Assembly: GCF_015999545.1 (NCBI RefSeq) | Contig: NZ_CP065546.1 | Location: forward strand, 1,054,001 to 1,118,000 | From: Lysinibacillus sp. JNUCC-52 | GTDB taxonomy: Bacteria > Bacillota > Bacilli > Bacillales_A > Planococcaceae | DNA: 64,000 bases | Direction: 5' to 3' | Notes under the pieces: model-generated | What the model was told of the DNA's origin: nothing | The model's input: only the letters and a program-made list of their open reading frames with translations | The model's database searches: none | Made by a program: the position numbers and the translations under genes | In this document: piece by piece, positions 1 through 64,000 of the stretch | Layout: every line of letters starts with the position of its first letter | How positions within the stretch are numbered: the first letter of the stretch is position 1

Positions 1-889
1 GCTTACGATGTGCCCGCGGAAAGCGCCCGCCCGTAGCGGAAATCAACGGCAGTAGTCATCACCTATATTAGTTTTAAATAAAAAAATAGATTCTTACTTC
101 CATCTTGACCATACTGTCTGAACTTGATTTATATTGGTGATACGCTTGCTTCGTTTTTTAGTAGACTGCTTGCAATACTAATAAAGTTGATTGGAGTGGA
201 GGGCGGGCTACTCCTGCGGGAACAGCACAAAACGTAAGACGCAACAGACCGCGCGTTAGCGAGGGTTGCGGCTTACGATGTGCCCGCGGAAAGCGCCCGC
301 CCGTAGCGGAAATCAACGATAGTGGTCATCACTTCTATATAAATTTTAAATAAAAAATAGGGTTCTTACTTCCGTCTTGACCATACTGTCTGAACTTGAT
401 TTATATTGGTGATACTCTTGCTTCGTTTTTTAGTAGACTGCTTGCAATACTAATAAAGTTGATTGGAGTGGAGGGCGGGCGACTCCTGCGGGAACAGCAC
501 AGAACGTAAGACGCAACAAACCGCGCGCTAGCGAGGGTTGCGGCTTACGATGTGCCCGCGGAAAGCGCCTGCCCATAGCGGAAATCAACGATAGTGGTCA
601 TCACTTCTATATAAATTTTAAATAAAAAATAGGTTCTTACTTCCGTCTTGACCATACTGTCTGAACTTGATTTATATTGGTGATACTCTTGCTTCGTTTT
701 TTAGTAGACTGCTTGCAATACTGATAAAGTTGATTGGAGTGGAGGGCGGGCGACTCCTGCGGGAAAGCACACAGTACGTAAGACGCAACAAACCGCGCGC
801 TAGCGAGGGTTACGGCTTACGATGTGCCCGCGGAAAGCGCCCGCCTGTAGCGGAAATCAACGGCAGTAGTCATCACCTATATTAGTTTT
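1..889. repeat. 272-bp tandem repeat with long palindromic cores (about 3.3 copies)
   Basis: Matching points (GCTTACGATGTGCCCGCGGA) recur at 1, 271, 543 and 815, so the period is 270-272 bp. Each full copy holds a GC-rich core of about 132 bp (186-317, 458-589, 729-861) that starts GTTGATT and ends AATCAAC. It is an imperfect inverted repeat: GGGCGGGC on the left answers GCCCGCCC on the right, and CGTAAGACGCAAC answers GTTGCGGCTTACG nearer the centre. The cores are separated by AT-rich spacer that is also conserved. The copies are nearly identical, and short open frames inside them are not believable genes. The same core recurs inverted at 36.58-36.93 kb. Confidence 0.9.
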
Positions 890-893
890 AAAT

Positions 894-942
894 AAAAAAA
901 GACTATAGACAAATTCAAATAACTTCGAGTTTGTCTATAGTC
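894..942 (-). terminator. Intrinsic terminator of queT
   Basis: A 13-bp perfect inverted repeat (GACTATAGACAAA / TTTGTCTATAGTC, 901-942) is followed on the minus strand by seven T residues. It lies just downstream of the queT stop codon. Confidence 0.8.
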
Positions 943-944
943 TG

Positions 945-975
945 AAACACACTCGCTTTCACGAGTGTGTTTTTT
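945..975. terminator. Hairpin with T run on the plus strand, overlapping the queT stop
   Basis: ACACACTCG / CGAGTGTGT (947-970) forms a 9-bp stem followed by five or more T residues on the plus strand. It would stop transcription leaving the repeat cluster before it runs antisense into queT. Confidence 0.7.
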
Positions 976-1483
976 ATTTTGAAAGATCTATTTTTTTATT
1001 TAATAAGTGAATCGTCACACCGCCGACAGTCATTGATAATAACTCACCGACTCCAACAGTAAACCAAGTCGCCCAAAATGGTAAATCATATAGAATGGTT
1101 AATTGGCCTGCCACAGTGAACATTGATAAGGCAAAAATCAATGCTGTAATCACCATTTTCCAACTATCACTTTTAATATTTTTCGTTACTGATCGACAAA
1201 GAATTAATACTAGACATGTTGCAATACCACCTATAGGTACATCAAGTATCCAAGTCGGTGACATAAAATTTGCTACGATAACGCCTAGTGTTACTGCTAC
1301 AACGTAACGTTTATTGTACAGTGCCAAATAGTTGAACATCTCTGATAGACGTAGTTGGACTGCACCAAAGCTAATAACTGACAATACTACAGTTACAGCC
1401 ACATACAAGGCTGCGACCAGTGCTACCTTTGTAAGTTCCCTTACAGAAGTACGCGATGAATCTTTTACAATAGATGTATTCAA
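974..1483 (-). CDS. queT: QueT-family queuosine precursor transporter (ECF S component)
   Basis: A 169-residue integral membrane protein with about five or six hydrophobic segments. It matches the QueT family, the substrate-binding S component of an energy-coupling-factor importer for queuosine precursors such as preQ1. Family-like stretches are VQLRLSE near residue 43 and the conserved loop with LDVPIGGIAT near residue 80. The TTG at 1483 is chosen as start because TCTCCTTT at 1491-1498 gives a good AAAGGAGA site 7 nt away; a longer frame to 1510 starts inside a hairpin. QueT has no ATPase of its own and would need a housekeeping EcfA/EcfT module, not visible here. Regulation is probably through its structured leader. 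The family call is fairly firm; the exact substrate is inferred. Confidence 0.85.
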   Translation of the reverse strand: MNTSIVKDSSRTSVRELTKVALVAALYVAVTVVLSVISFGAVQLRLSEMFNYLALYNKRYVVAVTLGVIVANFMSPTWILDVPIGGIATCLVLILCRSVTKNIKSDSWKMVITALIFALSMFTVAGQLTILYDLPFWATWFTVGVGELLSMTVGGVTIHLLNKKIDLSK

Positions 1484-1633
1484 TTTACATTCTCCTTTGT
1501 AAAATAGCAATCTGCTATTTTAGTACTAACTACGACCAAAGGAAGAGAGCAAGTTGCCCTAACTGAAGTGTCGTAGTGTAAGCTATTTTTTGCTTACTTG
1601 CGTATTATAGCAAAAGAATGTTAGATTGACCAA
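1484..1633 (-). promoter_or_regulatory. queT promoter and structured 5' leader (possible riboswitch)
   Basis: On the minus strand TTGGTC (1628-1633) and TATAAT (1604-1609), 18 bp apart, make a plausible promoter. The roughly 110-nt leader folds into three parts: GTAAGC/GCTTAC (1578-1597), CTACGAC/GTCGTAG (1530-1536 with 1570-1576) enclosing a smaller GGGC/GCTC arm, and an AU-rich hairpin AAAATAGCA/TGCTATTTT (1501-1521) just before the ribosome site. queT homologues are commonly under preQ1 riboswitches, but I do not see the short preQ1-I core here. It may be another preQ1 class or something unrelated. Confidence 0.5.
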
Positions 1634-1635
1634 CA

Positions 1636-2391
1636 CTATTTCGCAATCCATCCGCCATCTATCGGTATCACAGATCCGTGCATATAATCAGCTGAATGAC
1701 TCGCCAAGAAAAGCGTTAAATTGGCAACTTCACTTGGTTGTGCCCATCGACCTGCAGGTGTTTCATCAGCAACCCATTTTGCCATTGCACCATCGCCTTC
1801 AAAATCAGCTTTAGTCATTGGAGTTTGAATAGCACCTGGCGCAATGGCATTGGCACGTATCCCTTCACGGCAATAGTCTAAATCAAGTTGTTTCGTGTAG
1901 CCTACAATTGCATGTTTAGATGCTGTATATGCCGCACCTCCCCCACCTGCAATAAGCCCTGCAATTGACGCCATATTAACAATAATGCCAGCTTTTCGTT
2001 TTAACATATGGGGTAATATCGTATTTGTCACAAGAAAAGTACCTTTTACATTCGTATTCATAATCTTGTCCCATAGTGCCTCATCCGTATCAAGCGTTTT
2101 GGCAAAACCATCTAAGATGCCAGCAGTATTTAGTAAAATATCCACTTCTTTAAAAATCCCTAGTGCTTTTTCAACTGCTAGTTCTACATCATGTTTTTTA
2201 CATACACTACCTATCATATAAGCAAAACATTGAGGGTATTGCTTGTATAAATTCAATAACCCTTGCTCCTCCATATCAAAACCGAAAACATTAGCCCCAT
2301 TTTCTAAAAAAGCAATGGCTTGAGCTTGGCCAATACCTGAAGCGGCACCTGTTATAAAAACGGTTTTGCCACTATATTCTTCAAACTTCAT
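1636..2391 (-). CDS. SDR-family NAD(P)-dependent oxidoreductase
   Basis: 251 residues, the usual length of a classical short-chain dehydrogenase. The Rossmann motif TGAASGIG is at 14-21. An Asp at 39 suggests NAD rather than NADP. An NTAG motif lies near 87 and a Ser (NMASIAG) precedes the catalytic YTASK. The C-terminal stretch ending PIDGGW is typical of FabG-like reductases. It is cytosolic and probably reduces or oxidises a small alcohol or ketone; the substrate cannot be told. A GAGGAGAG ribosome site precedes the ATG. It is transcribed alone: queT downstream has its own promoter just past this stop codon. FabG itself is unlikely because no fatty-acid genes are near. Confidence 0.85.
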   Translation of the reverse strand: MKFEEYSGKTVFITGAASGIGQAQAIAFLENGANVFGFDMEEQGLLNLYKQYPQCFAYMIGSVCKKHDVELAVEKALGIFKEVDILLNTAGILDGFAKTLDTDEALWDKIMNTNVKGTFLVTNTILPHMLKRKAGIIVNMASIAGLIAGGGGAAYTASKHAIVGYTKQLDLDYCREGIRANAIAPGAIQTPMTKADFEGDGAMAKWVADETPAGRWAQPSEVANLTLFLASHSADYMHGSVIPIDGGWIAK

Positions 2392-2464
2392 AACATCTCT
2401 CCTCTATAAAAAGCAATCACTAATAGGCATAACTTCTAAGCTATTAGGAAATTACCTTAACATC

Positions 2465-2504
2465 AAAAAAATAGCATACTAAGTAACACCTAGCATACTA
2501 TTTT
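2465..2504 (-). terminator. Terminator of the Tad2-like gene
   Basis: On the minus strand an AU-rich stem of up to 14 bp with two G-U pairs, built from two copies of an ATAGTATGCTA-like sequence, is followed by a run of T. It lies about 20 bp after the stop at 2524. Confidence 0.7.
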
Positions 2505-2523
2505 ATCTTTACCCACAGGTAAT

Positions 2524-2745
2524 TTAGTTTACGATTTTCCAGTCTTCCGCTAATAAATCACAGACAGTTGGTGTGAACATCGTGTAGCCTTCACCGCGTA
2601 CATTGATTAAAAAATAGGGGTTTAAATTTACACCCTCATGCTCGCTTTGTCCAACGAGCTTCACATATAATTCAGCACCGCCCCAACCTTCACGGATTAC
2701 TTTGTCGCCCGCTTTTAAACGCGGTAATACTTCTTCAAATGTCAT
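2524..2745 (-). CDS. DUF2829 / Tad2-like domain protein
   Basis: A 73-residue soluble protein. It opens TFEEVLPRLKAG, has an REGW motif near 18-21 and ends CDLLAEDW plus three residues, which is the recognisable pattern of the DUF2829 family. That family includes the phage protein Tad2, which binds the cyclic-ADP-ribose-type signal of the Thoeris defence system and so blocks it. Here the gene is single, with its own ribosome site (AAGGATG) and terminator, between housekeeping genes, with no phage genes near. Function in this setting is unknown: it may be a phage relic, a domesticated sponge for a nucleotide, or an unrelated binder. The family call is good; anti-defence activity is only a hypothesis. 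Confidence 0.75.
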   Translation of the reverse strand: MTFEEVLPRLKAGDKVIREGWGGAELYVKLVGQSEHEGVNLNPYFLINVRGEGYTMFTPTVCDLLAEDWKIVN

Positions 2746-2965
2746 ATAAATTCATCCTTTTTCACAATCTTTTCAAACTTTCCTTACAAAAAAGTATACT
2801 GGATAATTATTTTGTTTACAACTATAGCTAGTTCATTTATACTTTTCATTCTAACTACTTTTTTTACCTTTAATGTGAGTCTCTTGATATAAAAAATAAA
2901 ATGGTCACTAAAATCGAGGGGCGGCTACCCCTTTTATTTCAAAGCATTTTACTTGCCCTTTCCAA

Positions 2966-3003
2966 CAAAAAAGAACCTTCAATCCAAGATGGATCAAAGG
3001 TTC
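2966..3003 (-). terminator. Terminator of mqo
   Basis: GAACCTT ... AAGGTTC with extended pairing in the middle, followed on the minus strand by six T residues, 15 bp past the mqo stop. Confidence 0.85.
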
Positions 3004-3017
3004 CTATTTTTTAATGA

Positions 3018-4505
3018 CTAGTTTTTGTTTAGACCAAGTGTCTGCGCTGTTGAAGCATGAACTTCTTCAAGTAGCTCAGGGTTTTGTAGTAATGAGATAC
3101 CGTATGAAGGAATCATTTCCTTTAATTTTGGCTCCCAATCTTTTGCTTGTTGTGGGAAGCATTTTTTGATAACTTCTAGCATAACGTGAACGGCAGTCGA
3201 TGCACCTGGTGAAGCACCTAATAAAGCAGCGATTGAACCGTCTGCAGCACTTACTACTTCAGTACCGAATTGTAATGTTCCTTTACCGCCTGCTTCAGTA
3301 TCTTTAATAACTTGTACACGTTGACCAGCAACTACAATATCCCAATCCTCACTTTTAGCAGTTGGGATAAACTCACGTAACTCTTCCATACGTTGATCTT
3401 TTGATAATAGAAGTTGTTGGATCAGGTATTTTGTTAATGACATTTCTTTAACCCCTGCCGCCAATAATGTTGTAATATTATGCGGTTTTACAGAAGCAAT
3501 TAAATCCATGTTGGAACCTGTTTTCAAGAACTTTGGTGAGAAACCAGCGAATGGTCCAAATAATAATGATTTTTTATTATCGATAAAGCGAGTGTCTAAA
3601 TGTGGAACAGACATTGGTGGCGCACCAACAGCAGCTTTACCGTATACTTTTGCATGATGTTGTTCAACAATTTCTTGATTTTTACATACCATAAATAATC
3701 CACTGATAGGGAACCCACCAATGTGTTTACCTTCAGGAATGCCTGATTTTTGTAGTAGCTCTAAGCTTCCTCCGCCAGCTCCAAGGAAGACGAATTTTGC
3801 TGTATGATACTCCATTTTACAACCATCTTTGTCATGCACTTTTAATTCCCATAAACCGTCTTTTGTACGTTTAATGCTTTCGACACTATGGTTGTAGTTG
3901 ATATCAACATCTTTTTGTTTTAGGTGGTCAAATAAAATACGTGTTAGAGCACCGAAGTTTACGTCTGTACCAGTGTCAATTTTTGTAGCGGCAATGGCCT
4001 CATTTGCTGGACGGTCTTGCATAATAAGAGGAATCCATTCCATTAGTTTTTCTGGGTTATCAGAAAATTCCATTCCTTTGAAAAGAGGATTATTTGACAT
4101 TGTTTCATAACGTTTTTTCAAATACTCAACATTTTTTTCGCCTCTTACCATACTCATATGTGGTAATGGCATAATAAAGTCTTGCGGATTTTGGATAAGC
4201 TTGTTTTTTACAAGATAAGACCAAAACTGCATCGAAACCTGGAACTGTTCATTAACATTAATCGCTTTGCTAATATCGATAGTCCCGTCTGGTTTTTCAG
4301 AAGTGTAGTTTAGCTCGCACAGTGCTGCGTGCCCTGTTCCTGCATTATTCCATTCATTAGAGCTTTCCTCACCGGCGTTTGAAAGTTTTTCAAACACAGT
4401 AATATTCCAGTCCGGTGCTAATTCTTTGAGCATCGTCCCCAAAGTCGCACTCATAATTCCGGCACCAATTAAGATGACGTCTGATTTAGTTACTCTGTTA
4501 CTCAT
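3018..4505 (-). CDS. mqo: Malate:quinone oxidoreductase
   Basis: 495 residues, the normal length of Mqo. It is a peripheral membrane FAD enzyme that oxidises malate to oxaloacetate and passes electrons to quinone, a branch of the TCA cycle. The N terminus has the dinucleotide-binding motif [10 protein letters not shown]. The family blocks [19 protein letters not shown] and [19 protein letters not shown] are present in intact form. The ATG at 4505 is preferred over the upstream ATG at 4514, because AAGGATGG then lies 8 nt upstream, whereas the first ATG overlaps it. It is monocistronic with its own terminator. The only neighbour upstream is about 1 kb of gene-free DNA. Confidence 0.96.
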
Positions 4506-5441
4506 TTTTACCATCCTTATATTTTAAGATTTGCAGAAATGATGTAGGTGTAAACTAGTTACACACCTTTTCTGTATCAACTATAAACTTACAATAGTCT
4601 ATCACAACTAATTAAAGAATAAAATATCTACTACAATATTATAGTAATAAACTAATCAAAAAGTAGTAAAAAGTGCGAAGTCAGCTTTTAAAGTTCTTTG
4701 TATAAACTAAAACTAAGCTATTGCCAATGTTTCCAAATGTATCACGATGGGTTGCCAATACATACATTATGTGTGCTAGTAGTCATCTTATTGAAAATAA
4801 CATTAAATGAAGACATTTTAGTATGCTACTACTAAAATAAATTATCCATCGCTTTACAGATGTTAAACACTTCTTCGCTTCGCTTATTTAAAAAGCCCTA
4901 GAACTTTTAGTCTAATAGCTCGTAATCGACTCTATTTTACATGATTCACTAACATTCACAAGGTACCTTTAAACTAATTTTCGACTTTTTCGGCAGAATG
5001 TTTCATACGCTAAAATATGTATAGTACGCAGAGGCACTAATTTTTAAGCGGAAAAATTACGTCCATTAATACATAACAAAATAGCAAAAGCTTTTGACAT
5101 TATTTATTTTGCTAGGCAAGAAATAAGAGGTTTTTCGTCACCTTCCTCCTTAGCTACTGTATACGCTTTCATCAAATCTATCAAGAGTTAAAGCTTCGAT
5201 TTAATAATTTTCCTCCTTTTCATTCAGCGAATTTTTCACCTTAATACTATTCAATTTATCTTCATGTTGTTATATAACACCATCTGCACGACATAAATTT
5301 TACCATATAACAATCGAAATTATTAGAATATTTTATTTTTTAAAAATTAGGCAAAGCTTTTGCTGTATACACGTATTCCTAAATAATTTCTACTTAAGTC
5401 AATTTATCCACTTAATTTTTACCATTTGTTCTTACAATGCC
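4506..5441. other. Gene-free AT-rich interval
   Basis: About 0.94 kb with no reading frame I can support on either strand. A strong ribosome-site-like AAAAGGAGG (minus strand, near 5212-5220) is followed only by short frames broken by stops, which could be the decayed start of a lost gene. The segment next to 4505 should hold the mqo promoter. No inverted repeat of note was seen until the terminator at 5442. Confidence 0.5.
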
Positions 5442-5482
5442 AAAAAGGTAGGTCACCAATATATTAGGTGACTTACCCTTTT
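5442..5482 (-). terminator. Terminator of the ECF-PHP operon
   Basis: AAAGGTAGGTCACC pairs with GGTGACTTACCCTTT with one bulge, and T residues follow on the minus strand. It is the first terminator after the PHP gene at 5604. Confidence 0.75.
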
Positions 5483-5603
5483 AATTTTAGTAAATCTGTT
5501 TTATAACGAAATTTTACTTCCTTTTATGTTTTAGTTAACACAAGGTAATACAGACACAATTTCACAGCAAAAGCGAAATGTTATGATTTCTAATTTTTTT
5601 ATT

Positions 5604-6368
5604 TTATATAGCAGCTGATTCCATCATTTTTTTCTCAATTGCTTTTTGTTCTGTGGCATTCAGGACTTTTTCAGGTAAATTGTTAGAAATTCGAATAGTA
5701 TAACGACCATCTAATATAATTTTCTTTAAGTCCGTTATTGTATGGCAGTCTTGCTCTAGTTCGTTGTAGATACAGCCATACTGTAAAAGATGATGTGTAT
5801 CACTTCCACCTATAACTGGTTTATTGTATGTTTTAGCAAATTGATAAACAAGGTGCGAATTTTCTTCAATGCCCATTGAATATAAATCTTTACCATTTAA
5901 ATCGAACGCATCCAGCTTATTTAATAAAGTTGGATCAAGATGATACAACGGCGTACTTTTACGATACGGATGTGCGCCAATTATTAATAGCTCGTATTGT
6001 GCGACAAGTTCAAGTAACTGCGCAAACTTAATAAAGCTATCTTTGGCTATATATGGTTCTAACTTTGTACGTATTTCGCGAATGATAGCTCGGTCGGCCA
6101 CAATTAAAATATGCCCCACCTCTTGAATATCTACTTCCATCCCAGGGAAAATTCTCACATTGTCTACTAAGTAGTAATTTTGAATATATGGATAAACCTC
6201 ATCAAGTGTGTTATAGACATCAAAAAAATTACGTGTATTAAAATGTTCTGTTAAAGCGAAGCCAGAAAGACCATTTTCTTGCGCTGATTTCACCATGTTT
6301 CTAAAATAATCTAATGAAAACTCAACTTTTTTTGAAAGCTTACCATGTGTGTGAAAATCGAAATTCAT
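5604..6368 (-). CDS. PHP-domain metal-dependent phosphoesterase
   Basis: 254 residues, a stand-alone PHP domain. Metal ligands are visible in the family order: HTH at 6-8, TEH at 40-42, the Glu of GMEVD near 78, His at 86 (GHI), the His of GAHPY near 133, and the SDTHH motif near 195. Such proteins hydrolyse phosphomonoesters (histidinol phosphate, nucleotides, oligoribonucleotides) with a trinuclear metal site. It is the last gene of the ECF transporter operon, 22 bp after the T component, so its substrate may be the imported compound after phosphorylation, or a phosphorylated nutrient. It lacks polymerase-type fusions. The family call is firm; the substrate is unknown. Confidence 0.85.
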   Translation of the reverse strand: MNFDFHTHGKLSKKVEFSLDYFRNMVKSAQENGLSGFALTEHFNTRNFFDVYNTLDEVYPYIQNYYLVDNVRIFPGMEVDIQEVGHILIVADRAIIREIRTKLEPYIAKDSFIKFAQLLELVAQYELLIIGAHPYRKSTPLYHLDPTLLNKLDAFDLNGKDLYSMGIEENSHLVYQFAKTYNKPVIGGSDTHHLLQYGCIYNELEQDCHTITDLKKIILDGRYTIRISNNLPEKVLNATEQKAIEKKMMESAAI

Positions 6369-6390
6369 CTAAATGCACATCCTTTTTAGT

Positions 6391-7209
6391 TTAATAGTAA
6401 ATTCCTAATGTAAAACTACACCCAATATAAAATATTGAGAAAACAATAAATAAGTAATCATTGCGCTTGAAAGTAAAGTAAGCTGTCTTCAGCTTTTTTA
6501 CTTCTGTATTATTTGTAGCATGACTAAATCCTTTTGTTTCTAGTGCTTCAATAGTGGTTCTTGAACGCTTTGCCCCATTTAAAATAAGTGGATAAAATGA
6601 TAAAACTAAGATTTTCATATAGTAGAACCCCATGCGCCAATATAAAAAACCCGTTTTTTCAGGTGCCTTGCCTCGTAATCGATACGACAAAATCACTTTA
6701 TGAAATTCTTCCATTAAAGTAGGTAAAATGCGATAGCAATAAGACACACTAAACGAGACTTGAACAGGAACCCCTAAACGTATTAATGCATCACTAAACT
6801 TTTCAGGATCTAAACTCGTGAACACAGCTACGCTTGCTAATGATATAATTGCAAGCTTAATTGTCAGCCAAAACATTGGTTCGATTGATGCTAATTCTCC
6901 ACCAAAAAATAAAGAGATAATAAATAATACAGCTATTTCACTAACTAACCCGACAAATAAAATGATTAATATAAGTGGGCTTACGCGTGCTAAAATCGTC
7001 ATTCCTACCATAAACAATAAAAAGCAAACTAATATCATTTCGTTATGGATAAACCATGGGACAATCGCGAAAAATAAATACCAGAAAACAAGTGTCCTTG
7101 GATCCAATCGACCTAAATAAGTGTCACCACTACCATAGGCTGTTTTTAATAGTTCTCCTTTTACATATTCCAATGAAAGCTTTTCAGATATGCTATTAAA
7201 TATATTCAT
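6391..7209 (-). CDS. ECF transporter T component (EcfT/CbiQ family)
   Basis: 272 residues with five or so membrane segments. The coupling helices carry the Arg-rich family motifs, here SYRLRGK near 180 and a second one with RSRTTIEALETKGF near 220, which contact the ATPases. It links the substrate-binding S component to ATP hydrolysis in the membrane. The ATG at 7209 is chosen: GTGAGG lies upstream at suitable spacing, and a GTG at 7224 would overlap it. The gene overlaps the end of the ATPase gene by 14 bp, so the two are translationally coupled. Substrate is not predictable from the T component. Confidence 0.85.
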   Translation of the reverse strand: MNIFNSISEKLSLEYVKGELLKTAYGSGDTYLGRLDPRTLVFWYLFFAIVPWFIHNEMILVCFLLFMVGMTILARVSPLILIILFVGLVSEIAVLFIISLFFGGELASIEPMFWLTIKLAIISLASVAVFTSLDPEKFSDALIRLGVPVQVSFSVSYCYRILPTLMEEFHKVILSYRLRGKAPEKTGFLYWRMGFYYMKILVLSFYPLILNGAKRSRTTIEALETKGFSHATNNTEVKKLKTAYFTFKRNDYLFIVFSIFYIGCSFTLGIYY

Positions 7210-8932
7210 AAGCTTTATCCTCACTTTCTATTATGGTGAACTGTTGGCAAAAGTCTTCAACCGTATAAACTGGTTCAGGTAAACCCAGTTTCATACTCAG
7301 TTCTACTATTTGTGGCATCATTAGCCCAGCTTTTTGTAACACCAATTGATTATGGAAAATATCTTGACGATTCCCATCAGCAATAATTTCACCGTTATGC
7401 ATTACGATAATTCTCGTCGCCCATTCTGACACTAACTGCATATCATGGGTAGCAATAATAACGGTTTTGACATGTTCTTTTAATGTTTCTAACATATGAA
7501 CAACATGCTTTTTCGTAGCAATATCTAAATTGGCTGTTGGCTCATCTAGTAAAATAACACTAGGTTGCATAGCGGCACCAATTGCCAAAGATACTCTCCT
7601 TTTTTGACCACCACTTAATAGCCTCGCATCCCTTTCCTTTAAATCAGTAAGTGCGAAATCTTTTAAGATTGTTTCAACTAAGACTTCGTAATCTTTCACT
7701 TTTCTAGCCTTTAAGAAAAGCTCAATCTCCCTTTTTACTGAATCCTCAATAAACATCTCCTCTGGATTTTGATAAACATATGATACATATTTACCTAATC
7801 TTTCAGGAGTCGCATTCGTTGTTGATGTATTTAAAACGGTTACTTGACCTTTATGTGGTTTCACAATACCTGCTATTAGTTTGATTAATGAAGATTTACC
7901 AGCACCATTATTGCCAACAATCGCTATCCGCTCTCCCTCAAAAAAAGTAGTATTAATATTATTTAACACTTGTTTTTTCTGCTTTTTTAAATTGCGAAAT
8001 TGTAAAGAGACGTGTTCCATATTAACGATTGCTTTCTTATCTTGTTTTAAATGGATGTCTGATTTATTGGCTCTTGATGTGTTAGTGATTTTCGAAAATG
8101 TATTAAAATGTGCAATTCCTTCTTCTAACGTTATTGGTAGCTCTGGAGCCATTCCTCCCTCGCCTACCATCAACCTCGCAGCTTGTGTAATTTGTGGTGG
8201 GTATATGTTATGACTAACTAATTCATCAACTTTGGATAAAGCTATCTTGACAGGCTCTTTCCATAAGATACGGCCCATATCCATTAACACAACTGATTGA
8301 CAATATTCAGCTATCAGTTCTGCATGATGCTCAATTACAATAATCGTCATCCCGAATTGTTCATTTAATTTTTTCAGCACTCGATACACTTCTTCGGCAT
8401 GCTGTGGATCTAACTGTGCAACTGGTTCATCGACGATTAATATTTTAGGTTTCATAGCGAGAACACCTGCAATCGCTAATAAATGCTTTTGTCCCCCACT
8501 CAATTCCCAAATAAATTCATTTGCGATAGCAGTTAACCCTGTTACATCTAGAGCCCATCGTCCTCTTTCTTTATAATCCGCTAAGCCATAATTCAACGGC
8601 ACAAATGACGCATCATCTAGAACAGTTGGCCGCATAATTTGATTCTCAAAATCTTGGTATACATACCCTATATCTTGTGATAACTCTGCAACTGAAAATT
8701 GCGATGTATCACGATTTCCGACAGTTACTTTCCCTTCAAAATCACCAACATAAAATTTAGGAATAAGTCCGTTAAATGTTTTACATAATGTCGTTTTACC
8801 TGAGCCATTCCCTCCAATAATTGCTACAAATTCGCCTTCATTTACAGTGAGGTTGGCGTTATTTAAAACTTTATCTTCAGCGCCAGGGTATGTGAAAGAC
8901 ACATCTTCAACTTGAATAATAGGCTTAACCAA
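7196..8932 (-). CDS. ECF transporter fused double ATPase (EcfA-EcfA')
   Basis: 578 residues with two complete ABC ATPase domains in one chain. The first has Walker A GGNGSGKTT near 40 and LSGGQ near 140. The second has GNNGAGKSS near 340, LSGGQKRR near 440 and a Walker B ending LLDEPTAN. ECF importers usually have two separate ATPases; a fused form is typical of dedicated modules such as YkoD-like ones. The TTG at 8932 is preferred, with AAGGAG 10 nt upstream inside the end of the S-component gene; another TTG at 8941 touches the ribosome site. It overlaps the S component by 8 bp and the T component by 14 bp, so one transcript is expected. Confidence 0.88.
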   Translation of the reverse strand: MVKPIIQVEDVSFTYPGAEDKVLNNANLTVNEGEFVAIIGGNGSGKTTLCKTFNGLIPKFYVGDFEGKVTVGNRDTSQFSVAELSQDIGYVYQDFENQIMRPTVLDDASFVPLNYGLADYKERGRWALDVTGLTAIANEFIWELSGGQKHLLAIAGVLAMKPKILIVDEPVAQLDPQHAEEVYRVLKKLNEQFGMTIIVIEHHAELIAEYCQSVVLMDMGRILWKEPVKIALSKVDELVSHNIYPPQITQAARLMVGEGGMAPELPITLEEGIAHFNTFSKITNTSRANKSDIHLKQDKKAIVNMEHVSLQFRNLKKQKKQVLNNINTTFFEGERIAIVGNNGAGKSSLIKLIAGIVKPHKGQVTVLNTSTTNATPERLGKYVSYVYQNPEEMFIEDSVKREIELFLKARKVKDYEVLVETILKDFALTDLKERDARLLSGGQKRRVSLAIGAAMQPSVILLDEPTANLDIATKKHVVHMLETLKEHVKTVIIATHDMQLVSEWATRIIVMHNGEIIADGNRQDIFHNQLVLQKAGLMMPQIVELSMKLGLPEPVYTVEDFCQQFTIIESEDKAYEYI

Positions 8933-9797
8933 GGTTTTCAAGCTCCTTTGTATTACGTTTTGATTTAGAACGCATTATGGCAACGACAAAGAATGTTACA
9001 AATATGGACAAAGCAATTGGTACCCAAATAAACCAATTACCGAAAGTAGCTAAAAAGTCAGGCTCCCATTCACCAAATGCCCACTCTGTTTCAGATAAAA
9101 ATTCGGCAATTATAGCAGTAACAGCAAGAATGACGGAGACAACGACTAATTTAGGTGTCACAATGGCTCCTATTGTATAGGTCATATTTTTGTTACGAGG
9201 TTTCATCCCTAGCAACGGTTCAATTTTGCCATACAAGCGCGGTACCAAATATAAAGTTGGTAATAGTGCGAATAAAATCCCTGAGAATAAAAGGTCATTT
9301 AAAAGTGAGACACCTTCAATAATGACGATACTTTCTGCTAAACCTGAAACAGCCTCAAATTCATCTACACCAACCCATACTTTCCCAATATCTACAATCG
9401 TACCTAATAAGTGATGGACTAGAAGCCCCGCCATGACGGCAAATGTAACTTGTCTACGGTTTAAAGGATTACGCACTAAAACGCCTGCAATATACATACC
9501 TAACGAAAAGGTAATAAATTTTTCTACTTCTCCAATACCACCAAATTGTCCGAGCATTAATTCACCAAATATAATTTCCCCAAGTGAAGCTCCAATCGCA
9601 GCATAAAAAGGATGGAACAAAATACACAACGTTAATGGAATAAAAGCAAAATATTCTACAGATAACTCAATAAACCCTAATTGTAGTGAGGGAATTAATT
9701 CTGTAAACATGTTTGATAAGCCGTAAAGTGACATTGATAACACGAATACCATCATTTTTTGTGATTGCGTTAATTGATACGGGCGCTGAATTGACAT
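8925..9797 (-). CDS. Probable dedicated ECF transporter S component
   Basis: 290 residues with roughly seven or eight hydrophobic segments, larger than the usual six-helix S component of about 180-200. It begins after a strong AAGGAGGT site. The central part, with a polar loop (IGASLGEIIFGELMLGQFGG) between helices, resembles other substrate-capture membrane subunits. Position first in an operon with fused ATPase and T component is the main reason for the call. The C-terminal 60 residues add two more helices and a basic tail. I cannot name the ligand; the divergent RpiR regulator suggests a phosphosugar or a sugar-like or nucleoside compound. Confidence 0.65.
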   Translation of the reverse strand: MSIQRPYQLTQSQKMMVFVLSMSLYGLSNMFTELIPSLQLGFIELSVEYFAFIPLTLCILFHPFYAAIGASLGEIIFGELMLGQFGGIGEVEKFITFSLGMYIAGVLVRNPLNRRQVTFAVMAGLLVHHLLGTIVDIGKVWVGVDEFEAVSGLAESIVIIEGVSLLNDLLFSGILFALLPTLYLVPRLYGKIEPLLGMKPRNKNMTYTIGAIVTPKLVVVSVILAVTAIIAEFLSETEWAFGEWEPDFLATFGNWFIWVPIALSIFVTFFVVAIMRSKSKRNTKELENLG

Positions 9798-9902
9798 TTT
9801 TTCTACCTCCTTCTATTAATAATCCCAATATATAGGAGTACTGTTAACGGAATATGGATCCATTGCAAAGGTTATGTAAATATTTTTTCAATTTTATTTA
9901 TT

Positions 9903-9920
9903 ATGAAAAATAATTTTCAT
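9903..9920. promoter_or_regulatory. Candidate RpiR operator palindrome
   Basis: ATGAAAA-ATAA-TTTTCAT is a perfect 7+7 inverted repeat in the divergent region, 46 bp before the rpiR start codon. RpiR-type proteins bind AT-rich palindromes with GAAA/TTTC halves. The position fits autoregulation and control of the ECF operon. Confidence 0.5.
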
Positions 9921-9965
9921 TTCAAAGAAAATATGTTTAAATGGAAGAAAGATTGGAGGCGTAAA

Positions 9966-10799
9966 ATGGAGCAAAAACTTTTTGAGGATCAACATTTAAC
10001 ACCAAATGAAAAGACAATCGCAGATTTTATTGCAAAAATGGGTATGACCGTATTAACGTATACGGAAGATGAAATTGCCAAGTCACTACAAATAAGCAAT
10101 GCTACTGTTTCACGTTTTTGGCGTAAAATAGGCTTTAAAAACTTTAAAGATTATAAAAACAACTATAAAGAAACGATGGATATTTCACCTGCAAACAAGT
10201 TAGGTAATATTATGGAACAAGTTAGTTCAACAACTATACATGCGCAAATGATGACAATGAGTGTAAAGCATTTAGAGCTCACACTAGCTCAATATAATGC
10301 TGAAGATTTTCAGAAAGCGGTACAGTCCATCGTCAAGGCGAAAACAATTTATATTTATAGCCCAGGCCCATCAGAAGGTTTAGGAAACTTATTAAATTAT
10401 CGATTATCTCGCTTTGGATTCAATATTCAGGTGTTGCCAAAAAGCGGACACGAAATATATGAATCTATGTTGCATTTCGGCTATGGGGACGTATTATTCA
10501 TGTTTGGGTTTGTGAAGCTCCATCCCGAATCTCGTGTTTTACTCGAACATGCAAAAAAACTTAATATGAAATCTATCGTTATGACGGATAGCATAGTATC
10601 GGATTTCAATATGCTCGCAGATCTACTACTATTTGCAAGTCGCGGCGAACTTTGGGAGTTCCATTCTATGATGGCACCAACATTTCTTATCGAAAATATT
10701 ATTATCGCTGTCGGTAAAGAAACGGCTGAACAATCAATGATGAAATTAGAAATGTTGGATTCGATAAGGAAAGAATATAAAGATTTGTTACCACGTTAA
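9966..10799 (+). CDS. MurR/RpiR-family transcriptional regulator
   Basis: 277 residues. The N-terminal 80 form the helix-turn-helix domain of the RpiR family (LTPNEKTIADFIAKMG, then SNATVSRFWRKIGFKNFKDYK). The middle and C-terminal parts form a SIS domain that binds phosphosugars (IYIYSPGPSEGLGNLLNYRL near 130). Start at 9966 follows GGAGG at 9955-9959; a longer frame from 9903 runs through the operator palindrome and has no ribosome site. It is transcribed away from the ECF-PHP operon and is the likely regulator of it, responding to a phosphorylated metabolite of the imported substrate. Confidence 0.88.
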   Translation: MEQKLFEDQHLTPNEKTIADFIAKMGMTVLTYTEDEIAKSLQISNATVSRFWRKIGFKNFKDYKNNYKETMDISPANKLGNIMEQVSSTTIHAQMMTMSVKHLELTLAQYNAEDFQKAVQSIVKAKTIYIYSPGPSEGLGNLLNYRLSRFGFNIQVLPKSGHEIYESMLHFGYGDVLFMFGFVKLHPESRVLLEHAKKLNMKSIVMTDSIVSDFNMLADLLLFASRGELWEFHSMMAPTFLIENIIIAVGKETAEQSMMKLEMLDSIRKEYKDLLPR

Positions 10800-10855
10800 C
10801 TGAACGTTTCAAATGCGAGTACTGACTAAATGCCATTTTAGAAAAATCCTTACAG

Positions 10856-10893
10856 AAAAAACGTTCATCCGGTTTGTGGATGAACGCTTTTTT
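10856..10893. terminator. Bidirectional terminator between rpiR and the cold-shock gene
   Basis: GTTCATCC / GGATGAAC stem extended by A and T tracts on both sides; T runs are present in both directions. It serves two convergent genes. Confidence 0.85.
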
Positions 10894-11158
10894 ATTTATT
10901 ACTAATTCCCTTTTCATCAAACAGGATTTCAACATTTTCAGCAACTTGCTTTTGATCAGTAGAATTGGGCTTTTCAATTAAATCAAAGGACACTTTTTGC
11001 CCTTGTTTAAGAAATCTATAGCCGTCAGGAAATTGTTCTTTATTTGATAAAATCGAGCTAAAGTGAACAAAAACATGATTTCCATCTTCACCATTCAGCA
11101 TTATACGACCATACCCCTTTTCTTCTTTAAACCATTTAACAATTCCCTCTCGTTTCAT
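10892..11158 (-). CDS. Cold-shock-domain protein
   Basis: 88 residues, a little longer than the usual 65-70 of CspA-type proteins because of a longer loop and tail. The nucleic-acid-binding motifs are present: KGYGRI (14-19, RNP1-like) and VFVHF (29-33, RNP2). The opening KREGIVKWF replaces the common MxGxVKWF. It would bind single-stranded RNA or DNA and act as an RNA chaperone or antiterminator. The gene stands alone and ends in the shared terminator. The divergence from housekeeping Csps suggests a specialised copy. Confidence 0.88.
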   Translation of the reverse strand: MKREGIVKWFKEEKGYGRIMLNGEDGNHVFVHFSSILSNKEQFPDGYRFLKQGQKVSFDLIEKPNSTDQKQVAENVEILFDEKGISNK

Positions 11159-11295
11159 ATTTTATCAACCACCTATTTTTAAATTCACTTATTTACCTTC
11201 ATTTTATAAAAAAAGCAAGGAGCTAGTAAAAACCTTTCCAAAAATTCAGGCGTATATATAATCTTTTTATGTTGAATACATAAATTTTTCACTAC

Positions 11296-11853
11296 CTATT
11301 TATAAAGAGGATTTCCTAAAGTCGCTAAATCGGCTAATGGGATCTGTTTTACAATTTCATAGCCGTTCCCTTCACCTTTAGGCTTTACAATAACCATTCC
11401 CATATTCGAAATTTTCCCTAGTCCAATCCCACTTGGAAAGCTATGCGCTATAATAACTTGATTTGTGCCATGGGGCGGTATTTTTTCTAGTTGAGATTGG
11501 CTATTCTTCAAAATTTGCTGCTGCTCTATAGAGGATATATTCCCTCCTAGTTTATTAATTTCAAACCAAAAAGGATTAATTTGAATATACATTGCTGGAA
11601 ATGCAAGCTGCGCTGTCTCAACTGTTCTACACATTGGGCTAGCAATAATGGGCGAATTAATTGGGATTTGCCAATAACGAAGCATTTGTCCAAAGTAAAC
11701 GGCTTCTCTCCGACCGTAATCTGATAAATTTCGTTGCGTATAACAGTATTGAAAATTAAAATATGGCTGGTCTTTACCAACTGTTGCTTCTCCATGTCTC
11801 ACATATAAATTGTAGCCTCCTGCTCTCAGTAAATTAAGAATTGGCTGTTCCAA
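11296..11853 (-). CDS. Histidine phosphatase family protein
   Basis: 185 residues. The catalytic RHGE motif is at 19-22, a second arginine lies in SPMCRTVETA near 75, and the second histidine is in AHSFP near 139. This is the phosphoglycerate-mutase-like fold of branch 1. Start is TTG, supported by AGGAGG 8 nt upstream. The N terminus before RHG is longer than in cobalamin or phosphoglycerate enzymes, and no signal peptide is visible, so it is probably a cytosolic phosphatase of unknown substrate. It stands alone with nothing informative beside it. Confidence 0.78.
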   Translation of the reverse strand: MEQPILNLLRAGGYNLYVRHGEATVGKDQPYFNFQYCYTQRNLSDYGRREAVYFGQMLRYWQIPINSPIIASPMCRTVETAQLAFPAMYIQINPFWFEINKLGGNISSIEQQQILKNSQSQLEKIPPHGTNQVIIAHSFPSGIGLGKISNMGMVIVKPKGEGNGYEIVKQIPLADLATLGNPLYK

Positions 11854-11954
11854 CTTCTTTTCCTCCTATCCTACGTTAAAGATTTACTGCTAATATATGA
11901 CTTACATAGTTCATTACATGAGAATATTCGTAACCTGTAAATTTACTCCAAAAC

Positions 11955-11983
11955 AAAAAGCCCCCTACTTTATATAGGGAGCT
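11955..11983 (-). terminator. Terminator of the GHKL kinase gene
   Basis: AGCCCCCTA / TAGGGAGCT stem with a short AT loop; on the minus strand five T residues follow. Confidence 0.8.
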
Positions 11984-12044
11984 AAACCAGATGTTTATGA
12001 GGCTCTATTCTTGCATCACATGCACTTATCTGCACTACTTCATT

Positions 12045-13352
12045 TTACTTTAAAGGGATAATTACAGTCGCTGTCGTTTCTAATTCTGATGTCGATTGTA
12101 TAGAGATGTTACCATTATATTTTTTGACAACTTCTTTCACGATAAATAACCCTTGCCCTCTAATTTTACCGAATTCAGGTTTTTTTGTTGTAAAGCCTTG
12201 TTTATATATTTGAGCCGGCTCAGATATTGCCGGTCCTGTATTTATAATTTCAAAAACATACTTCATTTCATCGGCGTGACAACAAATGGTCATTTTACGT
12301 TCATTCTCTGGCAATTCGGTTGTGGCATCAATGGCGTTATCGATTAAATTCGATAGTAACTTAATTAGATCCGTTGTTTTAATCTTATTAAAAGCATTTT
12401 GTGAAACGGATATATCCATCTCAATATTATGATTTTGGGCTGCAAGCTTTTTCGTTTGCAACAAGATGGAAAGCCCAGGATGATTAATATTTAATTTTAG
12501 TGATTTAATGGCCTGTACATCTTTAGATAATGATGATAAATATTGCTTTGCTTGCTCTTGCTCCCCTAATTGCAGAAGCCCATGTAAAACTTGTATATGG
12601 TTAGTAAAGTCATGTCGCAATGAAGATACAGAGGTAATTAACGCTTTTATTTCAGCTTGATATGTATCTTCAGTTACACCTACTTCTTTTGTTACTTCTT
12701 TTTGATACCATCTTTGTAAAAAGAAGAAAGAAGCAATAACGATTAAAATAAACAGTCCATTGTAAATAAACATAAGTAAATTATTTTCTAGAACTTTACC
12801 TTTAATGCCATTAACTTTATCAGCACCTATATCAATGCCGAGATAGCCAATAATTTGTCCATTTTCATTCTTAATAGGAGCTCCTACAGAAAGATAATCA
12901 CCATGATTAGGATCCTCAATTACATTCGTAACATACGTAGATCCTTGATATGCTTGCTTAATTTGCTTTTCAGGCACAGTGCAAATTTGTCCTATTTCAA
13001 ACCCTTCTGTGTAGTGATCTGGCACACCAGCAATCAACGCTTTAGACACTTTAGGATTATCAATTTCTAATGTATACACAAATAAAGCACCCAGTTTTTC
13101 TCTTGCATCATTTAAGTAGCTTCTTAATTCCCAATAATCTTTGCTTTCCACAGGATTATTTAAAAATTGCTCATACTGCTTGATATCGATTGATGATGCA
13201 ATAGATATTGCCGCTTCCAAACTTTGGTTAGCAATGGACTCTTCTACAGTTTTTTTCATCTTCACATAAGAAGTGACTACATTTAAGCTTGTGAACAGTG
13301 ATAATAATACTGTCGCTAATACTAATATAAGTTTAATTTTTCGTTTTTTCAT
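12045..13352 (-). CDS. Membrane sensor histidine kinase with GHKL domain
   Basis: 435 residues: transmembrane helix at about 6-29, an extracellular sensing region of some 160 residues with Cache-like features (GDYLSVGAPI, GYLGIDIGADK), a second helix near 197-213, then a Spo0B-type helical hairpin with LRHDFTNHIQVLHGLLQLGE, in which the His is the likely phosphoacceptor. The ATPase domain has NLIDNAIDA (N box) and GQGLFIVKEV (G box). This arrangement is that of CitA/DcuS or AgrC-like kinases. No response regulator is adjacent on either side, so it is an orphan by position. The signal is unknown; a carboxylate or peptide is possible. Confidence 0.85.
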   Translation of the reverse strand: MKKRKIKLILVLATVLLSLFTSLNVVTSYVKMKKTVEESIANQSLEAAISIASSIDIKQYEQFLNNPVESKDYWELRSYLNDAREKLGALFVYTLEIDNPKVSKALIAGVPDHYTEGFEIGQICTVPEKQIKQAYQGSTYVTNVIEDPNHGDYLSVGAPIKNENGQIIGYLGIDIGADKVNGIKGKVLENNLLMFIYNGLFILIVIASFFFLQRWYQKEVTKEVGVTEDTYQAEIKALITSVSSLRHDFTNHIQVLHGLLQLGEQEQAKQYLSSLSKDVQAIKSLKLNINHPGLSILLQTKKLAAQNHNIEMDISVSQNAFNKIKTTDLIKLLSNLIDNAIDATTELPENERKMTICCHADEMKYVFEIINTGPAISEPAQIYKQGFTTKKPEFGKIRGQGLFIVKEVVKKYNGNISIQSTSELETTATVIIPLK

Positions 13353-13671
13353 ACAAACTGGTACTTCCTCATCTACTGTATTAAATAATTAACATATATG
13401 AATTTACTACTGTAACAAATAATTATACGATAACTGCAATAATATTATACTATAGTAATTTTCGTTTTTTCATAATTGTTTTTAAAAAAATCCTTAAAAA
13501 TATAACTTTTATATAAGTCTATTTTTTAATACAATTTTAAATTATTATATTATAAAAAATAATTTTTCTTTCGAAAGTCGAAATAGCAATAAAACGAAGG
13601 GAGAATAGCCCAACAAAAGTTATGCCATTCCCCCCTATTATTCTATTAAATTATAAACTAAGCATGGCGAA
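13353..13671. other. AT-rich intergenic interval with weak hairpin
   Basis: No gene is visible. It should contain the kinase promoter. A GGGAGAATAGC / GCCATTCCCCC imperfect stem (13599-13634) lies 38 bp past the stop of the C45 gene and may end that gene's transcript; no strong T run follows. Confidence 0.4.
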
Positions 13672-14706
13672 TTAGATAGCCAGAAGTATTTTTCCTTTTA
13701 TCGTTGTCGGAAGAAGAAGGTTACCCCTAATAAATTGATGTAGTGAAAACGTATGTGGTTCGCTATTTTCGCCAATCCCCACAATGACTTCAAGTTGATT
13801 TGGTGAGTATACGACTGTGTGTAATGTACCAAAGTATTGTTTATATTGTTTAAAAAATAGTGGTGAATTTCCATCATTAAAATGATAAAAAGCAGATAAA
13901 GCAGTTGGGCATGCATTTGCTATAAAGCGATTGATATCGTGCTTGCGTTGTATCGAATTTTCAATATATGCTTTATTTTTCTCTTTCAATTTTTGCGATT
14001 CAAAATGATTTGTACAAGAAAATAAATGTTCTGCACAAACAATTTGCTCCGTTGGGGTAGCCTCTACCACAACCATTTTCCCACTTGTATCTGTCATAGA
14101 GTAGTTGTAGCAATAACGATGAGGGATTTTTTTTAGTTGTGAAATAGCTTCCTCAATATTTTTACACTTTTCCAGTAATATTCGAACAATCGTTGAGGCA
14201 AGAAAGCCCTCTCCTTCCCATTGATTATTTACAAAGTGAAGTCCTACAACGAGCCCTTTTTCATTCATTCCATCTAGCCTACCAATTATTTGCTGGCTAA
14301 ATCCAACACTTGCATACCCTTCTGATGGATTAGAAAAAACGAGTCTTGCATCATATAAAGAAGGGCTAAAATCATAATTTCTCACATAAAACTCATCAAG
14401 CGCAAACGACGTACATCCCATTTCTGGAAATGTCATATTATATCCACTATACATTTTGATAATGGATTCATATGGCAGATTTAACCCCGAAGCTAAGCCT
14501 TTTATCTCCTCCAAAAGATTTGGCAAAACAACCTGTAATTCCTCTTGAGCCTTTTGTGCATTACAATTAGTTGATAAAGCAAGCAGTAGTTCCTCCTGCG
14601 CTAAATGAGCAGATTCTTGTATTTCCTTACATTGTTGGAGACCTATATCATAAGCATCTCCTATTAATGAAACGACATGCACTTCTAATTCTTCGTATTT
14701 TTTCAA
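13672..14706 (-). CDS. C45-family autoproteolytic acyltransferase/hydrolase
   Basis: 344 residues, matching the penicillin acyltransferase-like (AAT, peptidase C45) Ntn-hydrolase group. The expected self-cleavage site is MGCTSF with Cys98, which would become the N-terminal nucleophile after removal of the first 97 residues. Downstream pieces fit the fold: FYVRNYDFSP, RLDGMNEKGLVVGLH and ATPTEQIV near 215. Start is TTG with AGGAGG 8 nt upstream. No signal peptide is seen, so it is cytosolic. It may hydrolyse an N-acyl amino acid or amide, or transfer acyl groups. It stands alone, and no natural-product genes are near. Confidence 0.8.
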   Translation of the reverse strand: MKKYEELEVHVVSLIGDAYDIGLQQCKEIQESAHLAQEELLLALSTNCNAQKAQEELQVVLPNLLEEIKGLASGLNLPYESIIKMYSGYNMTFPEMGCTSFALDEFYVRNYDFSPSLYDARLVFSNPSEGYASVGFSQQIIGRLDGMNEKGLVVGLHFVNNQWEGEGFLASTIVRILLEKCKNIEEAISQLKKIPHRYCYNYSMTDTSGKMVVVEATPTEQIVCAEHLFSCTNHFESQKLKEKNKAYIENSIQRKHDINRFIANACPTALSAFYHFNDGNSPLFFKQYKQYFGTLHTVVYSPNQLEVIVGIGENSEPHTFSLHQFIRGNLLLPTTIKGKILLAI

Positions 14707-14794
14707 TTTGCATACCTCCTATACTCCAATCGGATGTTCCTATTATCGTAATCCTTCAAGTAACTGGAAGGTCAAGAGGCATCGCTATCGAAAT

Positions 14795-14829
14795 AAAAAA
14801 AGTTGTCTTCCTTAGAAGAAGACAACTTT
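14795..14829 (-). terminator. Terminator of the DUF1540 gene
   Basis: AGTTGTCTTC / GAAGACAACT perfect stem followed on the minus strand by seven T residues. Confidence 0.85.
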
Positions 14830-14928
14830 CAAAGTGACCAATTCATTAATTATAAGGTAAAGATAAATTATTTAAATATTGCCTTTAATTCTCTATTTAC
14901 AATAATTTAAACAACCTATACCCATCAT

Positions 14929-15156
14929 CTAGAGCTTTTCTTTTGCTTTAGATTTGAATGTTTTACAACACGTATCTGATGATTGACTTGCCGCCTCTTT
15001 AGACATCGACAACTCAAAATCAGAAGCAAACTCTGCATCATGTTTGTTATCGATACGTTTATCCATATCGATTGCTATCTTTTCTGCACCACAAAAATTA
15101 CCTTTGGCATGGAAAACACAATTTGATACAGCACAGCTTACTTGAACATTCGGCAT
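14929..15156 (-). CDS. DUF1540 domain-containing small protein
   Basis: 75 residues, Cys-rich. Cysteines at 8, 13, 22, 63 and 64 follow the DUF1540 arrangement (V-x-C-x4-C-x8-C, then a terminal pair), suggesting metal binding. The central part is acidic and polar. Such proteins are common in spore formers and clostridia; their role is not established. The ATG follows a GGGGTGG site. It has its own terminator and is transcribed alone. Confidence 0.8.
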   Translation of the reverse strand: MPNVQVSCAVSNCVFHAKGNFCGAEKIAIDMDKRIDNKHDAEFASDFELSMSKEAASQSSDTCCKTFKSKAKEKL

Positions 15157-15307
15157 AACTATCCACCCCTTGTGATTGGTCTAGAAAAATATAGATACGT
15201 AAATCTAATCCATACTCTTCATTAAGTATTTTGTCCAATCCAAGCGTTTTTACAAGCAAAGCACGAAAATAACTTCATTTAATTGTTTAGTGTAAATCAA
15301 AAATAAT

Positions 15308-15329
15308 GGGAATGTAGCTCAGTTAGATA
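15308..15329 (+). other. tRNA 5'-end-like fragment
   Basis: GGGAATGTAGCTCAGTTAG looks like the acceptor strand, T8-A9 and D-arm start of a tRNA. The rest of a tRNA is missing: the sequence passes straight into a long inverted repeat. It may be a relic of recombination at a tRNA gene, or chance similarity. Confidence 0.4.
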
Positions 15330-15332
15330 CAC

Positions 15333-15390
15333 GCAACACAAAAGACGCAAAACTTACGTTTGAGCGTAGTTTGCGCCTTTTGGGTTGTGC
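15333..15390. repeat. Long imperfect hairpin after the orphan gerA gene
   Basis: About 26 bp on each side pair with few mismatches (GCAACACAAAAGACGCAAA with TTTGCGCCTTTTGGGTTGTGC) around a small TTTGAG loop. It starts 13 bp beyond the stop of the gerA-like gene. No clear T run follows in either direction, so it is not a textbook terminator, though it could act as one or protect mRNA. Confidence 0.6.
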
Positions 15391-15403
15391 TAAAAAATTA
15401 TCG

Positions 15404-16867
15404 TTAATTTTTCCTCGAAGATGAACGAGTTTTATCTTGTGTTTGTAAAAATGCAGGCCTTTTACTATTTCCATTTGGAGCAAGACGTATTAATGATTTT
15501 TTAAAATCAGGCCAACTTAAATTGGCGGCAATATTTAAGTATGGAACACTTAATACACGTATATTTGCCACATAAACAAGAATGAAGAACACGGCCATGA
15601 AGAAACCAAATAAGCCAAAAAAAGCAGCCATAAAGATAACAAATAAGCGGAAAATACTCATGGCAGTTACAAACGATTGATTAACTAGTGTATATGCCGA
15701 AATACTGGAAATGGCAATTACGACAATCATTGATGGACTGGTAATACCTGCCTTGATTGCTGCATCTCCAATAATTAAACCACCCACAACACTCATGGTT
15801 CCACTCAATAGAGATGGTAAGCGGAGACTTGCCTCGCGGAATATTTCAAACATAAATAACATAAGTAATATTTCCAATAAAGTAGGAAAAGGCAGTCCTG
15901 TTCTTGATTGCACAATGGTTGCTAAAACTAGTATTGGCAATTGCTCCTGATGGTAGGTCGATAAAGCCAACCAAAAACCTGGTGCAAGCATACTTATTAA
16001 TATACCTACAATTCGCAGGAGGCGCTCAAGAGAGCTTACAAAAACAGGATATTCATTATCCTCCCCCGATTTAAAGAGTAAAAAAATATTAGGTGGGGTA
16101 ATAATCGCATAGGATACCCCATCAACTAAAATAATAATACGGCCTCTACTTAATGCTTGTATTGCAAAATCAGGCCGACCAGTATAATCATGATGTGGCA
16201 AAATCTTTGCTGTATTTTCTACTCTCTCCATCAATATGTCGCCACTAAACACAACATCTGTATCTACTTTACGTAATTGCTTTCTAATTTCATCCACCAT
16301 AGTTTTATCTGTAATGTCGTCCATATAGAGAACAGCGACTGTTGTTTGAGACCGCTTGCCAATTTCCATCGTCTCTACACAAAATGATTTAGTTGGTAGT
16401 CGCTTACGAATTAAAGCAATATTAATAAATACATCTTCTATAAAATTGTCTCTCGGCCCTTTTATAATTACTTCTTCTGCTGTTTCTGAAGGCACTCGAT
16501 TCGGCTTTTTAGCAATTTTACTTGAAAATAAAATTTTCTCCTCTTCAAAGTAAAGTAATGCATAACCCGAAAACACACGACGAATAGCATCATCTGTATT
16601 TGATATTTTTTGGAAATTTGGAATGTGTAATTTATGTTTTAGCTGATCTTCTAGTGATGTTGGTGAGGCATCCTCGAAAAAAGCTTCAACTCGATCTATA
16701 ATAACCTTATTCAATAAAAACGGATCGAACATCGCATCACATGTAATAAAATGTACGTTATGTTGGTGAAAGGAATAGGATTGAAATTTTACGTCAGCAG
16801 AGAGTTTAAATAGTTCTTTTAACGTTTTTAATTCGAATTCTTGTTTCAATGATTGAATATTCCTCAT
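15404..16867 (-). CDS. Orphan spore germination protein, GerA A-subunit family
   Basis: 487 residues of the GerAA type: a large N-terminal hydrophilic region in two parts (about 1-270), then four or five membrane helices and a basic cytoplasmic tail (PNGNSKRP, SSSRKN). The family block around SRGRIIILVDGVSYAIITPP and the motif REASLRLP are present. A subunits normally form a receptor with B and C subunits in the inner spore membrane. No B or C gene is beside this one; a full operon is at 42.4-46.1 kb, so this copy may pair with those subunits or act alone. The ATG at 16867 has a poorly spaced ribosome site, so the start may be slightly different. Confidence 0.88.
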   Translation of the reverse strand: MRNIQSLKQEFELKTLKELFKLSADVKFQSYSFHQHNVHFITCDAMFDPFLLNKVIIDRVEAFFEDASPTSLEDQLKHKLHIPNFQKISNTDDAIRRVFSGYALLYFEEEKILFSSKIAKKPNRVPSETAEEVIIKGPRDNFIEDVFINIALIRKRLPTKSFCVETMEIGKRSQTTVAVLYMDDITDKTMVDEIRKQLRKVDTDVVFSGDILMERVENTAKILPHHDYTGRPDFAIQALSRGRIIILVDGVSYAIITPPNIFLLFKSGEDNEYPVFVSSLERLLRIVGILISMLAPGFWLALSTYHQEQLPILVLATIVQSRTGLPFPTLLEILLMLFMFEIFREASLRLPSLLSGTMSVVGGLIIGDAAIKAGITSPSMIVVIAISSISAYTLVNQSFVTAMSIFRLFVIFMAAFFGLFGFFMAVFFILVYVANIRVLSVPYLNIAANLSWPDFKKSLIRLAPNGNSKRPAFLQTQDKTRSSSRKN

Positions 16868-16987
16868 CTCCCACTCACTAGATTCATACTAAAATTCCAT
16901 AAACATATATTTCCCAATGCCCAATAAATTATGCAATATACACGTGATCTTTCATGGAAATTTTAATACATCGGAATTTCAATCATT

Positions 16988-17455
16988 TTAACTAATTAGT
17001 TTCTGTAAGTTCGCCATTTCAATAGCTGAGATTGCTGCATCATAGCCTTTATTCCCTGATTTTGTTCCAGCTCGTTCCACTGCCTGTTCAATATTTTCGG
17101 TTGTGACAACACCAAAAATAACTGGTACATTTGTAGCAAGAGACACATTTGCTATGCCTTTTGCTGATTCGTTACAAACATAATCATAATGTGTTGTAGA
17201 GCCACGAATAACTGTACCTAAACCAATAATGGCATCATATTTTTTTGTTTCAGCTAATTGTTTTGCGATAAATGGAATTTCGAATGCACCTGGTACCCAC
17301 GCAACATCAATTAACTCTTCGTCTACACCGTGACGCTTTAAGCCATCTAATGCGCCACTTAATAATTTACTTGTAATAAATTCATTGAATCGACCAACTA
17401 CTACCGCTATTTTTAAATCATTGCCGATCAATTGTGCTTCAAATGTTTTTCCCAT
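16988..17455 (-). CDS. ribH: 6,7-dimethyl-8-ribityllumazine synthase
   Basis: 155 residues, the standard length. It condenses the ribityl-aminouracil intermediate with dihydroxybutanone phosphate to give lumazine, the penultimate step of riboflavin synthesis. Family stretches are [20 protein letters not shown], the substrate loop PGAFEIP, and [21 protein letters not shown], which holds the catalytic His and the phosphate contacts. It probably assembles a 60-subunit shell, as in Bacillus. It is last in ribE-ribB-ribH, 16 bp after ribB, with GAGGAG at its start. Confidence 0.97.
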
Positions 17456-17471
17456 AATGAATTCTCCTCTT

Positions 17472-18101
17472 TTACACTGTAAGTGAATTTTTTCCTTGGA
17501 TTTGTTGACGGCGATATGCTGCTAATGCATCAATCGATATCATTTTTAATTGGTGTTTTTTTGCATATTTAACTAAATCATCGAAGCGTAACATTTCACC
17601 ATCATCCCCCATAATTTCACAAATTACGCCCGCTTGTATGCTTTGGCAAAGCTTCGCTAAATCGATAGTAGCCTCAGTATGTCCTCTGCGTTCTAACACA
17701 CCATTTTCCTTTGCTATCAGGGGAAATACATGACCAGGTCTACGAAAATCAGTCGCTTGCGCTTGTGACGCTAGCATTTTCTGAATCGTCAATGCACGTT
17801 CATAGGCGCTAATACCTGTTTTTGTATCTATATAATCAATACTTACGGTAAATGCCGTTTGATGATTGTCTGTATTATTTACGACCATTGGAGGCAATGC
17901 TAATTGTTGTGCAAGCTGCTGTGAAATCGGCGTACAAATAAGCCCTCTTCCATATGTAGCCATAAAGTTTATCGTTTCTGGTGTCATAAACTCTGCAAGG
18001 GCAAGTAAATCCCCTTCATTTTCACGGTCTTCATCGTCCACGACAACAATCATTTTGCCTTGTTTTAAATCTGCAATTGCTTCTTCAATTGAATGTAGCA
18101 A
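17472..18101 (-). CDS. ribB: 3,4-dihydroxy-2-butanone-4-phosphate synthase (stand-alone RibB)
   Basis: 209 residues. The active-site loop [11 protein letters not shown], the segment RPGHVFPL and the late [11 protein letters not shown] identify RibB, which makes the four-carbon unit of riboflavin from ribulose 5-phosphate. In most Bacillus rib operons this domain is fused to GTP cyclohydrolase II (RibA); here the chain stops after the RibB domain and no RibA sequence follows. The TTG at 18101 is the likely start, with AGGAGG 8 nt upstream; a GTG at 18110 overlaps that site. ribA must be elsewhere if the pathway is complete. Confidence 0.95.
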
Positions 18102-18158
18102 AATTGCCACCTCCTAATAAACTTTCATTTATTGTCCGTTCTATACTTTCTAAACAGG

Positions 18159-18797
18159 CTAAAAGCCATGCTTTGCTAAGTAATCTTTCGTAATGGCCGA
18201 TGTTTGCTGACCACGGTGGAGCTGATGCATAATGTATTTGCCAATCAAATCGGTTTCTATGTTGACTAATGCCCCAACATTTTTTATTCCTAGTACTGTT
18301 TCCTCGTATGTGTGCGGAATAAGAGATACGGTAACACTGTTTTTATCCACATAGAAGAGCGTTAAGCTTGTTCCATCAATTGTGATTGAACCTTTAGGAA
18401 TACAATAGCTCGTTAATTGTTCTGACAGTGCTATATCGATGTAGACTGCATTGGCCATTGGACGTTTGCGTAAAATTTTCCCCACACCGTCAACATGACC
18501 TGAAACAAAATGACCGCCAAAACGCCCGTTTGCAGGCATCGCTCGCTCTAAATTTACAGCATTCCCAACGACCAGTTGCTGCAAATTTGTCGCTTTCACT
18601 GTTTCAGGCATTACGTCCATTGTTAATTCCTGCTCATTATATTGTGTGACTGTCAAACATACGCCATTAACAGCTATACTATCTCCTAGCTTCACATCAG
18701 ATACTATCTTTGGCGAAGTAACAGTTATTTTCATACTTTGCCTATCGTTTTGCAAGGTTTTTACTGTACCAATATCCTCAATAATACCTGTAAACAT
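18159..18797 (-). CDS. ribE: Riboflavin synthase (alpha subunit)
   Basis: 212 residues made of two lumazine-binding repeats (about 1-97 and 98-195). The start MFTGIIEDIG and the motif GDSIAVNGVCLTV are diagnostic; the second repeat has the matching KGSITIDGTSLTL. It dismutates two lumazines to riboflavin. It is the first coding gene behind the two FMN riboswitches and is followed by ribB after 57 bp. In B. subtilis, ribD would precede it; that gene is missing from this position. Confidence 0.96.
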   Translation of the reverse strand: MFTGIIEDIGTVKTLQNDRQSMKITVTSPKIVSDVKLGDSIAVNGVCLTVTQYNEQELTMDVMPETVKATNLQQLVVGNAVNLERAMPANGRFGGHFVSGHVDGVGKILRKRPMANAVYIDIALSEQLTSYCIPKGSITIDGTSLTLFYVDKNSVTVSLIPHTYEETVLGIKNVGALVNIETDLIGKYIMHQLHRGQQTSAITKDYLAKHGF

Positions 18798-18854
18798 TTT
18801 TCCACCAACTTTCCAATTTTTATTTCGACTTGTAATTGCCTAAACGAGCTAAAC

Positions 18855-18882
18855 AAAAAACCCCTTTTTAACAAAGGGGTTT
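18855..18882 (-). terminator. Terminator of the proximal FMN riboswitch
   Basis: AAACCCCTTT / AAAGGGGTTT stem followed by six T residues on the minus strand, between riboswitch 2 and ribE. An alternative element with GTGGA / TCCAC lies just upstream and may be part of the antiterminator. Confidence 0.85.
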
Positions 18883-18956
18883 GGGAGTTCTAATAAATAA
18901 GACGTCACGAAATAAACCTAGTGGATATGATATTCTCCACAGGCTACCATCTCATT

Positions 18957-19076
18957 GTTCTTCTCCCATCCAGACTATAACTGTCGGTTTTGGATTTGCA
19001 CCAAATCAGCTTGCGCTCACGGACTTTGAATTGCTTCATCACCGCCGATTGGGAATTTCACCCTACCCCGAAGAAC
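18957..19076 (-). promoter_or_regulatory. FMN riboswitch (RFN element), proximal copy
   Basis: On the minus strand the conserved FMN aptamer is readable in order: GTTCTTCGGGGTAGGGTGAA, a TCCCaatCGGCGGT segment, the AAAGTCCGTGAGCGC segment, GATTTGGTGCAAATCC and the closing CCGACAGT and GTCTGGATGGGAGAA blocks. The closing stem pairs GTTCTTC (19070-19076) with GAAGAAC (18957-18963). FMN binding should favour the terminator at 18855-18882. Confidence 0.96.
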
Positions 19077-19103
19077 AGATACTTATTAAATTGTTAACTA
19101 AAT

Positions 19104-19133
19104 AAAAAACTCCCCAACGAAGTCGATGGGAAG
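19104..19133 (-). terminator. Terminator of the distal FMN riboswitch
   Basis: CTTCCCA / TGGGGAG stem, loop TCGACTTCG, followed by six T residues on the minus strand, located between the two aptamers. Confidence 0.8.
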
Positions 19134-19204
19134 TAGCAATCTATATAAGCGTAGCCAAATAGACCCTTTAAACTCATACGAATTTAAAAAGCTTATACGT
19201 TTAC

Positions 19205-19320
19205 CCTTCTCCCATCCAGACTGTAACTGTCGGTTTTGGATTTGCACCAAATCAGCTTGCGCTCACGGACTTTGAATTACTTCATCACCGCCGATTGGGA
19301 ATTTCACCCTACCCTGAAGG
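19205..19320 (-). promoter_or_regulatory. FMN riboswitch (RFN element), distal copy
   Basis: Nearly identical to the proximal copy through the aptamer core, with its own closing stem (CCTTC at 19316-19320 with GAAGG at 19205-19209). It comes first in the transcript. Together with its terminator it makes a complete switch of its own, giving two FMN switches in series ahead of ribE. Confidence 0.96.
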
Positions 19321-19542
19321 ATATGTTTATTTAGTTACTTCATACGATAACATTATTTTAATACATTATCTACTTAAAATTTTTTAATGGCTATTTTGTG
19401 TAGTTTAATTGCCTTGGCACAATCCAAATGTGCAAATTAAAACAACCAGCCAACAATTGAGCGTATTAAGGAGCTAGTGACTTTTAGGATACTTTAAAAT
19501 TAGTAACGTCGAATGGAATTTTGAAGGATTCATAAATAAATA
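19321..19542. other. Intergenic region containing the rib promoter
   Basis: AT-rich and gene-free. The rib operon promoter must lie in its left part, reading leftwards; possible boxes exist but none is distinctive. Confidence 0.4.
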
Positions 19543-19594
19543 CACTCTTTTAGTAGAAGGTCGTACAGTGGCCTTCATCTTAACTAAAAGAGCG
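19543..19594 (-). terminator. Terminator of the MFS-UvrA-like operon
   Basis: CTCTTTTAGT / ACTAAAAGAG with further pairing GAAGG / CCTTC inside forms a long stem just past the stop at 19627; an AT-rich tail follows on the minus strand. Confidence 0.75.
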
Positions 19595-19626
19595 TATTCT
19601 CTTTTTACTAAATGTAATTAGAACGT

Positions 19627-22122
19627 TTAGGCAAGTACTTCTTTCAGAAACATCCCCGTATAGGAATCCAATACTTTTGCCACTTGCTCTGGCGTTCCTT
19701 CCGCTACAAGCTTTCCACCTGCGGCTCCTCCTTCAGGTCCAATATCGATAACCCAATCAGATTCACGGATTAATTCTAGACTATGCTCGACGACAATAAC
19801 GGTATTGCCCGCACACACAAGTCTGTTTAATAAAGCATGCAGCAGTTTTATATCAGATGGATGAAGACCCGTCGTAGGTTCGTCCAATAAATAAAGCGTG
19901 TGGCTTTTGGATGCTTTACTTAATTCGTTTGCCAGCCTAATACGCTGTCCTTCACCGCCAGATAAAGTTTTGACCGATTGTCCCCATTGAAGATAACCCA
20001 ACCCTACCTCACATAGCATTTCAATCATGCGAGAAATCTTTGTTTCCGATTTCAAAATTGGTAAGCTCTCCTCTACAGACATATTTAGCAAATCTGAAAT
20101 GGAGTACCCTTCATATTTTACTTGCAACACTTCGTCAGTAAATCTTTTACCTTTGCAGTTTGTACATGTCACTTCTATATCTGCTAGGAAGTCCATATCT
20201 ACTGATAATACACCTAAGCCTTGGCATGTTTCACATCGTCCACCCGGAGAGTTAAATGAGAAATGCTTTGAAGTTAATTCTCTCTCTTTTGCTTCTGGTA
20301 ATCCTGCAAACAATTTGCGGAGGTGCGTAAAGACATCCGTATAGGTAGCGACATTAGAGCGCTGTACTCTTCCCATTGGCGATTGGTCAAAAATAACGAT
20401 ATTTTCGATATGTTCTAACCCACTAATTTCCTTACATCCAGTTTGGACAAGGTTTTTCGATTTTCCTTGCGCAAGAATGTCGAAAACAAGCGTGGATTTC
20501 CCCGAACCTGAAACGCCTGTTACTGACACGAGACAGCCCAATGGAATAGAAACAGTAGGGATGTCGACATTTCGAAGTTTTGCTTGTTGAATAGTGATAT
20601 GTTGTCCATTTCCCTCCCTACGAACTCGAACAGGAGAAGGGGAACATTCTTCTACTAGATAAGCTCCAGTCACTGATTGCCCATTTGACATTAAATCATC
20701 CAGACTGCCTTCACCTACAACAGTACCACCATGTATTCCCGCACCAGGACCGATATCAATGATATGATCTGCAGCACGCATCATCTCAACATCATGCTCG
20801 ATAACTAGTACAGTATTACCTAAATCACGTAATTCCTGAAGCACTCGAATGAGACCTGCTGTATCCTTTGCATGAAGACCAGTTGTCGGTTCATCCAAAA
20901 TATACAGAACGCCAGTTAAAGCGGAACCAAGTATGGTAGCAAGTCGTAAACGTTGTGTTTCTCCTCCTGACAATGATACCGTCTTACGGTTTAATGAAAG
21001 GTACCCAAGTCCAACATCGATAAGCCGCTGAAGTGTTGTTAACATATCCTCGATAATAGGCACCAATAAATGATGACTTGCTTCAGGGAACGTCGTCTGC
21101 AAGCTATTCGTCCATTGCAATACATCTTCAAGTGACCACTCTGATACGTCCGAAATTGTTGCGTCCGCTACCTTAACTTGACGCACTTCTTTCTTTAAGC
21201 GTGCACCAAGGCAATCTGGGCAAAGTTGTTCATGAAAGAAACCTCCTTCTTTTTCTTTAGCTCCTGATTCTCCCTCTTTCTCCTTATAACGTCTCCATAA
21301 GCTCGGTATGACTCCTTCAAACTTTGTTCCTGCGGCCGGTTTACTATTTGGATAGTGACGTTTAAATTCCTCGCTCTCGACACCATAATATAATAAATCT
21401 CGCTGAACATCATCGTAATCTTTTAATGGTAGATTAGGGTCAAATTCAAAGCCATAATGCTTTCCTGCTGCCACTAAAATACGCATTTGAATGTCACGAT
21501 GGACCCCCTTAAGGGATGCTACGCCTCCTTCGCGTAAGCTAAGCTCAGGATTAAAAACCATCGCCTCATTTATACTCGCCACATGACCAAGACCGCTACA
21601 AGTTTCACAAGCACCTTCTGGCTTGTTAAAAGAAAAATGTAACATACCTAACTTCGCTTGCTGTTCATGACAATTTGGACAACTAATGATTTGATTATCT
21701 GTTTCCTCATCTTCCTCTACGAACGCTTCAGTTGGTTCAAAAGAAGCAGGAATACTTACATGACATGAAGTACAAACTTGTTCACCAAATCTGGCAAAGA
21801 TAAAACGGATATACTTATAAATTTCTGTTACTGTTCCTACCGTTGAACGTGGATTTCGATTCGTAACATGCTGCCCAACACTGATTGACGGTGACAGTCC
21901 TCGAATAAACTCAACCTTAGGCTTGCTAATCGCATTAGCCATCATTCCCATAGAATCTAAATACTGTCTCTGGCATTCCCGCTGAAGTGTATCCATAGCT
22001 AACGTTGATTTCCCTGAGCCAGACGGTCCAGTCAGCACTACTAGCTTATATTTAGGTATGGAAAGCGACACTTTCTTCAAATTATTTTCCCAAGCACCTT
22101 TAATAAAAATAGTCTCTTTCAT
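19627..22122 (-). CDS. UvrA-like ABC ATPase lacking the UvrB-binding domain (UvrA2 class)
   Basis: 831 residues against about 940-950 for housekeeping UvrA. Both ATPase halves are complete: Walker A GPSGSGKST (32-40) and GVSGSGKST in the second half, LSGGE twice, and Walker B with LDEPTTGLH twice. Zinc motifs are present (CTSC ... CPNC, CETCSGLG, CETCQGLG with CTNC). The region after the first CxxC, which binds UvrB in UvrA1, is replaced by about 30 residues. That fits the UvrA2/DrrC type linked to drug tolerance rather than general excision repair. The ATG at 22122 follows AGGAGG at correct spacing. It lies 68 bp after the MFS pump gene on the same strand, so the two are probably one operon under the MarR regulator. 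Confidence 0.88.
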   Translation of the reverse strand: MKETIFIKGAWENNLKKVSLSIPKYKLVVLTGPSGSGKSTLAMDTLQRECQRQYLDSMGMMANAISKPKVEFIRGLSPSISVGQHVTNRNPRSTVGTVTEIYKYIRFIFARFGEQVCTSCHVSIPASFEPTEAFVEEDEETDNQIISCPNCHEQQAKLGMLHFSFNKPEGACETCSGLGHVASINEAMVFNPELSLREGGVASLKGVHRDIQMRILVAAGKHYGFEFDPNLPLKDYDDVQRDLLYYGVESEEFKRHYPNSKPAAGTKFEGVIPSLWRRYKEKEGESGAKEKEGGFFHEQLCPDCLGARLKKEVRQVKVADATISDVSEWSLEDVLQWTNSLQTTFPEASHHLLVPIIEDMLTTLQRLIDVGLGYLSLNRKTVSLSGGETQRLRLATILGSALTGVLYILDEPTTGLHAKDTAGLIRVLQELRDLGNTVLVIEHDVEMMRAADHIIDIGPGAGIHGGTVVGEGSLDDLMSNGQSVTGAYLVEECSPSPVRVRREGNGQHITIQQAKLRNVDIPTVSIPLGCLVSVTGVSGSGKSTLVFDILAQGKSKNLVQTGCKEISGLEHIENIVIFDQSPMGRVQRSNVATYTDVFTHLRKLFAGLPEAKERELTSKHFSFNSPGGRCETCQGLGVLSVDMDFLADIEVTCTNCKGKRFTDEVLQVKYEGYSISDLLNMSVEESLPILKSETKISRMIEMLCEVGLGYLQWGQSVKTLSGGEGQRIRLANELSKASKSHTLYLLDEPTTGLHPSDIKLLHALLNRLVCAGNTVIVVEHSLELIRESDWVIDIGPEGGAAGGKLVAEGTPEQVAKVLDSYTGMFLKEVLA

Positions 22123-22190
22123 CATTGTCCTCCTGAACATCGTACGACTTATTAGTATCATCAATAGCTTAAATTCTTACTATATTTTAT

Positions 22191-23723
22191 TTAGTTTTCC
22201 CTGTTGTCTTTTTCAGCTGTAACAATCACTCGGGAGTTCCCCATCATGAAAACGAAAATGGCTGCAATAACAATAGGAATGAGCGCAAGAAGAAATACAT
22301 GTGTAACAGAGTTAGACATAGCATTCACAATAATATCAAGAATGTTTGCAGGGATATTCTCGCGTACACTAGGTTCAAAAATTTCTCTCATATCGCCAAC
22401 ATCAAACATTGCAGAATTTGAGCCTTGCCCCATATTTTTAAAACCTTCCGTTAGCTTACTAGCAAATACATTGTTTTGAATTGTTCCAAAAATTGTAATC
22501 CCCATCGTCATACCTAGCGTACGCAGAAACGAATTGGTTGAATTCGCCGTACCCCGATAACGAGCATCTAAATTATGCTGTGAAGCGGTCGGTAGTAATG
22601 AGAAGGAGAAGCCCATGCCAAAGCCTACGAGAATCATATACAGCGTAAGAAGTATTCGAGCCGTATCTGGTGTAAGTGTACTTAGTAAAAACATACCTAC
22701 AAAATAAGATATAACTGAAATAACCATTAAGTTTCGATAGCTTATTTTCGTTAAGAAAATACCACCAAAAGCACTTCCTGCCACGGACCCCAACATCATT
22801 GGCATCAGAATTAGCCCTGCATTCGTAGCGGAAGCACCATATACAGCCTGCACATAAATCGGTATATATACTGTTAAAATAATAAAAGTACCGCCATATA
22901 AGAAAGCTAACATTTGCGAAGAGGCAAATAAACGACGTTTAAATAAGAAGAAAGGAAGTATTGGTTCTTCTGCTTTCAGCTCTACAAAAAAGAACACAAT
23001 AAAGAACACAGCAAAACTGATAAATAATGAAATTATCGGTGCTGAATTCCAATCGAACTGTTTACCTCCTAGCTCCAATGCAAACATAAGACTGATAACA
23101 GCCAATACAAGTGTCGCCGCTCCCCACCAATCGATTTTCTGCTTTGTAAGCATCGGAGATTCCTTGTAATTTTTTATAATTAACATTAATGAAACGATAC
23201 CGATTGGCAGGTTAATATAAAAAACCCATTCCCAACCAAAATGGGCTGTAATATAAGCACCGAGAAGTGGTCCTACGACACTTGCGATACCGAATACAGC
23301 GCCGAGTAGCCCTACCATTTTCCCCCGTTTTTCTGGTGGAAAGATGTCAAATACAATTGTAAATGCGATTGGCATTAGCGCACCTGCACCAATCCCTTGA
23401 ATCGCGCGAAAAATGCTAAGTTGCTCAATTGTATGAGCGAAACCGCAAAGAGCCGAACCAAGTAAAAACACACCTAGACCAAAAATAAAAAATCTTTTTC
23501 TTCCATACATATCGGATAACTTACCAAAAATAGGCATGCCAGCCATTGTTGTTACCATATAAGCAGAAGTAACCCAAACAAATTTATCCATGCCTCCAAG
23601 TTGCGATACGATTGTTCCCATTGCAGTCGCAACAATTGTATTGTCAATTGCTGACATAAAAATGGCAAGAAGTAAACCTGCCACAACCAACTTTGTATTA
23701 CTATTACTTTTCGATGCTTCCAT
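22191..23723 (-). CDS. MFS multidrug efflux transporter (DHA2, 14-helix type)
   Basis: 510 residues with 14 predicted helices, like EmrB and QacA. Early DNTIVATAMG, motif A GKLSDMYGRKRFF and the antiporter motif with GIASVVGPLLGAYIT are all present. It should export hydrophobic or cationic drugs by proton antiport across the cell membrane. It is read away from the marR-type gene, with candidate operators between, and leads into the UvrA-like gene. The actual drug is unknown. Confidence 0.92.
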   Translation of the reverse strand: MEASKSNSNTKLVVAGLLLAIFMSAIDNTIVATAMGTIVSQLGGMDKFVWVTSAYMVTTMAGMPIFGKLSDMYGRKRFFIFGLGVFLLGSALCGFAHTIEQLSIFRAIQGIGAGALMPIAFTIVFDIFPPEKRGKMVGLLGAVFGIASVVGPLLGAYITAHFGWEWVFYINLPIGIVSLMLIIKNYKESPMLTKQKIDWWGAATLVLAVISLMFALELGGKQFDWNSAPIISLFISFAVFFIVFFFVELKAEEPILPFFLFKRRLFASSQMLAFLYGGTFIILTVYIPIYVQAVYGASATNAGLILMPMMLGSVAGSAFGGIFLTKISYRNLMVISVISYFVGMFLLSTLTPDTARILLTLYMILVGFGMGFSFSLLPTASQHNLDARYRGTANSTNSFLRTLGMTMGITIFGTIQNNVFASKLTEGFKNMGQGSNSAMFDVGDMREIFEPSVRENIPANILDIIVNAMSNSVTHVFLLALIPIVIAAIFVFMMGNSRVIVTAEKDNREN

Positions 23724-23793
23724 CTAGAAACCCCTTTACAAATTATTAATACCTTCGCTAGAATGAACACGTAAACAATTACACACCCATCAA

Positions 23794-23831
23794 ATATCTT
23801 GACTATCTAATATCTCGACCGTCAAGATATT
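23794..23831. promoter_or_regulatory. Candidate MarR operator (three half-sites)
   Basis: Between the divergent genes, AATATCTCGAC-C-GTCAAGATATT (23809-23831) is a palindrome with one mismatch. A third half-site, ATATCTTGAC, at 23794-23803 is a perfect inverted partner of GTCAAGATAT. The spacing and position suit a dimeric MarR repressor acting on both genes. Confidence 0.75.
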
Positions 23832-23856
23832 AATAGTCTAAAAGGAGGCTTATCTT

Positions 23857-24363
23857 TTGTCAAGCAATCAAGAAAATCAAATGACTGATCCACGTGAACA
23901 TTTCACTTCACTTATGCGCGGGCTAGGTACTCGCACAATATTACACCAGCAAAATGTGGCTGCATCTCTTGGGCTATACAATAATGATTTTATTTCTTTG
24001 GATATTTTACGTGAAACCGGTCCCATTACTGCTGGAGAGCTTTCAAAAAAAACGGGCCTTGCTACAGGCAGCATTACGGCATTAGTTGACCGCCTTGAAA
24101 AAATCGGTTACGTGCGTAGAGAAAATGATCCTAATGATCGTCGCAGGGTCATTATAGTCCCAGAATATGAATCGAGAGAAGAAATCCGCCATACCTATGA
24201 GTCGCTTCACCAAGCCATGCTTCAACTAGCTTCATCTTACAAGCAAGAAGAGCTTGCTCTCATTTCACAGTTTTTACAAAACGCAAGTACAGTACTAGAA
24301 GAGCAAATACAACTTCTCAGCTCTTCTACACAAAGTAAATCTTCAACAAAATCTATACGCTAA
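23857..24363 (+). CDS. MarR-family transcriptional regulator
   Basis: 168 residues. The winged helix lies at about 50-110: GELSKKTGLATGSITALVDRLEKIGYVRR followed by the wing DPNDRRRV. Flanking helices form the dimer interface. Start is TTG at 23857, supported by AAAGGAGG 8 nt upstream. It faces the MFS pump across a 133-bp region containing three half-operators and probably represses pump, UvrA-like gene and itself until a drug-like ligand binds. The C-terminal tail is Ser/Gln-rich and may be disordered. Confidence 0.92.
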   Translation: MSSNQENQMTDPREHFTSLMRGLGTRTILHQQNVAASLGLYNNDFISLDILRETGPITAGELSKKTGLATGSITALVDRLEKIGYVRRENDPNDRRRVIIVPEYESREEIRHTYESLHQAMLQLASSYKQEELALISQFLQNASTVLEEQIQLLSSSTQSKSSTKSIR

Positions 24364-24372
24364 AACAAAAAC

Positions 24373-24420
24373 AGGACGTTATCCCGATTGTGAAATGATT
24401 GTGGTTATCGTCCTTTTTCT
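24373..24420 (+). terminator. Probable terminator of the marR-type gene
   Basis: AGGACG / CGTCCT stem around a long loop with partial inner pairing, followed by TTTTTCTTTT on the plus strand. Confidence 0.6.
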
Positions 24421-24895
24421 TTTCTAAATCCTCCTTCGGCAACCTCACTCCTTTTAAAAGAGACAGTGGCGGGACAACTTTATGTTATCTAGTATTCGCA
24501 TAATGATGAATGTTTAATGTACGCCATTCCTATAACACGGACACATTTTTTGTATAGCTTGTCACTCCCCTCCCAGATTCATAACAGACAGACAACAACA
24601 ATCATCTGAATGTTTTTACATATTCAGTACGATGACTAAAAATGATACCTGCAAAATTTAAAACTAAATATTCAATGGAAAGCACAGGCAAACCATCATA
24701 GACGGCATGCTCCTTTATCATAAAAGGAAACCTTAATTGGTAAAGAGCGTTACTTCCTACGTGACTACTTTTGACCAGCCTTGACATAGAAAAATAGGAA
24801 TGTTATTGTGAGTCATTGTTCAACGCAGCTTCTGTACAACGGACACTTCACTTGCTACGAACATAGTCAAATTCCCCTCATTGGAGGTTTTTTTA
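24421..24895. other. Gene-free interval before yibE
   Basis: About 470 bp. A 61-codon minus-strand frame (24602-24787) has no ribosome site and is not accepted. The right end holds the TTGGAGG ribosome site (24881-24887) of the original yibE start. Confidence 0.4.
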
Positions 24896-24958
24896 TTGTT
24901 TACTATTATTTCTAATAAAAAACGGATATTATTCTATATCCTATAAGTACTGTGCTTT
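24896..24958 (+). pseudogene. Interrupted N-terminal segment of yibE
   Basis: TTG at 24896 lies 8 nt after TTGGAGG (24881-24887) and is in frame with the YibE reading frame. It encodes a basic then hydrophobic start (FTIISNKKRILFYIL) typical of a signal anchor. A TAA at 24944-24946 then interrupts it, after which VLCFVASFLFV continues the same hydrophobic segment. A single-base nonsense change in the native start region is the simplest reading. Confidence 0.7.
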
Positions 24959-26017
24959 GTGGCTTCCTTTTTATTTGTTTCTCACAATGAATCCTTTTAT
25001 GAGCGGCCAATTGCAGAAGTGATAAAAACAGAGTTGGAAGATTCAACACCTGTATCGGATATGTATAGTAATGACGATCAGTTATTTACGCAGCAAATAA
25101 CTGCATTAGTGAAAAATGGAGAGGACAAAGGACAACTTATATATTTTACAAATGAGTATTCTTCCTCTGGTGCTTTTGATCATGAATACAAGGTCGGAAA
25201 CAAACTGTTCGTTTCCATAAAGGAAGACAATGCTCAAAAAGGGCAATTATCAGGTTCAATTTTAGACGTAAAACGCGATCAATACGTATTAATAGTTGCA
25301 TGGATTTTTATATTCGCCTTATTAATTGTTGGTAAAAGACAGGGGCTATTTTCCATAGTTAGTTTGATTGTTAATGCACTTATATTATCATTTGCATTGG
25401 ATTTATATGTAAAGCATGCTAACGTCAGCTTGTTGTTCGTTAGCGGTGTATGTGTTCTGCTATTTACTGTTGTTTCGTTGATACTCATAAATGGTTTAAA
25501 TGAAAAAACCTACGCGGCAATGCTGGCAACACTTTTAGGAACTTTCATTTCATTACTTATTAGCTTTTTCGTATTGTGGATTACATCTGAAAATGGCCTT
25601 CGATACGAGGAAATGCAATTTCTAACGCGTCCTTATCGTATGGTTTTTATGGCTGGTTTATTTATTGGGGCGTTAGGAGCTGTAATGGATGTGTCAATTA
25701 CCATGGCTTCTTCCATGTTTGCTTTATATGAACAAAATCCATCAATTTCTGATAAAGCATTAAAAGTTTCAGGGCTCGATATTGGAAAAGATGTGATGGG
25801 GACAATTACGAGTATTTTGTTTTTTGTGTATATATGTGGTTCCATTCCTATGCTTATTTTATATTTAAAAAATTCGTCTACGCTAGGGCTAACACTTTCC
25901 ATGAATCTTTCATTAGAATTAGCTCGCGCTTTAGCAGGTGGTATTGGCGTTGTATTAACAATCCCCATCAGTCTTTATACTACTATTTTTTTCATTAAAC
26001 GAAAGAGGGTAAATTGA
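24959..26017 (+). CDS. YibE/F-family membrane protein, N terminus disrupted
   Basis: 352 codons from the first usable start after the stop at 24944 (GTG at 24959). The protein has a truncated first helix, an extracellular region of about 90 residues and then seven or so helices with the YibE/F block GALGAVMDVSITMASSMFALYEQNP and SGLDIGKDVMGTITS. The family is widespread in Firmicutes; its function is not established. No ribosome site precedes the GTG, so expression from here may be poor and the gene may be a recent pseudogene. It is directly followed by a second family member. Confidence 0.75.
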   Translation: MASFLFVSHNESFYERPIAEVIKTELEDSTPVSDMYSNDDQLFTQQITALVKNGEDKGQLIYFTNEYSSSGAFDHEYKVGNKLFVSIKEDNAQKGQLSGSILDVKRDQYVLIVAWIFIFALLIVGKRQGLFSIVSLIVNALILSFALDLYVKHANVSLLFVSGVCVLLFTVVSLILINGLNEKTYAAMLATLLGTFISLLISFFVLWITSENGLRYEEMQFLTRPYRMVFMAGLFIGALGAVMDVSITMASSMFALYEQNPSISDKALKVSGLDIGKDVMGTITSILFFVYICGSIPMLILYLKNSSTLGLTLSMNLSLELARALAGGIGVVLTIPISLYTTIFFIKRKRVN

Positions 26018-26018
26018 T

Positions 26019-26813
26019 ATGAATGTATTAGTGTGGCTAGCAGCCATTTTATTTATATTAATGATCGTTATTGGTGGAAAAAAAGGGGTACGTTCTTTTC
26101 TTTCTCTATTTTTAAATTTTGGGGTGCTCTTTGTAACGATTTTTTTAATGACTAATCCTAAGAACAGCCCCATTGTTTTAACGTTTATTGCCTGCACAAT
26201 CATTAGTTGGATTAGCCTATTTTACATTAATGAAAAGAACAGCAAAACAATCACCGCATTTATTTCGACGATGATTACGATTGTGATACTTCTCTTTTTT
26301 ATTATGGTTGTCACTGGGAAGTCTATGATTCAAGGATTTGGAGAAGAATCTACAGAGGAAATTAGTATTTTTTCACTTTATATTGGTGTTAACTTTGTTC
26401 AAATTGGCGCTTCTGTAATTATTATGAGTACAATTGGAGCCATTTTAGACGTCGCCATTTCCATTGCTTCGTCCATGCATGAAATTTTTCACCACAACCC
26501 TCTCATTAGCAGAAAAAAATTATTCACATCAGGCTTAAGCATTGGGAAAGATATTTTAGGAACAGATACAAATACGCTATTTTTCGCTTTTTTTGGTGGA
26601 TATTTAGGTCTTTTAATATGGTTTAAAGATTTAAACTACTCGATTGGCGAAATCATCAACTCTAAAGTGTTCAGCACTGAGCTCATCACCATTTTTTGTG
26701 CGGGAATTGGCATAGCTGCCATTATCCCCATCGCATCATCTGTTAATGCCTATTATTTAATTAAAACACGAGAAAAAGTAAGCGCACAAGAAAGTGCCAG
26801 TCACTCAAAGTGA
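26019..26813 (+). CDS. YibE/F-family membrane protein (second copy)
   Basis: 264 residues, with about seven helices and no long extracellular part. The family block recurs as GAILDVAISIASSMHEIFHHNP and SGLSIGKDILGTDTN. The ATG sits 1 bp after the stop of the preceding gene, with GAGGG inside the end of that gene, so the two are translationally coupled and likely form a complex. The last codons (ESASHSK) are encoded inside the terminator stem. Role unknown. Confidence 0.88.
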   Translation: MNVLVWLAAILFILMIVIGGKKGVRSFLSLFLNFGVLFVTIFLMTNPKNSPIVLTFIACTIISWISLFYINEKNSKTITAFISTMITIVILLFFIMVVTGKSMIQGFGEESTEEISIFSLYIGVNFVQIGASVIIMSTIGAILDVAISIASSMHEIFHHNPLISRKKLFTSGLSIGKDILGTDTNTLFFAFFGGYLGLLIWFKDLNYSIGEIINSKVFSTELITIFCAGIGIAAIIPIASSVNAYYLIKTREKVSAQESASHSK

Positions 26814-26828
26814 CTGGCACTATTTTTT
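26793..26828 (+). terminator. Terminator of the yibE/F operon
   Basis: AGTGCCAGTCACT / AGTGACTGGCACT perfect 13-bp stem with a tiny loop, then T residues. The arms resemble the GTGCCTGACAC repeats found at 36.5-37.0 and 49.5 kb, and they overlap the end of the coding sequence. Confidence 0.9.
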
Positions 26829-26964
26829 TAAAAATTTTAATATCATTGTTTTATGCTACCAAGCATACACATCTAAATGAACAATCATTACGATAACAAA
26901 TAATGTAAACCAAAGAGCACACTAACTAATGGTTTTGGACTAGTAAGTTCCCCCTCTTTGTATA

Positions 26965-27753
26965 TTAATCTTTATGATATTTCTTTTCTGAAATCCAATA
27001 GTGCGAAATAGTTACGGTTAAAGAAATCCATATGAAAGTAATTAACATATTGCCGTATAAATGCGAATCGACTGAACCCGTTATTAATACCATCATTGCA
27101 TGTTGACTCATGCCTGCAGGATTTAATAAATCAATTATTGGATGTAAGCCACTAATTATTTTAAAAATAAACAAGCAAACGATACTAATTAAAGCGATAA
27201 CACCCTGTCCATTAAAAATAGTACTTACCATCGAAGTAAAAGAAATCATAAAAAGAACCCATAATTGATAAAAAACAATGGCTAGTATCATATCTAGAAA
27301 TGAAATATTATTAAACAAAAAATTTACATAAACGTAAGATACAATATATCCAAATGTCACACTAATAGCTACAAATGAGAAATTAGAAAAAAGCTTTCCA
27401 CCGATGTATGACCCTACTTTTACAGGTCTTGTTAGAATAAAATCAAGCATCCCATTTGCTTTATCTGACTGAATAATACCCATCATTGCAATCACTATAA
27501 TCATAATCCCTAACTGATCGAATTGGGATCCAAGTGTTGCAGCCATTACTTGCGCTCCATCCTGCTGAAGCATCGAAGGATCAATCGTAATGCCTTGATT
27601 TCCCCCAAGTGCTGCTAAAATGGTTGGTAAATAATATGTGACTACTGGTTGTGTAGCCCCTAAAAACATAAAAGCAAGCGGTAACCATATCACTTTAAAA
27701 TCACGAAACATTTGTACATATTCTTTTTTTGTTAAAACATATATAGGCGTCAT
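26965..27753 (-). CDS. ABC-2 type permease (YxlG-like)
   Basis: 262 residues with six membrane helices in the ABC-2 pattern, including a long extracellular loop after the first helix (about 35-75). It overlaps the ATPase gene by 4 bp (ATGA), so they are coupled. With the small membrane gene in front, the order equals yxlE-yxlF-yxlG of B. subtilis, which lies in the sigY operon. It exports an unknown compound. No sigma or anti-sigma gene is found here. Confidence 0.85.
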   Translation of the reverse strand: MTPIYVLTKKEYVQMFRDFKVIWLPLAFMFLGATQPVVTYYLPTILAALGGNQGITIDPSMLQQDGAQVMAATLGSQFDQLGIMIIVIAMMGIIQSDKANGMLDFILTRPVKVGSYIGGKLFSNFSFVAISVTFGYIVSYVYVNFLFNNISFLDMILAIVFYQLWVLFMISFTSMVSTIFNGQGVIALISIVCLFIFKIISGLHPIIDLLNPAGMSQHAMMVLITGSVDSHLYGNMLITFIWISLTVTISHYWISEKKYHKD

Positions 27754-28658
27754 ACGCTCACCACCATTTTTAAAAAGATGTCCTCTAACGTCTCACTGCT
27801 TCCAACTTCGAATCGAACAATATCTAATTTGTTTTCCAAAGTGTCACGCATTAACATATCTTTATTTTCCTGCACATTTTCGAGCGTTACCTTCATTCTT
27901 TTTCCGTTTGCTTCTACATGTTTTACATACGGAAGTTTTTCAATTATTTGGACAGAAAGCATATTTTCCGATGCTATTTCAAGATGTACAACTTCTTCAC
28001 TATTATGAGTTAATAATTTATCTATTGTCGTATCCATTATTTTCTCACCTTGTTTCATGATGACAAACCGTTCACAAATTTCTTCAGCATCGCCTAAAAT
28101 ATGCGTTGATAATAAAATAGTCGTTTCATGTTTAATTTCTTGAATTAAATTCAAAACCTCTCTCCTTCCTATTGGATCTAATGCCGATACAGGCTCATCC
28201 ATAACAATAAAAGATGGTTTATGTAAAAGCGTTTGAGCAATGCCTAATCTCTGCTTCATTCCGCCAGAAAATGTTTGAACTTTCTCATTCTGTTCGTTTA
28301 TTAATCCTACTTTTGTTAATATAGCAGGTACTTCCTCAATAAGTTTTTCTTTAGTTATACCTGATAACTGTCCCATAAAAAAGAGTGTCTCTTTGGCAGT
28401 CATCCAGTGGAAGAAATCAGGGTATTGAGGAAGATAGCCAACCTCTCTTTTCATGTTTGAAATTTTTTTCCCATCTAGCAGTACCTCGCCTTTATCCGCA
28501 TATAAGATATCTGCAATAATTTTAATTAGCGTAGACTTTCCAGCACCGTTTGGGCCTATAAGTCCTACACATTGTCCAGTGTCAACTACCATAGAAAAGT
28601 TATGAACGGCTGTCTTTGTTTTAAAGTTTTTTGTTACACCTTTAATTTCTAACTTCAT
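27750..28658 (-). CDS. ABC transporter ATP-binding protein (YxlF-like)
   Basis: 302 residues. Walker A GPNGAGKST near 38-46, Q-loop YLPQYPDF, signature FSGGMKQRL and Walker B IVMDEPVSALDP are intact. The last 80 residues form the extra domain common in ABC-2 exporters. The ATG at 28658 is chosen: a longer frame to 28790 runs through the gene in front. It overlaps the yxlE-like gene by 17 bp and the permease by 4 bp. Confidence 0.9.
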   Translation of the reverse strand: MKLEIKGVTKNFKTKTAVHNFSMVVDTGQCVGLIGPNGAGKSTLIKIIADILYADKGEVLLDGKKISNMKREVGYLPQYPDFFHWMTAKETLFFMGQLSGITKEKLIEEVPAILTKVGLINEQNEKVQTFSGGMKQRLGIAQTLLHKPSFIVMDEPVSALDPIGRREVLNLIQEIKHETTILLSTHILGDAEEICERFVIMKQGEKIMDTTIDKLLTHNSEEVVHLEIASENMLSVQIIEKLPYVKHVEANGKRMKVTLENVQENKDMLMRDTLENKLDIVRFEVGSSETLEDIFLKMVVSV

Positions 28659-28893
28659 TAAGCTTCGCTCCTTTTCGTCCAATAGTGAAATATAAAATGG
28701 GTCCAATTGTATTGAAAAATATAATAACAATTGTCCACAAAAGAACATTTGCCCTTTCCTTCCGATGCCTATACAAATCAAATAGTGCAATTAGGATAAG
28801 AATGAGACCTACCACCATGAACGGTAATGCTATCTGTAATACTGCTAACCAATCTACATCTCCCAATTCATTTAATCCATAGTGAAGTTTCAT
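28642..28893 (-). CDS. PLDc_N-domain small membrane protein (YxlE-like)
   Basis: 83 residues with two helices. The pair ALFDLYRHR and NTIGPILYFTIGRKG is the PLDc_N signature, also found at the N terminus of cardiolipin synthases. Here it is alone and lacks any phospholipase motif. ATG at 28893 follows GAGGAG with 8-nt spacing. It opens the yxlEFG-like operon and may regulate the exporter. Confidence 0.85.
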   Translation of the reverse strand: MKLHYGLNELGDVDWLAVLQIALPFMVVGLILILIALFDLYRHRKERANVLLWTIVIIFFNTIGPILYFTIGRKGAKLNEVRN

Positions 28894-28916
28894 GTAATTT
28901 TCTCCTCTCAACTCAC

Positions 28917-29029
28917 ATTATCATTACTGATAATGATAACAATAACACACAATTTTTGGAATTGCACCTGTTTATTGCTTTATTTTTATATACATTATCA
29001 TTACTGATAATATCATCGGTACTGATAAT
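28917..29029. promoter_or_regulatory. Repeated TTATCA-N4-TGATAA operator-like sites
   Basis: The 16-mer TTATCATTACTGATAA occurs twice exactly (28918-28933 and 28995-29010) and a looser copy, ATATCA ... TGATAAT, lies at 29012-29028. They sit 25-135 bp ahead of the yxlE-like start. Parts (GATAATGATAAC) resemble Fur boxes; a GntR-type or other repressor is equally possible. Confidence 0.7.
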
Positions 29030-29254
29030 ACGATTTCACTGTGTATTTAGTGTTCTAAATTTTTAATACTTTCCATTCTTCTCAACTATGTATTTTTCAG
29101 CGCCATGACTACTTTCAGCAACTAGATGTTCTACAAAAATTACTTGTTATCTATTTCTTTTTTTCCGTATTCATGTCATCATGAACGAATGATTACACTT
29201 ACATAAAACATACATCTAAATAACGATGTTAAATCTTAAAGGAGAATAGATACA
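29030..29254. other. Rest of the divergent yxlE/HAD intergenic region
   Basis: AT-rich, no gene seen. The right end carries AAAGGAG for the HAD-family gene; the left part should carry the yxlE promoter. Confidence 0.4.
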
Positions 29255-29872
29255 ATGAAACATATCATATTTGATTTTGATGGTACACTTGCAGATTCCA
29301 CTGCTGTACTCGCCTCTGTATGGAACACCATTGCAAAGGAATACGATTTTAAAGAAGTACAACTAGAGGACATTGATTCACTAAAAAAAATATCAATTAC
29401 CGAACGCAGTAAATTATTTAACTTTCCACTACACAAGCTACCAATTATACTCCCTCAATTTTATCGTTTATACCAACAGTCCATAAAAGATGTTCACCTT
29501 TTTCGGGGGATGAAAGATGTATTAAAGGCAATTGAAAACAAGGGTTATACAATCGCAATTATCTCTTCTAATTCGAAGGACAATATTTCAGAGTTTTTAA
29601 AGGTAAATGATATTAATCATGTTTCTGAAGTACTGTGCTCTAGCCGTATTTTTGGGAAAGATAAAGTGATTAAAAAATATATAAAAGAAACAAATATCAA
29701 AAAATCAGACGTGTTATATGTTGGAGATGAGCAGCGTGATATTGTTGCCTGTAAAAAAGTAGGAATTCCAATTATTTGGGTTGGTTGGGGATATGATGCA
29801 ATTGAGGTTGTTCAATCAGAGAAGCCCGATTATAAAGTATTTTCTCCAGCAGAAATATTAACTATCATTTAA
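29255..29872 (+). CDS. HAD-superfamily hydrolase (phosphatase)
   Basis: 205 residues. Motif I is DFDGT at 7-11 with Asp7 as nucleophile, motif II is IISSNS near 98, a conserved Lys lies near 140 (FGKDKVIKK) and motif III is VGDEQRDI near 160. A helical cap domain lies between 15 and 85, as in phosphoglycolate phosphatase-like members. It is cytosolic, transcribed alone and followed by a terminator. The substrate is not predictable. Confidence 0.88.
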   Translation: MKHIIFDFDGTLADSTAVLASVWNTIAKEYDFKEVQLEDIDSLKKISITERSKLFNFPLHKLPIILPQFYRLYQQSIKDVHLFRGMKDVLKAIENKGYTIAIISSNSKDNISEFLKVNDINHVSEVLCSSRIFGKDKVIKKYIKETNIKKSDVLYVGDEQRDIVACKKVGIPIIWVGWGYDAIEVVQSEKPDYKVFSPAEILTII

Positions 29873-29904
29873 GCAATGAATACATTTCTCATGTCTTCGG
29901 GCTC

Positions 29905-29934
29905 GAAAAAAAAAGACACTTTCTTCAGTGTCTC
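29905..29934 (-). terminator. Terminator of the VanW-family gene
   Basis: GACACT / AGTGTC stem with nine T residues on the minus strand. It lies 90 bp past the VanW stop, inside the convergent region. Confidence 0.75.
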
Positions 29935-29957
29935 AGAGTAAAACAGAAATACAGAGA

Positions 29958-30015
29958 AGGTTGATTTGCTCCAAAACAACACTTTTGAGCTAGTCTTACA
30001 TCAACCTCTTTTTTA
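29958..30015 (+). terminator. Terminator of the HAD gene
   Basis: AGGTTGAT / ATCAACCT stem with further pairing in a long loop, followed by CTTTTTTA on the plus strand. It is convergent with the VanW-family gene, whose stop is at 30024. Confidence 0.7.
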
Positions 30016-30023
30016 CTATGGGG

Positions 30024-30989
30024 CTAGCTTTTTATAAGTTCTTTGTATTTTTCGGATGTTCTTATTTCAATAGTAAGAAAATCTTTACCGTACGTTGCCT
30101 TAATTAAAAAAGGCACATCACTTGTGTTTTGAAACCTAAAATCCAATCCGCCATAGGATACCGTTGCATCTCTACCCTTTGGAACGTAGCCAACATCTAA
30201 AGAATGATGATGTCGCTCGACGAATTTTATAGGTAATTGATCGACTGCATTGAACAACGTTGAGGAAGTTTGGCATATACCCCCACCGATGCCCATAACA
30301 AGTTTTTTATTAATAATTTCAGGTGCGGGCTGATAGCCGTTTTTTTCATCTCTCGGTCCAACAACAGTATTAAAAGAAAAAGTATCCCCGCTCCCAACAA
30401 TGACATTATTGATCGCCTTTGCTGACAGTTCGATATTTTTGTTTCTTCCTACATCTGAGGAGCTGAAGTATGTTGTATACGATGCTACTACAACATCCTC
30501 TAAATACGGTATGTCTTCTAGATAATAGCCACTTTCAGTAATATACAGTGGCATTTCTACTTTGCCCCCCGTTACAGATGCAGCTAGTACCCTTTCAACC
30601 AATTCACTTTCTTTTAAAATCACCAATGGACTTCCTTTAATAACCTGACCATTGCCATCCAATTTGTCGAGCACCATGCGCTTATCTAAACCAACTACTG
30701 TTTCTGTTCCCCTTGCTAATTGTTGTGCTAATTGTTCAATTTTCTTTTTATACGATTCAGGGTCTGTTTCATAGCCTAGTTCCTGTGGTGATATGATGTG
30801 GATGATTTCCAAAGATTGCGGATCAACAATTTCAACTACTATAGGTCCAGCTTCCTGCTCCTTGTCCTCCGTGTACGTCACTGGCTGCTTTACATCGTCA
30901 ATGTCAATTTGTTCGTTCTCTAATGTTTCTTGACAGCCAGCCAAAGCAATAGTACTTCCTAAACAAAATACAGCTATCCAGCTCTTCAA
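30024..30989 (-). CDS. VanW-family lipoprotein
   Basis: 321 residues. A short lipoprotein signal ends in LAGC with Cys19 as lipid site, so the protein is anchored on the outer face of the membrane. The VanW domain fills the C-terminal half, with AINNVIVGSGDTFSFN, GGGICQTSSTLFNA and ERHHHSLDVGYVPKGRDATV as clear family blocks. Its role is uncertain; VanW was first seen near vancomycin resistance genes but is not required for it. The middle region may be a peptidoglycan-binding extension. Start is TTG after AGGTAGGTG. It is monocistronic. Confidence 0.88.
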   Translation of the reverse strand: MKSWIAVFCLGSTIALAGCQETLENEQIDIDDVKQPVTYTEDKEQEAGPIVVEIVDPQSLEIIHIISPQELGYETDPESYKKKIEQLAQQLARGTETVVGLDKRMVLDKLDGNGQVIKGSPLVILKESELVERVLAASVTGGKVEMPLYITESGYYLEDIPYLEDVVVASYTTYFSSSDVGRNKNIELSAKAINNVIVGSGDTFSFNTVVGPRDEKNGYQPAPEIINKKLVMGIGGGICQTSSTLFNAVDQLPIKFVERHHHSLDVGYVPKGRDATVSYGGLDFRFQNTSDVPFLIKATYGKDFLTIEIRTSEKYKELIKS

Positions 30990-31313
30990 TAATAAACACC
31001 TACCTCTACCTTACTTACAGCAACATCTTATTCGACTAGTAAGGATAGTGTGTTTCTTTTCATGCATTTTTATTGGTAGTTGCTTAAATAATTGTTTTTT
31101 AAATATAGATTATTAGTGAATACACAATTAAAAATGTAGCTTTTTCTACAATTTAAGTAAAAGGAAAACACTCCATACAAGTTTAAATGCTACCTTTTGT
31201 GGAGTGCTTTCTGTTAAAAAATTGAGTTTTCGGCATATAATAAATACTTGTGTATTGCTTATCCTCTTTGAATACACAAGTTAAAATAACCTCGCTATGG
31301 AAATCAAATTATC
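30990..31313. other. Intergenic region with two hairpins
   Basis: No gene seen. CACTCCA / TGGAGTG (31169-31206) and a perfect ACTTGTGTATT / AATACACAAGT (31246-31281) are inverted repeats; the latter probably ends the 31314-32377 transcript, though its T run is weak. Confidence 0.5.
31246..31281 (-). terminator. Probable terminator of the unknown pair
   Basis: An 11-bp perfect stem with a 14-nt loop, 33 bp after the small membrane gene; the following minus-strand sequence is AT-rich (ATTTATTAT). Confidence 0.55.
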
Positions 31314-31502
31314 TCATCTTTTGTTCCTTTCAAAAAATAAAATGAATAAAGTAAAAGTTGCAAGTAAGAATAATATAATGGTAGTCGCTCTAGGAATATA
31401 ACCATTTTGGACTTGATGAAAAATTTCTATTAGTGAAAAAGATAATACTCCAAATATGATAAGTATAACTAAAATAAAATGTATCTCTTCTTTATTTTTC
31501 AT
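31314..31502 (-). CDS. Small two-helix membrane protein of unknown function
   Basis: 62 residues: a charged start (MKNKEE), a hydrophobic helix at about 8-27, a short loop with HQVQNGYIPR, a second helix near 39-57 and a basic end. I do not recognise it. The start codon overlaps the stop of the preceding gene by 4 bp (ATGA), which is strong evidence that it is a real, coupled gene. In size and topology it resembles immunity or partner proteins of secreted toxins, but that is inference from architecture only. Confidence 0.7.
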   Translation of the reverse strand: MKNKEEIHFILVILIIFGVLSFSLIEIFHQVQNGYIPRATTIILFLLATFTLFILFFERNKR

Positions 31503-32377
31503 GAAACCCGTACATTGGAAAAATCATCGTATTTTCCAAATCTCCAATTACGTTCTGGTCCAGGGATTTTTTTATAGGAGTTTAACGTTTTATTAGTAAG
31601 AATTAAATATTCAACAGATGCAACTATTACTGAAATGCCAGGTATGCTTTTTAAATATTTTCTCAAGAAATTGGTGACGTTGGCAACTGTAGGCTTTTTG
31701 ATTGATTTAAATGCCTGATCTAGTAATCCTACTAATAATAAATCCTTTAGAATACTTGTTTCAAAATTCCTTATCTTATCAACATTTCTTGTGAATTGAT
31801 CAAAGTGCTTATTGTATGTGTTAACTGTTTTTTCATTGGATAGTTCTCTGGCTTTTCCTCCTCCATTACTGTATTTATAATATGAATAATTAAATCCACT
31901 CGATCTTGCTGTCACCCATTTACCTGTTGCACTTGTCGTATATACTAGTTTATCATTCTTAATTTCGTTAACAGGCGAAACATCCACAGGTGTTTTTGAA
32001 ATAATCTGTTTACTTAATATATTTTGCTGGCTTTCAAAACTATCATCGTCATTCATATCAATAATTGTTATGAAATTTTCGACAAGTTCTTTAGCTACAT
32101 TATCTATTTTATATTTATTAGTAGTTACAGCTTCATTTTCAATTTGTTCCTCATATAAAAAAAGTTCGCCATTTTCTAATGTGTTATACACTACTTCCTT
32201 ATCCGTAAATTTAATAATTTCCAATATTACAAAACTATCATCTTCCACATCTTCTTCTGAAAGAGGCATAGCAAATGACTTAACATGTACAAAAGTTAAT
32301 GTAATTGTAGTGATTAATACAACTATAGTTAGGTAAATTATTAAGTTTCTAGCAAAAAAGTAAAAGGTTTTTTTCAT
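31499..32377 (-). CDS. Unknown secreted or membrane-anchored protein
   Basis: 292 residues. A hydrophobic N-terminal segment (about 10-31) ends in SFAMP and looks like a signal peptide. Then comes an acidic region of about 100 residues, a Tyr/Gly-rich stretch (SSGFNYSYYKYSNGGGK near 165), and a C-terminal half with hydrophobic segments LLLVGLLDQ and ISVIVASVEYLILTN. I cannot place it in a family; a large bacteriocin-like protein is one possibility. GAGGATACT precedes the ATG. It is coupled to the 62-residue membrane protein behind it. Base composition is lower in GC than the neighbours, as in accessory genes. Confidence 0.7.
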   Translation of the reverse strand: MKKTFYFFARNLIIYLTIVVLITTITLTFVHVKSFAMPLSEEDVEDDSFVILEIIKFTDKEVVYNTLENGELFLYEEQIENEAVTTNKYKIDNVAKELVENFITIIDMNDDDSFESQQNILSKQIISKTPVDVSPVNEIKNDKLVYTTSATGKWVTARSSGFNYSYYKYSNGGGKARELSNEKTVNTYNKHFDQFTRNVDKIRNFETSILKDLLLVGLLDQAFKSIKKPTVANVTNFLRKYLKSIPGISVIVASVEYLILTNKTLNSYKKIPGPERNWRFGKYDDFSNVRVS

Positions 32378-32790
32378 AGTATCCTCTTCCTTCCCTTTCT
32401 TAGAAAATATTCAATAAATTACTTTTTAAATAATCAGTATTCTTTTTTATTTATAAAATAATAACCACTCTTTATTTTTTCAACGACTTTGTATGTTTAT
32501 CTTCAATTCTTTTCAAATCTCTATTTAAAAATCAACCACATTAAAAATTTTTCACTTTTATTATTAGCCATTTCCCTTATTAAACTTCAAATCTATATAT
32601 AAAAAGCCAAAAGTACTCACTTGTTAGTACATTGCTTTAACTTGCATAAAGTCCCATGTTTCTACTATATATATAGAAAAAGTCAACGAACAGAGTTATG
32701 GTTAGGACTATTAACATTCGTAATAATGCTGAAGCTTGTAGTAAAATAAATTACATCATTATCCTAAATTTCGAAAAGGAGGTAGAAAAG
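32378..32790. other. AT-rich divergent intergenic region
   Basis: No gene is visible. It holds promoters for both divergent genes. A small inverted repeat TTTCTA ... TAGAAA (32659-32679) and GTACT ... AGTAC (near 32613-32632) could be regulator sites. A frame running in from 32698 is not used because the real start with AAAGGAGG is at 32791. Confidence 0.4.
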
Positions 32791-35289
32791 ATGCCTACTA
32801 CATTATTATCTTCTAAATTAACGATTCCTCTCGAGGCACCTGATTTAATTGAGCGAAGACAATTATTTGATCTTTTACGACTTCATACTTATAAAAAAGT
32901 GACGATTTTACGTGCACCAGCAGGCTATGGAAAAACAACTGTTCTAAGTAGCTGGTTCAAAAATAGTAAGGAAACTGTGGCTTGGGTATCACTTGATGCT
33001 GCTGAAAATGATCCGATTCGTTTTTGGACTTACGCTGTGCATGCCGTTGCCAAAGCTTATCAGTGCAATATAGATCAAATACTTGCACCACTGTTGCATG
33101 CTCAAGACCTAGCAACACTTGAATTTTTTATCAATTCATTTTTAGAAGAGCTTAATGCCTTAGCAAAACCGATACATATTGTATTAGATGATTATCATCT
33201 AATTGATAATCCAGCAATTCATCAACTTATGACTCAATTTATAGAGTACTTACCTTCTGAGGCACATGTTTATATTACAACTCGGACAGCCCTTGCACTC
33301 CCTACTGCTAAGTGGCGCGTTAAACAATGGCTACAAGAATTTAATGCGGATCATTTACGATTTACGTTGCAAGAAACTAAGCAATTTTTTTCCTACAAAC
33401 ATGCAACACCACTAAATCAACAACATTTACAAAATGTTTTAGACAAAACGGAAGGATGGGTAGCTGGATTATTGTTAACGCGCTTGGCAAATGAACAACA
33501 AATAGACCCAATCGATAATATAGCGCAGCCGTTTATTTCTGAGTTTCTATGGCAAGAAATTATTCAAAATCTTCCGCCTACAACACAAAAATTTCTCATA
33601 CAAACATCTCTACTGCATGAGCTAGAACCTACTATATGTGACCAACTAACAAAGCAATCAAATAGCCTTGAACTGTTAGAAAATTTAGAAGCAAAAGGTC
33701 TATTTATCATTCGTCTGCAATCAAAAAAGCCTGTTTTTCGCTACCATCATTTATTTGCTGAAGCATTACAATTAGAACTAAACAAACAATATTCAGTTCA
33801 GCAAGTACAATCAATTGTCCAAGAAGTTGCTCATTCTATTTACAACAATCAGGGAAATTATATTTCTGCAATTGAGCTAGCACTTAAATATGAACAATAT
33901 GAACAAGCCGCTTCATGGATAACAGAACATCTTGTACAGCTCTATGCTTCCGGGCAAACAACAACATTTATGCGCTGGCTACAACAACTTCGGAGTGCTC
34001 ACTATGTCGTTTCGTATGAAATGCTTGTTATCGGCTTCCTAACTTCTATTACAACAATGGACACCAAAATAGCTACTTCCCTTATGGAGGAGCTTGAAAT
34101 GAGACAATATGTAGAACATTGGATGGAGCAAGAAGAACATGGAGCGATGGCATATATTTATGAAAGTGCTAAGGCATATGCAATTGTCGCTTCTGGTGGA
34201 AATTTACAGGTAGTTGAAGAAATTATGCGTAATTTGCTTGCGAAAGGTCCTGCGCCCTCACGTTGGGATAACGTTCCGATTCCATATAATATTTTCGAAT
34301 ACAAACTGTCTCGTACTAGTATCGGCTCAAAAGGGAAACTTCAAATAATGGAAGATGGCGAAGCCGTTGGTAAACTTTTTCGAGAAACATCGTTACAAAC
34401 TGCAAATGTTACAGCTTTTAGCTATGGGGTTGCTGCTGAATCATTATACGAACGAAGTTTAATAGAATACGCTCAAAAGGAGCTTGAAATCGCCATCGGT
34501 TTAGGTCATCATCATCAAGACCCTGGTTTATTTATTCCGATGTATTTATTAAAGGCAAAAATTTACACCCATCAACAACAAGCAACTACAGCACGTGCGA
34601 TGCTAGCACAAGTATTAGAAGGTGTTTCGGAAAAACATTGGCGAACTTCCATTCAAATTATGCAAGCTTATTGTTTTATAATTGATGGAGATAGTCAAAA
34701 TGCAGAGATGCTATTGCAGGCAACAAAAACGAAGCAACCATTTTGGCAGCTCGTTTATGCTCGTTTACTGTTATTAAAGGGCGAGCTAAACGATGCATTA
34801 TCTATTGTCATTCAAGTGAAAACGAAGGCTCAGCAAGATGAGCAAATCGCAACGATTATAGAAGCAACAGTGTTAGAGGCTATTTGCCAGCATCGTTTAG
34901 GAAATACTTCTATCGCATTAGATATTTTACATGAAGTGTTACAATTAGCAGCAAAATATTATTATGTTCGGACGTTATTAGATGAGAAGGAGCTACTCCC
35001 TCTTTTAGAGCAATATTTTCAATTAGAGTCGTATGCATTAAAATGGAATCCTTACCCAGATTATTATTTCAATTATCTTCAAAGTTGCACAACAAGTGTC
35101 GTTCGTAACGAAATATTGACACCACGTGAAATGGAATTGCTCGATCTTTTAGCCAATGGTGTCACCAATCGAGAAATTGCGAAGCTGTTGAATTTATCAG
35201 ATGGAACCGTTCGCGTTTATTTATCTACTATTTATCAAAAACTAGGTGTCAAATCCCGTACACAGGCAATCCTCCACACAAAAAAGTAA
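32791..35289 (+). CDS. MalT-like LuxR-family transcriptional regulator (STAND ATPase)
   Basis: 832 residues. The P-loop APAGYGKTT is at 42-50, with HIVLDDYHLI as Walker B. A winged-helix-like part follows, then a long helical TPR-like region (about 350-760), and a C-terminal LuxR helix-turn-helix (LTPREMELLDLLANGVTNREIAKLL ... TIYQKLGVKSRTQAI). Proteins of this class bind ATP and an inducer, oligomerise and activate transcription. The ATG at 32791 follows AAAGGAGG 8 nt upstream. The gene stands alone, divergent from the unknown secreted pair, which is a plausible target. The inducer is unknown. Confidence 0.9.
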   Translation: MPTTLLSSKLTIPLEAPDLIERRQLFDLLRLHTYKKVTILRAPAGYGKTTVLSSWFKNSKETVAWVSLDAAENDPIRFWTYAVHAVAKAYQCNIDQILAPLLHAQDLATLEFFINSFLEELNALAKPIHIVLDDYHLIDNPAIHQLMTQFIEYLPSEAHVYITTRTALALPTAKWRVKQWLQEFNADHLRFTLQETKQFFSYKHATPLNQQHLQNVLDKTEGWVAGLLLTRLANEQQIDPIDNIAQPFISEFLWQEIIQNLPPTTQKFLIQTSLLHELEPTICDQLTKQSNSLELLENLEAKGLFIIRLQSKKPVFRYHHLFAEALQLELNKQYSVQQVQSIVQEVAHSIYNNQGNYISAIELALKYEQYEQAASWITEHLVQLYASGQTTTFMRWLQQLRSAHYVVSYEMLVIGFLTSITTMDTKIATSLMEELEMRQYVEHWMEQEEHGAMAYIYESAKAYAIVASGGNLQVVEEIMRNLLAKGPAPSRWDNVPIPYNIFEYKLSRTSIGSKGKLQIMEDGEAVGKLFRETSLQTANVTAFSYGVAAESLYERSLIEYAQKELEIAIGLGHHHQDPGLFIPMYLLKAKIYTHQQQATTARAMLAQVLEGVSEKHWRTSIQIMQAYCFIIDGDSQNAEMLLQATKTKQPFWQLVYARLLLLKGELNDALSIVIQVKTKAQQDEQIATIIEATVLEAICQHRLGNTSIALDILHEVLQLAAKYYYVRTLLDEKELLPLLEQYFQLESYALKWNPYPDYYFNYLQSCTTSVVRNEILTPREMELLDLLANGVTNREIAKLLNLSDGTVRVYLSTIYQKLGVKSRTQAILHTKK

Positions 35290-35299
35290 ATATGAAAAT

Positions 35300-35341
35300 G
35301 AGCATCTGACAGCTATTGATTGTTGTTAGTTGCTCTTTTTA
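35300..35341 (+). terminator. Terminator of the MalT-like gene
   Basis: GAGCA-CTGACA / TGTTAG-TGCTC stem with an inner loop, followed by five T residues. Confidence 0.75.
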
Positions 35342-35344
35342 GTT

Positions 35345-35491
35345 TTGTTTAAGGATCTTTGGAGAAATAATGAAAATTTCTGTTTAATTTCCTTAAAGGA
35401 TGTACTTTTTTATAAAAAAGCTTCTCGCATTAATCAACTTTCTAAAAAGCGCGGACTCCATTTAACATTAGATGGAATTCATTTTATATAG
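35345..35491 (+). pseudogene. Possible gene remnant, 48 codons
   Basis: A frame from TTG 35345 to the stop at 35491 reads like protein (KDVLFYKKASRINQLSKKRG) but has no ribosome site. It may be the C-terminal end of a lost gene. I do not recognise it, and chance cannot be excluded. Confidence 0.25.
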
Positions 35492-35552
35492 TATGTATGC
35501 TAAATTTGTAGAGATGAATATGTAACGAAGATTGAGCAACTAGTTAATGTAC

Positions 35553-35590
35553 AAAAAAAAGAACTGTTCCTATTACGTTGGAACAGTTCT
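35553..35590 (-). terminator. Terminator of the LysM-CAP gene
   Basis: GAACTGTTCC / GGAACAGTTC perfect stem with eight T residues on the minus strand. Confidence 0.9.
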
Positions 35591-35596
35591 ATTATA

Positions 35597-36205
35597 TTAT
35601 TTTTGAATAAACATTTGAGACCAGTAGTTACCATCTTTCACAAAGCCTACACCGATATGTGTATAGCTTGTGTTTAGAATATTTGCTCGGTGTCCTTCAC
35701 TATTCATCCAAGCATTTACGACTTCAGTAGCTGATTTTTGACCTTTGGCAATATTTTCTCCAGCTGATTTATACGTAATACCGAAGTTTTTCATCATTGT
35801 AAATGGTGTGCCATATGTTGGACTTGTATGGTCGAAGTAGTTTTTATCATGCATGTCTTGAGATTTATATTTTGCTACTCTTGAAAGCTCCCAATCTTCT
35901 TTTAATGCTGGAAGACCCGCTTTTGCACGTTCTGCATTGACAAGTTTAACGACTTCTTGTTCTACAGATGCTTGCTCATTTGTTGGAATATTAATTTTTT
36001 GCCCTACGTTTATTTGATCAGGATTTGCTAGTTGAGGATTTGCATCAATTAGCTCCTGTACGCCTGTTTGAGTGTTTACGGCAATTTTCCAAAGAGAATC
36101 ACCTGCTACTACTGTATATGAATCAGCTGCCATTGCGCTGATTGGTACTAATATTGAAACCGATAATACGGATGCCATTGCGACTTTTTTTACTTTTTTA
36201 AACAT
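35597..36205 (-). CDS. Secreted LysM and CAP domain protein
   Basis: 202 residues. A Sec signal peptide ends at about 27 (ISAMAA). One LysM domain follows (YTVVAGDSLWKIA ... INVGQKINIP), which anchors to peptidoglycan or spore cortex. The CAP/SCP domain spans about 80-200 with the cavity residues in FDHTSP, AGENIA and SEGHRANIL. This is the layout of YkwD/SafA-like wall proteins of Bacillus; no enzymatic role is firm. The ATG at 36205 is chosen over 36214, since AGGAAGGA abuts the latter. Terminator follows directly. Confidence 0.9.
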   Translation of the reverse strand: MFKKVKKVAMASVLSVSILVPISAMAADSYTVVAGDSLWKIAVNTQTGVQELIDANPQLANPDQINVGQKINIPTNEQASVEQEVVKLVNAERAKAGLPALKEDWELSRVAKYKSQDMHDKNYFDHTSPTYGTPFTMMKNFGITYKSAGENIAKGQKSATEVVNAWMNSEGHRANILNTSYTHIGVGFVKDGNYWSQMFIQK

Positions 36206-36469
36206 GTTATTCATTCCTTCCTGTTTTGCTCTATATTCATGGTAAATAGTTTTGCAACATAATTCATCACTAAATATTTGGAAGGATTTTTACAGTTGTA
36301 TTACATCTGAAATAATTGACGAATAGATTGCCAGAATAACGGTCTTTTCTCTCAACTTTTTAGTAATAAATTTGAAATATAGTTGTAACAGGAATATATT
36401 ACTACAAGATTTTTAGTTGAATTAATACCTTTTCATTCATTTAATACCCAATAAATAGAAAATAAATTG

Positions 36470-37035
36470 TTTGAATGCCTAATTGTTTGAGTGACTGACA
36501 CTACAACTATTCAGAATTGTTTGGGTGCCTGTCACTGCATCGGCATGCACACCTATTTCATATCCGCTTCTTACAACGTAAAAATCCACTTCGCTTTCCA
36601 TGGGCACGGTGTAAGCCGCAACCCTCGCGTACACGCGGTTTGTTGCGTCTTACATTTCGTGTGTTCCCACAGGTGTCTTCGTGGATTTTTACTTGGCTAT
36701 TCAAAATTTTTTGAGTGCCTGGTTTGAGTGCCTGACACCGCAACTATTCAGAATTGTTTGGGTGCCTGTCACTGCATCGGCATGCACACCTATTTCATAT
36801 CCGCTTCTTAAAGCGTAAAAATCCACTTCGCTTTCCGCGGGCACGGTGTAAGCCGCAACCCTCGCGTTCGCGCGGTTTGTTGCGTCTTACATTTCGTGTG
36901 TTCCCACAGGAGTCTTCGTGGATTTTTACTTGGCTATTCAAAATTGGTTGAGTGCCTGACACTTCATAGTCATGTTGGTAAACCCTACTGACTGTACCCA
37001 TGAAAATTCAGAATTGTTTGAGTGACTGGCACTTT
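36470..37035. repeat. Second palindromic repeat cluster with GTGCCTGACAC-type repeats
   Basis: Two tandem units with a 237-bp period (GAATTGTTTGGGTGCC at 36514 and 36751). Each holds a palindromic core of 115 bp (36578-36692 and 36815-36929) running from GTAAAAATCCAC to GTGGATTTTTAC. Its centre, GTAAGCCGCAACCCTCGCG ... CGCGGTTTGTTGCGTCTTAC, is the reverse complement of the core in the 1-889 cluster. Between and around them, copies of a TGTTTGAGTGCCTGACAC sequence and variants occur at about 36485, 36518, 36724, 36755, 36949 and 37017. Short frames here are not genes. Confidence 0.88.
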
Positions 37036-37038
37036 TTC

Positions 37039-38181
37039 TTATTTATTTATTTTGGAAATGGCAGTATCTTCAACGAAGGTTGTTGTATTAAACAACAGCA
37101 GAACATCTTCAATACCATTTTCATTCATATACTGCGTTATATTACCGTTATAGTAGCGCAAGTCAATTACATGAATTTCAGAAATATGATTTGTCAAAAA
37201 TGGAATGACGTTATGAGCATAAGAGTCTTTGATGACTAAAAGCTTTTGTTGTTCTATCTGCTGTGGGTCAAGCTTTGTCGTAAGCTTCATAAGCGCATGT
37301 ACTCCTCCTAAGAAATAAGAATATTGATCCTTTTTCTTAAGAAAGCTTGTATCGTACATTGTAGTGAAGGTTTGATTAGAATCTGCGATATACATCTCTG
37401 TCTTTACTTGCTTACGTGGAATATAAGCTTGAATTTGATCAGGCGTTACATTCGTGAATTGACTTCGAGTATGATAGCTTCCAAGAAATGAATTGCTAAC
37501 GTTTTTAATTAAAAAATCGCTCTTTGAAAGAGGCTCCCACCCCATTTGCTTTGCATACGCAACATACGCTAAATAGGCTCCATATGTCGTCCAATGATGG
37601 TCCGTACGGTAGTAAATGGTTTCAGTTGCATGTGGCTCTAAAAAATCAAAACCATTGATAAACGTTAAGTCATTGTGCAATTGCCCTTCTATTAATTGAT
37701 TGACTTTCTTTTGAGGATACGTTGGAGCTAACCACGGTAAGCGCTCTGGATAAAGCCCAATTGATGTCGGTGCAAGCAAAAATGTCACGTTCACTTTTGG
37801 ATGCTTATAGGCGAATTGCTTTACTGCATTTATATCTTGTTGCACTTTCGTATTATCTGGTTCTGTAAACTTGTCGAATAAATAGCCGTCTTTCCCTTGG
37901 TATATGCCATTATTCTCTTGTTGTAAACGTCCTTTTTCCGTGGCTGATTTCATCCACAACCATTTGTCACGAAATGGGAAATGGTCTGTGACGAAACGCT
38001 CCGCTTCCTCTGCATATTTTTTCGATATTACATTATCCCATGTTAAATGGGGTGCTGCTTGTAAATATCTATTTTCCAATTCGGAGAAGCGATGATGAGG
38101 CAAAATGAAAAACAGTAGCGTGAAGAACAACATTGTACCGATAAAACTAAAAACTAATAGCCGCTCTGCTTTTTGCTTCAT
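37039..38181 (-). CDS. DHHW-family protein (AlgX/AlgJ-like)
   Basis: 380 residues. One N-terminal membrane helix (about 8-28) anchors an extracellular domain. The signature YYRTDHHWTTYGAY is near residue 190 and a Ser-Asp catalytic-type pair is suggested by IKDSYAHN near 320, as in SGNH-like acetyltransferases. Such proteins work with MBOAT enzymes to O-acetylate a polysaccharide outside the cell. AAGGAGGT precedes the ATG, 14 bp after the MBOAT gene. Substrate polymer is unknown; no glycosyltransferase lies nearby. Confidence 0.88.
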   Translation of the reverse strand: MKQKAERLLVFSFIGTMLFFTLLFFILPHHRFSELENRYLQAAPHLTWDNVISKKYAEEAERFVTDHFPFRDKWLWMKSATEKGRLQQENNGIYQGKDGYLFDKFTEPDNTKVQQDINAVKQFAYKHPKVNVTFLLAPTSIGLYPERLPWLAPTYPQKKVNQLIEGQLHNDLTFINGFDFLEPHATETIYYRTDHHWTTYGAYLAYVAYAKQMGWEPLSKSDFLIKNVSNSFLGSYHTRSQFTNVTPDQIQAYIPRKQVKTEMYIADSNQTFTTMYDTSFLKKKDQYSYFLGGVHALMKLTTKLDPQQIEQQKLLVIKDSYAHNVIPFLTNHISEIHVIDLRYYNGNITQYMNENGIEDVLLLFNTTTFVEDTAISKINK

Positions 38182-38195
38182 ACTGATCTACCTCC

Positions 38196-39581
38196 TTAAA
38201 AGCGAAAATATAAAAATGGATTAAACGTCGCGTCGACTAAATAAGCTACAGAAAGAAAATACAGTATGCCATACCAAGCAATATGCGGTAATGATAACTC
38301 ACTCGTTTTCTTCCATAATTTCATCGGTATTGAAGCCATAATTAGCACTAGAAGGAGCACGATATTCGTATAAAAATAGTACCCAGTGTCATTATTCCAA
38401 AGGGATTGTCCATTGAATCCGAACATGGCCGCCAAATATTTTCCTATTAACGACGGTTGCTCGAAAGCAAACAGCACCCATCCAATTAAAATTAGGAAGA
38501 TGGCATAAAAATGTCTTGTCCACCGTGGTAGGCGAGAAAGTAAAGTTAAACCCCACCATTTTTCAACAATAAGAATAACTCCGAAATACAACCCCCACCA
38601 TATAAAATTCCAACTGGCCCCATGCCAAAAACCTGTCAGTAGCCAAACGATTAAAATATTGCGCATTTGAATGGCTAACCCTTTACGATTGCCACCGAGT
38701 GGAATGTAAACATAATCTCGGAACCAGCTGCTTAATGAGATATGCCACCTTCTCCAAAAGTCCGTAATGCTTTGAGCAATATACGGCTTGTTAAAATTTT
38801 CATTGAATCGAAAACCAAACATTAATCCAAGTCCTATGGCCATATCAGAATATCCGCTAAAATCAAAATAAATTTGAAAGGCGAAAGCAATAATGCCTAA
38901 CCAAGCTGTTAACATTGGCATCGTTTCTACATTTGAGCTAGAAATTGTGTCCCAAAGTAAGCCTATGTTATTAGCTAATAGCACCTTTTTAGCTAAGCCA
39001 ATAATAAAGCGTCGCACACCTTCTGCAAACATACTAATACTTTCTGCACGATGCTGCAGTTGCTGGGCAATCGTATTATATGTCACGATTGGGCCAGCCA
39101 CTAATTGGGGGAACAGAGCCACAAATGTACCGAAATCAATCCAGTTCCGCTGTGCTTTTGCTGTTCCCCTGTAGACGTCTATAATATAAGACATGGATTG
39201 GAACGTATAAAAGGAGATACCGATTGGCAAAGGAAGTTCCGTTAAAGGGATATCCGTACCAAGTAATGTATTGATATTGTGAATAAGAAAATCTGCATAT
39301 TTAAAATAAGATAACAGCATTAAATTCACAATAATGGAGCATAGAACAATGCCCTTTCTTTTTACTGACGACATGTTTGGCTTATCTAATAACAAACCGA
39401 AACAATAATCCGTCAGTGTAGACACTAGCATAATCACGATATAAACTGGTTCGCCCCATGCATAAAAAATTAAACTCATAATAAATAAAATGAAATTTTT
39501 AATTTTTCTTGGCGAACAATAATAAAGCATTAGCACTATTGGCAAAAATACGAATAGAAAGAGCAGACTACTAAATACCAT
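38196..39581 (-). CDS. MBOAT-family O-acyltransferase (AlgI-like)
   Basis: 461 residues, about eleven helices. The MBOAT histidine lies in GFWHGASWNFIWWG near 310; FWRRWHISLSSWFRDYVYIPLGG is the AlgI/PatA family block. It should pass acyl groups from cytosolic acyl-CoA across the membrane to a surface polymer, handing them to the DHHW protein. It lies between DUF4358 and DHHW genes with gaps of 3 and 14 bp. Alginate itself is unlikely, since no other alginate genes are seen. Confidence 0.93.
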   Translation of the reverse strand: MVFSSLLFLFVFLPIVLMLYYCSPRKIKNFILFIMSLIFYAWGEPVYIVIMLVSTLTDYCFGLLLDKPNMSSVKRKGIVLCSIIVNLMLLSYFKYADFLIHNINTLLGTDIPLTELPLPIGISFYTFQSMSYIIDVYRGTAKAQRNWIDFGTFVALFPQLVAGPIVTYNTIAQQLQHRAESISMFAEGVRRFIIGLAKKVLLANNIGLLWDTISSSNVETMPMLTAWLGIIAFAFQIYFDFSGYSDMAIGLGLMFGFRFNENFNKPYIAQSITDFWRRWHISLSSWFRDYVYIPLGGNRKGLAIQMRNILIVWLLTGFWHGASWNFIWWGLYFGVILIVEKWWGLTLLSRLPRWTRHFYAIFLILIGWVLFAFEQPSLIGKYLAAMFGFNGQSLWNNDTGYYFYTNIVLLLVLIMASIPMKLWKKTSELSLPHIAWYGILYFLSVAYLVDATFNPFLYFRF

Positions 39582-39584
39582 GTG

Positions 39585-40067
39585 CTATTTTGATTCAAAG
39601 AAGCTATCGTAAACTTTTATAAGCTCGTCAGCACTATCTGAAATTACTAATAATACGTAATTCCCTTTTGTAATAAGTTTGTAGTTTTTAGCATTCTCAT
39701 ATTGGTCTGGTAAATATTGTTCAAATTGTTTTTGAACATTTTCTGCACGTTTTTTTAATGCCGCTTGGATATCCGCAACATCCTTTGCTTCTTTTACTTT
39801 GAATATAGCTATTTCATTTGTTTTAATATTCATCATTGGCACACGTACTGAATAATCCTCAAGCTTAGCAGAATCTATATTATAGAGGTCCTTTAATTCT
39901 TCCGCTGATAATTCCATTAGTACGGGTTGCTCTACTTTTTCTAACATTTGATCTGCCATTTCTTTAGCAGACAGTTTTACTTCAATTGTCGAATCTTTAT
40001 CTCCCGCACAAGCAGAGATGATCACAGCTAGCATAGCCGTTAATAAAATCATGATTGTTTTTTTCAT
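39585..40067 (-). CDS. DUF4358 lipoprotein
   Basis: 160 residues. A lipoprotein signal ends ISAC with Cys20 as lipid site. The rest is a compact domain with the DUF4358 style (AEELKDLYNID ... VRVPMMNIKTNEIAIFKV). It has AAAGGAG at its ATG and opens the three-gene operon with the MBOAT and DHHW genes. These three families often occur together; the lipoprotein may support the acetylation complex on the outside of the membrane, but its role is not known. Confidence 0.82.
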   Translation of the reverse strand: MKKTIMILLTAMLAVIISACAGDKDSTIEVKLSAKEMADQMLEKVEQPVLMELSAEELKDLYNIDSAKLEDYSVRVPMMNIKTNEIAIFKVKEAKDVADIQAALKKRAENVQKQFEQYLPDQYENAKNYKLITKGNYVLLVISDSADELIKVYDSFFESK

Positions 40068-40236
40068 GTTAAAAACTCCTTTTAAATGTGTATTTCAATG
40101 AGAGTAGACGTAGAGCATCTACGAACGTTACATAAAAAGTTTTTTCTTTTATAATTTTTTGCGTTTTTTAGAAGTGATTGTCCTTTTTTAGCAGGAAATA
40201 CTTACCTTTAACCTCTTTTCTATGAAAAAATATCCA

Positions 40237-40272
40237 TAAAAAAGGGTACACCGATTTCCGATGTACCCTTTT
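40237..40272 (-). terminator. Terminator of the terpene-cyclase-like gene
   Basis: AAAAGGGTACA / TGTACCCTTTT stem, T-rich on both sides. Confidence 0.85.
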
Positions 40273-40283
40273 CCCATTTACAT

Positions 40284-40898
40284 TCATTTTCTTGATAAAC
40301 GATAAACTAAAGCAATATACAGTAAATCATACATAACGGTTGCCATAGAAGTAATTGTAATGAATGGGGTTCTAAAATAAATAAAGAAACCGACAGCTGC
40401 AAATAACGTTCCAATCATTTTGCAAAGTGCAATGGACATAGATTGGCCAGCTAAACTCCCCCTACCGAGCAATAAACCGATAAATAGTCCAGACATCATT
40501 AAATTTTGTATAAATGCCGCATATTTTCCTTCCATATCATGTAGCTCATGGGAAAGTGCCATGATGATTAAAAAGCTGACGCTAAGTGTAAATAGGAATG
40601 ATGTGTAAAAAAGTTTTGAAGAAATCGTTTTTTTATATTCATTACGCCCATATATTAAATATTGCCACATAATGACAAGGTCGAGTACAAACCATATAAA
40701 CGAGATAACTCTTTGTAAATCATTTTGAGGATAAATAAAAGTAAAGATAAATTCCCATGAAATATTGGCACATATTGCAACCATTGGCATACCATATTTC
40801 TCATCTTGAAAGCTCCGTTTAATAATAAGTATGTATGTCAAAATCCAAAAAAGTCCCATGCCTAGTTGGCAAATAAATAAAAAATAATATTGATTCAT
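40284..40898 (-). CDS. Transmembrane-type terpene cyclase-like protein (PaxB family)
   Basis: 204 residues with seven helices and short loops. The block NISWEFIFTFIYP, followed by WFVLDLVIMWQYLIYG, carries the acidic residues expected of the PaxB-type membrane cyclases known from fungal indole diterpenes and found in some bacteria. If right, it would cyclise a prenyl compound in the membrane. No prenyltransferase or other terpene gene is near. ATG at 40898 is chosen with AAAGGAG 8 nt upstream; a longer frame to 40946 is not supported. The family call is by pattern and moderately sure. Confidence 0.65.
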   Translation of the reverse strand: MNQYYFLFICQLGMGLFWILTYILIIKRSFQDEKYGMPMVAICANISWEFIFTFIYPQNDLQRVISFIWFVLDLVIMWQYLIYGRNEYKKTISSKLFYTSFLFTLSVSFLIIMALSHELHDMEGKYAAFIQNLMMSGLFIGLLLGRGSLAGQSMSIALCKMIGTLFAAVGFFIYFRTPFITITSMATVMYDLLYIALVYRLSRK

Positions 40899-41109
40899 TA
40901 AACACGCTCCTTTTAAACTTGCTTGATAGAAAAGAAACCTCTTCATGTTACTGTATGACTAGTACTGAATCTATTATGTCAGTTGTAAGAGGTACAATTT
41001 AAACAAGTAAAAATATAGCGCTCCAGTCAATTAACCTGTAAGTCAAGATGCACGTTGCATAAGCTATACATTGGCAATTCAATTCGATATAGTTAAACGG
41101 GGTGAGTAT

Positions 41110-41871
41110 ATGAAAACTAAAATTTATTACAACAATGAGCAGTTCATAGCAGGAACTACCTTGAAAGATAGTACGGAACTTGAACAAAACAATATGGCAC
41201 TACACGTTTGCACAAGCCCAGATGATGTAGTAATTAATCGAAAGAAATTAGCTGCAACCTTACATTGTGATATCAATGATTTTATATGTACGCAGCAAAC
41301 ACACAGTGCTAATTTTCATCGGGCGACGTTAGACGATAAAGGATTCGGGGCACAGCAACAAGACACAGCCATTGCCAATACCGATGCGCTCTATACTTTT
41401 GAAAAAGATTTAATACTTTGTAGTTTTACGGCTGATTGTGTACCTGTCATTTTTTATAATGATCGTCATGGTGTGATTGGTGTGATTCATTCAGGCTGGC
41501 AAGGTACAGTCAAGGAAGTGACAGTCAAACTATTTCAACATCTTATCGAGACAGAGCAATGCAGTCCTCAAGATTTCCACGTACAAATCGGCATGGCACT
41601 TAGCCAGCAGAAATTTGAGGTTGATGCCGATGTCTATGAACAATTTAATCGTCTCGGCTATGCGGATGATTTTATGTATTACAATGCACAAACAAATAAG
41701 TATCACATTGATAACCAACAAACTGTGAAAAGGCAATGTGAGCTTGCAGGTATTCCTTCACATCAAATTACGATTGATAATACGTGCACGTTTCTTAGTG
41801 ACCAAGGGTTCTCCTACCGTCAGGATAAACAGTGCGGCAGACATTTGAGCTTTATCATGCGAAAATCATAA
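41110..41871 (+). CDS. pgeF: PgeF/YfiH-family polyphenol oxidase (purine nucleoside phosphorylase-like)
   Basis: 253 residues. The family motifs CTQQTHSANFH, SFTADCVPVIFYN, HSGWQGTV and the late CTF are present; they provide the two His and one Cys that bind zinc or copper. Members act as adenosine/inosine phosphorylase or in peptidoglycan editing, and were first called laccases. The ATG at 41110 follows GGGGTGAG. In B. subtilis the homologue YlmD lies in the division cluster; here it is single, so this may be an additional copy. Confidence 0.9.
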   Translation: MKTKIYYNNEQFIAGTTLKDSTELEQNNMALHVCTSPDDVVINRKKLAATLHCDINDFICTQQTHSANFHRATLDDKGFGAQQQDTAIANTDALYTFEKDLILCSFTADCVPVIFYNDRHGVIGVIHSGWQGTVKEVTVKLFQHLIETEQCSPQDFHVQIGMALSQQKFEVDADVYEQFNRLGYADDFMYYNAQTNKYHIDNQQTVKRQCELAGIPSHQITIDNTCTFLSDQGFSYRQDKQCGRHLSFIMRKS

Positions 41872-41892
41872 GGATTACATCCTACTAACATC

Positions 41893-41932
41893 AAAAAGGC
41901 AATTTATCACAAATATTGATGATAAATTGCCT
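41893..41932. terminator. Terminator after pgeF
   Basis: AGGCAATTTATCA / TGATAAATTGCCT perfect stem. The stronger T run is on the minus strand, although the gene in front is on the plus strand. Confidence 0.6.
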
Positions 41933-42103
41933 CACTTCTATATGGTTAATACACATATCCTCATTATTTACTGATTCATTTCTATCAGCATTTTTTAAAT
42001 TGCATAAAAGCTGGCTATCCTATATAACATGTCCATTGGTTTTCCAATTCATTAGTGTATAGGAGGAATAATAATCCCTATTCCATATATTATTGTACTT
42101 AGC

Positions 42104-42394
42104 TTGCTTATTTCATTATTAAATATATTTGATGGTTTTGCGACACACTTTGGGTTGCTGCACAATAAAATTGAAGAATCAAACCCGATTATGCACTTTT
42201 TATGGATGTCAAGCCCTGCCTTGTTTTTAACAGTGAAAATGATGCTGTCTATATCCATTTCCTATCTTTCCTATTTAGTTTATAAGCTGAGTAGCACTCG
42301 TTTCCGAAAACTATACACAACCTGTTTGTTGGGAATTTTCATCCTTTACTTAGCAATTTTCAGTATACATTTGTACTGGCTAATTGTACTTTAA
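42104..42394 (+). CDS. DUF5658-like small membrane protein
   Basis: 96 residues from TTG 42104, with three helices. The opening LNIFDGFATHFGL and the later EESNPIMHFLW match the DUF5658 pattern; function unknown. The start is unclear: a perfect AGGAGG sits at 42061-42066, but the in-frame codons at correct distance are ATA and ATC (42071, 42074), with ATT at 42080. The TTG at 42104 has no ribosome site, so a rare start codon may be used and the protein may be 8-11 residues longer. Confidence 0.7.
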   Translation: MLISLLNIFDGFATHFGLLHNKIEESNPIMHFLWMSSPALFLTVKMMLSISISYLSYLVYKLSSTRFRKLYTTCLLGIFILYLAIFSIHLYWLIVL

Positions 42395-42424
42395 TCTAAT
42401 TATTCTTGCTTTATAGAACAATCG

Positions 42425-43537
42425 TTATTTTAATGTTCCCGTACTAATGATGGATGTTTTTACATGAACATCAATTGCAACTTTACTAACAATTTCTCTC
42501 TTCTTTTCAGTTGTCCATTTTCCATAATGGTACATTCGAAAATATTCACTTAGCCCACTTGGATCTACTTGCCATTCATTCAGTTTATCTAAAAACGTCT
42601 TAATATCTTGCTCTAACTCCTTATTTACGTCTTTTTCCAATTCGGCTAAGCTTTCTGTTGTAAATAAATCATTCTCTCTTTCACCTTTGTACTCACTTAA
42701 TGTTCCTTTTATCTCTATAGATATAGTGAGCTTAGGTGAAGTCATACTTTTATTGCTTTTTAAGTGCACATCATTTTCAACTAAGTCAATTAATAGTTTT
42801 TCTTTGCCATGTCCCTGTTCCATCGTAATATCCAATGGGGCAAGGTTTTTTCTTCCTTGTATTGCTTGAATAATAAGTGCCTCTTTTGGATTTATTAATT
42901 CAAACATTTGGTTACCTTTAAACACCGCAATTCCTTTTATTTCAATTTTATCGCTATTTTTATCAATAAACGGAATAATAGGATCGAACACAGGATTAGT
43001 AATCGTATACATAAAATCGTGAATATTTGTATTAGGATTAAATGCTGTATTTATGCTTGGCTGCAATAAATCGTTTAAATAAAAGTTAATATTTGGTTTA
43101 TCAGGATAATTATATTTTAGCATTTCTTCTCCATTTTCTTTCACAATCGCAATAAGTACTTTATTACCTACTTCTGCATTTCGGTATAAATGTTGAATCA
43201 CTTTTCGCACATTACCTTGACGTGCAAACTCCTCATTAAACAACACAACACGTAATTGATTAAAAACAATTTTTTTATCTGAAAGCTTTTCTATTTCCAC
43301 AATGCCATTTGAAACGAGATCCGTGACGACTGTAAAAGTCTGTGTACTCCGTTGTGCTTCAGGTGAATATTGAGGGATTGCGACGGTTAGTTTCATGCTG
43401 TCTTTATCTATATAATCAAAAGCGATTATACCTACCATCCCTACATCTTCAAGTGGTACCTTTATTTCCTTTTCTCCGCAAGCAGCTAAAAATAACAGTT
43501 GTATAAAAAGCATTAGACAAAGAAGTTTTCTGTTCAT
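42425..43537 (-). CDS. Spore germination lipoprotein, GerAC family (Ger(x)C)
   Basis: 370 residues. Signal ends in LAAC with Cys20 as the lipid site. The protein has the Ger(x)C layout: an N-terminal domain with FTVVTDLVSNGI, a middle domain and a C-terminal part with EIKGTLSEYKGE and VDPSGLSEYFR. It is attached to the outer face of the inner spore membrane as C subunit of the receptor. The ATG overlaps the B-subunit stop by 4 bp. Last gene of the operon. Confidence 0.93.
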   Translation of the reverse strand: MNRKLLCLMLFIQLLFLAACGEKEIKVPLEDVGMVGIIAFDYIDKDSMKLTVAIPQYSPEAQRSTQTFTVVTDLVSNGIVEIEKLSDKKIVFNQLRVVLFNEEFARQGNVRKVIQHLYRNAEVGNKVLIAIVKENGEEMLKYNYPDKPNINFYLNDLLQPSINTAFNPNTNIHDFMYTITNPVFDPIIPFIDKNSDKIEIKGIAVFKGNQMFELINPKEALIIQAIQGRKNLAPLDITMEQGHGKEKLLIDLVENDVHLKSNKSMTSPKLTISIEIKGTLSEYKGERENDLFTTESLAELEKDVNKELEQDIKTFLDKLNEWQVDPSGLSEYFRMYHYGKWTTEKKREIVSKVAIDVHVKTSIISTGTLK

Positions 43538-44625
43538 AATTGCACCTGCTTCTTTTTTCGAAATGCATAAATCATAATTAATAAAATAGGCCATAAAATT
43601 AGCATGTAGCCAACATAACTTGCACCGATAAATAATTTTTCTTGAAAATCTCTTGAAAAAGGCATTTTCACAACAAAGAAAATAATTATTGCTAAAATAT
43701 ATAAATAAGCTTTACTTTTTTTAGATAGTAAAGAATCTACACCTTTTTTCGCACACCATAAATAAGCTGCCACCGTAGATAATATTAAAAATACCCATAA
43801 TGTAATACCGAAAATATCAATTCTTTCAATAAAAGAAAACTCACCAGCTTTAAATAAATTTAATACTGAGAATTCAACGTTTACCAGCTGCCATTCTGAA
43901 TAATACATTACGCTTATCGCTGTTGTAATAAAACAAATTAGAATACTAATCCAAATACCTATTAGCGTATGCCGATATGCTTTTTTTTGATCGACAATGT
44001 AAGGAAAATAAAACATAATTAATTCATAGCCTAAAATCGATAAATAACCTCTTTTTAATGCCTCATAAAAGTCGTTTACACTAAAAAAATTGTATAGAGG
44101 TAGAAAATGGCTCATATCGCCCTTTTCAAATGCCCAATGTGTAAAATAGACCATTCCAATTGTTAGAAAAAAGGTCAAAATACAAAATCTCGCTATAGAT
44201 TTAATACCTCCACTAACAATGTAAACAAGCAATAATAAAAAACAAAAAACAGGTCCAGTAATTGTTTGCTCTTGAAGTGCAGTACTTTGAATAAGATGCA
44301 TATAATTACTAATAATTCCCGCAATAAAAACAATAAATTGAATAACGAAAAAAAGATTAATAAATTTACCTAACCATTTTCCTAGTAGAATTTCATTTAT
44401 ACGAAATAGGTTATCGTTCGGATATTTTGAACTAATCCAAACCATTGGGTAAAGTGTAGCACTCGCAATAACACCAAAAAGCAGTGGCATAAAAGCCTGG
44501 CTATATCCTAAAGAACTAAGTTGCTGAGGTAGTGAGAGAATGCCCGTACCGATCATTACGCTTTGTGCCAAAAAAACTACATGATATGCATTTAATAGCT
44601 TCCTCTTGCTCTTACCTGTACTCAA
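43534..44625 (-). CDS. Spore germination permease subunit, GerAB family
   Basis: 363 residues, ten helices, of the amino-acid/polyamine transporter superfamily. The early segment QSVMIGTGILSLPQQL marks the broken first helix that contacts the germinant. The TTG at 44625 has GAGGTG 7 nt upstream; a TTG at 44640 is too close to it. It lies between A and C subunit genes and is coupled to the C gene. It likely binds an amino acid and opens the germination path. Confidence 0.92.
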   Translation of the reverse strand: MSTGKSKRKLLNAYHVVFLAQSVMIGTGILSLPQQLSSLGYSQAFMPLLFGVIASATLYPMVWISSKYPNDNLFRINEILLGKWLGKFINLFFVIQFIVFIAGIISNYMHLIQSTALQEQTITGPVFCFLLLLVYIVSGGIKSIARFCILTFFLTIGMVYFTHWAFEKGDMSHFLPLYNFFSVNDFYEALKRGYLSILGYELIMFYFPYIVDQKKAYRHTLIGIWISILICFITTAISVMYYSEWQLVNVEFSVLNLFKAGEFSFIERIDIFGITLWVFLILSTVAAYLWCAKKGVDSLLSKKSKAYLYILAIIIFFVVKMPFSRDFQEKLFIGASYVGYMLILWPILLIMIYAFRKKKQVQL

Positions 44626-44655
44626 CTTTAAACACCTCAAATTCTGTAACAGCTT

Positions 44656-46050
44656 TTATTTTTTTTGCGCTCTAGAAATACCTTTCTTTTCATTTAAATA
44701 TTTAATTGGAAAACGAATAATACTATCCATTAAATCTTTTGCGTTACGAGGAACGACTGGCGTCATATATGGTGTCCCTAGAGAATTTAAACGTAATAAA
44801 TGCGCAAATAGCCATGCAAACGCGAGCATTAATCCGTACAATCCAAAAAGCCCTGCCGATAAAATAAAAATATAACGAATAAATCTACTTGTATTACTTA
44901 ATAAAAAGATCGGTGGGAGGAATGACAGTAAGGCCGATGTGGCAACTAATACAATTAAAATATTACTAAGCAATCCAGCTTCAACGGCCGCAGTACCAAT
45001 AACGATACCTCCTACGATACCAATTGTTTGACCAACTTTCGCAGGCATTCGTGACCCAGCTTCACGGAGTACTTCAATAATTAATTCAATAAACAATACT
45101 TCTATTAGCGGTGGAAACGGTACTTTACTTCTTGATTCCTGCAAGTTTAACAATAGCTCATAAGGTAAAATTTCAGGATGAAAAGTCAATGCAGATATAT
45201 ACATTGGCGTAATCATAATGGTCATAAAAAAACCAAAAAATCGAAGCATCCTTAGCAAAGATGCTGTTGTCCAACGGTTATAATAATCTTCAACAGAAAC
45301 AAACAGTTCAAAAAATGATGTCGGACAAACAATCGCTGCTTGGCTATTATCCATAAAAATCACGATTCTTCCATCAATAAGATACTGACTGACACTGTCT
45401 GGTCGTACGCTCATATAGTGCTGTGGGAAGGGCGATAACGGATTATCTTCAATCAGTTGCTTGAGCTCTGATATATCTGTAAAAAAGGGATATTGTAAAT
45501 TATCAATGCGCTCTCGTAGCGTGTCTAAATTTTCTTTATTTACGATATTATCCATATATAAAATTGAAATTTTTATATTTGTTTCGGTTCCTATAGTTCG
45601 TGTTTCGTTTTTTAACATTGGATTTTGAATTCGTCTTTTTACTAATGAGATATTGGTCTCTAATGATTCTGTAAAAGCATCTTGAGGTCCAATAACGGTT
45701 GATTCGGTTTCCGTATTCGTAATTGAACGAGTAGGCGCACTATAGGTATCAATTACCTGTAAAAGAGCAGGTTTGTGGAAAAATAATAACGTTTGACCAG
45801 CATTTAATTTTTGTAAAATTACATCAATATCGTCTAAGGCAACCGATTCCGATATTTGGAAAATTTGATTAACATGATTGGCTAACGGAATGAAAACCAT
45901 TGATTGTATGGTCATTTTCTCGATAAGTGAAGAGAAATAAATAATCGTAACATACCCTGCGTCTGTATCCATCTCTTTAATAACAACATCATCAATTTCT
46001 TGTATCTTTTTCTTTATTTTTTCTAGTACTTGCTGTTCTTTTTCTTCCAT
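44656..46050 (-). CDS. Spore germination receptor A subunit, GerAA family
   Basis: 464 residues, with a hydrophilic N-terminal region of about 245 and four or more helices after it. Family blocks SVRPDSVSQYLIDGRIVIFMDNS, REAGSRMPAKVGQTIGIVGG and the basic C terminus are present. The ATG follows a G-rich site (AAGGGGGG). First gene of the gerA-type operon; the promoter should lie in 46051-46195 and be of the forespore sigma-G type, which I could not fix by eye. Confidence 0.93.
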   Translation of the reverse strand: MEEKEQQVLEKIKKKIQEIDDVVIKEMDTDAGYVTIIYFSSLIEKMTIQSMVFIPLANHVNQIFQISESVALDDIDVILQKLNAGQTLLFFHKPALLQVIDTYSAPTRSITNTETESTVIGPQDAFTESLETNISLVKRRIQNPMLKNETRTIGTETNIKISILYMDNIVNKENLDTLRERIDNLQYPFFTDISELKQLIEDNPLSPFPQHYMSVRPDSVSQYLIDGRIVIFMDNSQAAIVCPTSFFELFVSVEDYYNRWTTASLLRMLRFFGFFMTIMITPMYISALTFHPEILPYELLLNLQESRSKVPFPPLIEVLFIELIIEVLREAGSRMPAKVGQTIGIVGGIVIGTAAVEAGLLSNILIVLVATSALLSFLPPIFLLSNTSRFIRYIFILSAGLFGLYGLMLAFAWLFAHLLRLNSLGTPYMTPVVPRNAKDLMDSIIRFPIKYLNEKKGISRAQKK

Positions 46051-46195
46051 GTTATGTCTCCCCCCTTAAAAGCGAATTGAAATTGGCACGCCCCAACTAA
46101 CATTTATATGTACCATGCATACACCATCACCATATTATTCATATAGTTTGTCCTTTTACTGATTAAATATGTATAAAATATTTCTATAAAAAGGA

Positions 46196-46236
46196 CAAAA
46201 AAGGATATATCTCAAGCAAGAGATATATCCTTTTTT
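46196..46236. terminator. Terminator of the AAT-type permease gene
   Basis: AAAAAAGGATATATCT / AGATATATCCTTTTTT long perfect stem, T-rich both ways; it also insulates the gerA promoter region. Confidence 0.9.
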
Positions 46237-46237
46237 A

Positions 46238-47611
46238 TTATTTTGTATAATTATTTTCAGATCGATTTTTTCCAATACCGAACAAATAGTAGCTCAGTGT
46301 AATAAGAATAAGGAAAACAATGCCTACAATTAATGAAACTCGTGTATCCTCATTGAACCACATACCAACGAGTACCATTATTAAAAACGCAATTGTAGCA
46401 TAGTTTGTGAAAGGAGCGAATGGCGTTTTAAATGGATGTTTTTCCAATTGTGCTCCTTTTTCCTTTCTAAAGCGAATCTGACTTATTAAGATGACAAACC
46501 ACGGAATCATCCCTGGCAGTACACTAGCACTATATACATAGACAAATAGGTTTTCTGGAGCAATGTAACTTAAAATAACGCCAACAACTAAACCAACTAG
46601 CACACCAGCTGTACCCAGAATTGGTACACCATTATTTGAAAGCTTTGCAAAAAACTTAGGTGCCTGACCATTCATAGCAAGAGTGTAAAGCATGCGCCCA
46701 GCACTATAAATCCCACTATTACAGCCACTCATCGCTGCTGTAATGACAACAAAGTTAATGATACCTGCCGCGGCAGTAATACCCACTTTTGCGAAAGTGG
46801 CAACAAATGGACTACCAATTGTCCCTAATTCATCCCACGGATAAACGGTTACAATGATAAAAATTGCACCGATATAGAAAATTAAAATGCGCCAAATAAT
46901 ACTTTGTATTGCATTCGTAATTGTTGTTTGGGGATTTTTTGCTTCTCCCGCAGTAATCCCAATAAGCTCTACGCCTTGGTAAGCAGCAACAACTAAAGAT
47001 AATGCAAAGAAGAACCCTGTCCATCCGCCAGTAAAGAAGCCTCCGTGGGCCCAAAGATTTGATAGACCAATTGCAATGCCTCCATTGCCAATACCAAAGA
47101 AGATTAGGCCAAAGCCCGCCACAATCATTAACACAATCGTAACGATTTTTATCATCGCAAACCAAAACTCAAATTCCCCAAATGATTTAACAGAAACAAA
47201 GTTGGCAACACCTAGTATTACCATGGCAATCAATCCAGGCATCCACGCAGGCAAATCAGGGAACCAATACTGCATGTACGTTCCGACTGCGATAATTTCG
47301 GACATCCCAACGATAACCCACTGAAACCAGTTACTCCATGCCGTTAAATAACCTGCTAATGGATGTATATATTTATAACCGAATGTTGCAAATGACCCCG
47401 TACTTGGCTCAACATAAAGCATTTCACCCATTGCACGCATAATAAAAAATATAAAAATACCTGATATAGCATAGGCAAGGAGCACGGATGGCCCAGTCCA
47501 CTGAATAGCACTGGCAGAACCCATAAATAGACCTACACCTATGGTCCCACCAAGAGCAATCATTTGAATATGTCGCGCCTCCAAGCCTCTATTTAATTCT
47601 TTTTTTGCCAC
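46238..47611 (-). CDS. Amino-acid permease, APC superfamily (AAT type)
   Basis: 457 residues, twelve helices. The first helix has [16 protein letters not shown] and the family block [22 protein letters not shown] is clear; the middle has [11 protein letters not shown]. This is the GabP/CycA/RocE branch, importing amino acids with protons. Start is GTG with AAGAGGCG upstream. The [10 protein letters not shown] segment recalls the D-alanine/glycine group, but the specific amino acid is not certain. It is transcribed alone. Confidence 0.92.
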
Positions 47612-48040
47612 TTGTATACGCCTCTTTCTACTAATATTGCTTCGTTATTTACTTTATAAATAATAATAAATTCTTTCGATAAATACAAATGTATTTTTAG
47701 GAAAAACATATTTTTTCTCACTAGAAGAACTAATAAAGCAAACGTAAACGCAAGTTACTATGTTGTAATACAAGACATTATATTAGATGTAAATCCCGTT
47801 AGAACAAGGAATTTTTGGGTAAACTCCAGATGAAATCAATTATTCATTTTGAAAATATATAAACGTACTACTTTGTAATTTGAAAATTTTAAGAAACAAA
47901 AAAAATTATTTTATGCATCCGCATTATTGTTTCAGAATATTCTTAATTATACTTTTTGCATTCAATAACCACATTATTGTTCATTCAATTTAAATATTTC
48001 TTAATATTCAACCGATTTAGTAGAAAATTAGCAAAAACAA
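47612..48040. other. Divergent intergenic region between two permeases
   Basis: AT-rich with no gene. It must contain the promoter of the 46238-47611 gene. No T-box or known riboswitch motif was recognised. Confidence 0.45.
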
Positions 48041-48067
48041 TTGACCTGAAAGTCAAAAAAGTATAAT
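48041..48067 (+). promoter_or_regulatory. Candidate promoter of the CAT-type permease gene
   Basis: TTGACC (48041-48046) and TATAAT (48062-48067) with a 15-bp spacer. The -35 lies in a small palindrome, TTGAC-CTGAAA-GTCAA, which could be an operator. Confidence 0.5.
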
Positions 48068-48102
48068 ATTTTTACATATTTCTATGAAAAAGAGGCTTAT
48101 AT

Positions 48103-49488
48103 GTGAGAAATTTATTATTTAGAAGAAAAAATATAAAGGATTTATTAAAAAAAGATAGTTCAATTCAGCTCAAACAATCGCTAGGTGCTTTTGATCTAAT
48201 ATTACTTGGCGTTGGTGCTATTGTTGGAACAGGCATTTTCATCCTACCTGGCACAGTAGCTGCTACCCACGCAGGTCCTGGAATTGTGTTTTCTTTTATT
48301 ATAGCTGCTATCGTTTGCGCGTTAGCAGGCATGTGCTATTCTGAGTTTGCGTCAAGTGTACCTGTCACGGGAAGTGCCTACACATATAGCTATATTGTAT
48401 TTGGAGAAATTGTTGCTTGGTTAGTTGGTTGGGCGCTGTTATTAGAGTATGGACTAGCCGTTGCAGCCGTTGCAACAGGATGGTCATCTTATTTAAGTGC
48501 TTTACTGGCTGGCTTCCAAATATCGCTTCCAACAGCCGTCTCGGGTTCATTCGATCCATCCGCTGGTACGTACATTAACCTCCCTGCTATTGTCATAATT
48601 TTCGCTACTGCATTTTTCTTAACACTCGGGATAAAGGAATCAACAAGATTAAATTCCATTATGGTGTTCTTGAAAGTGGCAGTGATTTTTCTATTTATTG
48701 GCGTTGGAATATTTTACGTTGAGCCTACAAACTGGCAGCCATTTCTCCCATTTGGTGTAAGCGGGGTATTGGGCGGCGCAGCACTTGTATTCTTCGCTTA
48801 CTTAGGATTTGATGCTGTTTCATCCGCAGCTGAGGAAGTAAAAAATCCCCAACGCAATATGCCTATTGGGATAATTGGTTCCCTGTTAATATGTACAGTT
48901 CTTTATGTCATTGTCTCACTCGTGTTAACAGGCATGGCCCCATACACACAACTGAACGTCAGTGATCCTGTCAGCTATGTCATGCAGCTCGTTCATCAAG
49001 ATTGGATTGCTGGTATCATTTCATTAGGTGCAGTTGTAGGAATGATGACCGTTATTCTTGTAATGTCCTATGGAGGGACACGCTTATTATATGCACTAGG
49101 TCGTGACGGTTTACTACCAAAAAGTATGGCAGAGCTAAGTCCAAAGTTTAAAACGCCAGTGAAAAACACTTGGGTATTTGCAGTACTTGTTGCTTTCTGT
49201 GCTGGCTTCGTTCCTTTGTCAAAGTTAACTGAGCTTGTCAATATGGGAACACTCATAGCTTTCACAATCGTCTCACTTGGCGTGATTTATTTAAGAAAAA
49301 ATAAAAACATTCCTTCAGGCGGCTTTAAAGTACCGTTCTTCCCTGTGTTACCTATTTTGTCATTCTTCATGTGTTTATTTTTAATTTCACAGCTATCCGT
49401 ACATACTTGGATTGCTTGTGGTCTTTGGTTTATTTTTGGCTTGATAATATACTGTGTATACGGGCTAAAGCATAGCACAATGAATTAA
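48103..49488 (+). CDS. Amino-acid permease, cationic amino-acid transporter type (YfnA-like)
   Basis: 461 residues, twelve helices. The start LKQSLGAFDLILLGVGAIVGTGIFILPG and the block FAYLGFDAVSSAAEEVKNPQRNMP define the CAT branch of the APC superfamily. Start is GTG with AAAGAGG upstream. Substrate may be a branched-chain, cationic or small neutral amino acid. It is divergent from the other permease. Confidence 0.92.
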   Translation: MRNLLFRRKNIKDLLKKDSSIQLKQSLGAFDLILLGVGAIVGTGIFILPGTVAATHAGPGIVFSFIIAAIVCALAGMCYSEFASSVPVTGSAYTYSYIVFGEIVAWLVGWALLLEYGLAVAAVATGWSSYLSALLAGFQISLPTAVSGSFDPSAGTYINLPAIVIIFATAFFLTLGIKESTRLNSIMVFLKVAVIFLFIGVGIFYVEPTNWQPFLPFGVSGVLGGAALVFFAYLGFDAVSSAAEEVKNPQRNMPIGIIGSLLICTVLYVIVSLVLTGMAPYTQLNVSDPVSYVMQLVHQDWIAGIISLGAVVGMMTVILVMSYGGTRLLYALGRDGLLPKSMAELSPKFKTPVKNTWVFAVLVAFCAGFVPLSKLTELVNMGTLIAFTIVSLGVIYLRKNKNIPSGGFKVPFFPVLPILSFFMCLFLISQLSVHTWIACGLWFIFGLIIYCVYGLKHSTMN

Positions 49489-49489
49489 G

Positions 49490-49566
49490 GTGTCAGGCAC
49501 TCAAACAATTCTGAATTTTCACTAGGCATGCCCGTGAGAGTGTCAGGCACTCAAACAATTTTTTCC
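49490..49566. repeat. Two copies of the GTGTCAGGCACTCAAACAATT repeat
   Basis: GTGTCAGGCACTCAAACAAT starts at 49490 and 49540, separated by 50 bp containing CTGAATTTTCA. These are the reverse complement of the TTGTTTGAGTGCCTGACAC copies at 36.5-37.0 kb, so the family is dispersed. They start right after a stop codon, like the related terminator stem at 26793. Confidence 0.85.
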
Positions 49567-49572
49567 GATTAC

Positions 49573-49603
49573 AAAAAACCCGCTGAAAATTCAGCGGGTT
49601 TTT
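49573..49603. terminator. Bidirectional terminator
   Basis: AAACCCGCTGAA / TTCAGCGGGTTT perfect stem with A and T tracts, between the convergent CAT-type permease gene and the pyrimidine operon. Confidence 0.92.
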
Positions 49604-49625
49604 ACGTTTTCGTTGTCTAATTGAT

Positions 49626-49835
49626 TTATTGCAACATTGTTTGTTCCTGTAGCTTTATCGCAAAATATTTGCGCGCATCCGCTGTCAGAATTTGCAAATG
49701 CACAACCTCTTCCTGCCGTGCAAACTCCACAAACATGCCACTTAAGTTTTCATAAACATATTTGATTTTAAAGCCACTATCTAAAAATTCGTCAATTTTT
49801 TTTATTTCCTCTGTACTTTGTAAGAAATCAGACAT
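49626..49835 (-). CDS. Small unknown protein at the end of the pyrimidine operon
   Basis: 69 residues, soluble, with no signal peptide or membrane helix. It opens with a helix-like segment (FLQSTEEIKKIDEFLDSG), followed by alternating hydrophobic residues suggesting strands. I do not recognise it. ATG at 49835 has AGGGG 7 nt upstream. It lies 22 bp after the NCS1 permease gene and is probably on the same transcript, so it may serve pyrimidine use, perhaps in regulation. Confidence 0.7.
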   Translation of the reverse strand: MSDFLQSTEEIKKIDEFLDSGFKIKYVYENLSGMFVEFARQEEVVHLQILTADARKYFAIKLQEQTMLQ

Positions 49836-49857
49836 AGCCACACCCCTCTTTTACTTT

Positions 49858-51378
49858 CTACTCAGCACCTTTTATTTCAAGTATTGGTTCTGCCTGATCT
49901 ACTGTCTCAACGTCCTCTGAACTAGCTGTCGGGTGAGATAGTGAATCTTGACCAAATAGTTCATCCAAGTTGTGACCAGCAGTAATTCCTAAATACTTAA
50001 CATCACTTGGATCTTCTAGTTCAGCTTGTGGATACTTTTTGAACCACCAATACTTCGCCAACACATAGTAAACGAGCGCTCCGACAATAAATCCAACTAG
50101 GGACGAATATGCAGAAAACACATTAGCTACTGCCCCACCGACAATCCAAGCTATCAAACCAGCTAAATTAAAGCCTTTCATATATTTAAATTGGCCATTT
50201 AGCTCATACAAATCTTTTACGTTCACACGTCTTTTACGTATTAAATAATAATCTGCAAATAAAATACCGACAATTGCCGTTAAAATACCACCTATAATTA
50301 ATAACGCATTCACTAATACATCAAATAAGCTCCACGGCTGTGCAAGAATTCCTATTATCCCTGCAATAACAACACCTACCCAAAACGGAACTTTTGGACC
50401 GCCAATATTTGAGAAAATAGTAGCTGCTGGAATTACATTAGCAGATGTATTTGTTGACCATTGTGCTAGAACGATCATTAATAAAAGTATTCCCAAAATA
50501 AAGCCACTCGCACTTTGTTGTAATGCGTTTATTGGATCAGCAGATGCGACAGCCATATAACAAACCGCTCCGATAGTAACGATAAACGTATTCGTAATAG
50601 GCATGACAATTAATGAACCGACCAACTGCGTTTTATTACGTTTAAACCAATTGCGCTCATTTTTTGGTGCTTTAAAGAAGCGAGAAAGGGACGGCATGTC
50701 GGCTGCTAAAGTAGCCCAGAAGCCCATATTCGCCATAATGACAATCATAAATGCTGTAAATGCCGCTACACCTGTAGTTGGCGTTTCAACCCAAGACCAA
50801 ATTTCTTTTCCTTGAGCTGTAGCAGCATCAGCTAATGTTATATACATCCAACAGGAAATCAAAATGATAATCGGCGCTGCTAAATCTGCAAACCGCTCGA
50901 TTGATTTAATGCCTAACGATGTATTGAAAAGTTGAAGTGCTGCAAAGACAAGGAAGCATATGAACCAATTATTAAAGTTAAATAGTAAATTTAAAATCCC
51001 ATTAATAGCCATTGCACCGAAATATGTGTTTAGACCAAACCAACAGGCCGCTGTCACCCCTCGAACTAACGACGGTATATGTGTTCCAAACGTACCGAAA
51101 GGAGCACGCATATAGACAGGAAAAGACAAGCCATGTTCTATTCCGATATCTCCAATTAACGTCATAAATACACCGATTAAACACGAACCTATTAACGTTG
51201 CTAAAATTACCATAGGTAACGGTAAACTCATAATAGCAGAACCGCCTATTGCAAAGGCCGCTAATACAATAGCCATTCCTATCCAAATAACTGCAAAACC
51301 GAATGTTCCAATATTTCTTTGTTGATGTGTCACTGGAAGTAAATCAGGGGATTTCAAATAATTCCCGTCATGTTCCAT
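49858..51378 (-). CDS. NCS1-family permease (cytosine/uracil/hydantoin/allantoin type)
   Basis: 506 residues, twelve helices and a long acidic tail. Segments QQRNIGTFGFAVIWIGMAIVL, SLVRGVTAACWFGLNTYFGA and ANMGFWATLAADMPSLSRF fit NCS1 transporters such as PucI and Mhp1. These import nucleobases or related rings with sodium or protons. Its place in the operon implies uracil, thymine, dihydropyrimidine or hydantoin. AAGGAGCG precedes the ATG. A structured segment precedes it (51484-51569). Confidence 0.9.
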   Translation of the reverse strand: MEHDGNYLKSPDLLPVTHQQRNIGTFGFAVIWIGMAIVLAAFAIGGSAIMSLPLPMVILATLIGSCLIGVFMTLIGDIGIEHGLSFPVYMRAPFGTFGTHIPSLVRGVTAACWFGLNTYFGAMAINGILNLLFNFNNWFICFLVFAALQLFNTSLGIKSIERFADLAAPIIILISCWMYITLADAATAQGKEIWSWVETPTTGVAAFTAFMIVIMANMGFWATLAADMPSLSRFFKAPKNERNWFKRNKTQLVGSLIVMPITNTFIVTIGAVCYMAVASADPINALQQSASGFILGILLLMIVLAQWSTNTSANVIPAATIFSNIGGPKVPFWVGVVIAGIIGILAQPWSLFDVLVNALLIIGGILTAIVGILFADYYLIRKRRVNVKDLYELNGQFKYMKGFNLAGLIAWIVGGAVANVFSAYSSLVGFIVGALVYYVLAKYWWFKKYPQAELEDPSDVKYLGITAGHNLDELFGQDSLSHPTASSEDVETVDQAEPILEIKGAE

Positions 51379-51483
51379 ACATTTCGCTCCTTTTTAATAA
51401 ATTATGCATCCGTATCAAGCAATCCGAATAATGAGTAAGGCTGACCTAGCGCATCATTCATCACTTGTACTTGTTGCATGATT

Positions 51484-51569
51484 TTTCATTCAAATAGTTC
51501 CCGAATGAAAGGGCTATAAGAACATTTCTTTCGAGCTCCTTCAACGGTTGATTGCCCTACTGAATGAAA
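51484..51569 (-). ncRNA. Candidate structured RNA element before the NCS1 permease
   Basis: TTTCATTCA (51484-51492) can pair with TGAATGAAA (51561-51569), enclosing AGGGC / GCCCT (51510-51514 with 51554-51558). A second GAATGAAA at 51503-51510 can pair with the same TTTCATTC, giving two exclusive folds. This is what a switch would look like. No known class was recognised. Confidence 0.4.
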
Positions 51570-51595
51570 TTTTCCGTGACATCTACTTGAGGTTG

Positions 51596-51619
51596 CCTCC
51601 CTTTAACACTAAAGGGAGG
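51596..51619 (-). terminator. Strong hairpin after preA
   Basis: CCTCCCTTTA / TAAAGGGAGG perfect 10-bp stem with a 4-nt loop. No T run follows, so it may be an mRNA processing or stability element rather than a full terminator. Confidence 0.5.
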
Positions 51620-51653
51620 TGGAAAAACAGTTACTAACTAACAGTCGAAAATT

Positions 51654-52916
51654 TTATTTAGATAGACTACTCATAATTAATTGACGCTCATTCCAAGTCA
51701 TTGGTGCAATAGCAGATTTTCTTTCTACCATTGTAATTGCGCCATCCACTGGGCACACAATGGAGCACAAATTACATCCAACGCAATCTTCCTCACGAAC
51801 CTTTAACTTTGGCACCCCATTTTCTGTATATAAATCGATACATTGATGGGACGTATCTTCGCATGCAATATGACACTTATTGCAGTTAATACATACATCA
51901 TTATTAATTTCCGCGACAATTTTATAATTTAAATCTAAATTGCCCCAGTCTGAATAACGAGATACCGAGCGTCCAACTAAATCTTTCACTGACGCAATCC
52001 CTTTATCATCTAAATAATTATTTAATCCATCAATCATATCTTCAACAATACTAAATCCATGATGCATTGCTGCTGTGCATACTTGCACACCTGTCGCACC
52101 CATTAAAATAAACTCTGCCGCATCTTGCCAATTAGAAATACCTCCGATACCCGAGATAGGCACATTAATAAGAGGATTACGGGCACACTCTGCCACCATA
52201 TTTAGGGCAATCGGTTTAACAGCTGGACCACAATAGCCACCATGTGCCCCTTTACCAGCAACATGTGGCACAGTATTCCATGTATCTAAATCGACACCTG
52301 CCAGGCTATTAATTGTATTAATCATACTAATGGCATCTGCTCCACCTCTTGTCGCTGCTTCAGCAGTGACAGTTATATCCGTTATGTTAGGTGTTAACTT
52401 CACAATAACTGGTGTACGTGCTGCCTCTTTCACCCAATACGTTTGCTTCTCCACCAATTCAGGTACTTGACCAGAGGCGGAGCCCATTCCTCGTTCTGCC
52501 ATCCCATGTGGACAACCAAAATTAAGCTCAAGACCATCTACCCCCACATCTTCTACTCGTTTTACAATTTCATGCCACTTTTCCTGCTTCGGTTCTACCA
52601 TAAGGGAAGCAATAATGGCATGATCGGGAAACCTTTTTTTCGTTTCATAAATTTCTTTTAAATTTACTTCCAACGGTCTATCAGTAATTAATTCAATATT
52701 ATTGAAGCCTGCCACTCGTTGTCCGTTATAACTGACTGCTGCAAATCGTGAAGAAACATTTAAAATTGGTTCACCTAATGTTTTCCACACCGCACCACCC
52801 CACCCCGCTTCAAATGCACGTTGCACTTGATAGCCTGAGTTCGTTGGCGGTGCGGATGCAAGCCAAAATGGATTTGGTGATTTTATCCCCGCTAAATCAA
52901 TTCGTAAATCTGCCAT
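51654..52916 (-). CDS. preA: NAD-dependent dihydropyrimidine dehydrogenase, PreA subunit
   Basis: 420 residues. A dihydroorotate-dehydrogenase-like FMN barrel (about 1-310) with KSPNPFWLASAPPTNSGYQ, LNFGCPHGMAERGMG (active-site Cys region) and GGADAISMINTINSL is followed by two 4Fe-4S motifs, CINCNKCHIAC and CVGCNLCSIVC. With PreT it reduces uracil and thymine to the 5,6-dihydro forms, or runs in reverse. ATG at 52916 is 13 bp past the preT stop. Confidence 0.96.
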   Translation of the reverse strand: MADLRIDLAGIKSPNPFWLASAPPTNSGYQVQRAFEAGWGGAVWKTLGEPILNVSSRFAAVSYNGQRVAGFNNIELITDRPLEVNLKEIYETKKRFPDHAIIASLMVEPKQEKWHEIVKRVEDVGVDGLELNFGCPHGMAERGMGSASGQVPELVEKQTYWVKEAARTPVIVKLTPNITDITVTAEAATRGGADAISMINTINSLAGVDLDTWNTVPHVAGKGAHGGYCGPAVKPIALNMVAECARNPLINVPISGIGGISNWQDAAEFILMGATGVQVCTAAMHHGFSIVEDMIDGLNNYLDDKGIASVKDLVGRSVSRYSDWGNLDLNYKIVAEINNDVCINCNKCHIACEDTSHQCIDLYTENGVPKLKVREEDCVGCNLCSIVCPVDGAITMVERKSAIAPMTWNERQLIMSSLSK

Positions 52917-52929
52917 GTCACTTCCCCCC

Positions 52930-54297
52930 TTATGCAATCTCGCTCGGTTTTCTTAAACGCTCATGAATCTTATAAGCTGCATCTTTACCTTGCTGAACAG
53001 CTGTTACTACCATTGCCTCACCTTGTCCGTTTCCAAAAACAACATCACCACAAGCAAACACTTTTTTATTGGATGTTTGCATTGTTGTTTCATCAATATC
53101 GACAACGCCATTTGTATGCTGTATGCCAAAAGATTCAATTAATGAAACAAAACGTGTTTGACCAATCGCTTTGATGACGGCGTCTACATTGATTATAAAA
53201 TTGGACCCTGCAATTTCTTCTGGTCTTTGACGGCCATCCGCGCCTGGTGCACCTAGCTGCATTTTCACACATTCAATGCCAACAACTTCCCCTGCTTCAT
53301 TGCCAATAATTTTTTTAGGCGCAGTTAACCAATTGAACTCCACTCCATCTTGCTTAGCAAATTCAAATTCAAATTTGTAGGCAGTCATTTCTTTTTGTGT
53401 TCTTCGATAAAGAATTTTCACATTGTCGGCGCCTAATCGAACAGCACAAGTAGCACCATCAATTGCTGTATTTCCAGCACCAATTACCGCTACGCGTTTT
53501 CCTACCATATCAGTTGGAAGCGCTCCCACTTTTGTTTGCTTTACAAACTCAATTGCATCATGGACACCGACAAGATCTTCCCCTTCGATGCCAAGGTTCG
53601 GTACAGCCCCCATCCCAACGGCTAAAATAACACTGTCATATTGTGCTAAAATTTCATCTGCAGAAATATCGATACCAACTGTAGTATTTGTTTGAATGTT
53701 TACACCAAGCTTTTCAATTTGTTCTACTTCCCAATCAGCTACCTCATTAGGTAATCGGAATGACACAATGCCGTAAGTTCCTAAGCCACCCGCTTTCGAT
53801 TCAGCCTCAAAAATTGTGACACTATAACCAAAACGACTAAGCTCACGTGCCGCTGAAAGACCTGCTGGACCAGCGCCGATTATTGCGACCTTTAGTCCAT
53901 TACTTTCACCCTTCTTAAAGAGCTGTGTATTGGTCTCCATTGCCCAGTCTGTAGCATAACGCTGAAGCTCTCCGATTTTGATTGGCTTTGTTGATGAATT
54001 TAATACACAAGCCCCTTCACACAGCTCTTCTGTTGGACAAACCCTTGCACAACTTGCACCAATTGGGTTTGCTTCTAATATAGTAGTAGCAGAGCCCTTC
54101 ATATTACCCGATGCAATTTTTTTTATGAAATTTGGAATTTGAATACTCGTCGGACAAGCTTTAATACAAGGTGCGTCATAACAATAAAGACAACGATTTG
54201 CTTCTTCAATTGCTTCGTTTTTGGTCATTCTGCTAGTTAATTCAACAAAATTACGTTTCAGTTGCTTTGTCATTTCATGTTCTTGAATCGGAACCAT
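52930..54297 (-). CDS. preT: NAD-dependent dihydropyrimidine dehydrogenase, PreT subunit
   Basis: 455 residues. The N-terminal iron-sulphur domain has CLYCYDAPCIKACP and CARVCPTEELCEGAC, and the FAD motif GAGPAGLSAARE and NAD motif GAGNTAIDGA follow, as in the small subunit of glutamate synthase. It passes electrons between NADH and PreA. The ATG at 54297 is chosen because GAGGGGG lies 8 nt upstream; a longer frame to 54384 lacks a site. Confidence 0.95.
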   Translation of the reverse strand: MVPIQEHEMTKQLKRNFVELTSRMTKNEAIEEANRCLYCYDAPCIKACPTSIQIPNFIKKIASGNMKGSATTILEANPIGASCARVCPTEELCEGACVLNSSTKPIKIGELQRYATDWAMETNTQLFKKGESNGLKVAIIGAGPAGLSAARELSRFGYSVTIFEAESKAGGLGTYGIVSFRLPNEVADWEVEQIEKLGVNIQTNTTVGIDISADEILAQYDSVILAVGMGAVPNLGIEGEDLVGVHDAIEFVKQTKVGALPTDMVGKRVAVIGAGNTAIDGATCAVRLGADNVKILYRRTQKEMTAYKFEFEFAKQDGVEFNWLTAPKKIIGNEAGEVVGIECVKMQLGAPGADGRQRPEEIAGSNFIINVDAVIKAIGQTRFVSLIESFGIQHTNGVVDIDETTMQTSNKKVFACGDVVFGNGQGEAMVVTAVQQGKDAAYKIHERLRKPSEIA

Positions 54298-54444
54298 TTC
54301 CACATCCCCCTCATGTGTTCTTGATGTGACTCGCCATTGTTTAATAGCCGATTGTCTTGTTCTCCAGTCAAAACAATCGGCCATGCATAGCCTTTTATTG
54401 ATATAGTCTAGGGGTGACCCACTCAGACTGTAGGTCCCCTTGTT

Positions 54445-54480
54445 AGCATGCTTTCTCTACTTATAAAAATAGAGAATGCT
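54445..54480 (-). other. Hairpin in the hydA-preT gap
   Basis: AGCATTCTCTA pairs with TAGAGAAAGCATGCT, and further left a GGGG-ACC / GGTCCCC stem is possible. The 190-bp gap between hydA and preT is thus structured but has no T run; it may hold an internal promoter or an mRNA processing site. Confidence 0.4.
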
Positions 54481-54488
54481 GAAGCAAG

Positions 54489-55892
54489 TTAAATTTTTAT
54501 CGTTTCTCCAGCAGACGCTTTCAACTCACGTTTTATAAAGCGTCCACTACCTAATACACCGACAAATTCTTTCTCTTTAATAACGTATTCACCACGCACA
54601 AGTACTGAAATTGGTTCACCAGTAATTTCCCAGCCTTCATATGGATTGTAATCGACATTCATATGATGTGTTTTAGCTGAAATTTCGCGTTTTACATCAG
54701 GATCAAAAATAACAATATCAGCGTCTGAACCAATTGCGATTGTTCCTTTTTGTGGGAATAGACCAAAGATTTTCGCTGCACTCGTCGAAATCATATCGAC
54801 AAATTCATTAATTGTTAATTTGCCCTTTGCAACACCTTCCGAATATAAGATGCTAAAGCGATCTTCAATAAACGGTCCACCATTTGGAATTTTCGAGAAA
54901 TCATTTAGCCCTAATTGTTTTTTGCCATTAAAACTAAACGAGCATTGATCGGAACCTATTGTTTGTAATTGCTTTGCTTTTAGCGCATTCCACAGGTGCT
55001 CCTGATGATATTTAGGACGAAGTGGTGGTGACCAAACGTATTTCGCCCCTTCGAAGCCAGGCTGTGCTAAAGCAGACTGATCTAATGTTAAATAAGGTGG
55101 ACATGTTTCTCCATACACGTCGTAACCTTTTTCACGCGCGGCGATAATTTCATCAACGGCCTCTTTACAAGTTACATGGACAACATACAACGTTGCACCT
55201 GCTAAATGAGCTAATTCGATGGCACGCTTTGTCGCCTCGCCCTCTAACTCTGCTGGTCGAGTTAGTGCGTGGTATATCGGCTCTTTATGTCCCGCTTTTC
55301 TCGCCTCTTCCACAAGCTCGTCGATAACAGAGCCATTTTCACAGTGCACCATAACAGTAGCGCCAACCTCTTTTGCAATTTTAAACGCTTTAAAAAGTGT
55401 ACGGTCTGTTGCTTGGAATTCTTTTGCATAGGCCATAAAGACCTTTACTGAAGTAATTCCTTCTTGCTCTAACAATACTGGTAACTCCGCCTCTGTCTCT
55501 GGCGTTAAATCACCAATCATTAAGTGGAATCCGTAATCAATTGCTGATTTCCCTTTTGCCTTTTCATGCCACTTCTCAACTGCTGTAGAAAGCTTCTTTT
55601 CTCCAGCCGTTAAGCAGAAGTCTAAAATGGTTGTTGTGCCACCAAATGCCGCCGCAATCGTACCAGACTTCCAATCATCATCTGTCACTGTATTGTTAAA
55701 GGGCATATCTAAATGTGTATGTGGGTCAATTCCTCCAGGCATAACATATTTGCCAGTAGCATCAATAATTTCTGCGCCTTCTACAGATAAATTTTTTCCA
55801 ATTTGGACAATCTTTCCGTTTTCTATAAGAATATCTGCCTCGTATACATCAGAAGCAGTTGCTACTCGTCCACCTTGAATGATTTTTTTCAT
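54489..55892 (-). CDS. hydA: Dihydropyrimidinase / hydantoinase
   Basis: 467 residues. Binuclear zinc ligands: HTH at 58-60, the carboxylated Lys in TSVKVFMAYA near 148, HCEN near 180, VHVTCK near 237 and the Asp of GSDQCSF near 312. It opens the ring of dihydrouracil to N-carbamoyl-beta-alanine and also hydrolyses hydantoins. ATG at 55892 follows GGTGAGGG; a longer frame has no site. The NGG-x-PFIEDR and NPYEGW blocks are typical of the true dihydropyrimidinases. Confidence 0.95.
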   Translation of the reverse strand: MKKIIQGGRVATASDVYEADILIENGKIVQIGKNLSVEGAEIIDATGKYVMPGGIDPHTHLDMPFNNTVTDDDWKSGTIAAAFGGTTTILDFCLTAGEKKLSTAVEKWHEKAKGKSAIDYGFHLMIGDLTPETEAELPVLLEQEGITSVKVFMAYAKEFQATDRTLFKAFKIAKEVGATVMVHCENGSVIDELVEEARKAGHKEPIYHALTRPAELEGEATKRAIELAHLAGATLYVVHVTCKEAVDEIIAAREKGYDVYGETCPPYLTLDQSALAQPGFEGAKYVWSPPLRPKYHQEHLWNALKAKQLQTIGSDQCSFSFNGKKQLGLNDFSKIPNGGPFIEDRFSILYSEGVAKGKLTINEFVDMISTSAAKIFGLFPQKGTIAIGSDADIVIFDPDVKREISAKTHHMNVDYNPYEGWEITGEPISVLVRGEYVIKEKEFVGVLGSGRFIKRELKASAGETIKI

Positions 55893-56075
55893 GCTATCCC
55901 TCACCTTTCGTGTCAATTCAAGTCATTATTTGAATTTATTCTAGTAGCCTGATAGTTTGCAAAATCACCATTAAAAAATTAACTGCCTTAATTGTCACAG
56001 CTCTGCTAGCTTTTACTGCGGGGTCATCGAGTCCGTCATTTTCCTACCAACTTGTCTATTAATATTCTAGTAAAA

Positions 56076-57320
56076 CTAATTTACCGAGTACGATGCGCCC
56101 ATACTATATTTCGTTTGCATCGTTAATACCGTTTCAAGTAGTACGTCTGCTCCCTTTGCACAATCTTCAAACGCTGTTTCCTCCTCCTCGCAATGACTCT
56201 TGCCTTTAATGCTCGGTACAAATATCATTGCTGAAGGAATTATACTCGCAATATATTGTGCATCATGCCCTGCGCCACTAAACATTCGATGAGCGCTATA
56301 ACCAAAGCGTTGGCAAGACATTTCGATCTCATCACAAATTTTTGTATCAAACATTACCGTATCTCTACCCCACAGTTTGACTGGCTGTATGCGGCACCCC
56401 ATATCCTCTGTAGGCAAAGCATTCAAAATTTCTTCAACCCTTTGCATTACCTCAGGCTTTTGATGACGAGAATCAATTGTAAATGTCACTTTATTTGGAA
56501 TAACGGTATGAATATTAGGAAAAACATTCATTCGCCCAAACGTGAATACTAGTTGTTCGTCAATTTTCCTAAGCTGTTCATGGATAGACGACATTGTTTT
56601 CGATGCAACAATCATTGGATCTTTGCGCATTGACATCGGTGTCGTTCCCGCATGATTGGATTCACCTGTAATAGTAATTTCATAACAAACCATTCCTAGT
56701 ACCCCTTGGACAACGCCAATTTCTAATTGTTTCGCTTCTAGTACTGGCCCTTGTTCAATATGAAGTTCGATATAAGCAAGTGCTTCTTTTAAACGATGTT
56801 GCTGGTCACCCTCATAACCACTAGCTTGTAACGCCGCTTCAAAAGTAATGCCATTTTTATCAACAGACTGTAGCATTTTATCCTTTTCAAATTTTGAAGC
56901 AATCACACCAGAGCTCATCATCGCTGGATCAAAGCGAGCACCTTCTTCATTTGTAAAATTAACAATCATTAATGGCACATCTAGCTCAACATCGTTGTCC
57001 TTTAATGTTCTAATCGCCTCTAAAGCTGTTAAAACACCTAAAACACCATCAAACTTGCCACCCTTTTCAACAGAATCTAAATGTGAGCCCATGACAATTG
57101 GAGGAACTTCCTTTTTCCCTGGTAGAAGGGCATAGATATTAGCCATATCATCCACCTTGATTTCCATCCCTAATTCCTCGCAGCACTTACAAAAATAATC
57201 CCTAGCTAAAACATCCTCATTCGAAAGAGACAAACGCGTTACGCCACCGTTTATAGTAGCCCCAAACTGACTAAATTGTTCAATTGAATCTTGCAATCGT
57301 CTACTATTACATTTATACAT
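56076..57320 (-). CDS. M20-family amidohydrolase (beta-ureidopropionase / N-carbamoyl-amino-acid hydrolase)
   Basis: 414 residues. Metal residues of the AllC/HyuC group are seen: GSHLDSV near 80, FDGVLG near 92, NFTNEEGARF near 124, HIEQGPVLE near 188 and SIKGKSHCEEE near the end; ESNHAGTTPM belongs to the dimer domain. In this operon it should cleave N-carbamoyl-beta-alanine to beta-alanine, CO2 and ammonia. ATG at 57320 with GAGAGG upstream. First gene of the leftward operon, divergent from the PucR-type gene. Confidence 0.93.
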   Translation of the reverse strand: MYKCNSRRLQDSIEQFSQFGATINGGVTRLSLSNEDVLARDYFCKCCEELGMEIKVDDMANIYALLPGKKEVPPIVMGSHLDSVEKGGKFDGVLGVLTALEAIRTLKDNDVELDVPLMIVNFTNEEGARFDPAMMSSGVIASKFEKDKMLQSVDKNGITFEAALQASGYEGDQQHRLKEALAYIELHIEQGPVLEAKQLEIGVVQGVLGMVCYEITITGESNHAGTTPMSMRKDPMIVASKTMSSIHEQLRKIDEQLVFTFGRMNVFPNIHTVIPNKVTFTIDSRHQKPEVMQRVEEILNALPTEDMGCRIQPVKLWGRDTVMFDTKICDEIEMSCQRFGYSAHRMFSGAGHDAQYIASIIPSAMIFVPSIKGKSHCEEEETAFEDCAKGADVLLETVLTMQTKYSMGASYSVN

Positions 57321-57404
57321 ATGCAAGTCCTCTCTTTCACAGTAGTTAATAAATATTCTAAATTAGATAAAATTTACGAGATATGGATATAAAACTAAAA
57401 AAAT

Positions 57405-57420
57405 ATGTGCATCTGCACAT
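57405..57420. promoter_or_regulatory. Candidate PucR-type operator
   Basis: ATGTGCA-TC-TGCACAT is a perfect palindrome in the divergent region, 40 bp before the regulator start and 85 bp before the amidohydrolase start. It is the only strong inverted repeat there. Confidence 0.65.
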
Positions 57421-57459
57421 GATATATGGTAAGTTATGTTCATATTAAGGGGGGAAACT

Positions 57460-58629
57460 ATGGGAACGATTCGCAAAATTGTGGAGGGAGTTCAATTCCC
57501 TATGCTGACATTAGTAGCTGGACAAAGTGGGTCACATCGCAGAGTTACTGGTATTAACGTAGTAGAGAGCATTGATTTAATTATGTTTTGTCGACCAAAT
57601 GAACTTGTCGTCACTACAGGTATTAACCTATCACAGCAAGAAGATTCCTTAGAACAACTCGTTAAGTTAGCTTACGAAAAAAAAGTAGCAGGCTTTATTA
57701 TTAACATTGGCCCTTATATTTCTGCTATTCCTCAGTCAATCATCACTTTTGCTAACGAGCATGATTTCCCTGTTTTTCAAATGCCCTGGCATTGTCGAAT
57801 AGCTGATTTATTAAAAACTACTTTTCAATTCATTGCAAACCATCACCAAGAGCTTTCCATTGAAGAAAAGGTCCTGTATCATTTACTTTTTCACTATAAA
57901 AAACATAATGAATCGATAAAAGAACAATTGATACAACTTGGATTTCCACTAGGTAGAGAGCTTGCCATCATCACTTGTTCAATGATAGGTAGCCAGTCTA
58001 GCATCGACCGCTACGAGGTCATGGTCCAATTTGCATTCCAACATCGCTATAAACGGTTTTTAAAACTTAAACATAAAAATCACCTCATTTTTTTAATTGA
58101 TAGATCACAAATCAATACACCAAACATCCCCTTCTCGAAAATTGTTGAAGAAATCTATGATAAAATTAAACAAAAAAATGGTTCCCTCGATATGATTATC
58201 GGTAAAGGAAACTACCAAAAAGAGCATGAAAATATACGTAAAAGCTATGAAGAATCTTTAACTGTCATACAATTAGCACAGCTTCATAACAACCGATTTT
58301 TATATAAATATAAAGATATTGGTGCCTATCAAATTATTATGGCCGTTCAAAACCAACCATTAATGCAATCCTTTAGCCAAGATATATTAGGTCAATTACA
58401 TCGCTACGATGAGCTACACAATACGGATTATGTAGCATTTTTGCGCATTTTTCTCGAGGAAAATGGCAGCACGAGTAAAATAAGCGAACGACAATTTATT
58501 CATCGTAATACCGTCCTATACAAAATGAGAAAAATAGAAATGCTTTTAGATATGGATTTAACAAACCCTTTTACAAAAACAAATCTTTACTTAGCTTTTT
58601 TGATAGAAGATGTGTTAACGCATCATTAA
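57460..58629 (+). CDS. PucR-family transcriptional regulator
   Basis: 389 residues. The N-terminal PucR domain (about 1-130) includes RVTGINVVESIDLIMFCRPNELVVTTG; a GGDEF-like central part follows, then the C-terminal helix-turn-helix DRTNTVLYK-like block (RQFIHRNTVLYKMRKIEMLLDMDL). PucR controls purine catabolism in B. subtilis; here the neighbours are pyrimidine genes, so the inducer is probably a pyrimidine or its breakdown product. ATG at 57460 follows AAGGGGGG. Confidence 0.92.
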   Translation: MGTIRKIVEGVQFPMLTLVAGQSGSHRRVTGINVVESIDLIMFCRPNELVVTTGINLSQQEDSLEQLVKLAYEKKVAGFIINIGPYISAIPQSIITFANEHDFPVFQMPWHCRIADLLKTTFQFIANHHQELSIEEKVLYHLLFHYKKHNESIKEQLIQLGFPLGRELAIITCSMIGSQSSIDRYEVMVQFAFQHRYKRFLKLKHKNHLIFLIDRSQINTPNIPFSKIVEEIYDKIKQKNGSLDMIIGKGNYQKEHENIRKSYEESLTVIQLAQLHNNRFLYKYKDIGAYQIIMAVQNQPLMQSFSQDILGQLHRYDELHNTDYVAFLRIFLEENGSTSKISERQFIHRNTVLYKMRKIEMLLDMDLTNPFTKTNLYLAFLIEDVLTHH

Positions 58630-58851
58630 CTAGGGTTTGTAACATCATCTTACTCCCAAAATATATATCTGAATTTTCAATTAATATATTGTCCTTCTAA
58701 AACAATTAAGCTATTCATATAAAGTAATAATGGAGTGATCGCCATCTGTTGCCAATAAGCGCAACAGCTTAACAGCTACTAATAGATTTTCGTAGTAGTG
58801 CTGCAAATTGAATTGTTTATTATTGCTATACTTGAAGGAGGAATGTTTAAG

Positions 58852-60372
58852 TTGGTTACGAATACGGGTGTAAAAGAACTCGGGCACTTTATTAATGGAG
58901 AAAATGTAGTAGGAAAAAGTAAAACCTTTTCAAATGTCTACAACCCAAGTACAGGAGCAGTAATTGCACGAGTCCCACTTGCCACAAAGGAAGAAGTGCA
59001 AGAAGCAATCGTTAGTGCCCAAAATGCCTTTCCTGCTTGGCGCGGACTTTCAGTTGGAAAGCGGGCTGAAATTGTACTAAAGTTTCGTCAATTACTAACA
59101 GCACGCATGGATGAATTAATTGACATGATTTGTACTGAAAGTGGGAAAACGATTGAAGATGCCAAAGGGGAAATTACAAGAGGCTTAGAGTCAGTCGACT
59201 TGGCAATTAATGCCCCCCATTTATTAAAGGGCGAGTATTCAGTTAATGTAGGCGGGAACATTAATGCCTATTCAGCAAAAGCACCACTTGGCGTTGTTGC
59301 TGCCATTTCTCCCTTTAACTTCCCAGTGATGGTACCCCTCGCTATCACTAGTATGGCCGTTGCAGTTGGGAATGCCGTTATTTTAAAACCATCTGAGCGT
59401 GTTCCTTGCTCTGCCCTATTTTTGTCTGAGCTTTGGAAGGAAGCAGGTTTACCAGATGGAATTTGGACTGTTATTAATGGGGATAAGGATACTGTAAATG
59501 AACTTTTAACAAATCCCTCTATCGAGGCAATTTCATTTGTCGGTTCGACACCAGTTGCAGAATATATTTACGCAACAGGCTCAAAACATGGCAAACGCGT
59601 GACAGCATTAGGTGGTGGTAAAAACAATATGGTTGTTATGCCAGATGCAGATTTAGAGCAAGTGGCAAATGCGTTTTTAGGTGCAGCTTATGGTGCAGCA
59701 TCCCAACGTTGTATGGCCATTTCTACCATCATTCCAGTTGGTGAAACTACAGCTGATAAGCTTGTAAAAATATTAGCTGAAAAAATAGCAGCTTTAAAAG
59801 TAGGACCGTATACGGATCCAGAAGTTGATTTTGGACCTGTTATTACTCAACAATCGAAAGAGGCCATCATTGGCTTTATTGACCGTAGTCTTCAAGAGGG
59901 GGCTACTATCGTTTGCGATGGTCGTCAACCAGACATCTCGAAAGCGTCTAATGGTTTTTATTTAGGCCCAACATTATTGGATAACGTCAAACCAGGTATG
60001 GAAATTTATGAGCAGGAAGTATTTGGACCTGCACGAAATGTCGTACGTGTCCAAACGTTGGAGGAAGCGATTGATTTAATTAACAATCACGAATTAGGGA
60101 ATGGCGTAACGATCTTCACGAATAATGGAGCTGCCGCTCGAAAATTTACTTCCGAAATTGAAGTCGGTATGGTAGGCGTAAACGTACCAATCCCAATTCC
60201 TGTAGGCTACCACAATTTTGGAGGCTGGAAACGGTCAAAATTTGGTGAAGGTCATATGTTTGGACCAGACCAAGTTCGCTTCTTTACAAAAGCAAAAACA
60301 ATTTCTGAAAAGTGGTTTGAGGATACTACAGAATCTGCATCTTCCTTTGCTTTCCCAAGTAATAACGACTAA
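58852..60372 (+). CDS. mmsA: CoA-acylating methylmalonate/malonate-semialdehyde dehydrogenase
   Basis: 506 residues, aldehyde dehydrogenase fold. NAD motif FVGSTPVAEYIY, the catalytic Cys in GAASQRCMA and the PFNFPVMVPL segment place it in the MmsA/IolA group, which turn malonate semialdehyde to acetyl-CoA or methylmalonate semialdehyde to propionyl-CoA. After uracil breakdown, beta-alanine gives malonate semialdehyde by transamination, so it closes the pathway. AAGGAGG at 58835-58841 supports the TTG at 58852; the ATG at 58843 is too close. Confidence 0.93.
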   Translation: MVTNTGVKELGHFINGENVVGKSKTFSNVYNPSTGAVIARVPLATKEEVQEAIVSAQNAFPAWRGLSVGKRAEIVLKFRQLLTARMDELIDMICTESGKTIEDAKGEITRGLESVDLAINAPHLLKGEYSVNVGGNINAYSAKAPLGVVAAISPFNFPVMVPLAITSMAVAVGNAVILKPSERVPCSALFLSELWKEAGLPDGIWTVINGDKDTVNELLTNPSIEAISFVGSTPVAEYIYATGSKHGKRVTALGGGKNNMVVMPDADLEQVANAFLGAAYGAASQRCMAISTIIPVGETTADKLVKILAEKIAALKVGPYTDPEVDFGPVITQQSKEAIIGFIDRSLQEGATIVCDGRQPDISKASNGFYLGPTLLDNVKPGMEIYEQEVFGPARNVVRVQTLEEAIDLINNHELGNGVTIFTNNGAAARKFTSEIEVGMVGVNVPIPIPVGYHNFGGWKRSKFGEGHMFGPDQVRFFTKAKTISEKWFEDTTESASSFAFPSNND

Positions 60373-60379
60373 AAATATA

Positions 60380-60416
60380 AGCCGTCTCAGTTGTACATTT
60401 GAGACGGCTGTTTGTT
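60380..60416 (+). terminator. Terminator of mmsA
   Basis: AGCCGTCTCA / TGAGACGGCT perfect stem followed by a T-rich GTTTGTT. Confidence 0.85.
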
Positions 60417-60459
60417 CCGAAAAATTAATGCACCTAAAGAACGATCTGTTTTAAAGTGC

Positions 60460-60816
60460 TTACTTTTTCTTGTTTTTGGTATTTGTATTGGTATTGGTAT
60501 TGTTATTTGTATCTTTTTTATTCGTTTTTGGAACGTCTGTGAAGTCTGCTTCTTCCCCAGCTTCCATACCATAACTTGGGTTGCTGTTAATACGAGTATG
60601 CGTCTCGAGGTTCTCTTCCCCATCCAAACGCTTTGCAAGGATTGGAATCGATATAAGTCCAGCAATTCCTACTAGTGCATATACCCACCTAGACAATACA
60701 GCTGTTTGTCCACCAAATAAATATGCGACTAAATCAAATCTAAAAAATCCGATTAGACCCCAGTTAATTGCACCAATAATTACGAGAACTAAGGCAATCC
60801 TATATAATGTTCCCAT
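60460..60816 (-). CDS. DUF378 membrane protein with Asn/Thr/Lys repeat tail
   Basis: 118 residues. The DUF378 core has two helices (ALVLVIIGAINWGLIGFF and VYALVGIAGLISI). The tail is hydrophilic and ends in alternating Asn-Thr and Lys residues, encoded by a run of GGTATT-type hexamers on the plus strand (about 60477-60515), which may vary in length. ATG at 60816 follows AAGGAGGG. Function unknown; such proteins are often stress-linked. Confidence 0.85.
   Translation of the reverse strand: MGTLYRIALVLVIIGAINWGLIGFFRFDLVAYLFGGQTAVLSRWVYALVGIAGLISIPILAKRLDGEENLETHTRINSNPSYGMEAGEEADFTDVPKTNKKDTNNNTNTNTNTKNKKK
60477..60515. repeat. Short tandem repeat inside the DUF378 gene
   Basis: Repeats of a GGTATT-like hexamer with small changes (GGTATTTGTATT, GGTATTGGTATTGTT). 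It encodes the Asn-Thr run and keeps the frame as units change. Confidence 0.7.
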
Positions 60817-61079
60817 TCGTAGTCCCTCCTTTCTTTCTTTAGTGGCAAAGCAAGTCAAATGTCTGGCAAAGCTAAACCTCACCATTATTCTTTATGACGA
60901 ATGAGCCATTAGTGAATGTGTCATGTAAGTTATTTACAACACTCATAATGACGGTCTTATTTTTCGCAATAACTGTTTTTTTATACAAGGTGCGCTTTGA
61001 CTGCAAAAAAGCATACAAAAAGCACTAATAAATCTTAAAATGACCATTTATTAGCGCTTAATATTTCGTTATAGTTAGT

Positions 61080-61562
61080 TTATTTACCTTTGTGAAATGA
61101 CTTTTCATGCTGAAGTAACCATTCTTTCCGCCATAAACCGCCAGCATACCCAGTTAAAGTTCCATTCGAACCGATAATCCGATGACAAGGAATAACAATG
61201 CTAAGTTTATTTTTGCCATTTGCATTGCCAACAGCTCTTATCGCTTTTTCATTGTTAATTGATAGGGCAATTGTTTTATATGTCCCTATTTCTGCATAGC
61301 CTATTTTAGTCAATGCTTGCCATACTTGTTTCTGAAAGTTCGTGCCTTCAACGCTATATGGAAAAGTAAAAGTAAAACGTTGACCCTTAAAATATTCATC
61401 CAATTGCTTTAGGCAATCAAGTAAAATTTTCGGTGTTGAATCTTTTGGAAAGTTTATTATGTGCGGCCGTTCGGTAAACATAATTGAACAAACGGCTTCA
61501 GCACTGCCAATAATTTCTATAATCCCTATAGGAGAATCGTAATCCACTTTATACATTGTCAT
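61080..61562 (-). CDS. ogt: Methylated-DNA--protein-cysteine methyltransferase
   Basis: 160 residues. The acceptor motif IPCHRII has Cys126; AIRAVGNANGKN and GYAGGLWRKEWLL complete the family pattern. It removes methyl groups from O6-methylguanine by transfer to its own Cys. ATG at 61562 follows GGAGG 7 nt upstream and overlaps the end of alkA by 14 bp. It corresponds to AdaB of Bacillus, in an adaA-alkA-ogt operon. Confidence 0.95.
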   Translation of the reverse strand: MTMYKVDYDSPIGIIEIIGSAEAVCSIMFTERPHIINFPKDSTPKILLDCLKQLDEYFKGQRFTFTFPYSVEGTNFQKQVWQALTKIGYAEIGTYKTIALSINNEKAIRAVGNANGKNKLSIVIPCHRIIGSNGTLTGYAGGLWRKEWLLQHEKSFHKGK

Positions 61563-62463
61563 ATAATGACCTCCATAAATAAAAGGTTGCATAAGCTTGC
61601 CATCCTTGCCAAAGTACTTCAAACTCTTTTAGCTCATCTATTGTTGGTTTGCGATCTAATGCTAGTTGCACTTTCAAAGCATTATGGAGTCCAACATCGG
61701 CAATGGGAAACGAAGTTGGATTATGAAAACATTTCATAAGGACATAATCCGCAGTCCATGCACCAATTCCTCTTATTGCCATAAGAATTTTTTTAATGTT
61801 GGCACTATCTTCTTCATTTAGTAATTTTTCTTTCGTTAATTCACCGCTTGCCATCGCTTGTGCAATTGCAATAATATATTCCGATTTTCGAACAGTAAAT
61901 TGCAATGCTCTTAAATCTTCTATATTTAGAGAGGCAATTTTTTCACATGTCGGAAATAGCCAATATGTTTTCCCCTCATAAGTCACATGCTCACCAAAAT
62001 GTTCTACAAATCGTTTTTTGAGCGTATAGGCGAATGTTAAATTTATTTGTTGCCCAATAATTGCCCATACGAGCGCTTCAAATAAATCAGGAATACCTAT
62101 TATTCGTAATCCATCATATTTTTTTACTAGTTGCTGCAAAATCTTATCTTTTTGTGCCATTTTATAAAATGGCGTCAAGTTTCTATCTAAGTCGAACCAT
62201 TCCCTTATATAAGCTATCACTTGTACAACAGCAGTTTGGGAAGGTGTTTTAAGCGGAAAGTGAACTTTAATCTTTTGTCCGCTATAGCTAATTTTACATA
62301 AAATAAATTCATTATGAATGTTTAGCAATTTGTATAATATTTTATTTTGTATCGTATGCAGTATTTCATGATTGGATCTAGCTAAAAATAATAAGCATTC
62401 ATCATAGTTAAATAACATTGGCGTACTAATTTCAATGTAGCATTTTTCCTCTGACTGTTTCAT
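61549..62463 (-). CDS. alkA: DNA-3-methyladenine glycosylase II (AlkA)
   Basis: 304 residues. The helix-hairpin-helix GPD domain has ALVWAIIGQQINLTFAYTL, IRGIGAWTADYVLMK and the catalytic Asp in FPIADVGL. The N-terminal AlkA domain comes before it. It excises alkylated purines. The start overlaps the stop of adaA by 4 bp and the end overlaps ogt, so all three are coupled. Confidence 0.93.
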   Translation of the reverse strand: MKQSEEKCYIEISTPMLFNYDECLLFLARSNHEILHTIQNKILYKLLNIHNEFILCKISYSGQKIKVHFPLKTPSQTAVVQVIAYIREWFDLDRNLTPFYKMAQKDKILQQLVKKYDGLRIIGIPDLFEALVWAIIGQQINLTFAYTLKKRFVEHFGEHVTYEGKTYWLFPTCEKIASLNIEDLRALQFTVRKSEYIIAIAQAMASGELTKEKLLNEEDSANIKKILMAIRGIGAWTADYVLMKCFHNPTSFPIADVGLHNALKVQLALDRKPTIDELKEFEVLWQGWQAYATFYLWRSLYDNV

Positions 62464-63035
62464 AATTCTAGCTCCTTATTTTGCCGATTGCGATATTCAG
62501 TAGGAGAGCAGCTTTTTTGGCGCCGAAACACTTTGTAAAAATTAGAAGAACTAAGAAATCCTGTTTCAAAGCAAATTTCTAAAATCGTTAAATTCGTACT
62601 CTTTAATAAATGTGCCGCTTTATCGATTCTTATTTTTTCTAAATAAGTACGTGGAGTTTCAGCAGTTGCTTGTTTAAATAATCGTTCGAGATGGAATGGG
62701 CTTATCCCAACATGATTGGCAATTTGCTGCAACGTAAGCGTTTGCTTGTATTCTGTCATTAAAAATGATGTAACTACTTTGATAAGTTGCGCATGTGGGG
62801 AGTGCTCAACTTCAGGTTGACACCGTTTACAAGCACGAAAACCTGCTTGTTCAACCTTTGTTCGATCATCATAAAATGCTACGTTTATTTTTTTGGGCTT
62901 TCTTGACCTGCACGAGGGACGACAATAAATTTTTGTCGTTTTCACTGCTGTGAAAAATAATCCATCATAAGTTCGATCACAAGCAATGATTATCTCCCAC
63001 ATCTCATCAAACGAAAGATTGACGTTAATATCCAT
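62460..63035 (-). CDS. adaA: AdaA-type methyl-phosphotriester sensor and transcription activator
   Basis: 191 residues. The N-terminal zinc domain has Cys38 (YCRPSC), Cys42, Cys69 and Cys72, where Cys38 accepts methyl from DNA phosphotriesters. An AraC-type helix-turn-helix pair follows (ISPFHLERLFKQATAETPRTYL). Methylated AdaA switches on the ada operon. The methylguanine domain of E. coli Ada is absent and provided by ogt. GGAGGGG precedes the ATG, 19 bp after the gene in front. Confidence 0.95.
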   Translation of the reverse strand: MDINVNLSFDEMWEIIIACDRTYDGLFFTAVKTTKIYCRPSCRSRKPKKINVAFYDDRTKVEQAGFRACKRCQPEVEHSPHAQLIKVVTSFLMTEYKQTLTLQQIANHVGISPFHLERLFKQATAETPRTYLEKIRIDKAAHLLKSTNLTILEICFETGFLSSSNFYKVFRRQKSCSPTEYRNRQNKELEL

Positions 63036-63054
63036 TAAACCCCTCCATTTTCAG

Positions 63055-63822
63055 CTATTCATATAAAAATGATGTATCTCTTGTCTCCATTAACTGTGTT
63101 GCATTTTTTGTTAAATAAGCCATGATTGTATCAGATAATACATTGCCAAAACTAAAACGTTTAACGCCTAATTGTTGTAGCGTCTGACAATTTGTTAGAC
63201 CTGGTAACGACATTAAATTTATTGGCGCATCAATCGCTGAAGTCATTTCTCTTATTTCATCATGATCTATCAACCCTGGTATAAAAATTCCACTAGCACC
63301 GCTGTCGACATATGCCTTCGCTCTTGTCATTGTTTCTAAAAAGGGCTGCTCCATTTGAAAATATGTATCTGTCCTTGCGTTAATAAAAAAGTCTTTATAA
63401 CCATGTTGATCTAACATCGTTCTCATTTCTGCTAATAGGGAACAATGTTCATTAATATTTCTTAGTCCTTTTTGTTGTTTTAGTGAATCCTCAATATTAA
63501 TACCTGCCACGCCAACATCGGCTGTTCTTAATACATTCTCTAATATTGTTTTCGTATCGCTTCCATACCCTGATTCAATATCCGCTGAAACTGGAATATT
63601 GACATTCTCGGTAATTGTTTTAATTATAGCTAAATGTCTGTTAAAATCGATACATTCACCGTCTGTATATCCAAGCGAATTTGCGATTCCCCAGCTTGTC
63701 GTTCCTATAGCTTTAAAACCCGCCTTTTCTAACGTTAATGCGGATAATAAATCCCAAACATTCCCTAATAATAATAAATCTTGTGTTGTATGTAACGCAT
63801 TGAATGTTTTTATTGTCGTCAT
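63055..63822 (-). CDS. Isocitrate lyase/PEP mutase-family enzyme
   Basis: 255 residues, a TIM barrel of the ICL/PEPM superfamily. Metal-binding residues are in SADIESGYG and INIEDS; the flexible-loop motif KKCGH of true isocitrate lyases is absent, as in the carboxyphosphoenolpyruvate mutase/oxaloacetase-like branch. It probably makes or breaks a C-C or P-C bond of a small keto acid. It sits just ahead of adaA on the same strand and may share the transcript. Start follows a GGGGG site. Confidence 0.85.
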   Translation of the reverse strand: MTTIKTFNALHTTQDLLLLGNVWDLLSALTLEKAGFKAIGTTSWGIANSLGYTDGECIDFNRHLAIIKTITENVNIPVSADIESGYGSDTKTILENVLRTADVGVAGINIEDSLKQQKGLRNINEHCSLLAEMRTMLDQHGYKDFFINARTDTYFQMEQPFLETMTRAKAYVDSGASGIFIPGLIDHDEIREMTSAIDAPINLMSLPGLTNCQTLQQLGVKRFSFGNVLSDTIMAYLTKNATQLMETRDTSFLYE

Positions 63823-63839
63823 ATTTAATCCCCCTATAC

Positions 63840-63853
63840 ATGATAGATATCAT
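63840..63853. promoter_or_regulatory. Small palindrome ahead of the PEP-mutase-family gene
   Basis: ATGATA-GA-TATCAT, perfect inverted repeat 18 bp upstream of the start codon. It may be an operator, or chance in AT-rich DNA. Confidence 0.3.
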
Positions 63854-63956
63854 CTTAACAGGGGTGCATCAGACATTTCGTCCTCATTCTTGCTCTTATG
63901 GTCCATTGCAGACACTTATATAACATTAAAAAGCTACATCATTGCACCAATTATTA

Positions 63957-63996
63957 AAAGTCCCTCCTAGCATAATGCTAAAAGGGACCTTTATTA
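63957..63996. terminator. Terminator at the right edge of the window
   Basis: AAAGTCCCT ... AGGGACCTTT with an inner TAGCATAATGCTA stem. Its gene may be the next one to the right, outside the window. Confidence 0.7.
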
Positions 63997-64000
63997 TTTC

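Follow-up and report, generated by a model that had tools for sequence, protein, structure and literature searches.

The leader of the Bacillus subtilis ribDEAHT operon carries a single FMN riboswitch. This switch acts by transcription attenuation and has a pause that raises termination (PMC12288461), features that the leader units described below would probably share. In the available portion of that source, NusG-dependent pauses are reported to raise FMN-dependent termination in the ribD and fmnP FMN leaders of B. subtilis; the non-template strand carries the motif TTNTTT at such pauses, whether or not a hairpin precedes it, the motif alone is insufficient for pausing, and NusG residues N81 and T82 are named as those that recognise it.

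FMN riboswitches are also found in tandem. The survey of PMC9481103, in its available part, gives 31 doublets and four triplets of tandem pseudo-cooperative FMN riboswitches, in which complete riboswitches of the same class, each with its own expression platform, stand in series before a gene or operon. FMN-FMN and FMN-FMN-FMN arrangements upstream of ribE-ribB-ribH are described in Bacillota by PMC12452182, whose Table 2 gives, for ribE, ribB and ribH, doublets as 87% and triplets as 13%; the name Lysinibacillus is absent from its main text.

The window analysed here, a stretch of 64,000 nucleotides from Lysinibacillus sp. JNUCC-52, is a clean example of this arrangement. Its operon and leader match the systems of PMC12452182, with no difference seen in the available part of that paper, and it holds an ordinary doublet of the kind surveyed in PMC9481103, although relatives compared below reach four and five copies where the accessible survey data extend to triplets. 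The best explanation of the locus, and one held with considerable confidence, is that two complete and independent FMN-dependent transcription attenuators stand in series ('pseudo-cooperative') before ribE-ribB-ribH. Beyond the FMN doublets and triplets described in the available portions of these sources, the comparison adds the relatives with four and five copies, sites resembling the pause motif, and apparently homogenised cores combined with copy-specific, compensated P1 stems.

Two FMN aptamers upstream of ribE

The initial annotation placed two near-identical FMN aptamers on the same strand upstream of ribE, and the Rfam covariance model RF00050 confirmed both as valid aptamers, with full-length matches spanning model positions 1-138 and scores of 115.2 and 116.7 bits against a gathering score of 66.2 bits (Table 1). 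These are the only Rfam matches above cut-off in the window. The copies are identical at 115 of 126 positions; of the 11 mismatches, eight fall within the P1 stem or its flanking bases and three elsewhere, at positions 11, 47 and 103. The spacing between them, first put at about 130 bp, measures 120 nt and contains terminator 1 and no ORF. The first gene after the tandem leader is ribE, followed by ribB and ribH; PF00926 is the only Pfam match of ribB, whose start codon was taken from the ORF list, and a GTP cyclohydrolase II domain was not found in it.

Table 1. Features of the tandem FMN leader and its operon (window coordinates)
Feature	Position	Strand	Basis
Promoter-like block before copy 1	19344..19372	minus	TAGATA - 17 nt - TATCGT; TG one base ahead of second hexamer
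FMN aptamer, copy 1	19200..19325	minus	RF00050, 115.2 bits, E 3.9e-26
3' end of aptamer 1 (GAUGGGAGAAG), proposed antiterminator strand	19206..19216	minus	Complementary to terminator 1 left arm
Hairpin between aptamer 1 and terminator 1, proposed pause hairpin	19163..19192	minus	Fold; similar layout by eye in genus
CTATTT, one base off NusG pause motif TTNTTT	19157..19162	minus	Pattern search
Terminator 1, hairpin and T run	19104..19134	minus	Folds; stem/T-run criterion
FMN aptamer, copy 2	18954..19079	minus	RF00050, 116.7 bits, E 1.5e-26
Hairpin between aptamer 2 and terminator 2, proposed pause hairpin	18917..18944	minus	Fold
TTATTT, NusG pause-motif match	18910..18915	minus	Pattern search
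CUCCCA, can pair with UGGGAG at 3' end of aptamer 2	18882..18887	minus	Folds
Terminator 2, hairpin and T run	18855..18882 (approximate)	minus	Consensus scan; folds; stem/T-run criterion
ribE, riboflavin synthase	18159..18797	minus	TIGR00187, 261 bits
ribB, 3,4-dihydroxy-2-butanone-4-phosphate synthase	17472..18110	minus	PF00926, 287 bits, residues 9-199 of 212
ribH, lumazine synthase	16988..17455	minus	TIGR00114, 195 bits

The promoter-like block before copy 1 was missed by a simple consensus scan. All 28 doublet genomes of the genus nevertheless carry the pattern T(A/G)GATA-N14-TG-N-TAT-N-GT ahead of copy 1 and none carries it between the copies; the best promoter consensus score after terminator 1 is lower than that before copy 1 in 27 of them, with a tie in L140. 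An independent promoter between the copies, which had been named as a finding that would count against the tandem reading, is not apparent as a conserved element, leaving room for an atypical one. One transcript, initiated a short way ahead of copy 1, would cross both attenuators before reaching ribE-ribB-ribH.

Terminators and pause-like sites

A hairpin with a T run was said to follow each aptamer, and this was borne out: the stretches containing terminators 1 and 2 fold at -13.4 and -15.7 kcal/mol respectively, and in both cases none of 200 shuffles was as good. A simple consensus terminator scan gave the second terminator only (two overlapping forms; shuffle mean 1.2), whereas terminator 1 is visible in the folds. 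Downstream of 124 of 134 cassettes there is a stem of at least 7 bp adjoining a T run, the remaining ten being missed by this criterion, as against 5 of 402 shuffles; within the genus doublets it follows 55 of 56 copies, and the sole miss, copy 1 of L025, does show a terminator in its fold. Automated fold-based terminator finding took a wrong, earlier hairpin in two of 55 cassettes (Lederbergia copy 2 and Kurthia copy 1).

Two complete riboswitches of one ligand class, each made up of an aptamer and an expression platform, thus precede one ORF, which is the arrangement of tandem pseudo-cooperative riboswitches; the glycine type, in which two aptamers serve one expression platform, differs in this respect, each FMN copy having its own terminator. 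Two near-identical aptamers of the same class in one leader could in principle form a single cooperative sensor with a shared platform, in the style of the glycine riboswitch, but the separate terminators and a linker after terminator 1 whose length varies across the genus (22 to about 150 nt) make this most improbable. Two independent attenuators, each expected to bind FMN and to terminate transcription, account better for these features.

In the copies inspected by eye, a hairpin and then a T-rich motif lie between aptamer and terminator. Among the genus first copies, 18 of 28 contain strict TTNTTT and ten, the window included, CTATTT. A relaxed pattern ((C/T)TATTT or TTNTTT, 15-62 nt after the aptamer) is present in 137 of 139 cassettes from 59 loci, compared with a mean of 33.8 and a maximum of 47 in 300 shuffles, which preserved base content but not dinucleotides, the cassette sequences themselves being related. 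The 139 include L060 and L092, which repeat genomes G012 and G006; once these two duplicate loci are removed, the pattern occurs in 133 of 135 cassettes at 57 loci, as CTATTT (10), TT(A/C/G)TTT (112) or TTTTTT (11), the last of which could perhaps belong to a hairpin. Both cassettes without the pattern are in L162 (the truncated unit 3, and unit 4), and the count excludes the second set of L035 as well as L175, L174, L098 and L105. The only NusG match of the source genome bears N81 and T82 (numbered from MEKNWY), and NusG-type pausing at the window sites is likely. The hairpin and T-rich motif would probably pause the polymerase through NusG, buying time for FMN binding.

Predicted switching of the two copies

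In the proposed mechanism, the aptamer end would pair in the absence of FMN with the terminator left arm or with the bases just ahead of it, so that P1 opens and the polymerase reads through; with FMN bound, P1 would be held, the terminator would form and transcription would stop. In ligand-free partial-transcript folds of both window cassettes, P1 has a probability of 0.0 at length 204, with the terminator left arm already present, and at this length GAUGGGAGAAG of copy 1 has a pairing probability of 0.99. Earlier transient dips in P1, before the terminator arm, occur at length 180 in copy 1 and 150 in copy 2. At full-length ligand-free equilibrium copy 1 favours the antiterminated state (terminator 0.03) and copy 2 the terminator (1.0), so copy 2 would depend on timing; in the folds, its UGGGAG/CUCCCA helix is compatible with simultaneous terminator 2.

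Ligand-free P1 probability is below 0.1 in 126 of 134 cassettes, yet also in 602 of 804 shuffles, and as a test of switching P1 opening does not discriminate the two. Complementarity between terminator arm and aptamer end exceeds that of shuffles (0.05 level) for 27 of 133 cassettes, a modest overall enrichment; neither window cassette reaches this level (0.25 and 0.22), the complementarity between GAUGGGAGAAG and the terminator 1 left arm being equalled or beaten by 25% of shuffles. An antiterminator that competes with both P1 and the terminator is plausible from these models.

Distribution of the doublet within and beyond the genus

The genus sample comprised 32 Lysinibacillus genomes, the source genome included. 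The doublet is present in 28, one genome (G030) has a triplet and one (G008) a quintuplet, and G010 (86% complete) and G013 have one aptamer each, next to a transporter-type gene. Both copies thus persist in related genomes, the check that the initial annotation had proposed, and with the doublet in 28 of 32 genomes an assembly artefact is rejected for the window pair. The second operon copy of G030 (L035) lies beside a run of N at 5951-8554 and is itself likely to be an assembly artefact.

The earlier statement that single FMN switches are the rule holds among named ribE loci and fails within the genus. In the best 80 of at least 588 named ribE loci, 68 have a single aptamer, seven have two, two have one aptamer that appears interrupted and three have none in the stretch of DNA examined; doublets are also found at named loci of Psychrobacillus (two), Kurthia, Lederbergia and Bacillus sp. 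FJAT-49711. One aptamer is apparently interrupted in a variable stem in L098 (3767-4059, Planomicrobium), L105 (3758-4177, Planococcus) and L174 (1937-2231), where the model gives two weak halves about 90-210 nt apart.

A ribD-like gene had been suggested to have once stood between the copies, so that the second copy would mark the site of a ribD lost from between two separately switched genes. The absence of ribD from the window operon, and its location elsewhere in the genome, would fit, but the 78 gaps measured between adjacent copies, at 82-248 nt, are too small to accommodate ribD; those in operons that contain ribD are at most 248 nt long, and there the gene lies after the array (L034, L036, L038, L061, L062, L160, L161, L162, L163, L171 and L172). 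The sole aptamer-ribD-aptamer layout seen is that of L175, a locus with runs of N whose two copies are likely to be an assembly artefact. A lost ribD is therefore rejected, its probability being minimal.

Longer arrays in relatives

Among same-family relatives selected for several aptamer matches, three copies are present in G036, G078, G095, G096, G111, G138, G136, G167, G077, G069 and G105, four in G072 and G116, four with one truncated in G125, and five in G008. In total, 57 distinct tandem loci (41 doublets, 12 triplets, three quadruplets and one quintuplet, two duplicates having been removed) were compared, and as these were chosen for being tandem their numbers are not a frequency estimate. 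The available parts of PMC9481103 and PMC12452182 report no FMN array of four or five copies.

In G008, units 2-4 are 98.5-99.5% identical to each other over 202 bp, and units 1 and 5 are about 89% and about 78% identical to them; unit 5 has a different terminator and stands before ribD. This array looks like a recombinational expansion of the whole aptamer-plus-terminator cassette. The third unit of the four-copy FMN array in L162 (2603-2673, 39.7 bits) is truncated, a sign that copies decay.

Age and divergence of the two copies

The P1 stems of the genus doublets differ between copies in a compensated manner. At pair 4/123 all 28 first copies have A-U and all 28 second copies G-C, and pair 6/121 is C-G (26) or U-G (2) in first copies and U-A (28) in second copies; 434 of 448 P1 cells are paired natively, compared with 380 of 448 when strands are swapped between copies. 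Because these stems are copy-specific and compensated across the genus, the sequences indicate that the duplication predates the genus sample and that both copies appear to be under structural constraint. In contrast to the P1 stems, the cores are alike: they differ by 2.29 within a genome versus 3.18 +/- 0.17 when copies are re-paired between genomes, and none of 5000 permutations, in which kinship of the genomes is ignored, was as low. The near identity of the cores had been attributed to recent duplication or gene conversion; the latter is favoured by this comparison, whereas a recent duplication is at odds with the presence of the doublet in 28 of 32 genomes and with the fixed copy-specific P1 stems. 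An old duplication that set two leader units in tandem would have given rise to the pair, with the cores probably homogenised, and their likeness maintained, by gene conversion.

The step from copy to copy in the genus ranges from 241 to 369 nt with each copy retaining its own terminator, and therefore fits independent units. In 17 of 28 doublets terminator 1 is followed by a linker of 22-31 nt, and in seven (L021, L022, L023, L026, L032, L141 and L147) by one of about 90-150 nt; stretches of these long linkers are alike among several of the loci and perhaps contain inserted repeats.

The decay seen in the truncated unit of L162 raises the question of whether one copy alone works in the window, the other being a relic or a constitutive attenuator. 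Both copies are full-length model matches in all 28 genus doublets, they retain paired P1 stems with copy-specific compensation, and their terminators are likewise retained, down to the one visible by folding in L025, which together leave this reading with little probability. Somewhat less doubtful, though still unlikely, is that the copies sense different flavins or differ in affinity, giving two-step control in place of simple multiplication. The genus-wide fixation of copy-specific P1 stems would agree with such a difference, but beyond P1 and its flanks the window copies differ just at positions 11, 47 and 103, these columns vary among other aligned aptamers too, and the cores seem homogenised within genomes. 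Different tuning overlaps with the preferred reading of two independent attenuators in series, and the probabilities of the two are not exclusive.

Consequences of two attenuators in series

As the transcript must get past both attenuators, read-through would multiply; compared with a single switch, leak and half-point would be lower and the response somewhat narrower. For illustration, these quantities were calculated with read-through assumed to be limited to 0.9 and 0.1. One switch then has a 9-fold range, a 90-10% concentration span of 81-fold and a half-point of 1.0; in the same order, two switches give 81-fold, 50-fold and 0.48, and five give about 59,000-fold, 30-fold and 0.17. On these values the chief effect of having two copies would be to tighten repression and bring shut-off earlier, the response becoming modestly steeper. 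The steeper or two-step control proposed in the initial annotation is a natural reading of two valid copies with their own terminators.

The source genome contains three FMN aptamers in all; the third is single, lies ~280 kb off and precedes an ECF-transporter S-component gene, probably that of a riboflavin transporter. Since the biosynthetic operon has two copies and the transporter gene one, riboflavin synthesis may be shut off before uptake. A broader proposal, offered tentatively and considered rather less probable than its opposite, is that the FMN leader unit of the family (aptamer, pause site and terminator) is an expandable cassette whose arrays of two to five would lengthen and shorten as near-identical units recombine, with copy number setting leak and half-point and the transporter keeping a single switch, so that biosynthesis would shut off at lower FMN than uptake. 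Relatives with two, three, four and five copies before the same pathway form a natural series for asking whether stacking multiplies repression, and why the biosynthetic operon, not the transporter gene, has the stack.

Other riboflavin genes

In G013, a genus genome that is 99% complete, no GTP cyclohydrolase II match was found, and its single FMN aptamer lies beside the transporter-type gene, which suggests that this organism is unable to make riboflavin. In the source genome the only GTP cyclohydrolase II match is the ribA of a separate cluster (L057, 3660-7189), ~230 kb from the ribE operon, which also contains a full-length ribD and has no FMN aptamer. The B. subtilis operon, in contrast, starts with ribD. 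Because the ribA/ribD cluster is separate and without an FMN aptamer, the early and late halves of riboflavin synthesis seem to be under separate regulation. The cluster also holds FAD-dependent monooxygenase-like and 5'-nucleotidase/HAD-like genes, and adjoins a divergent GntR/TrkA_C-type regulator gene.
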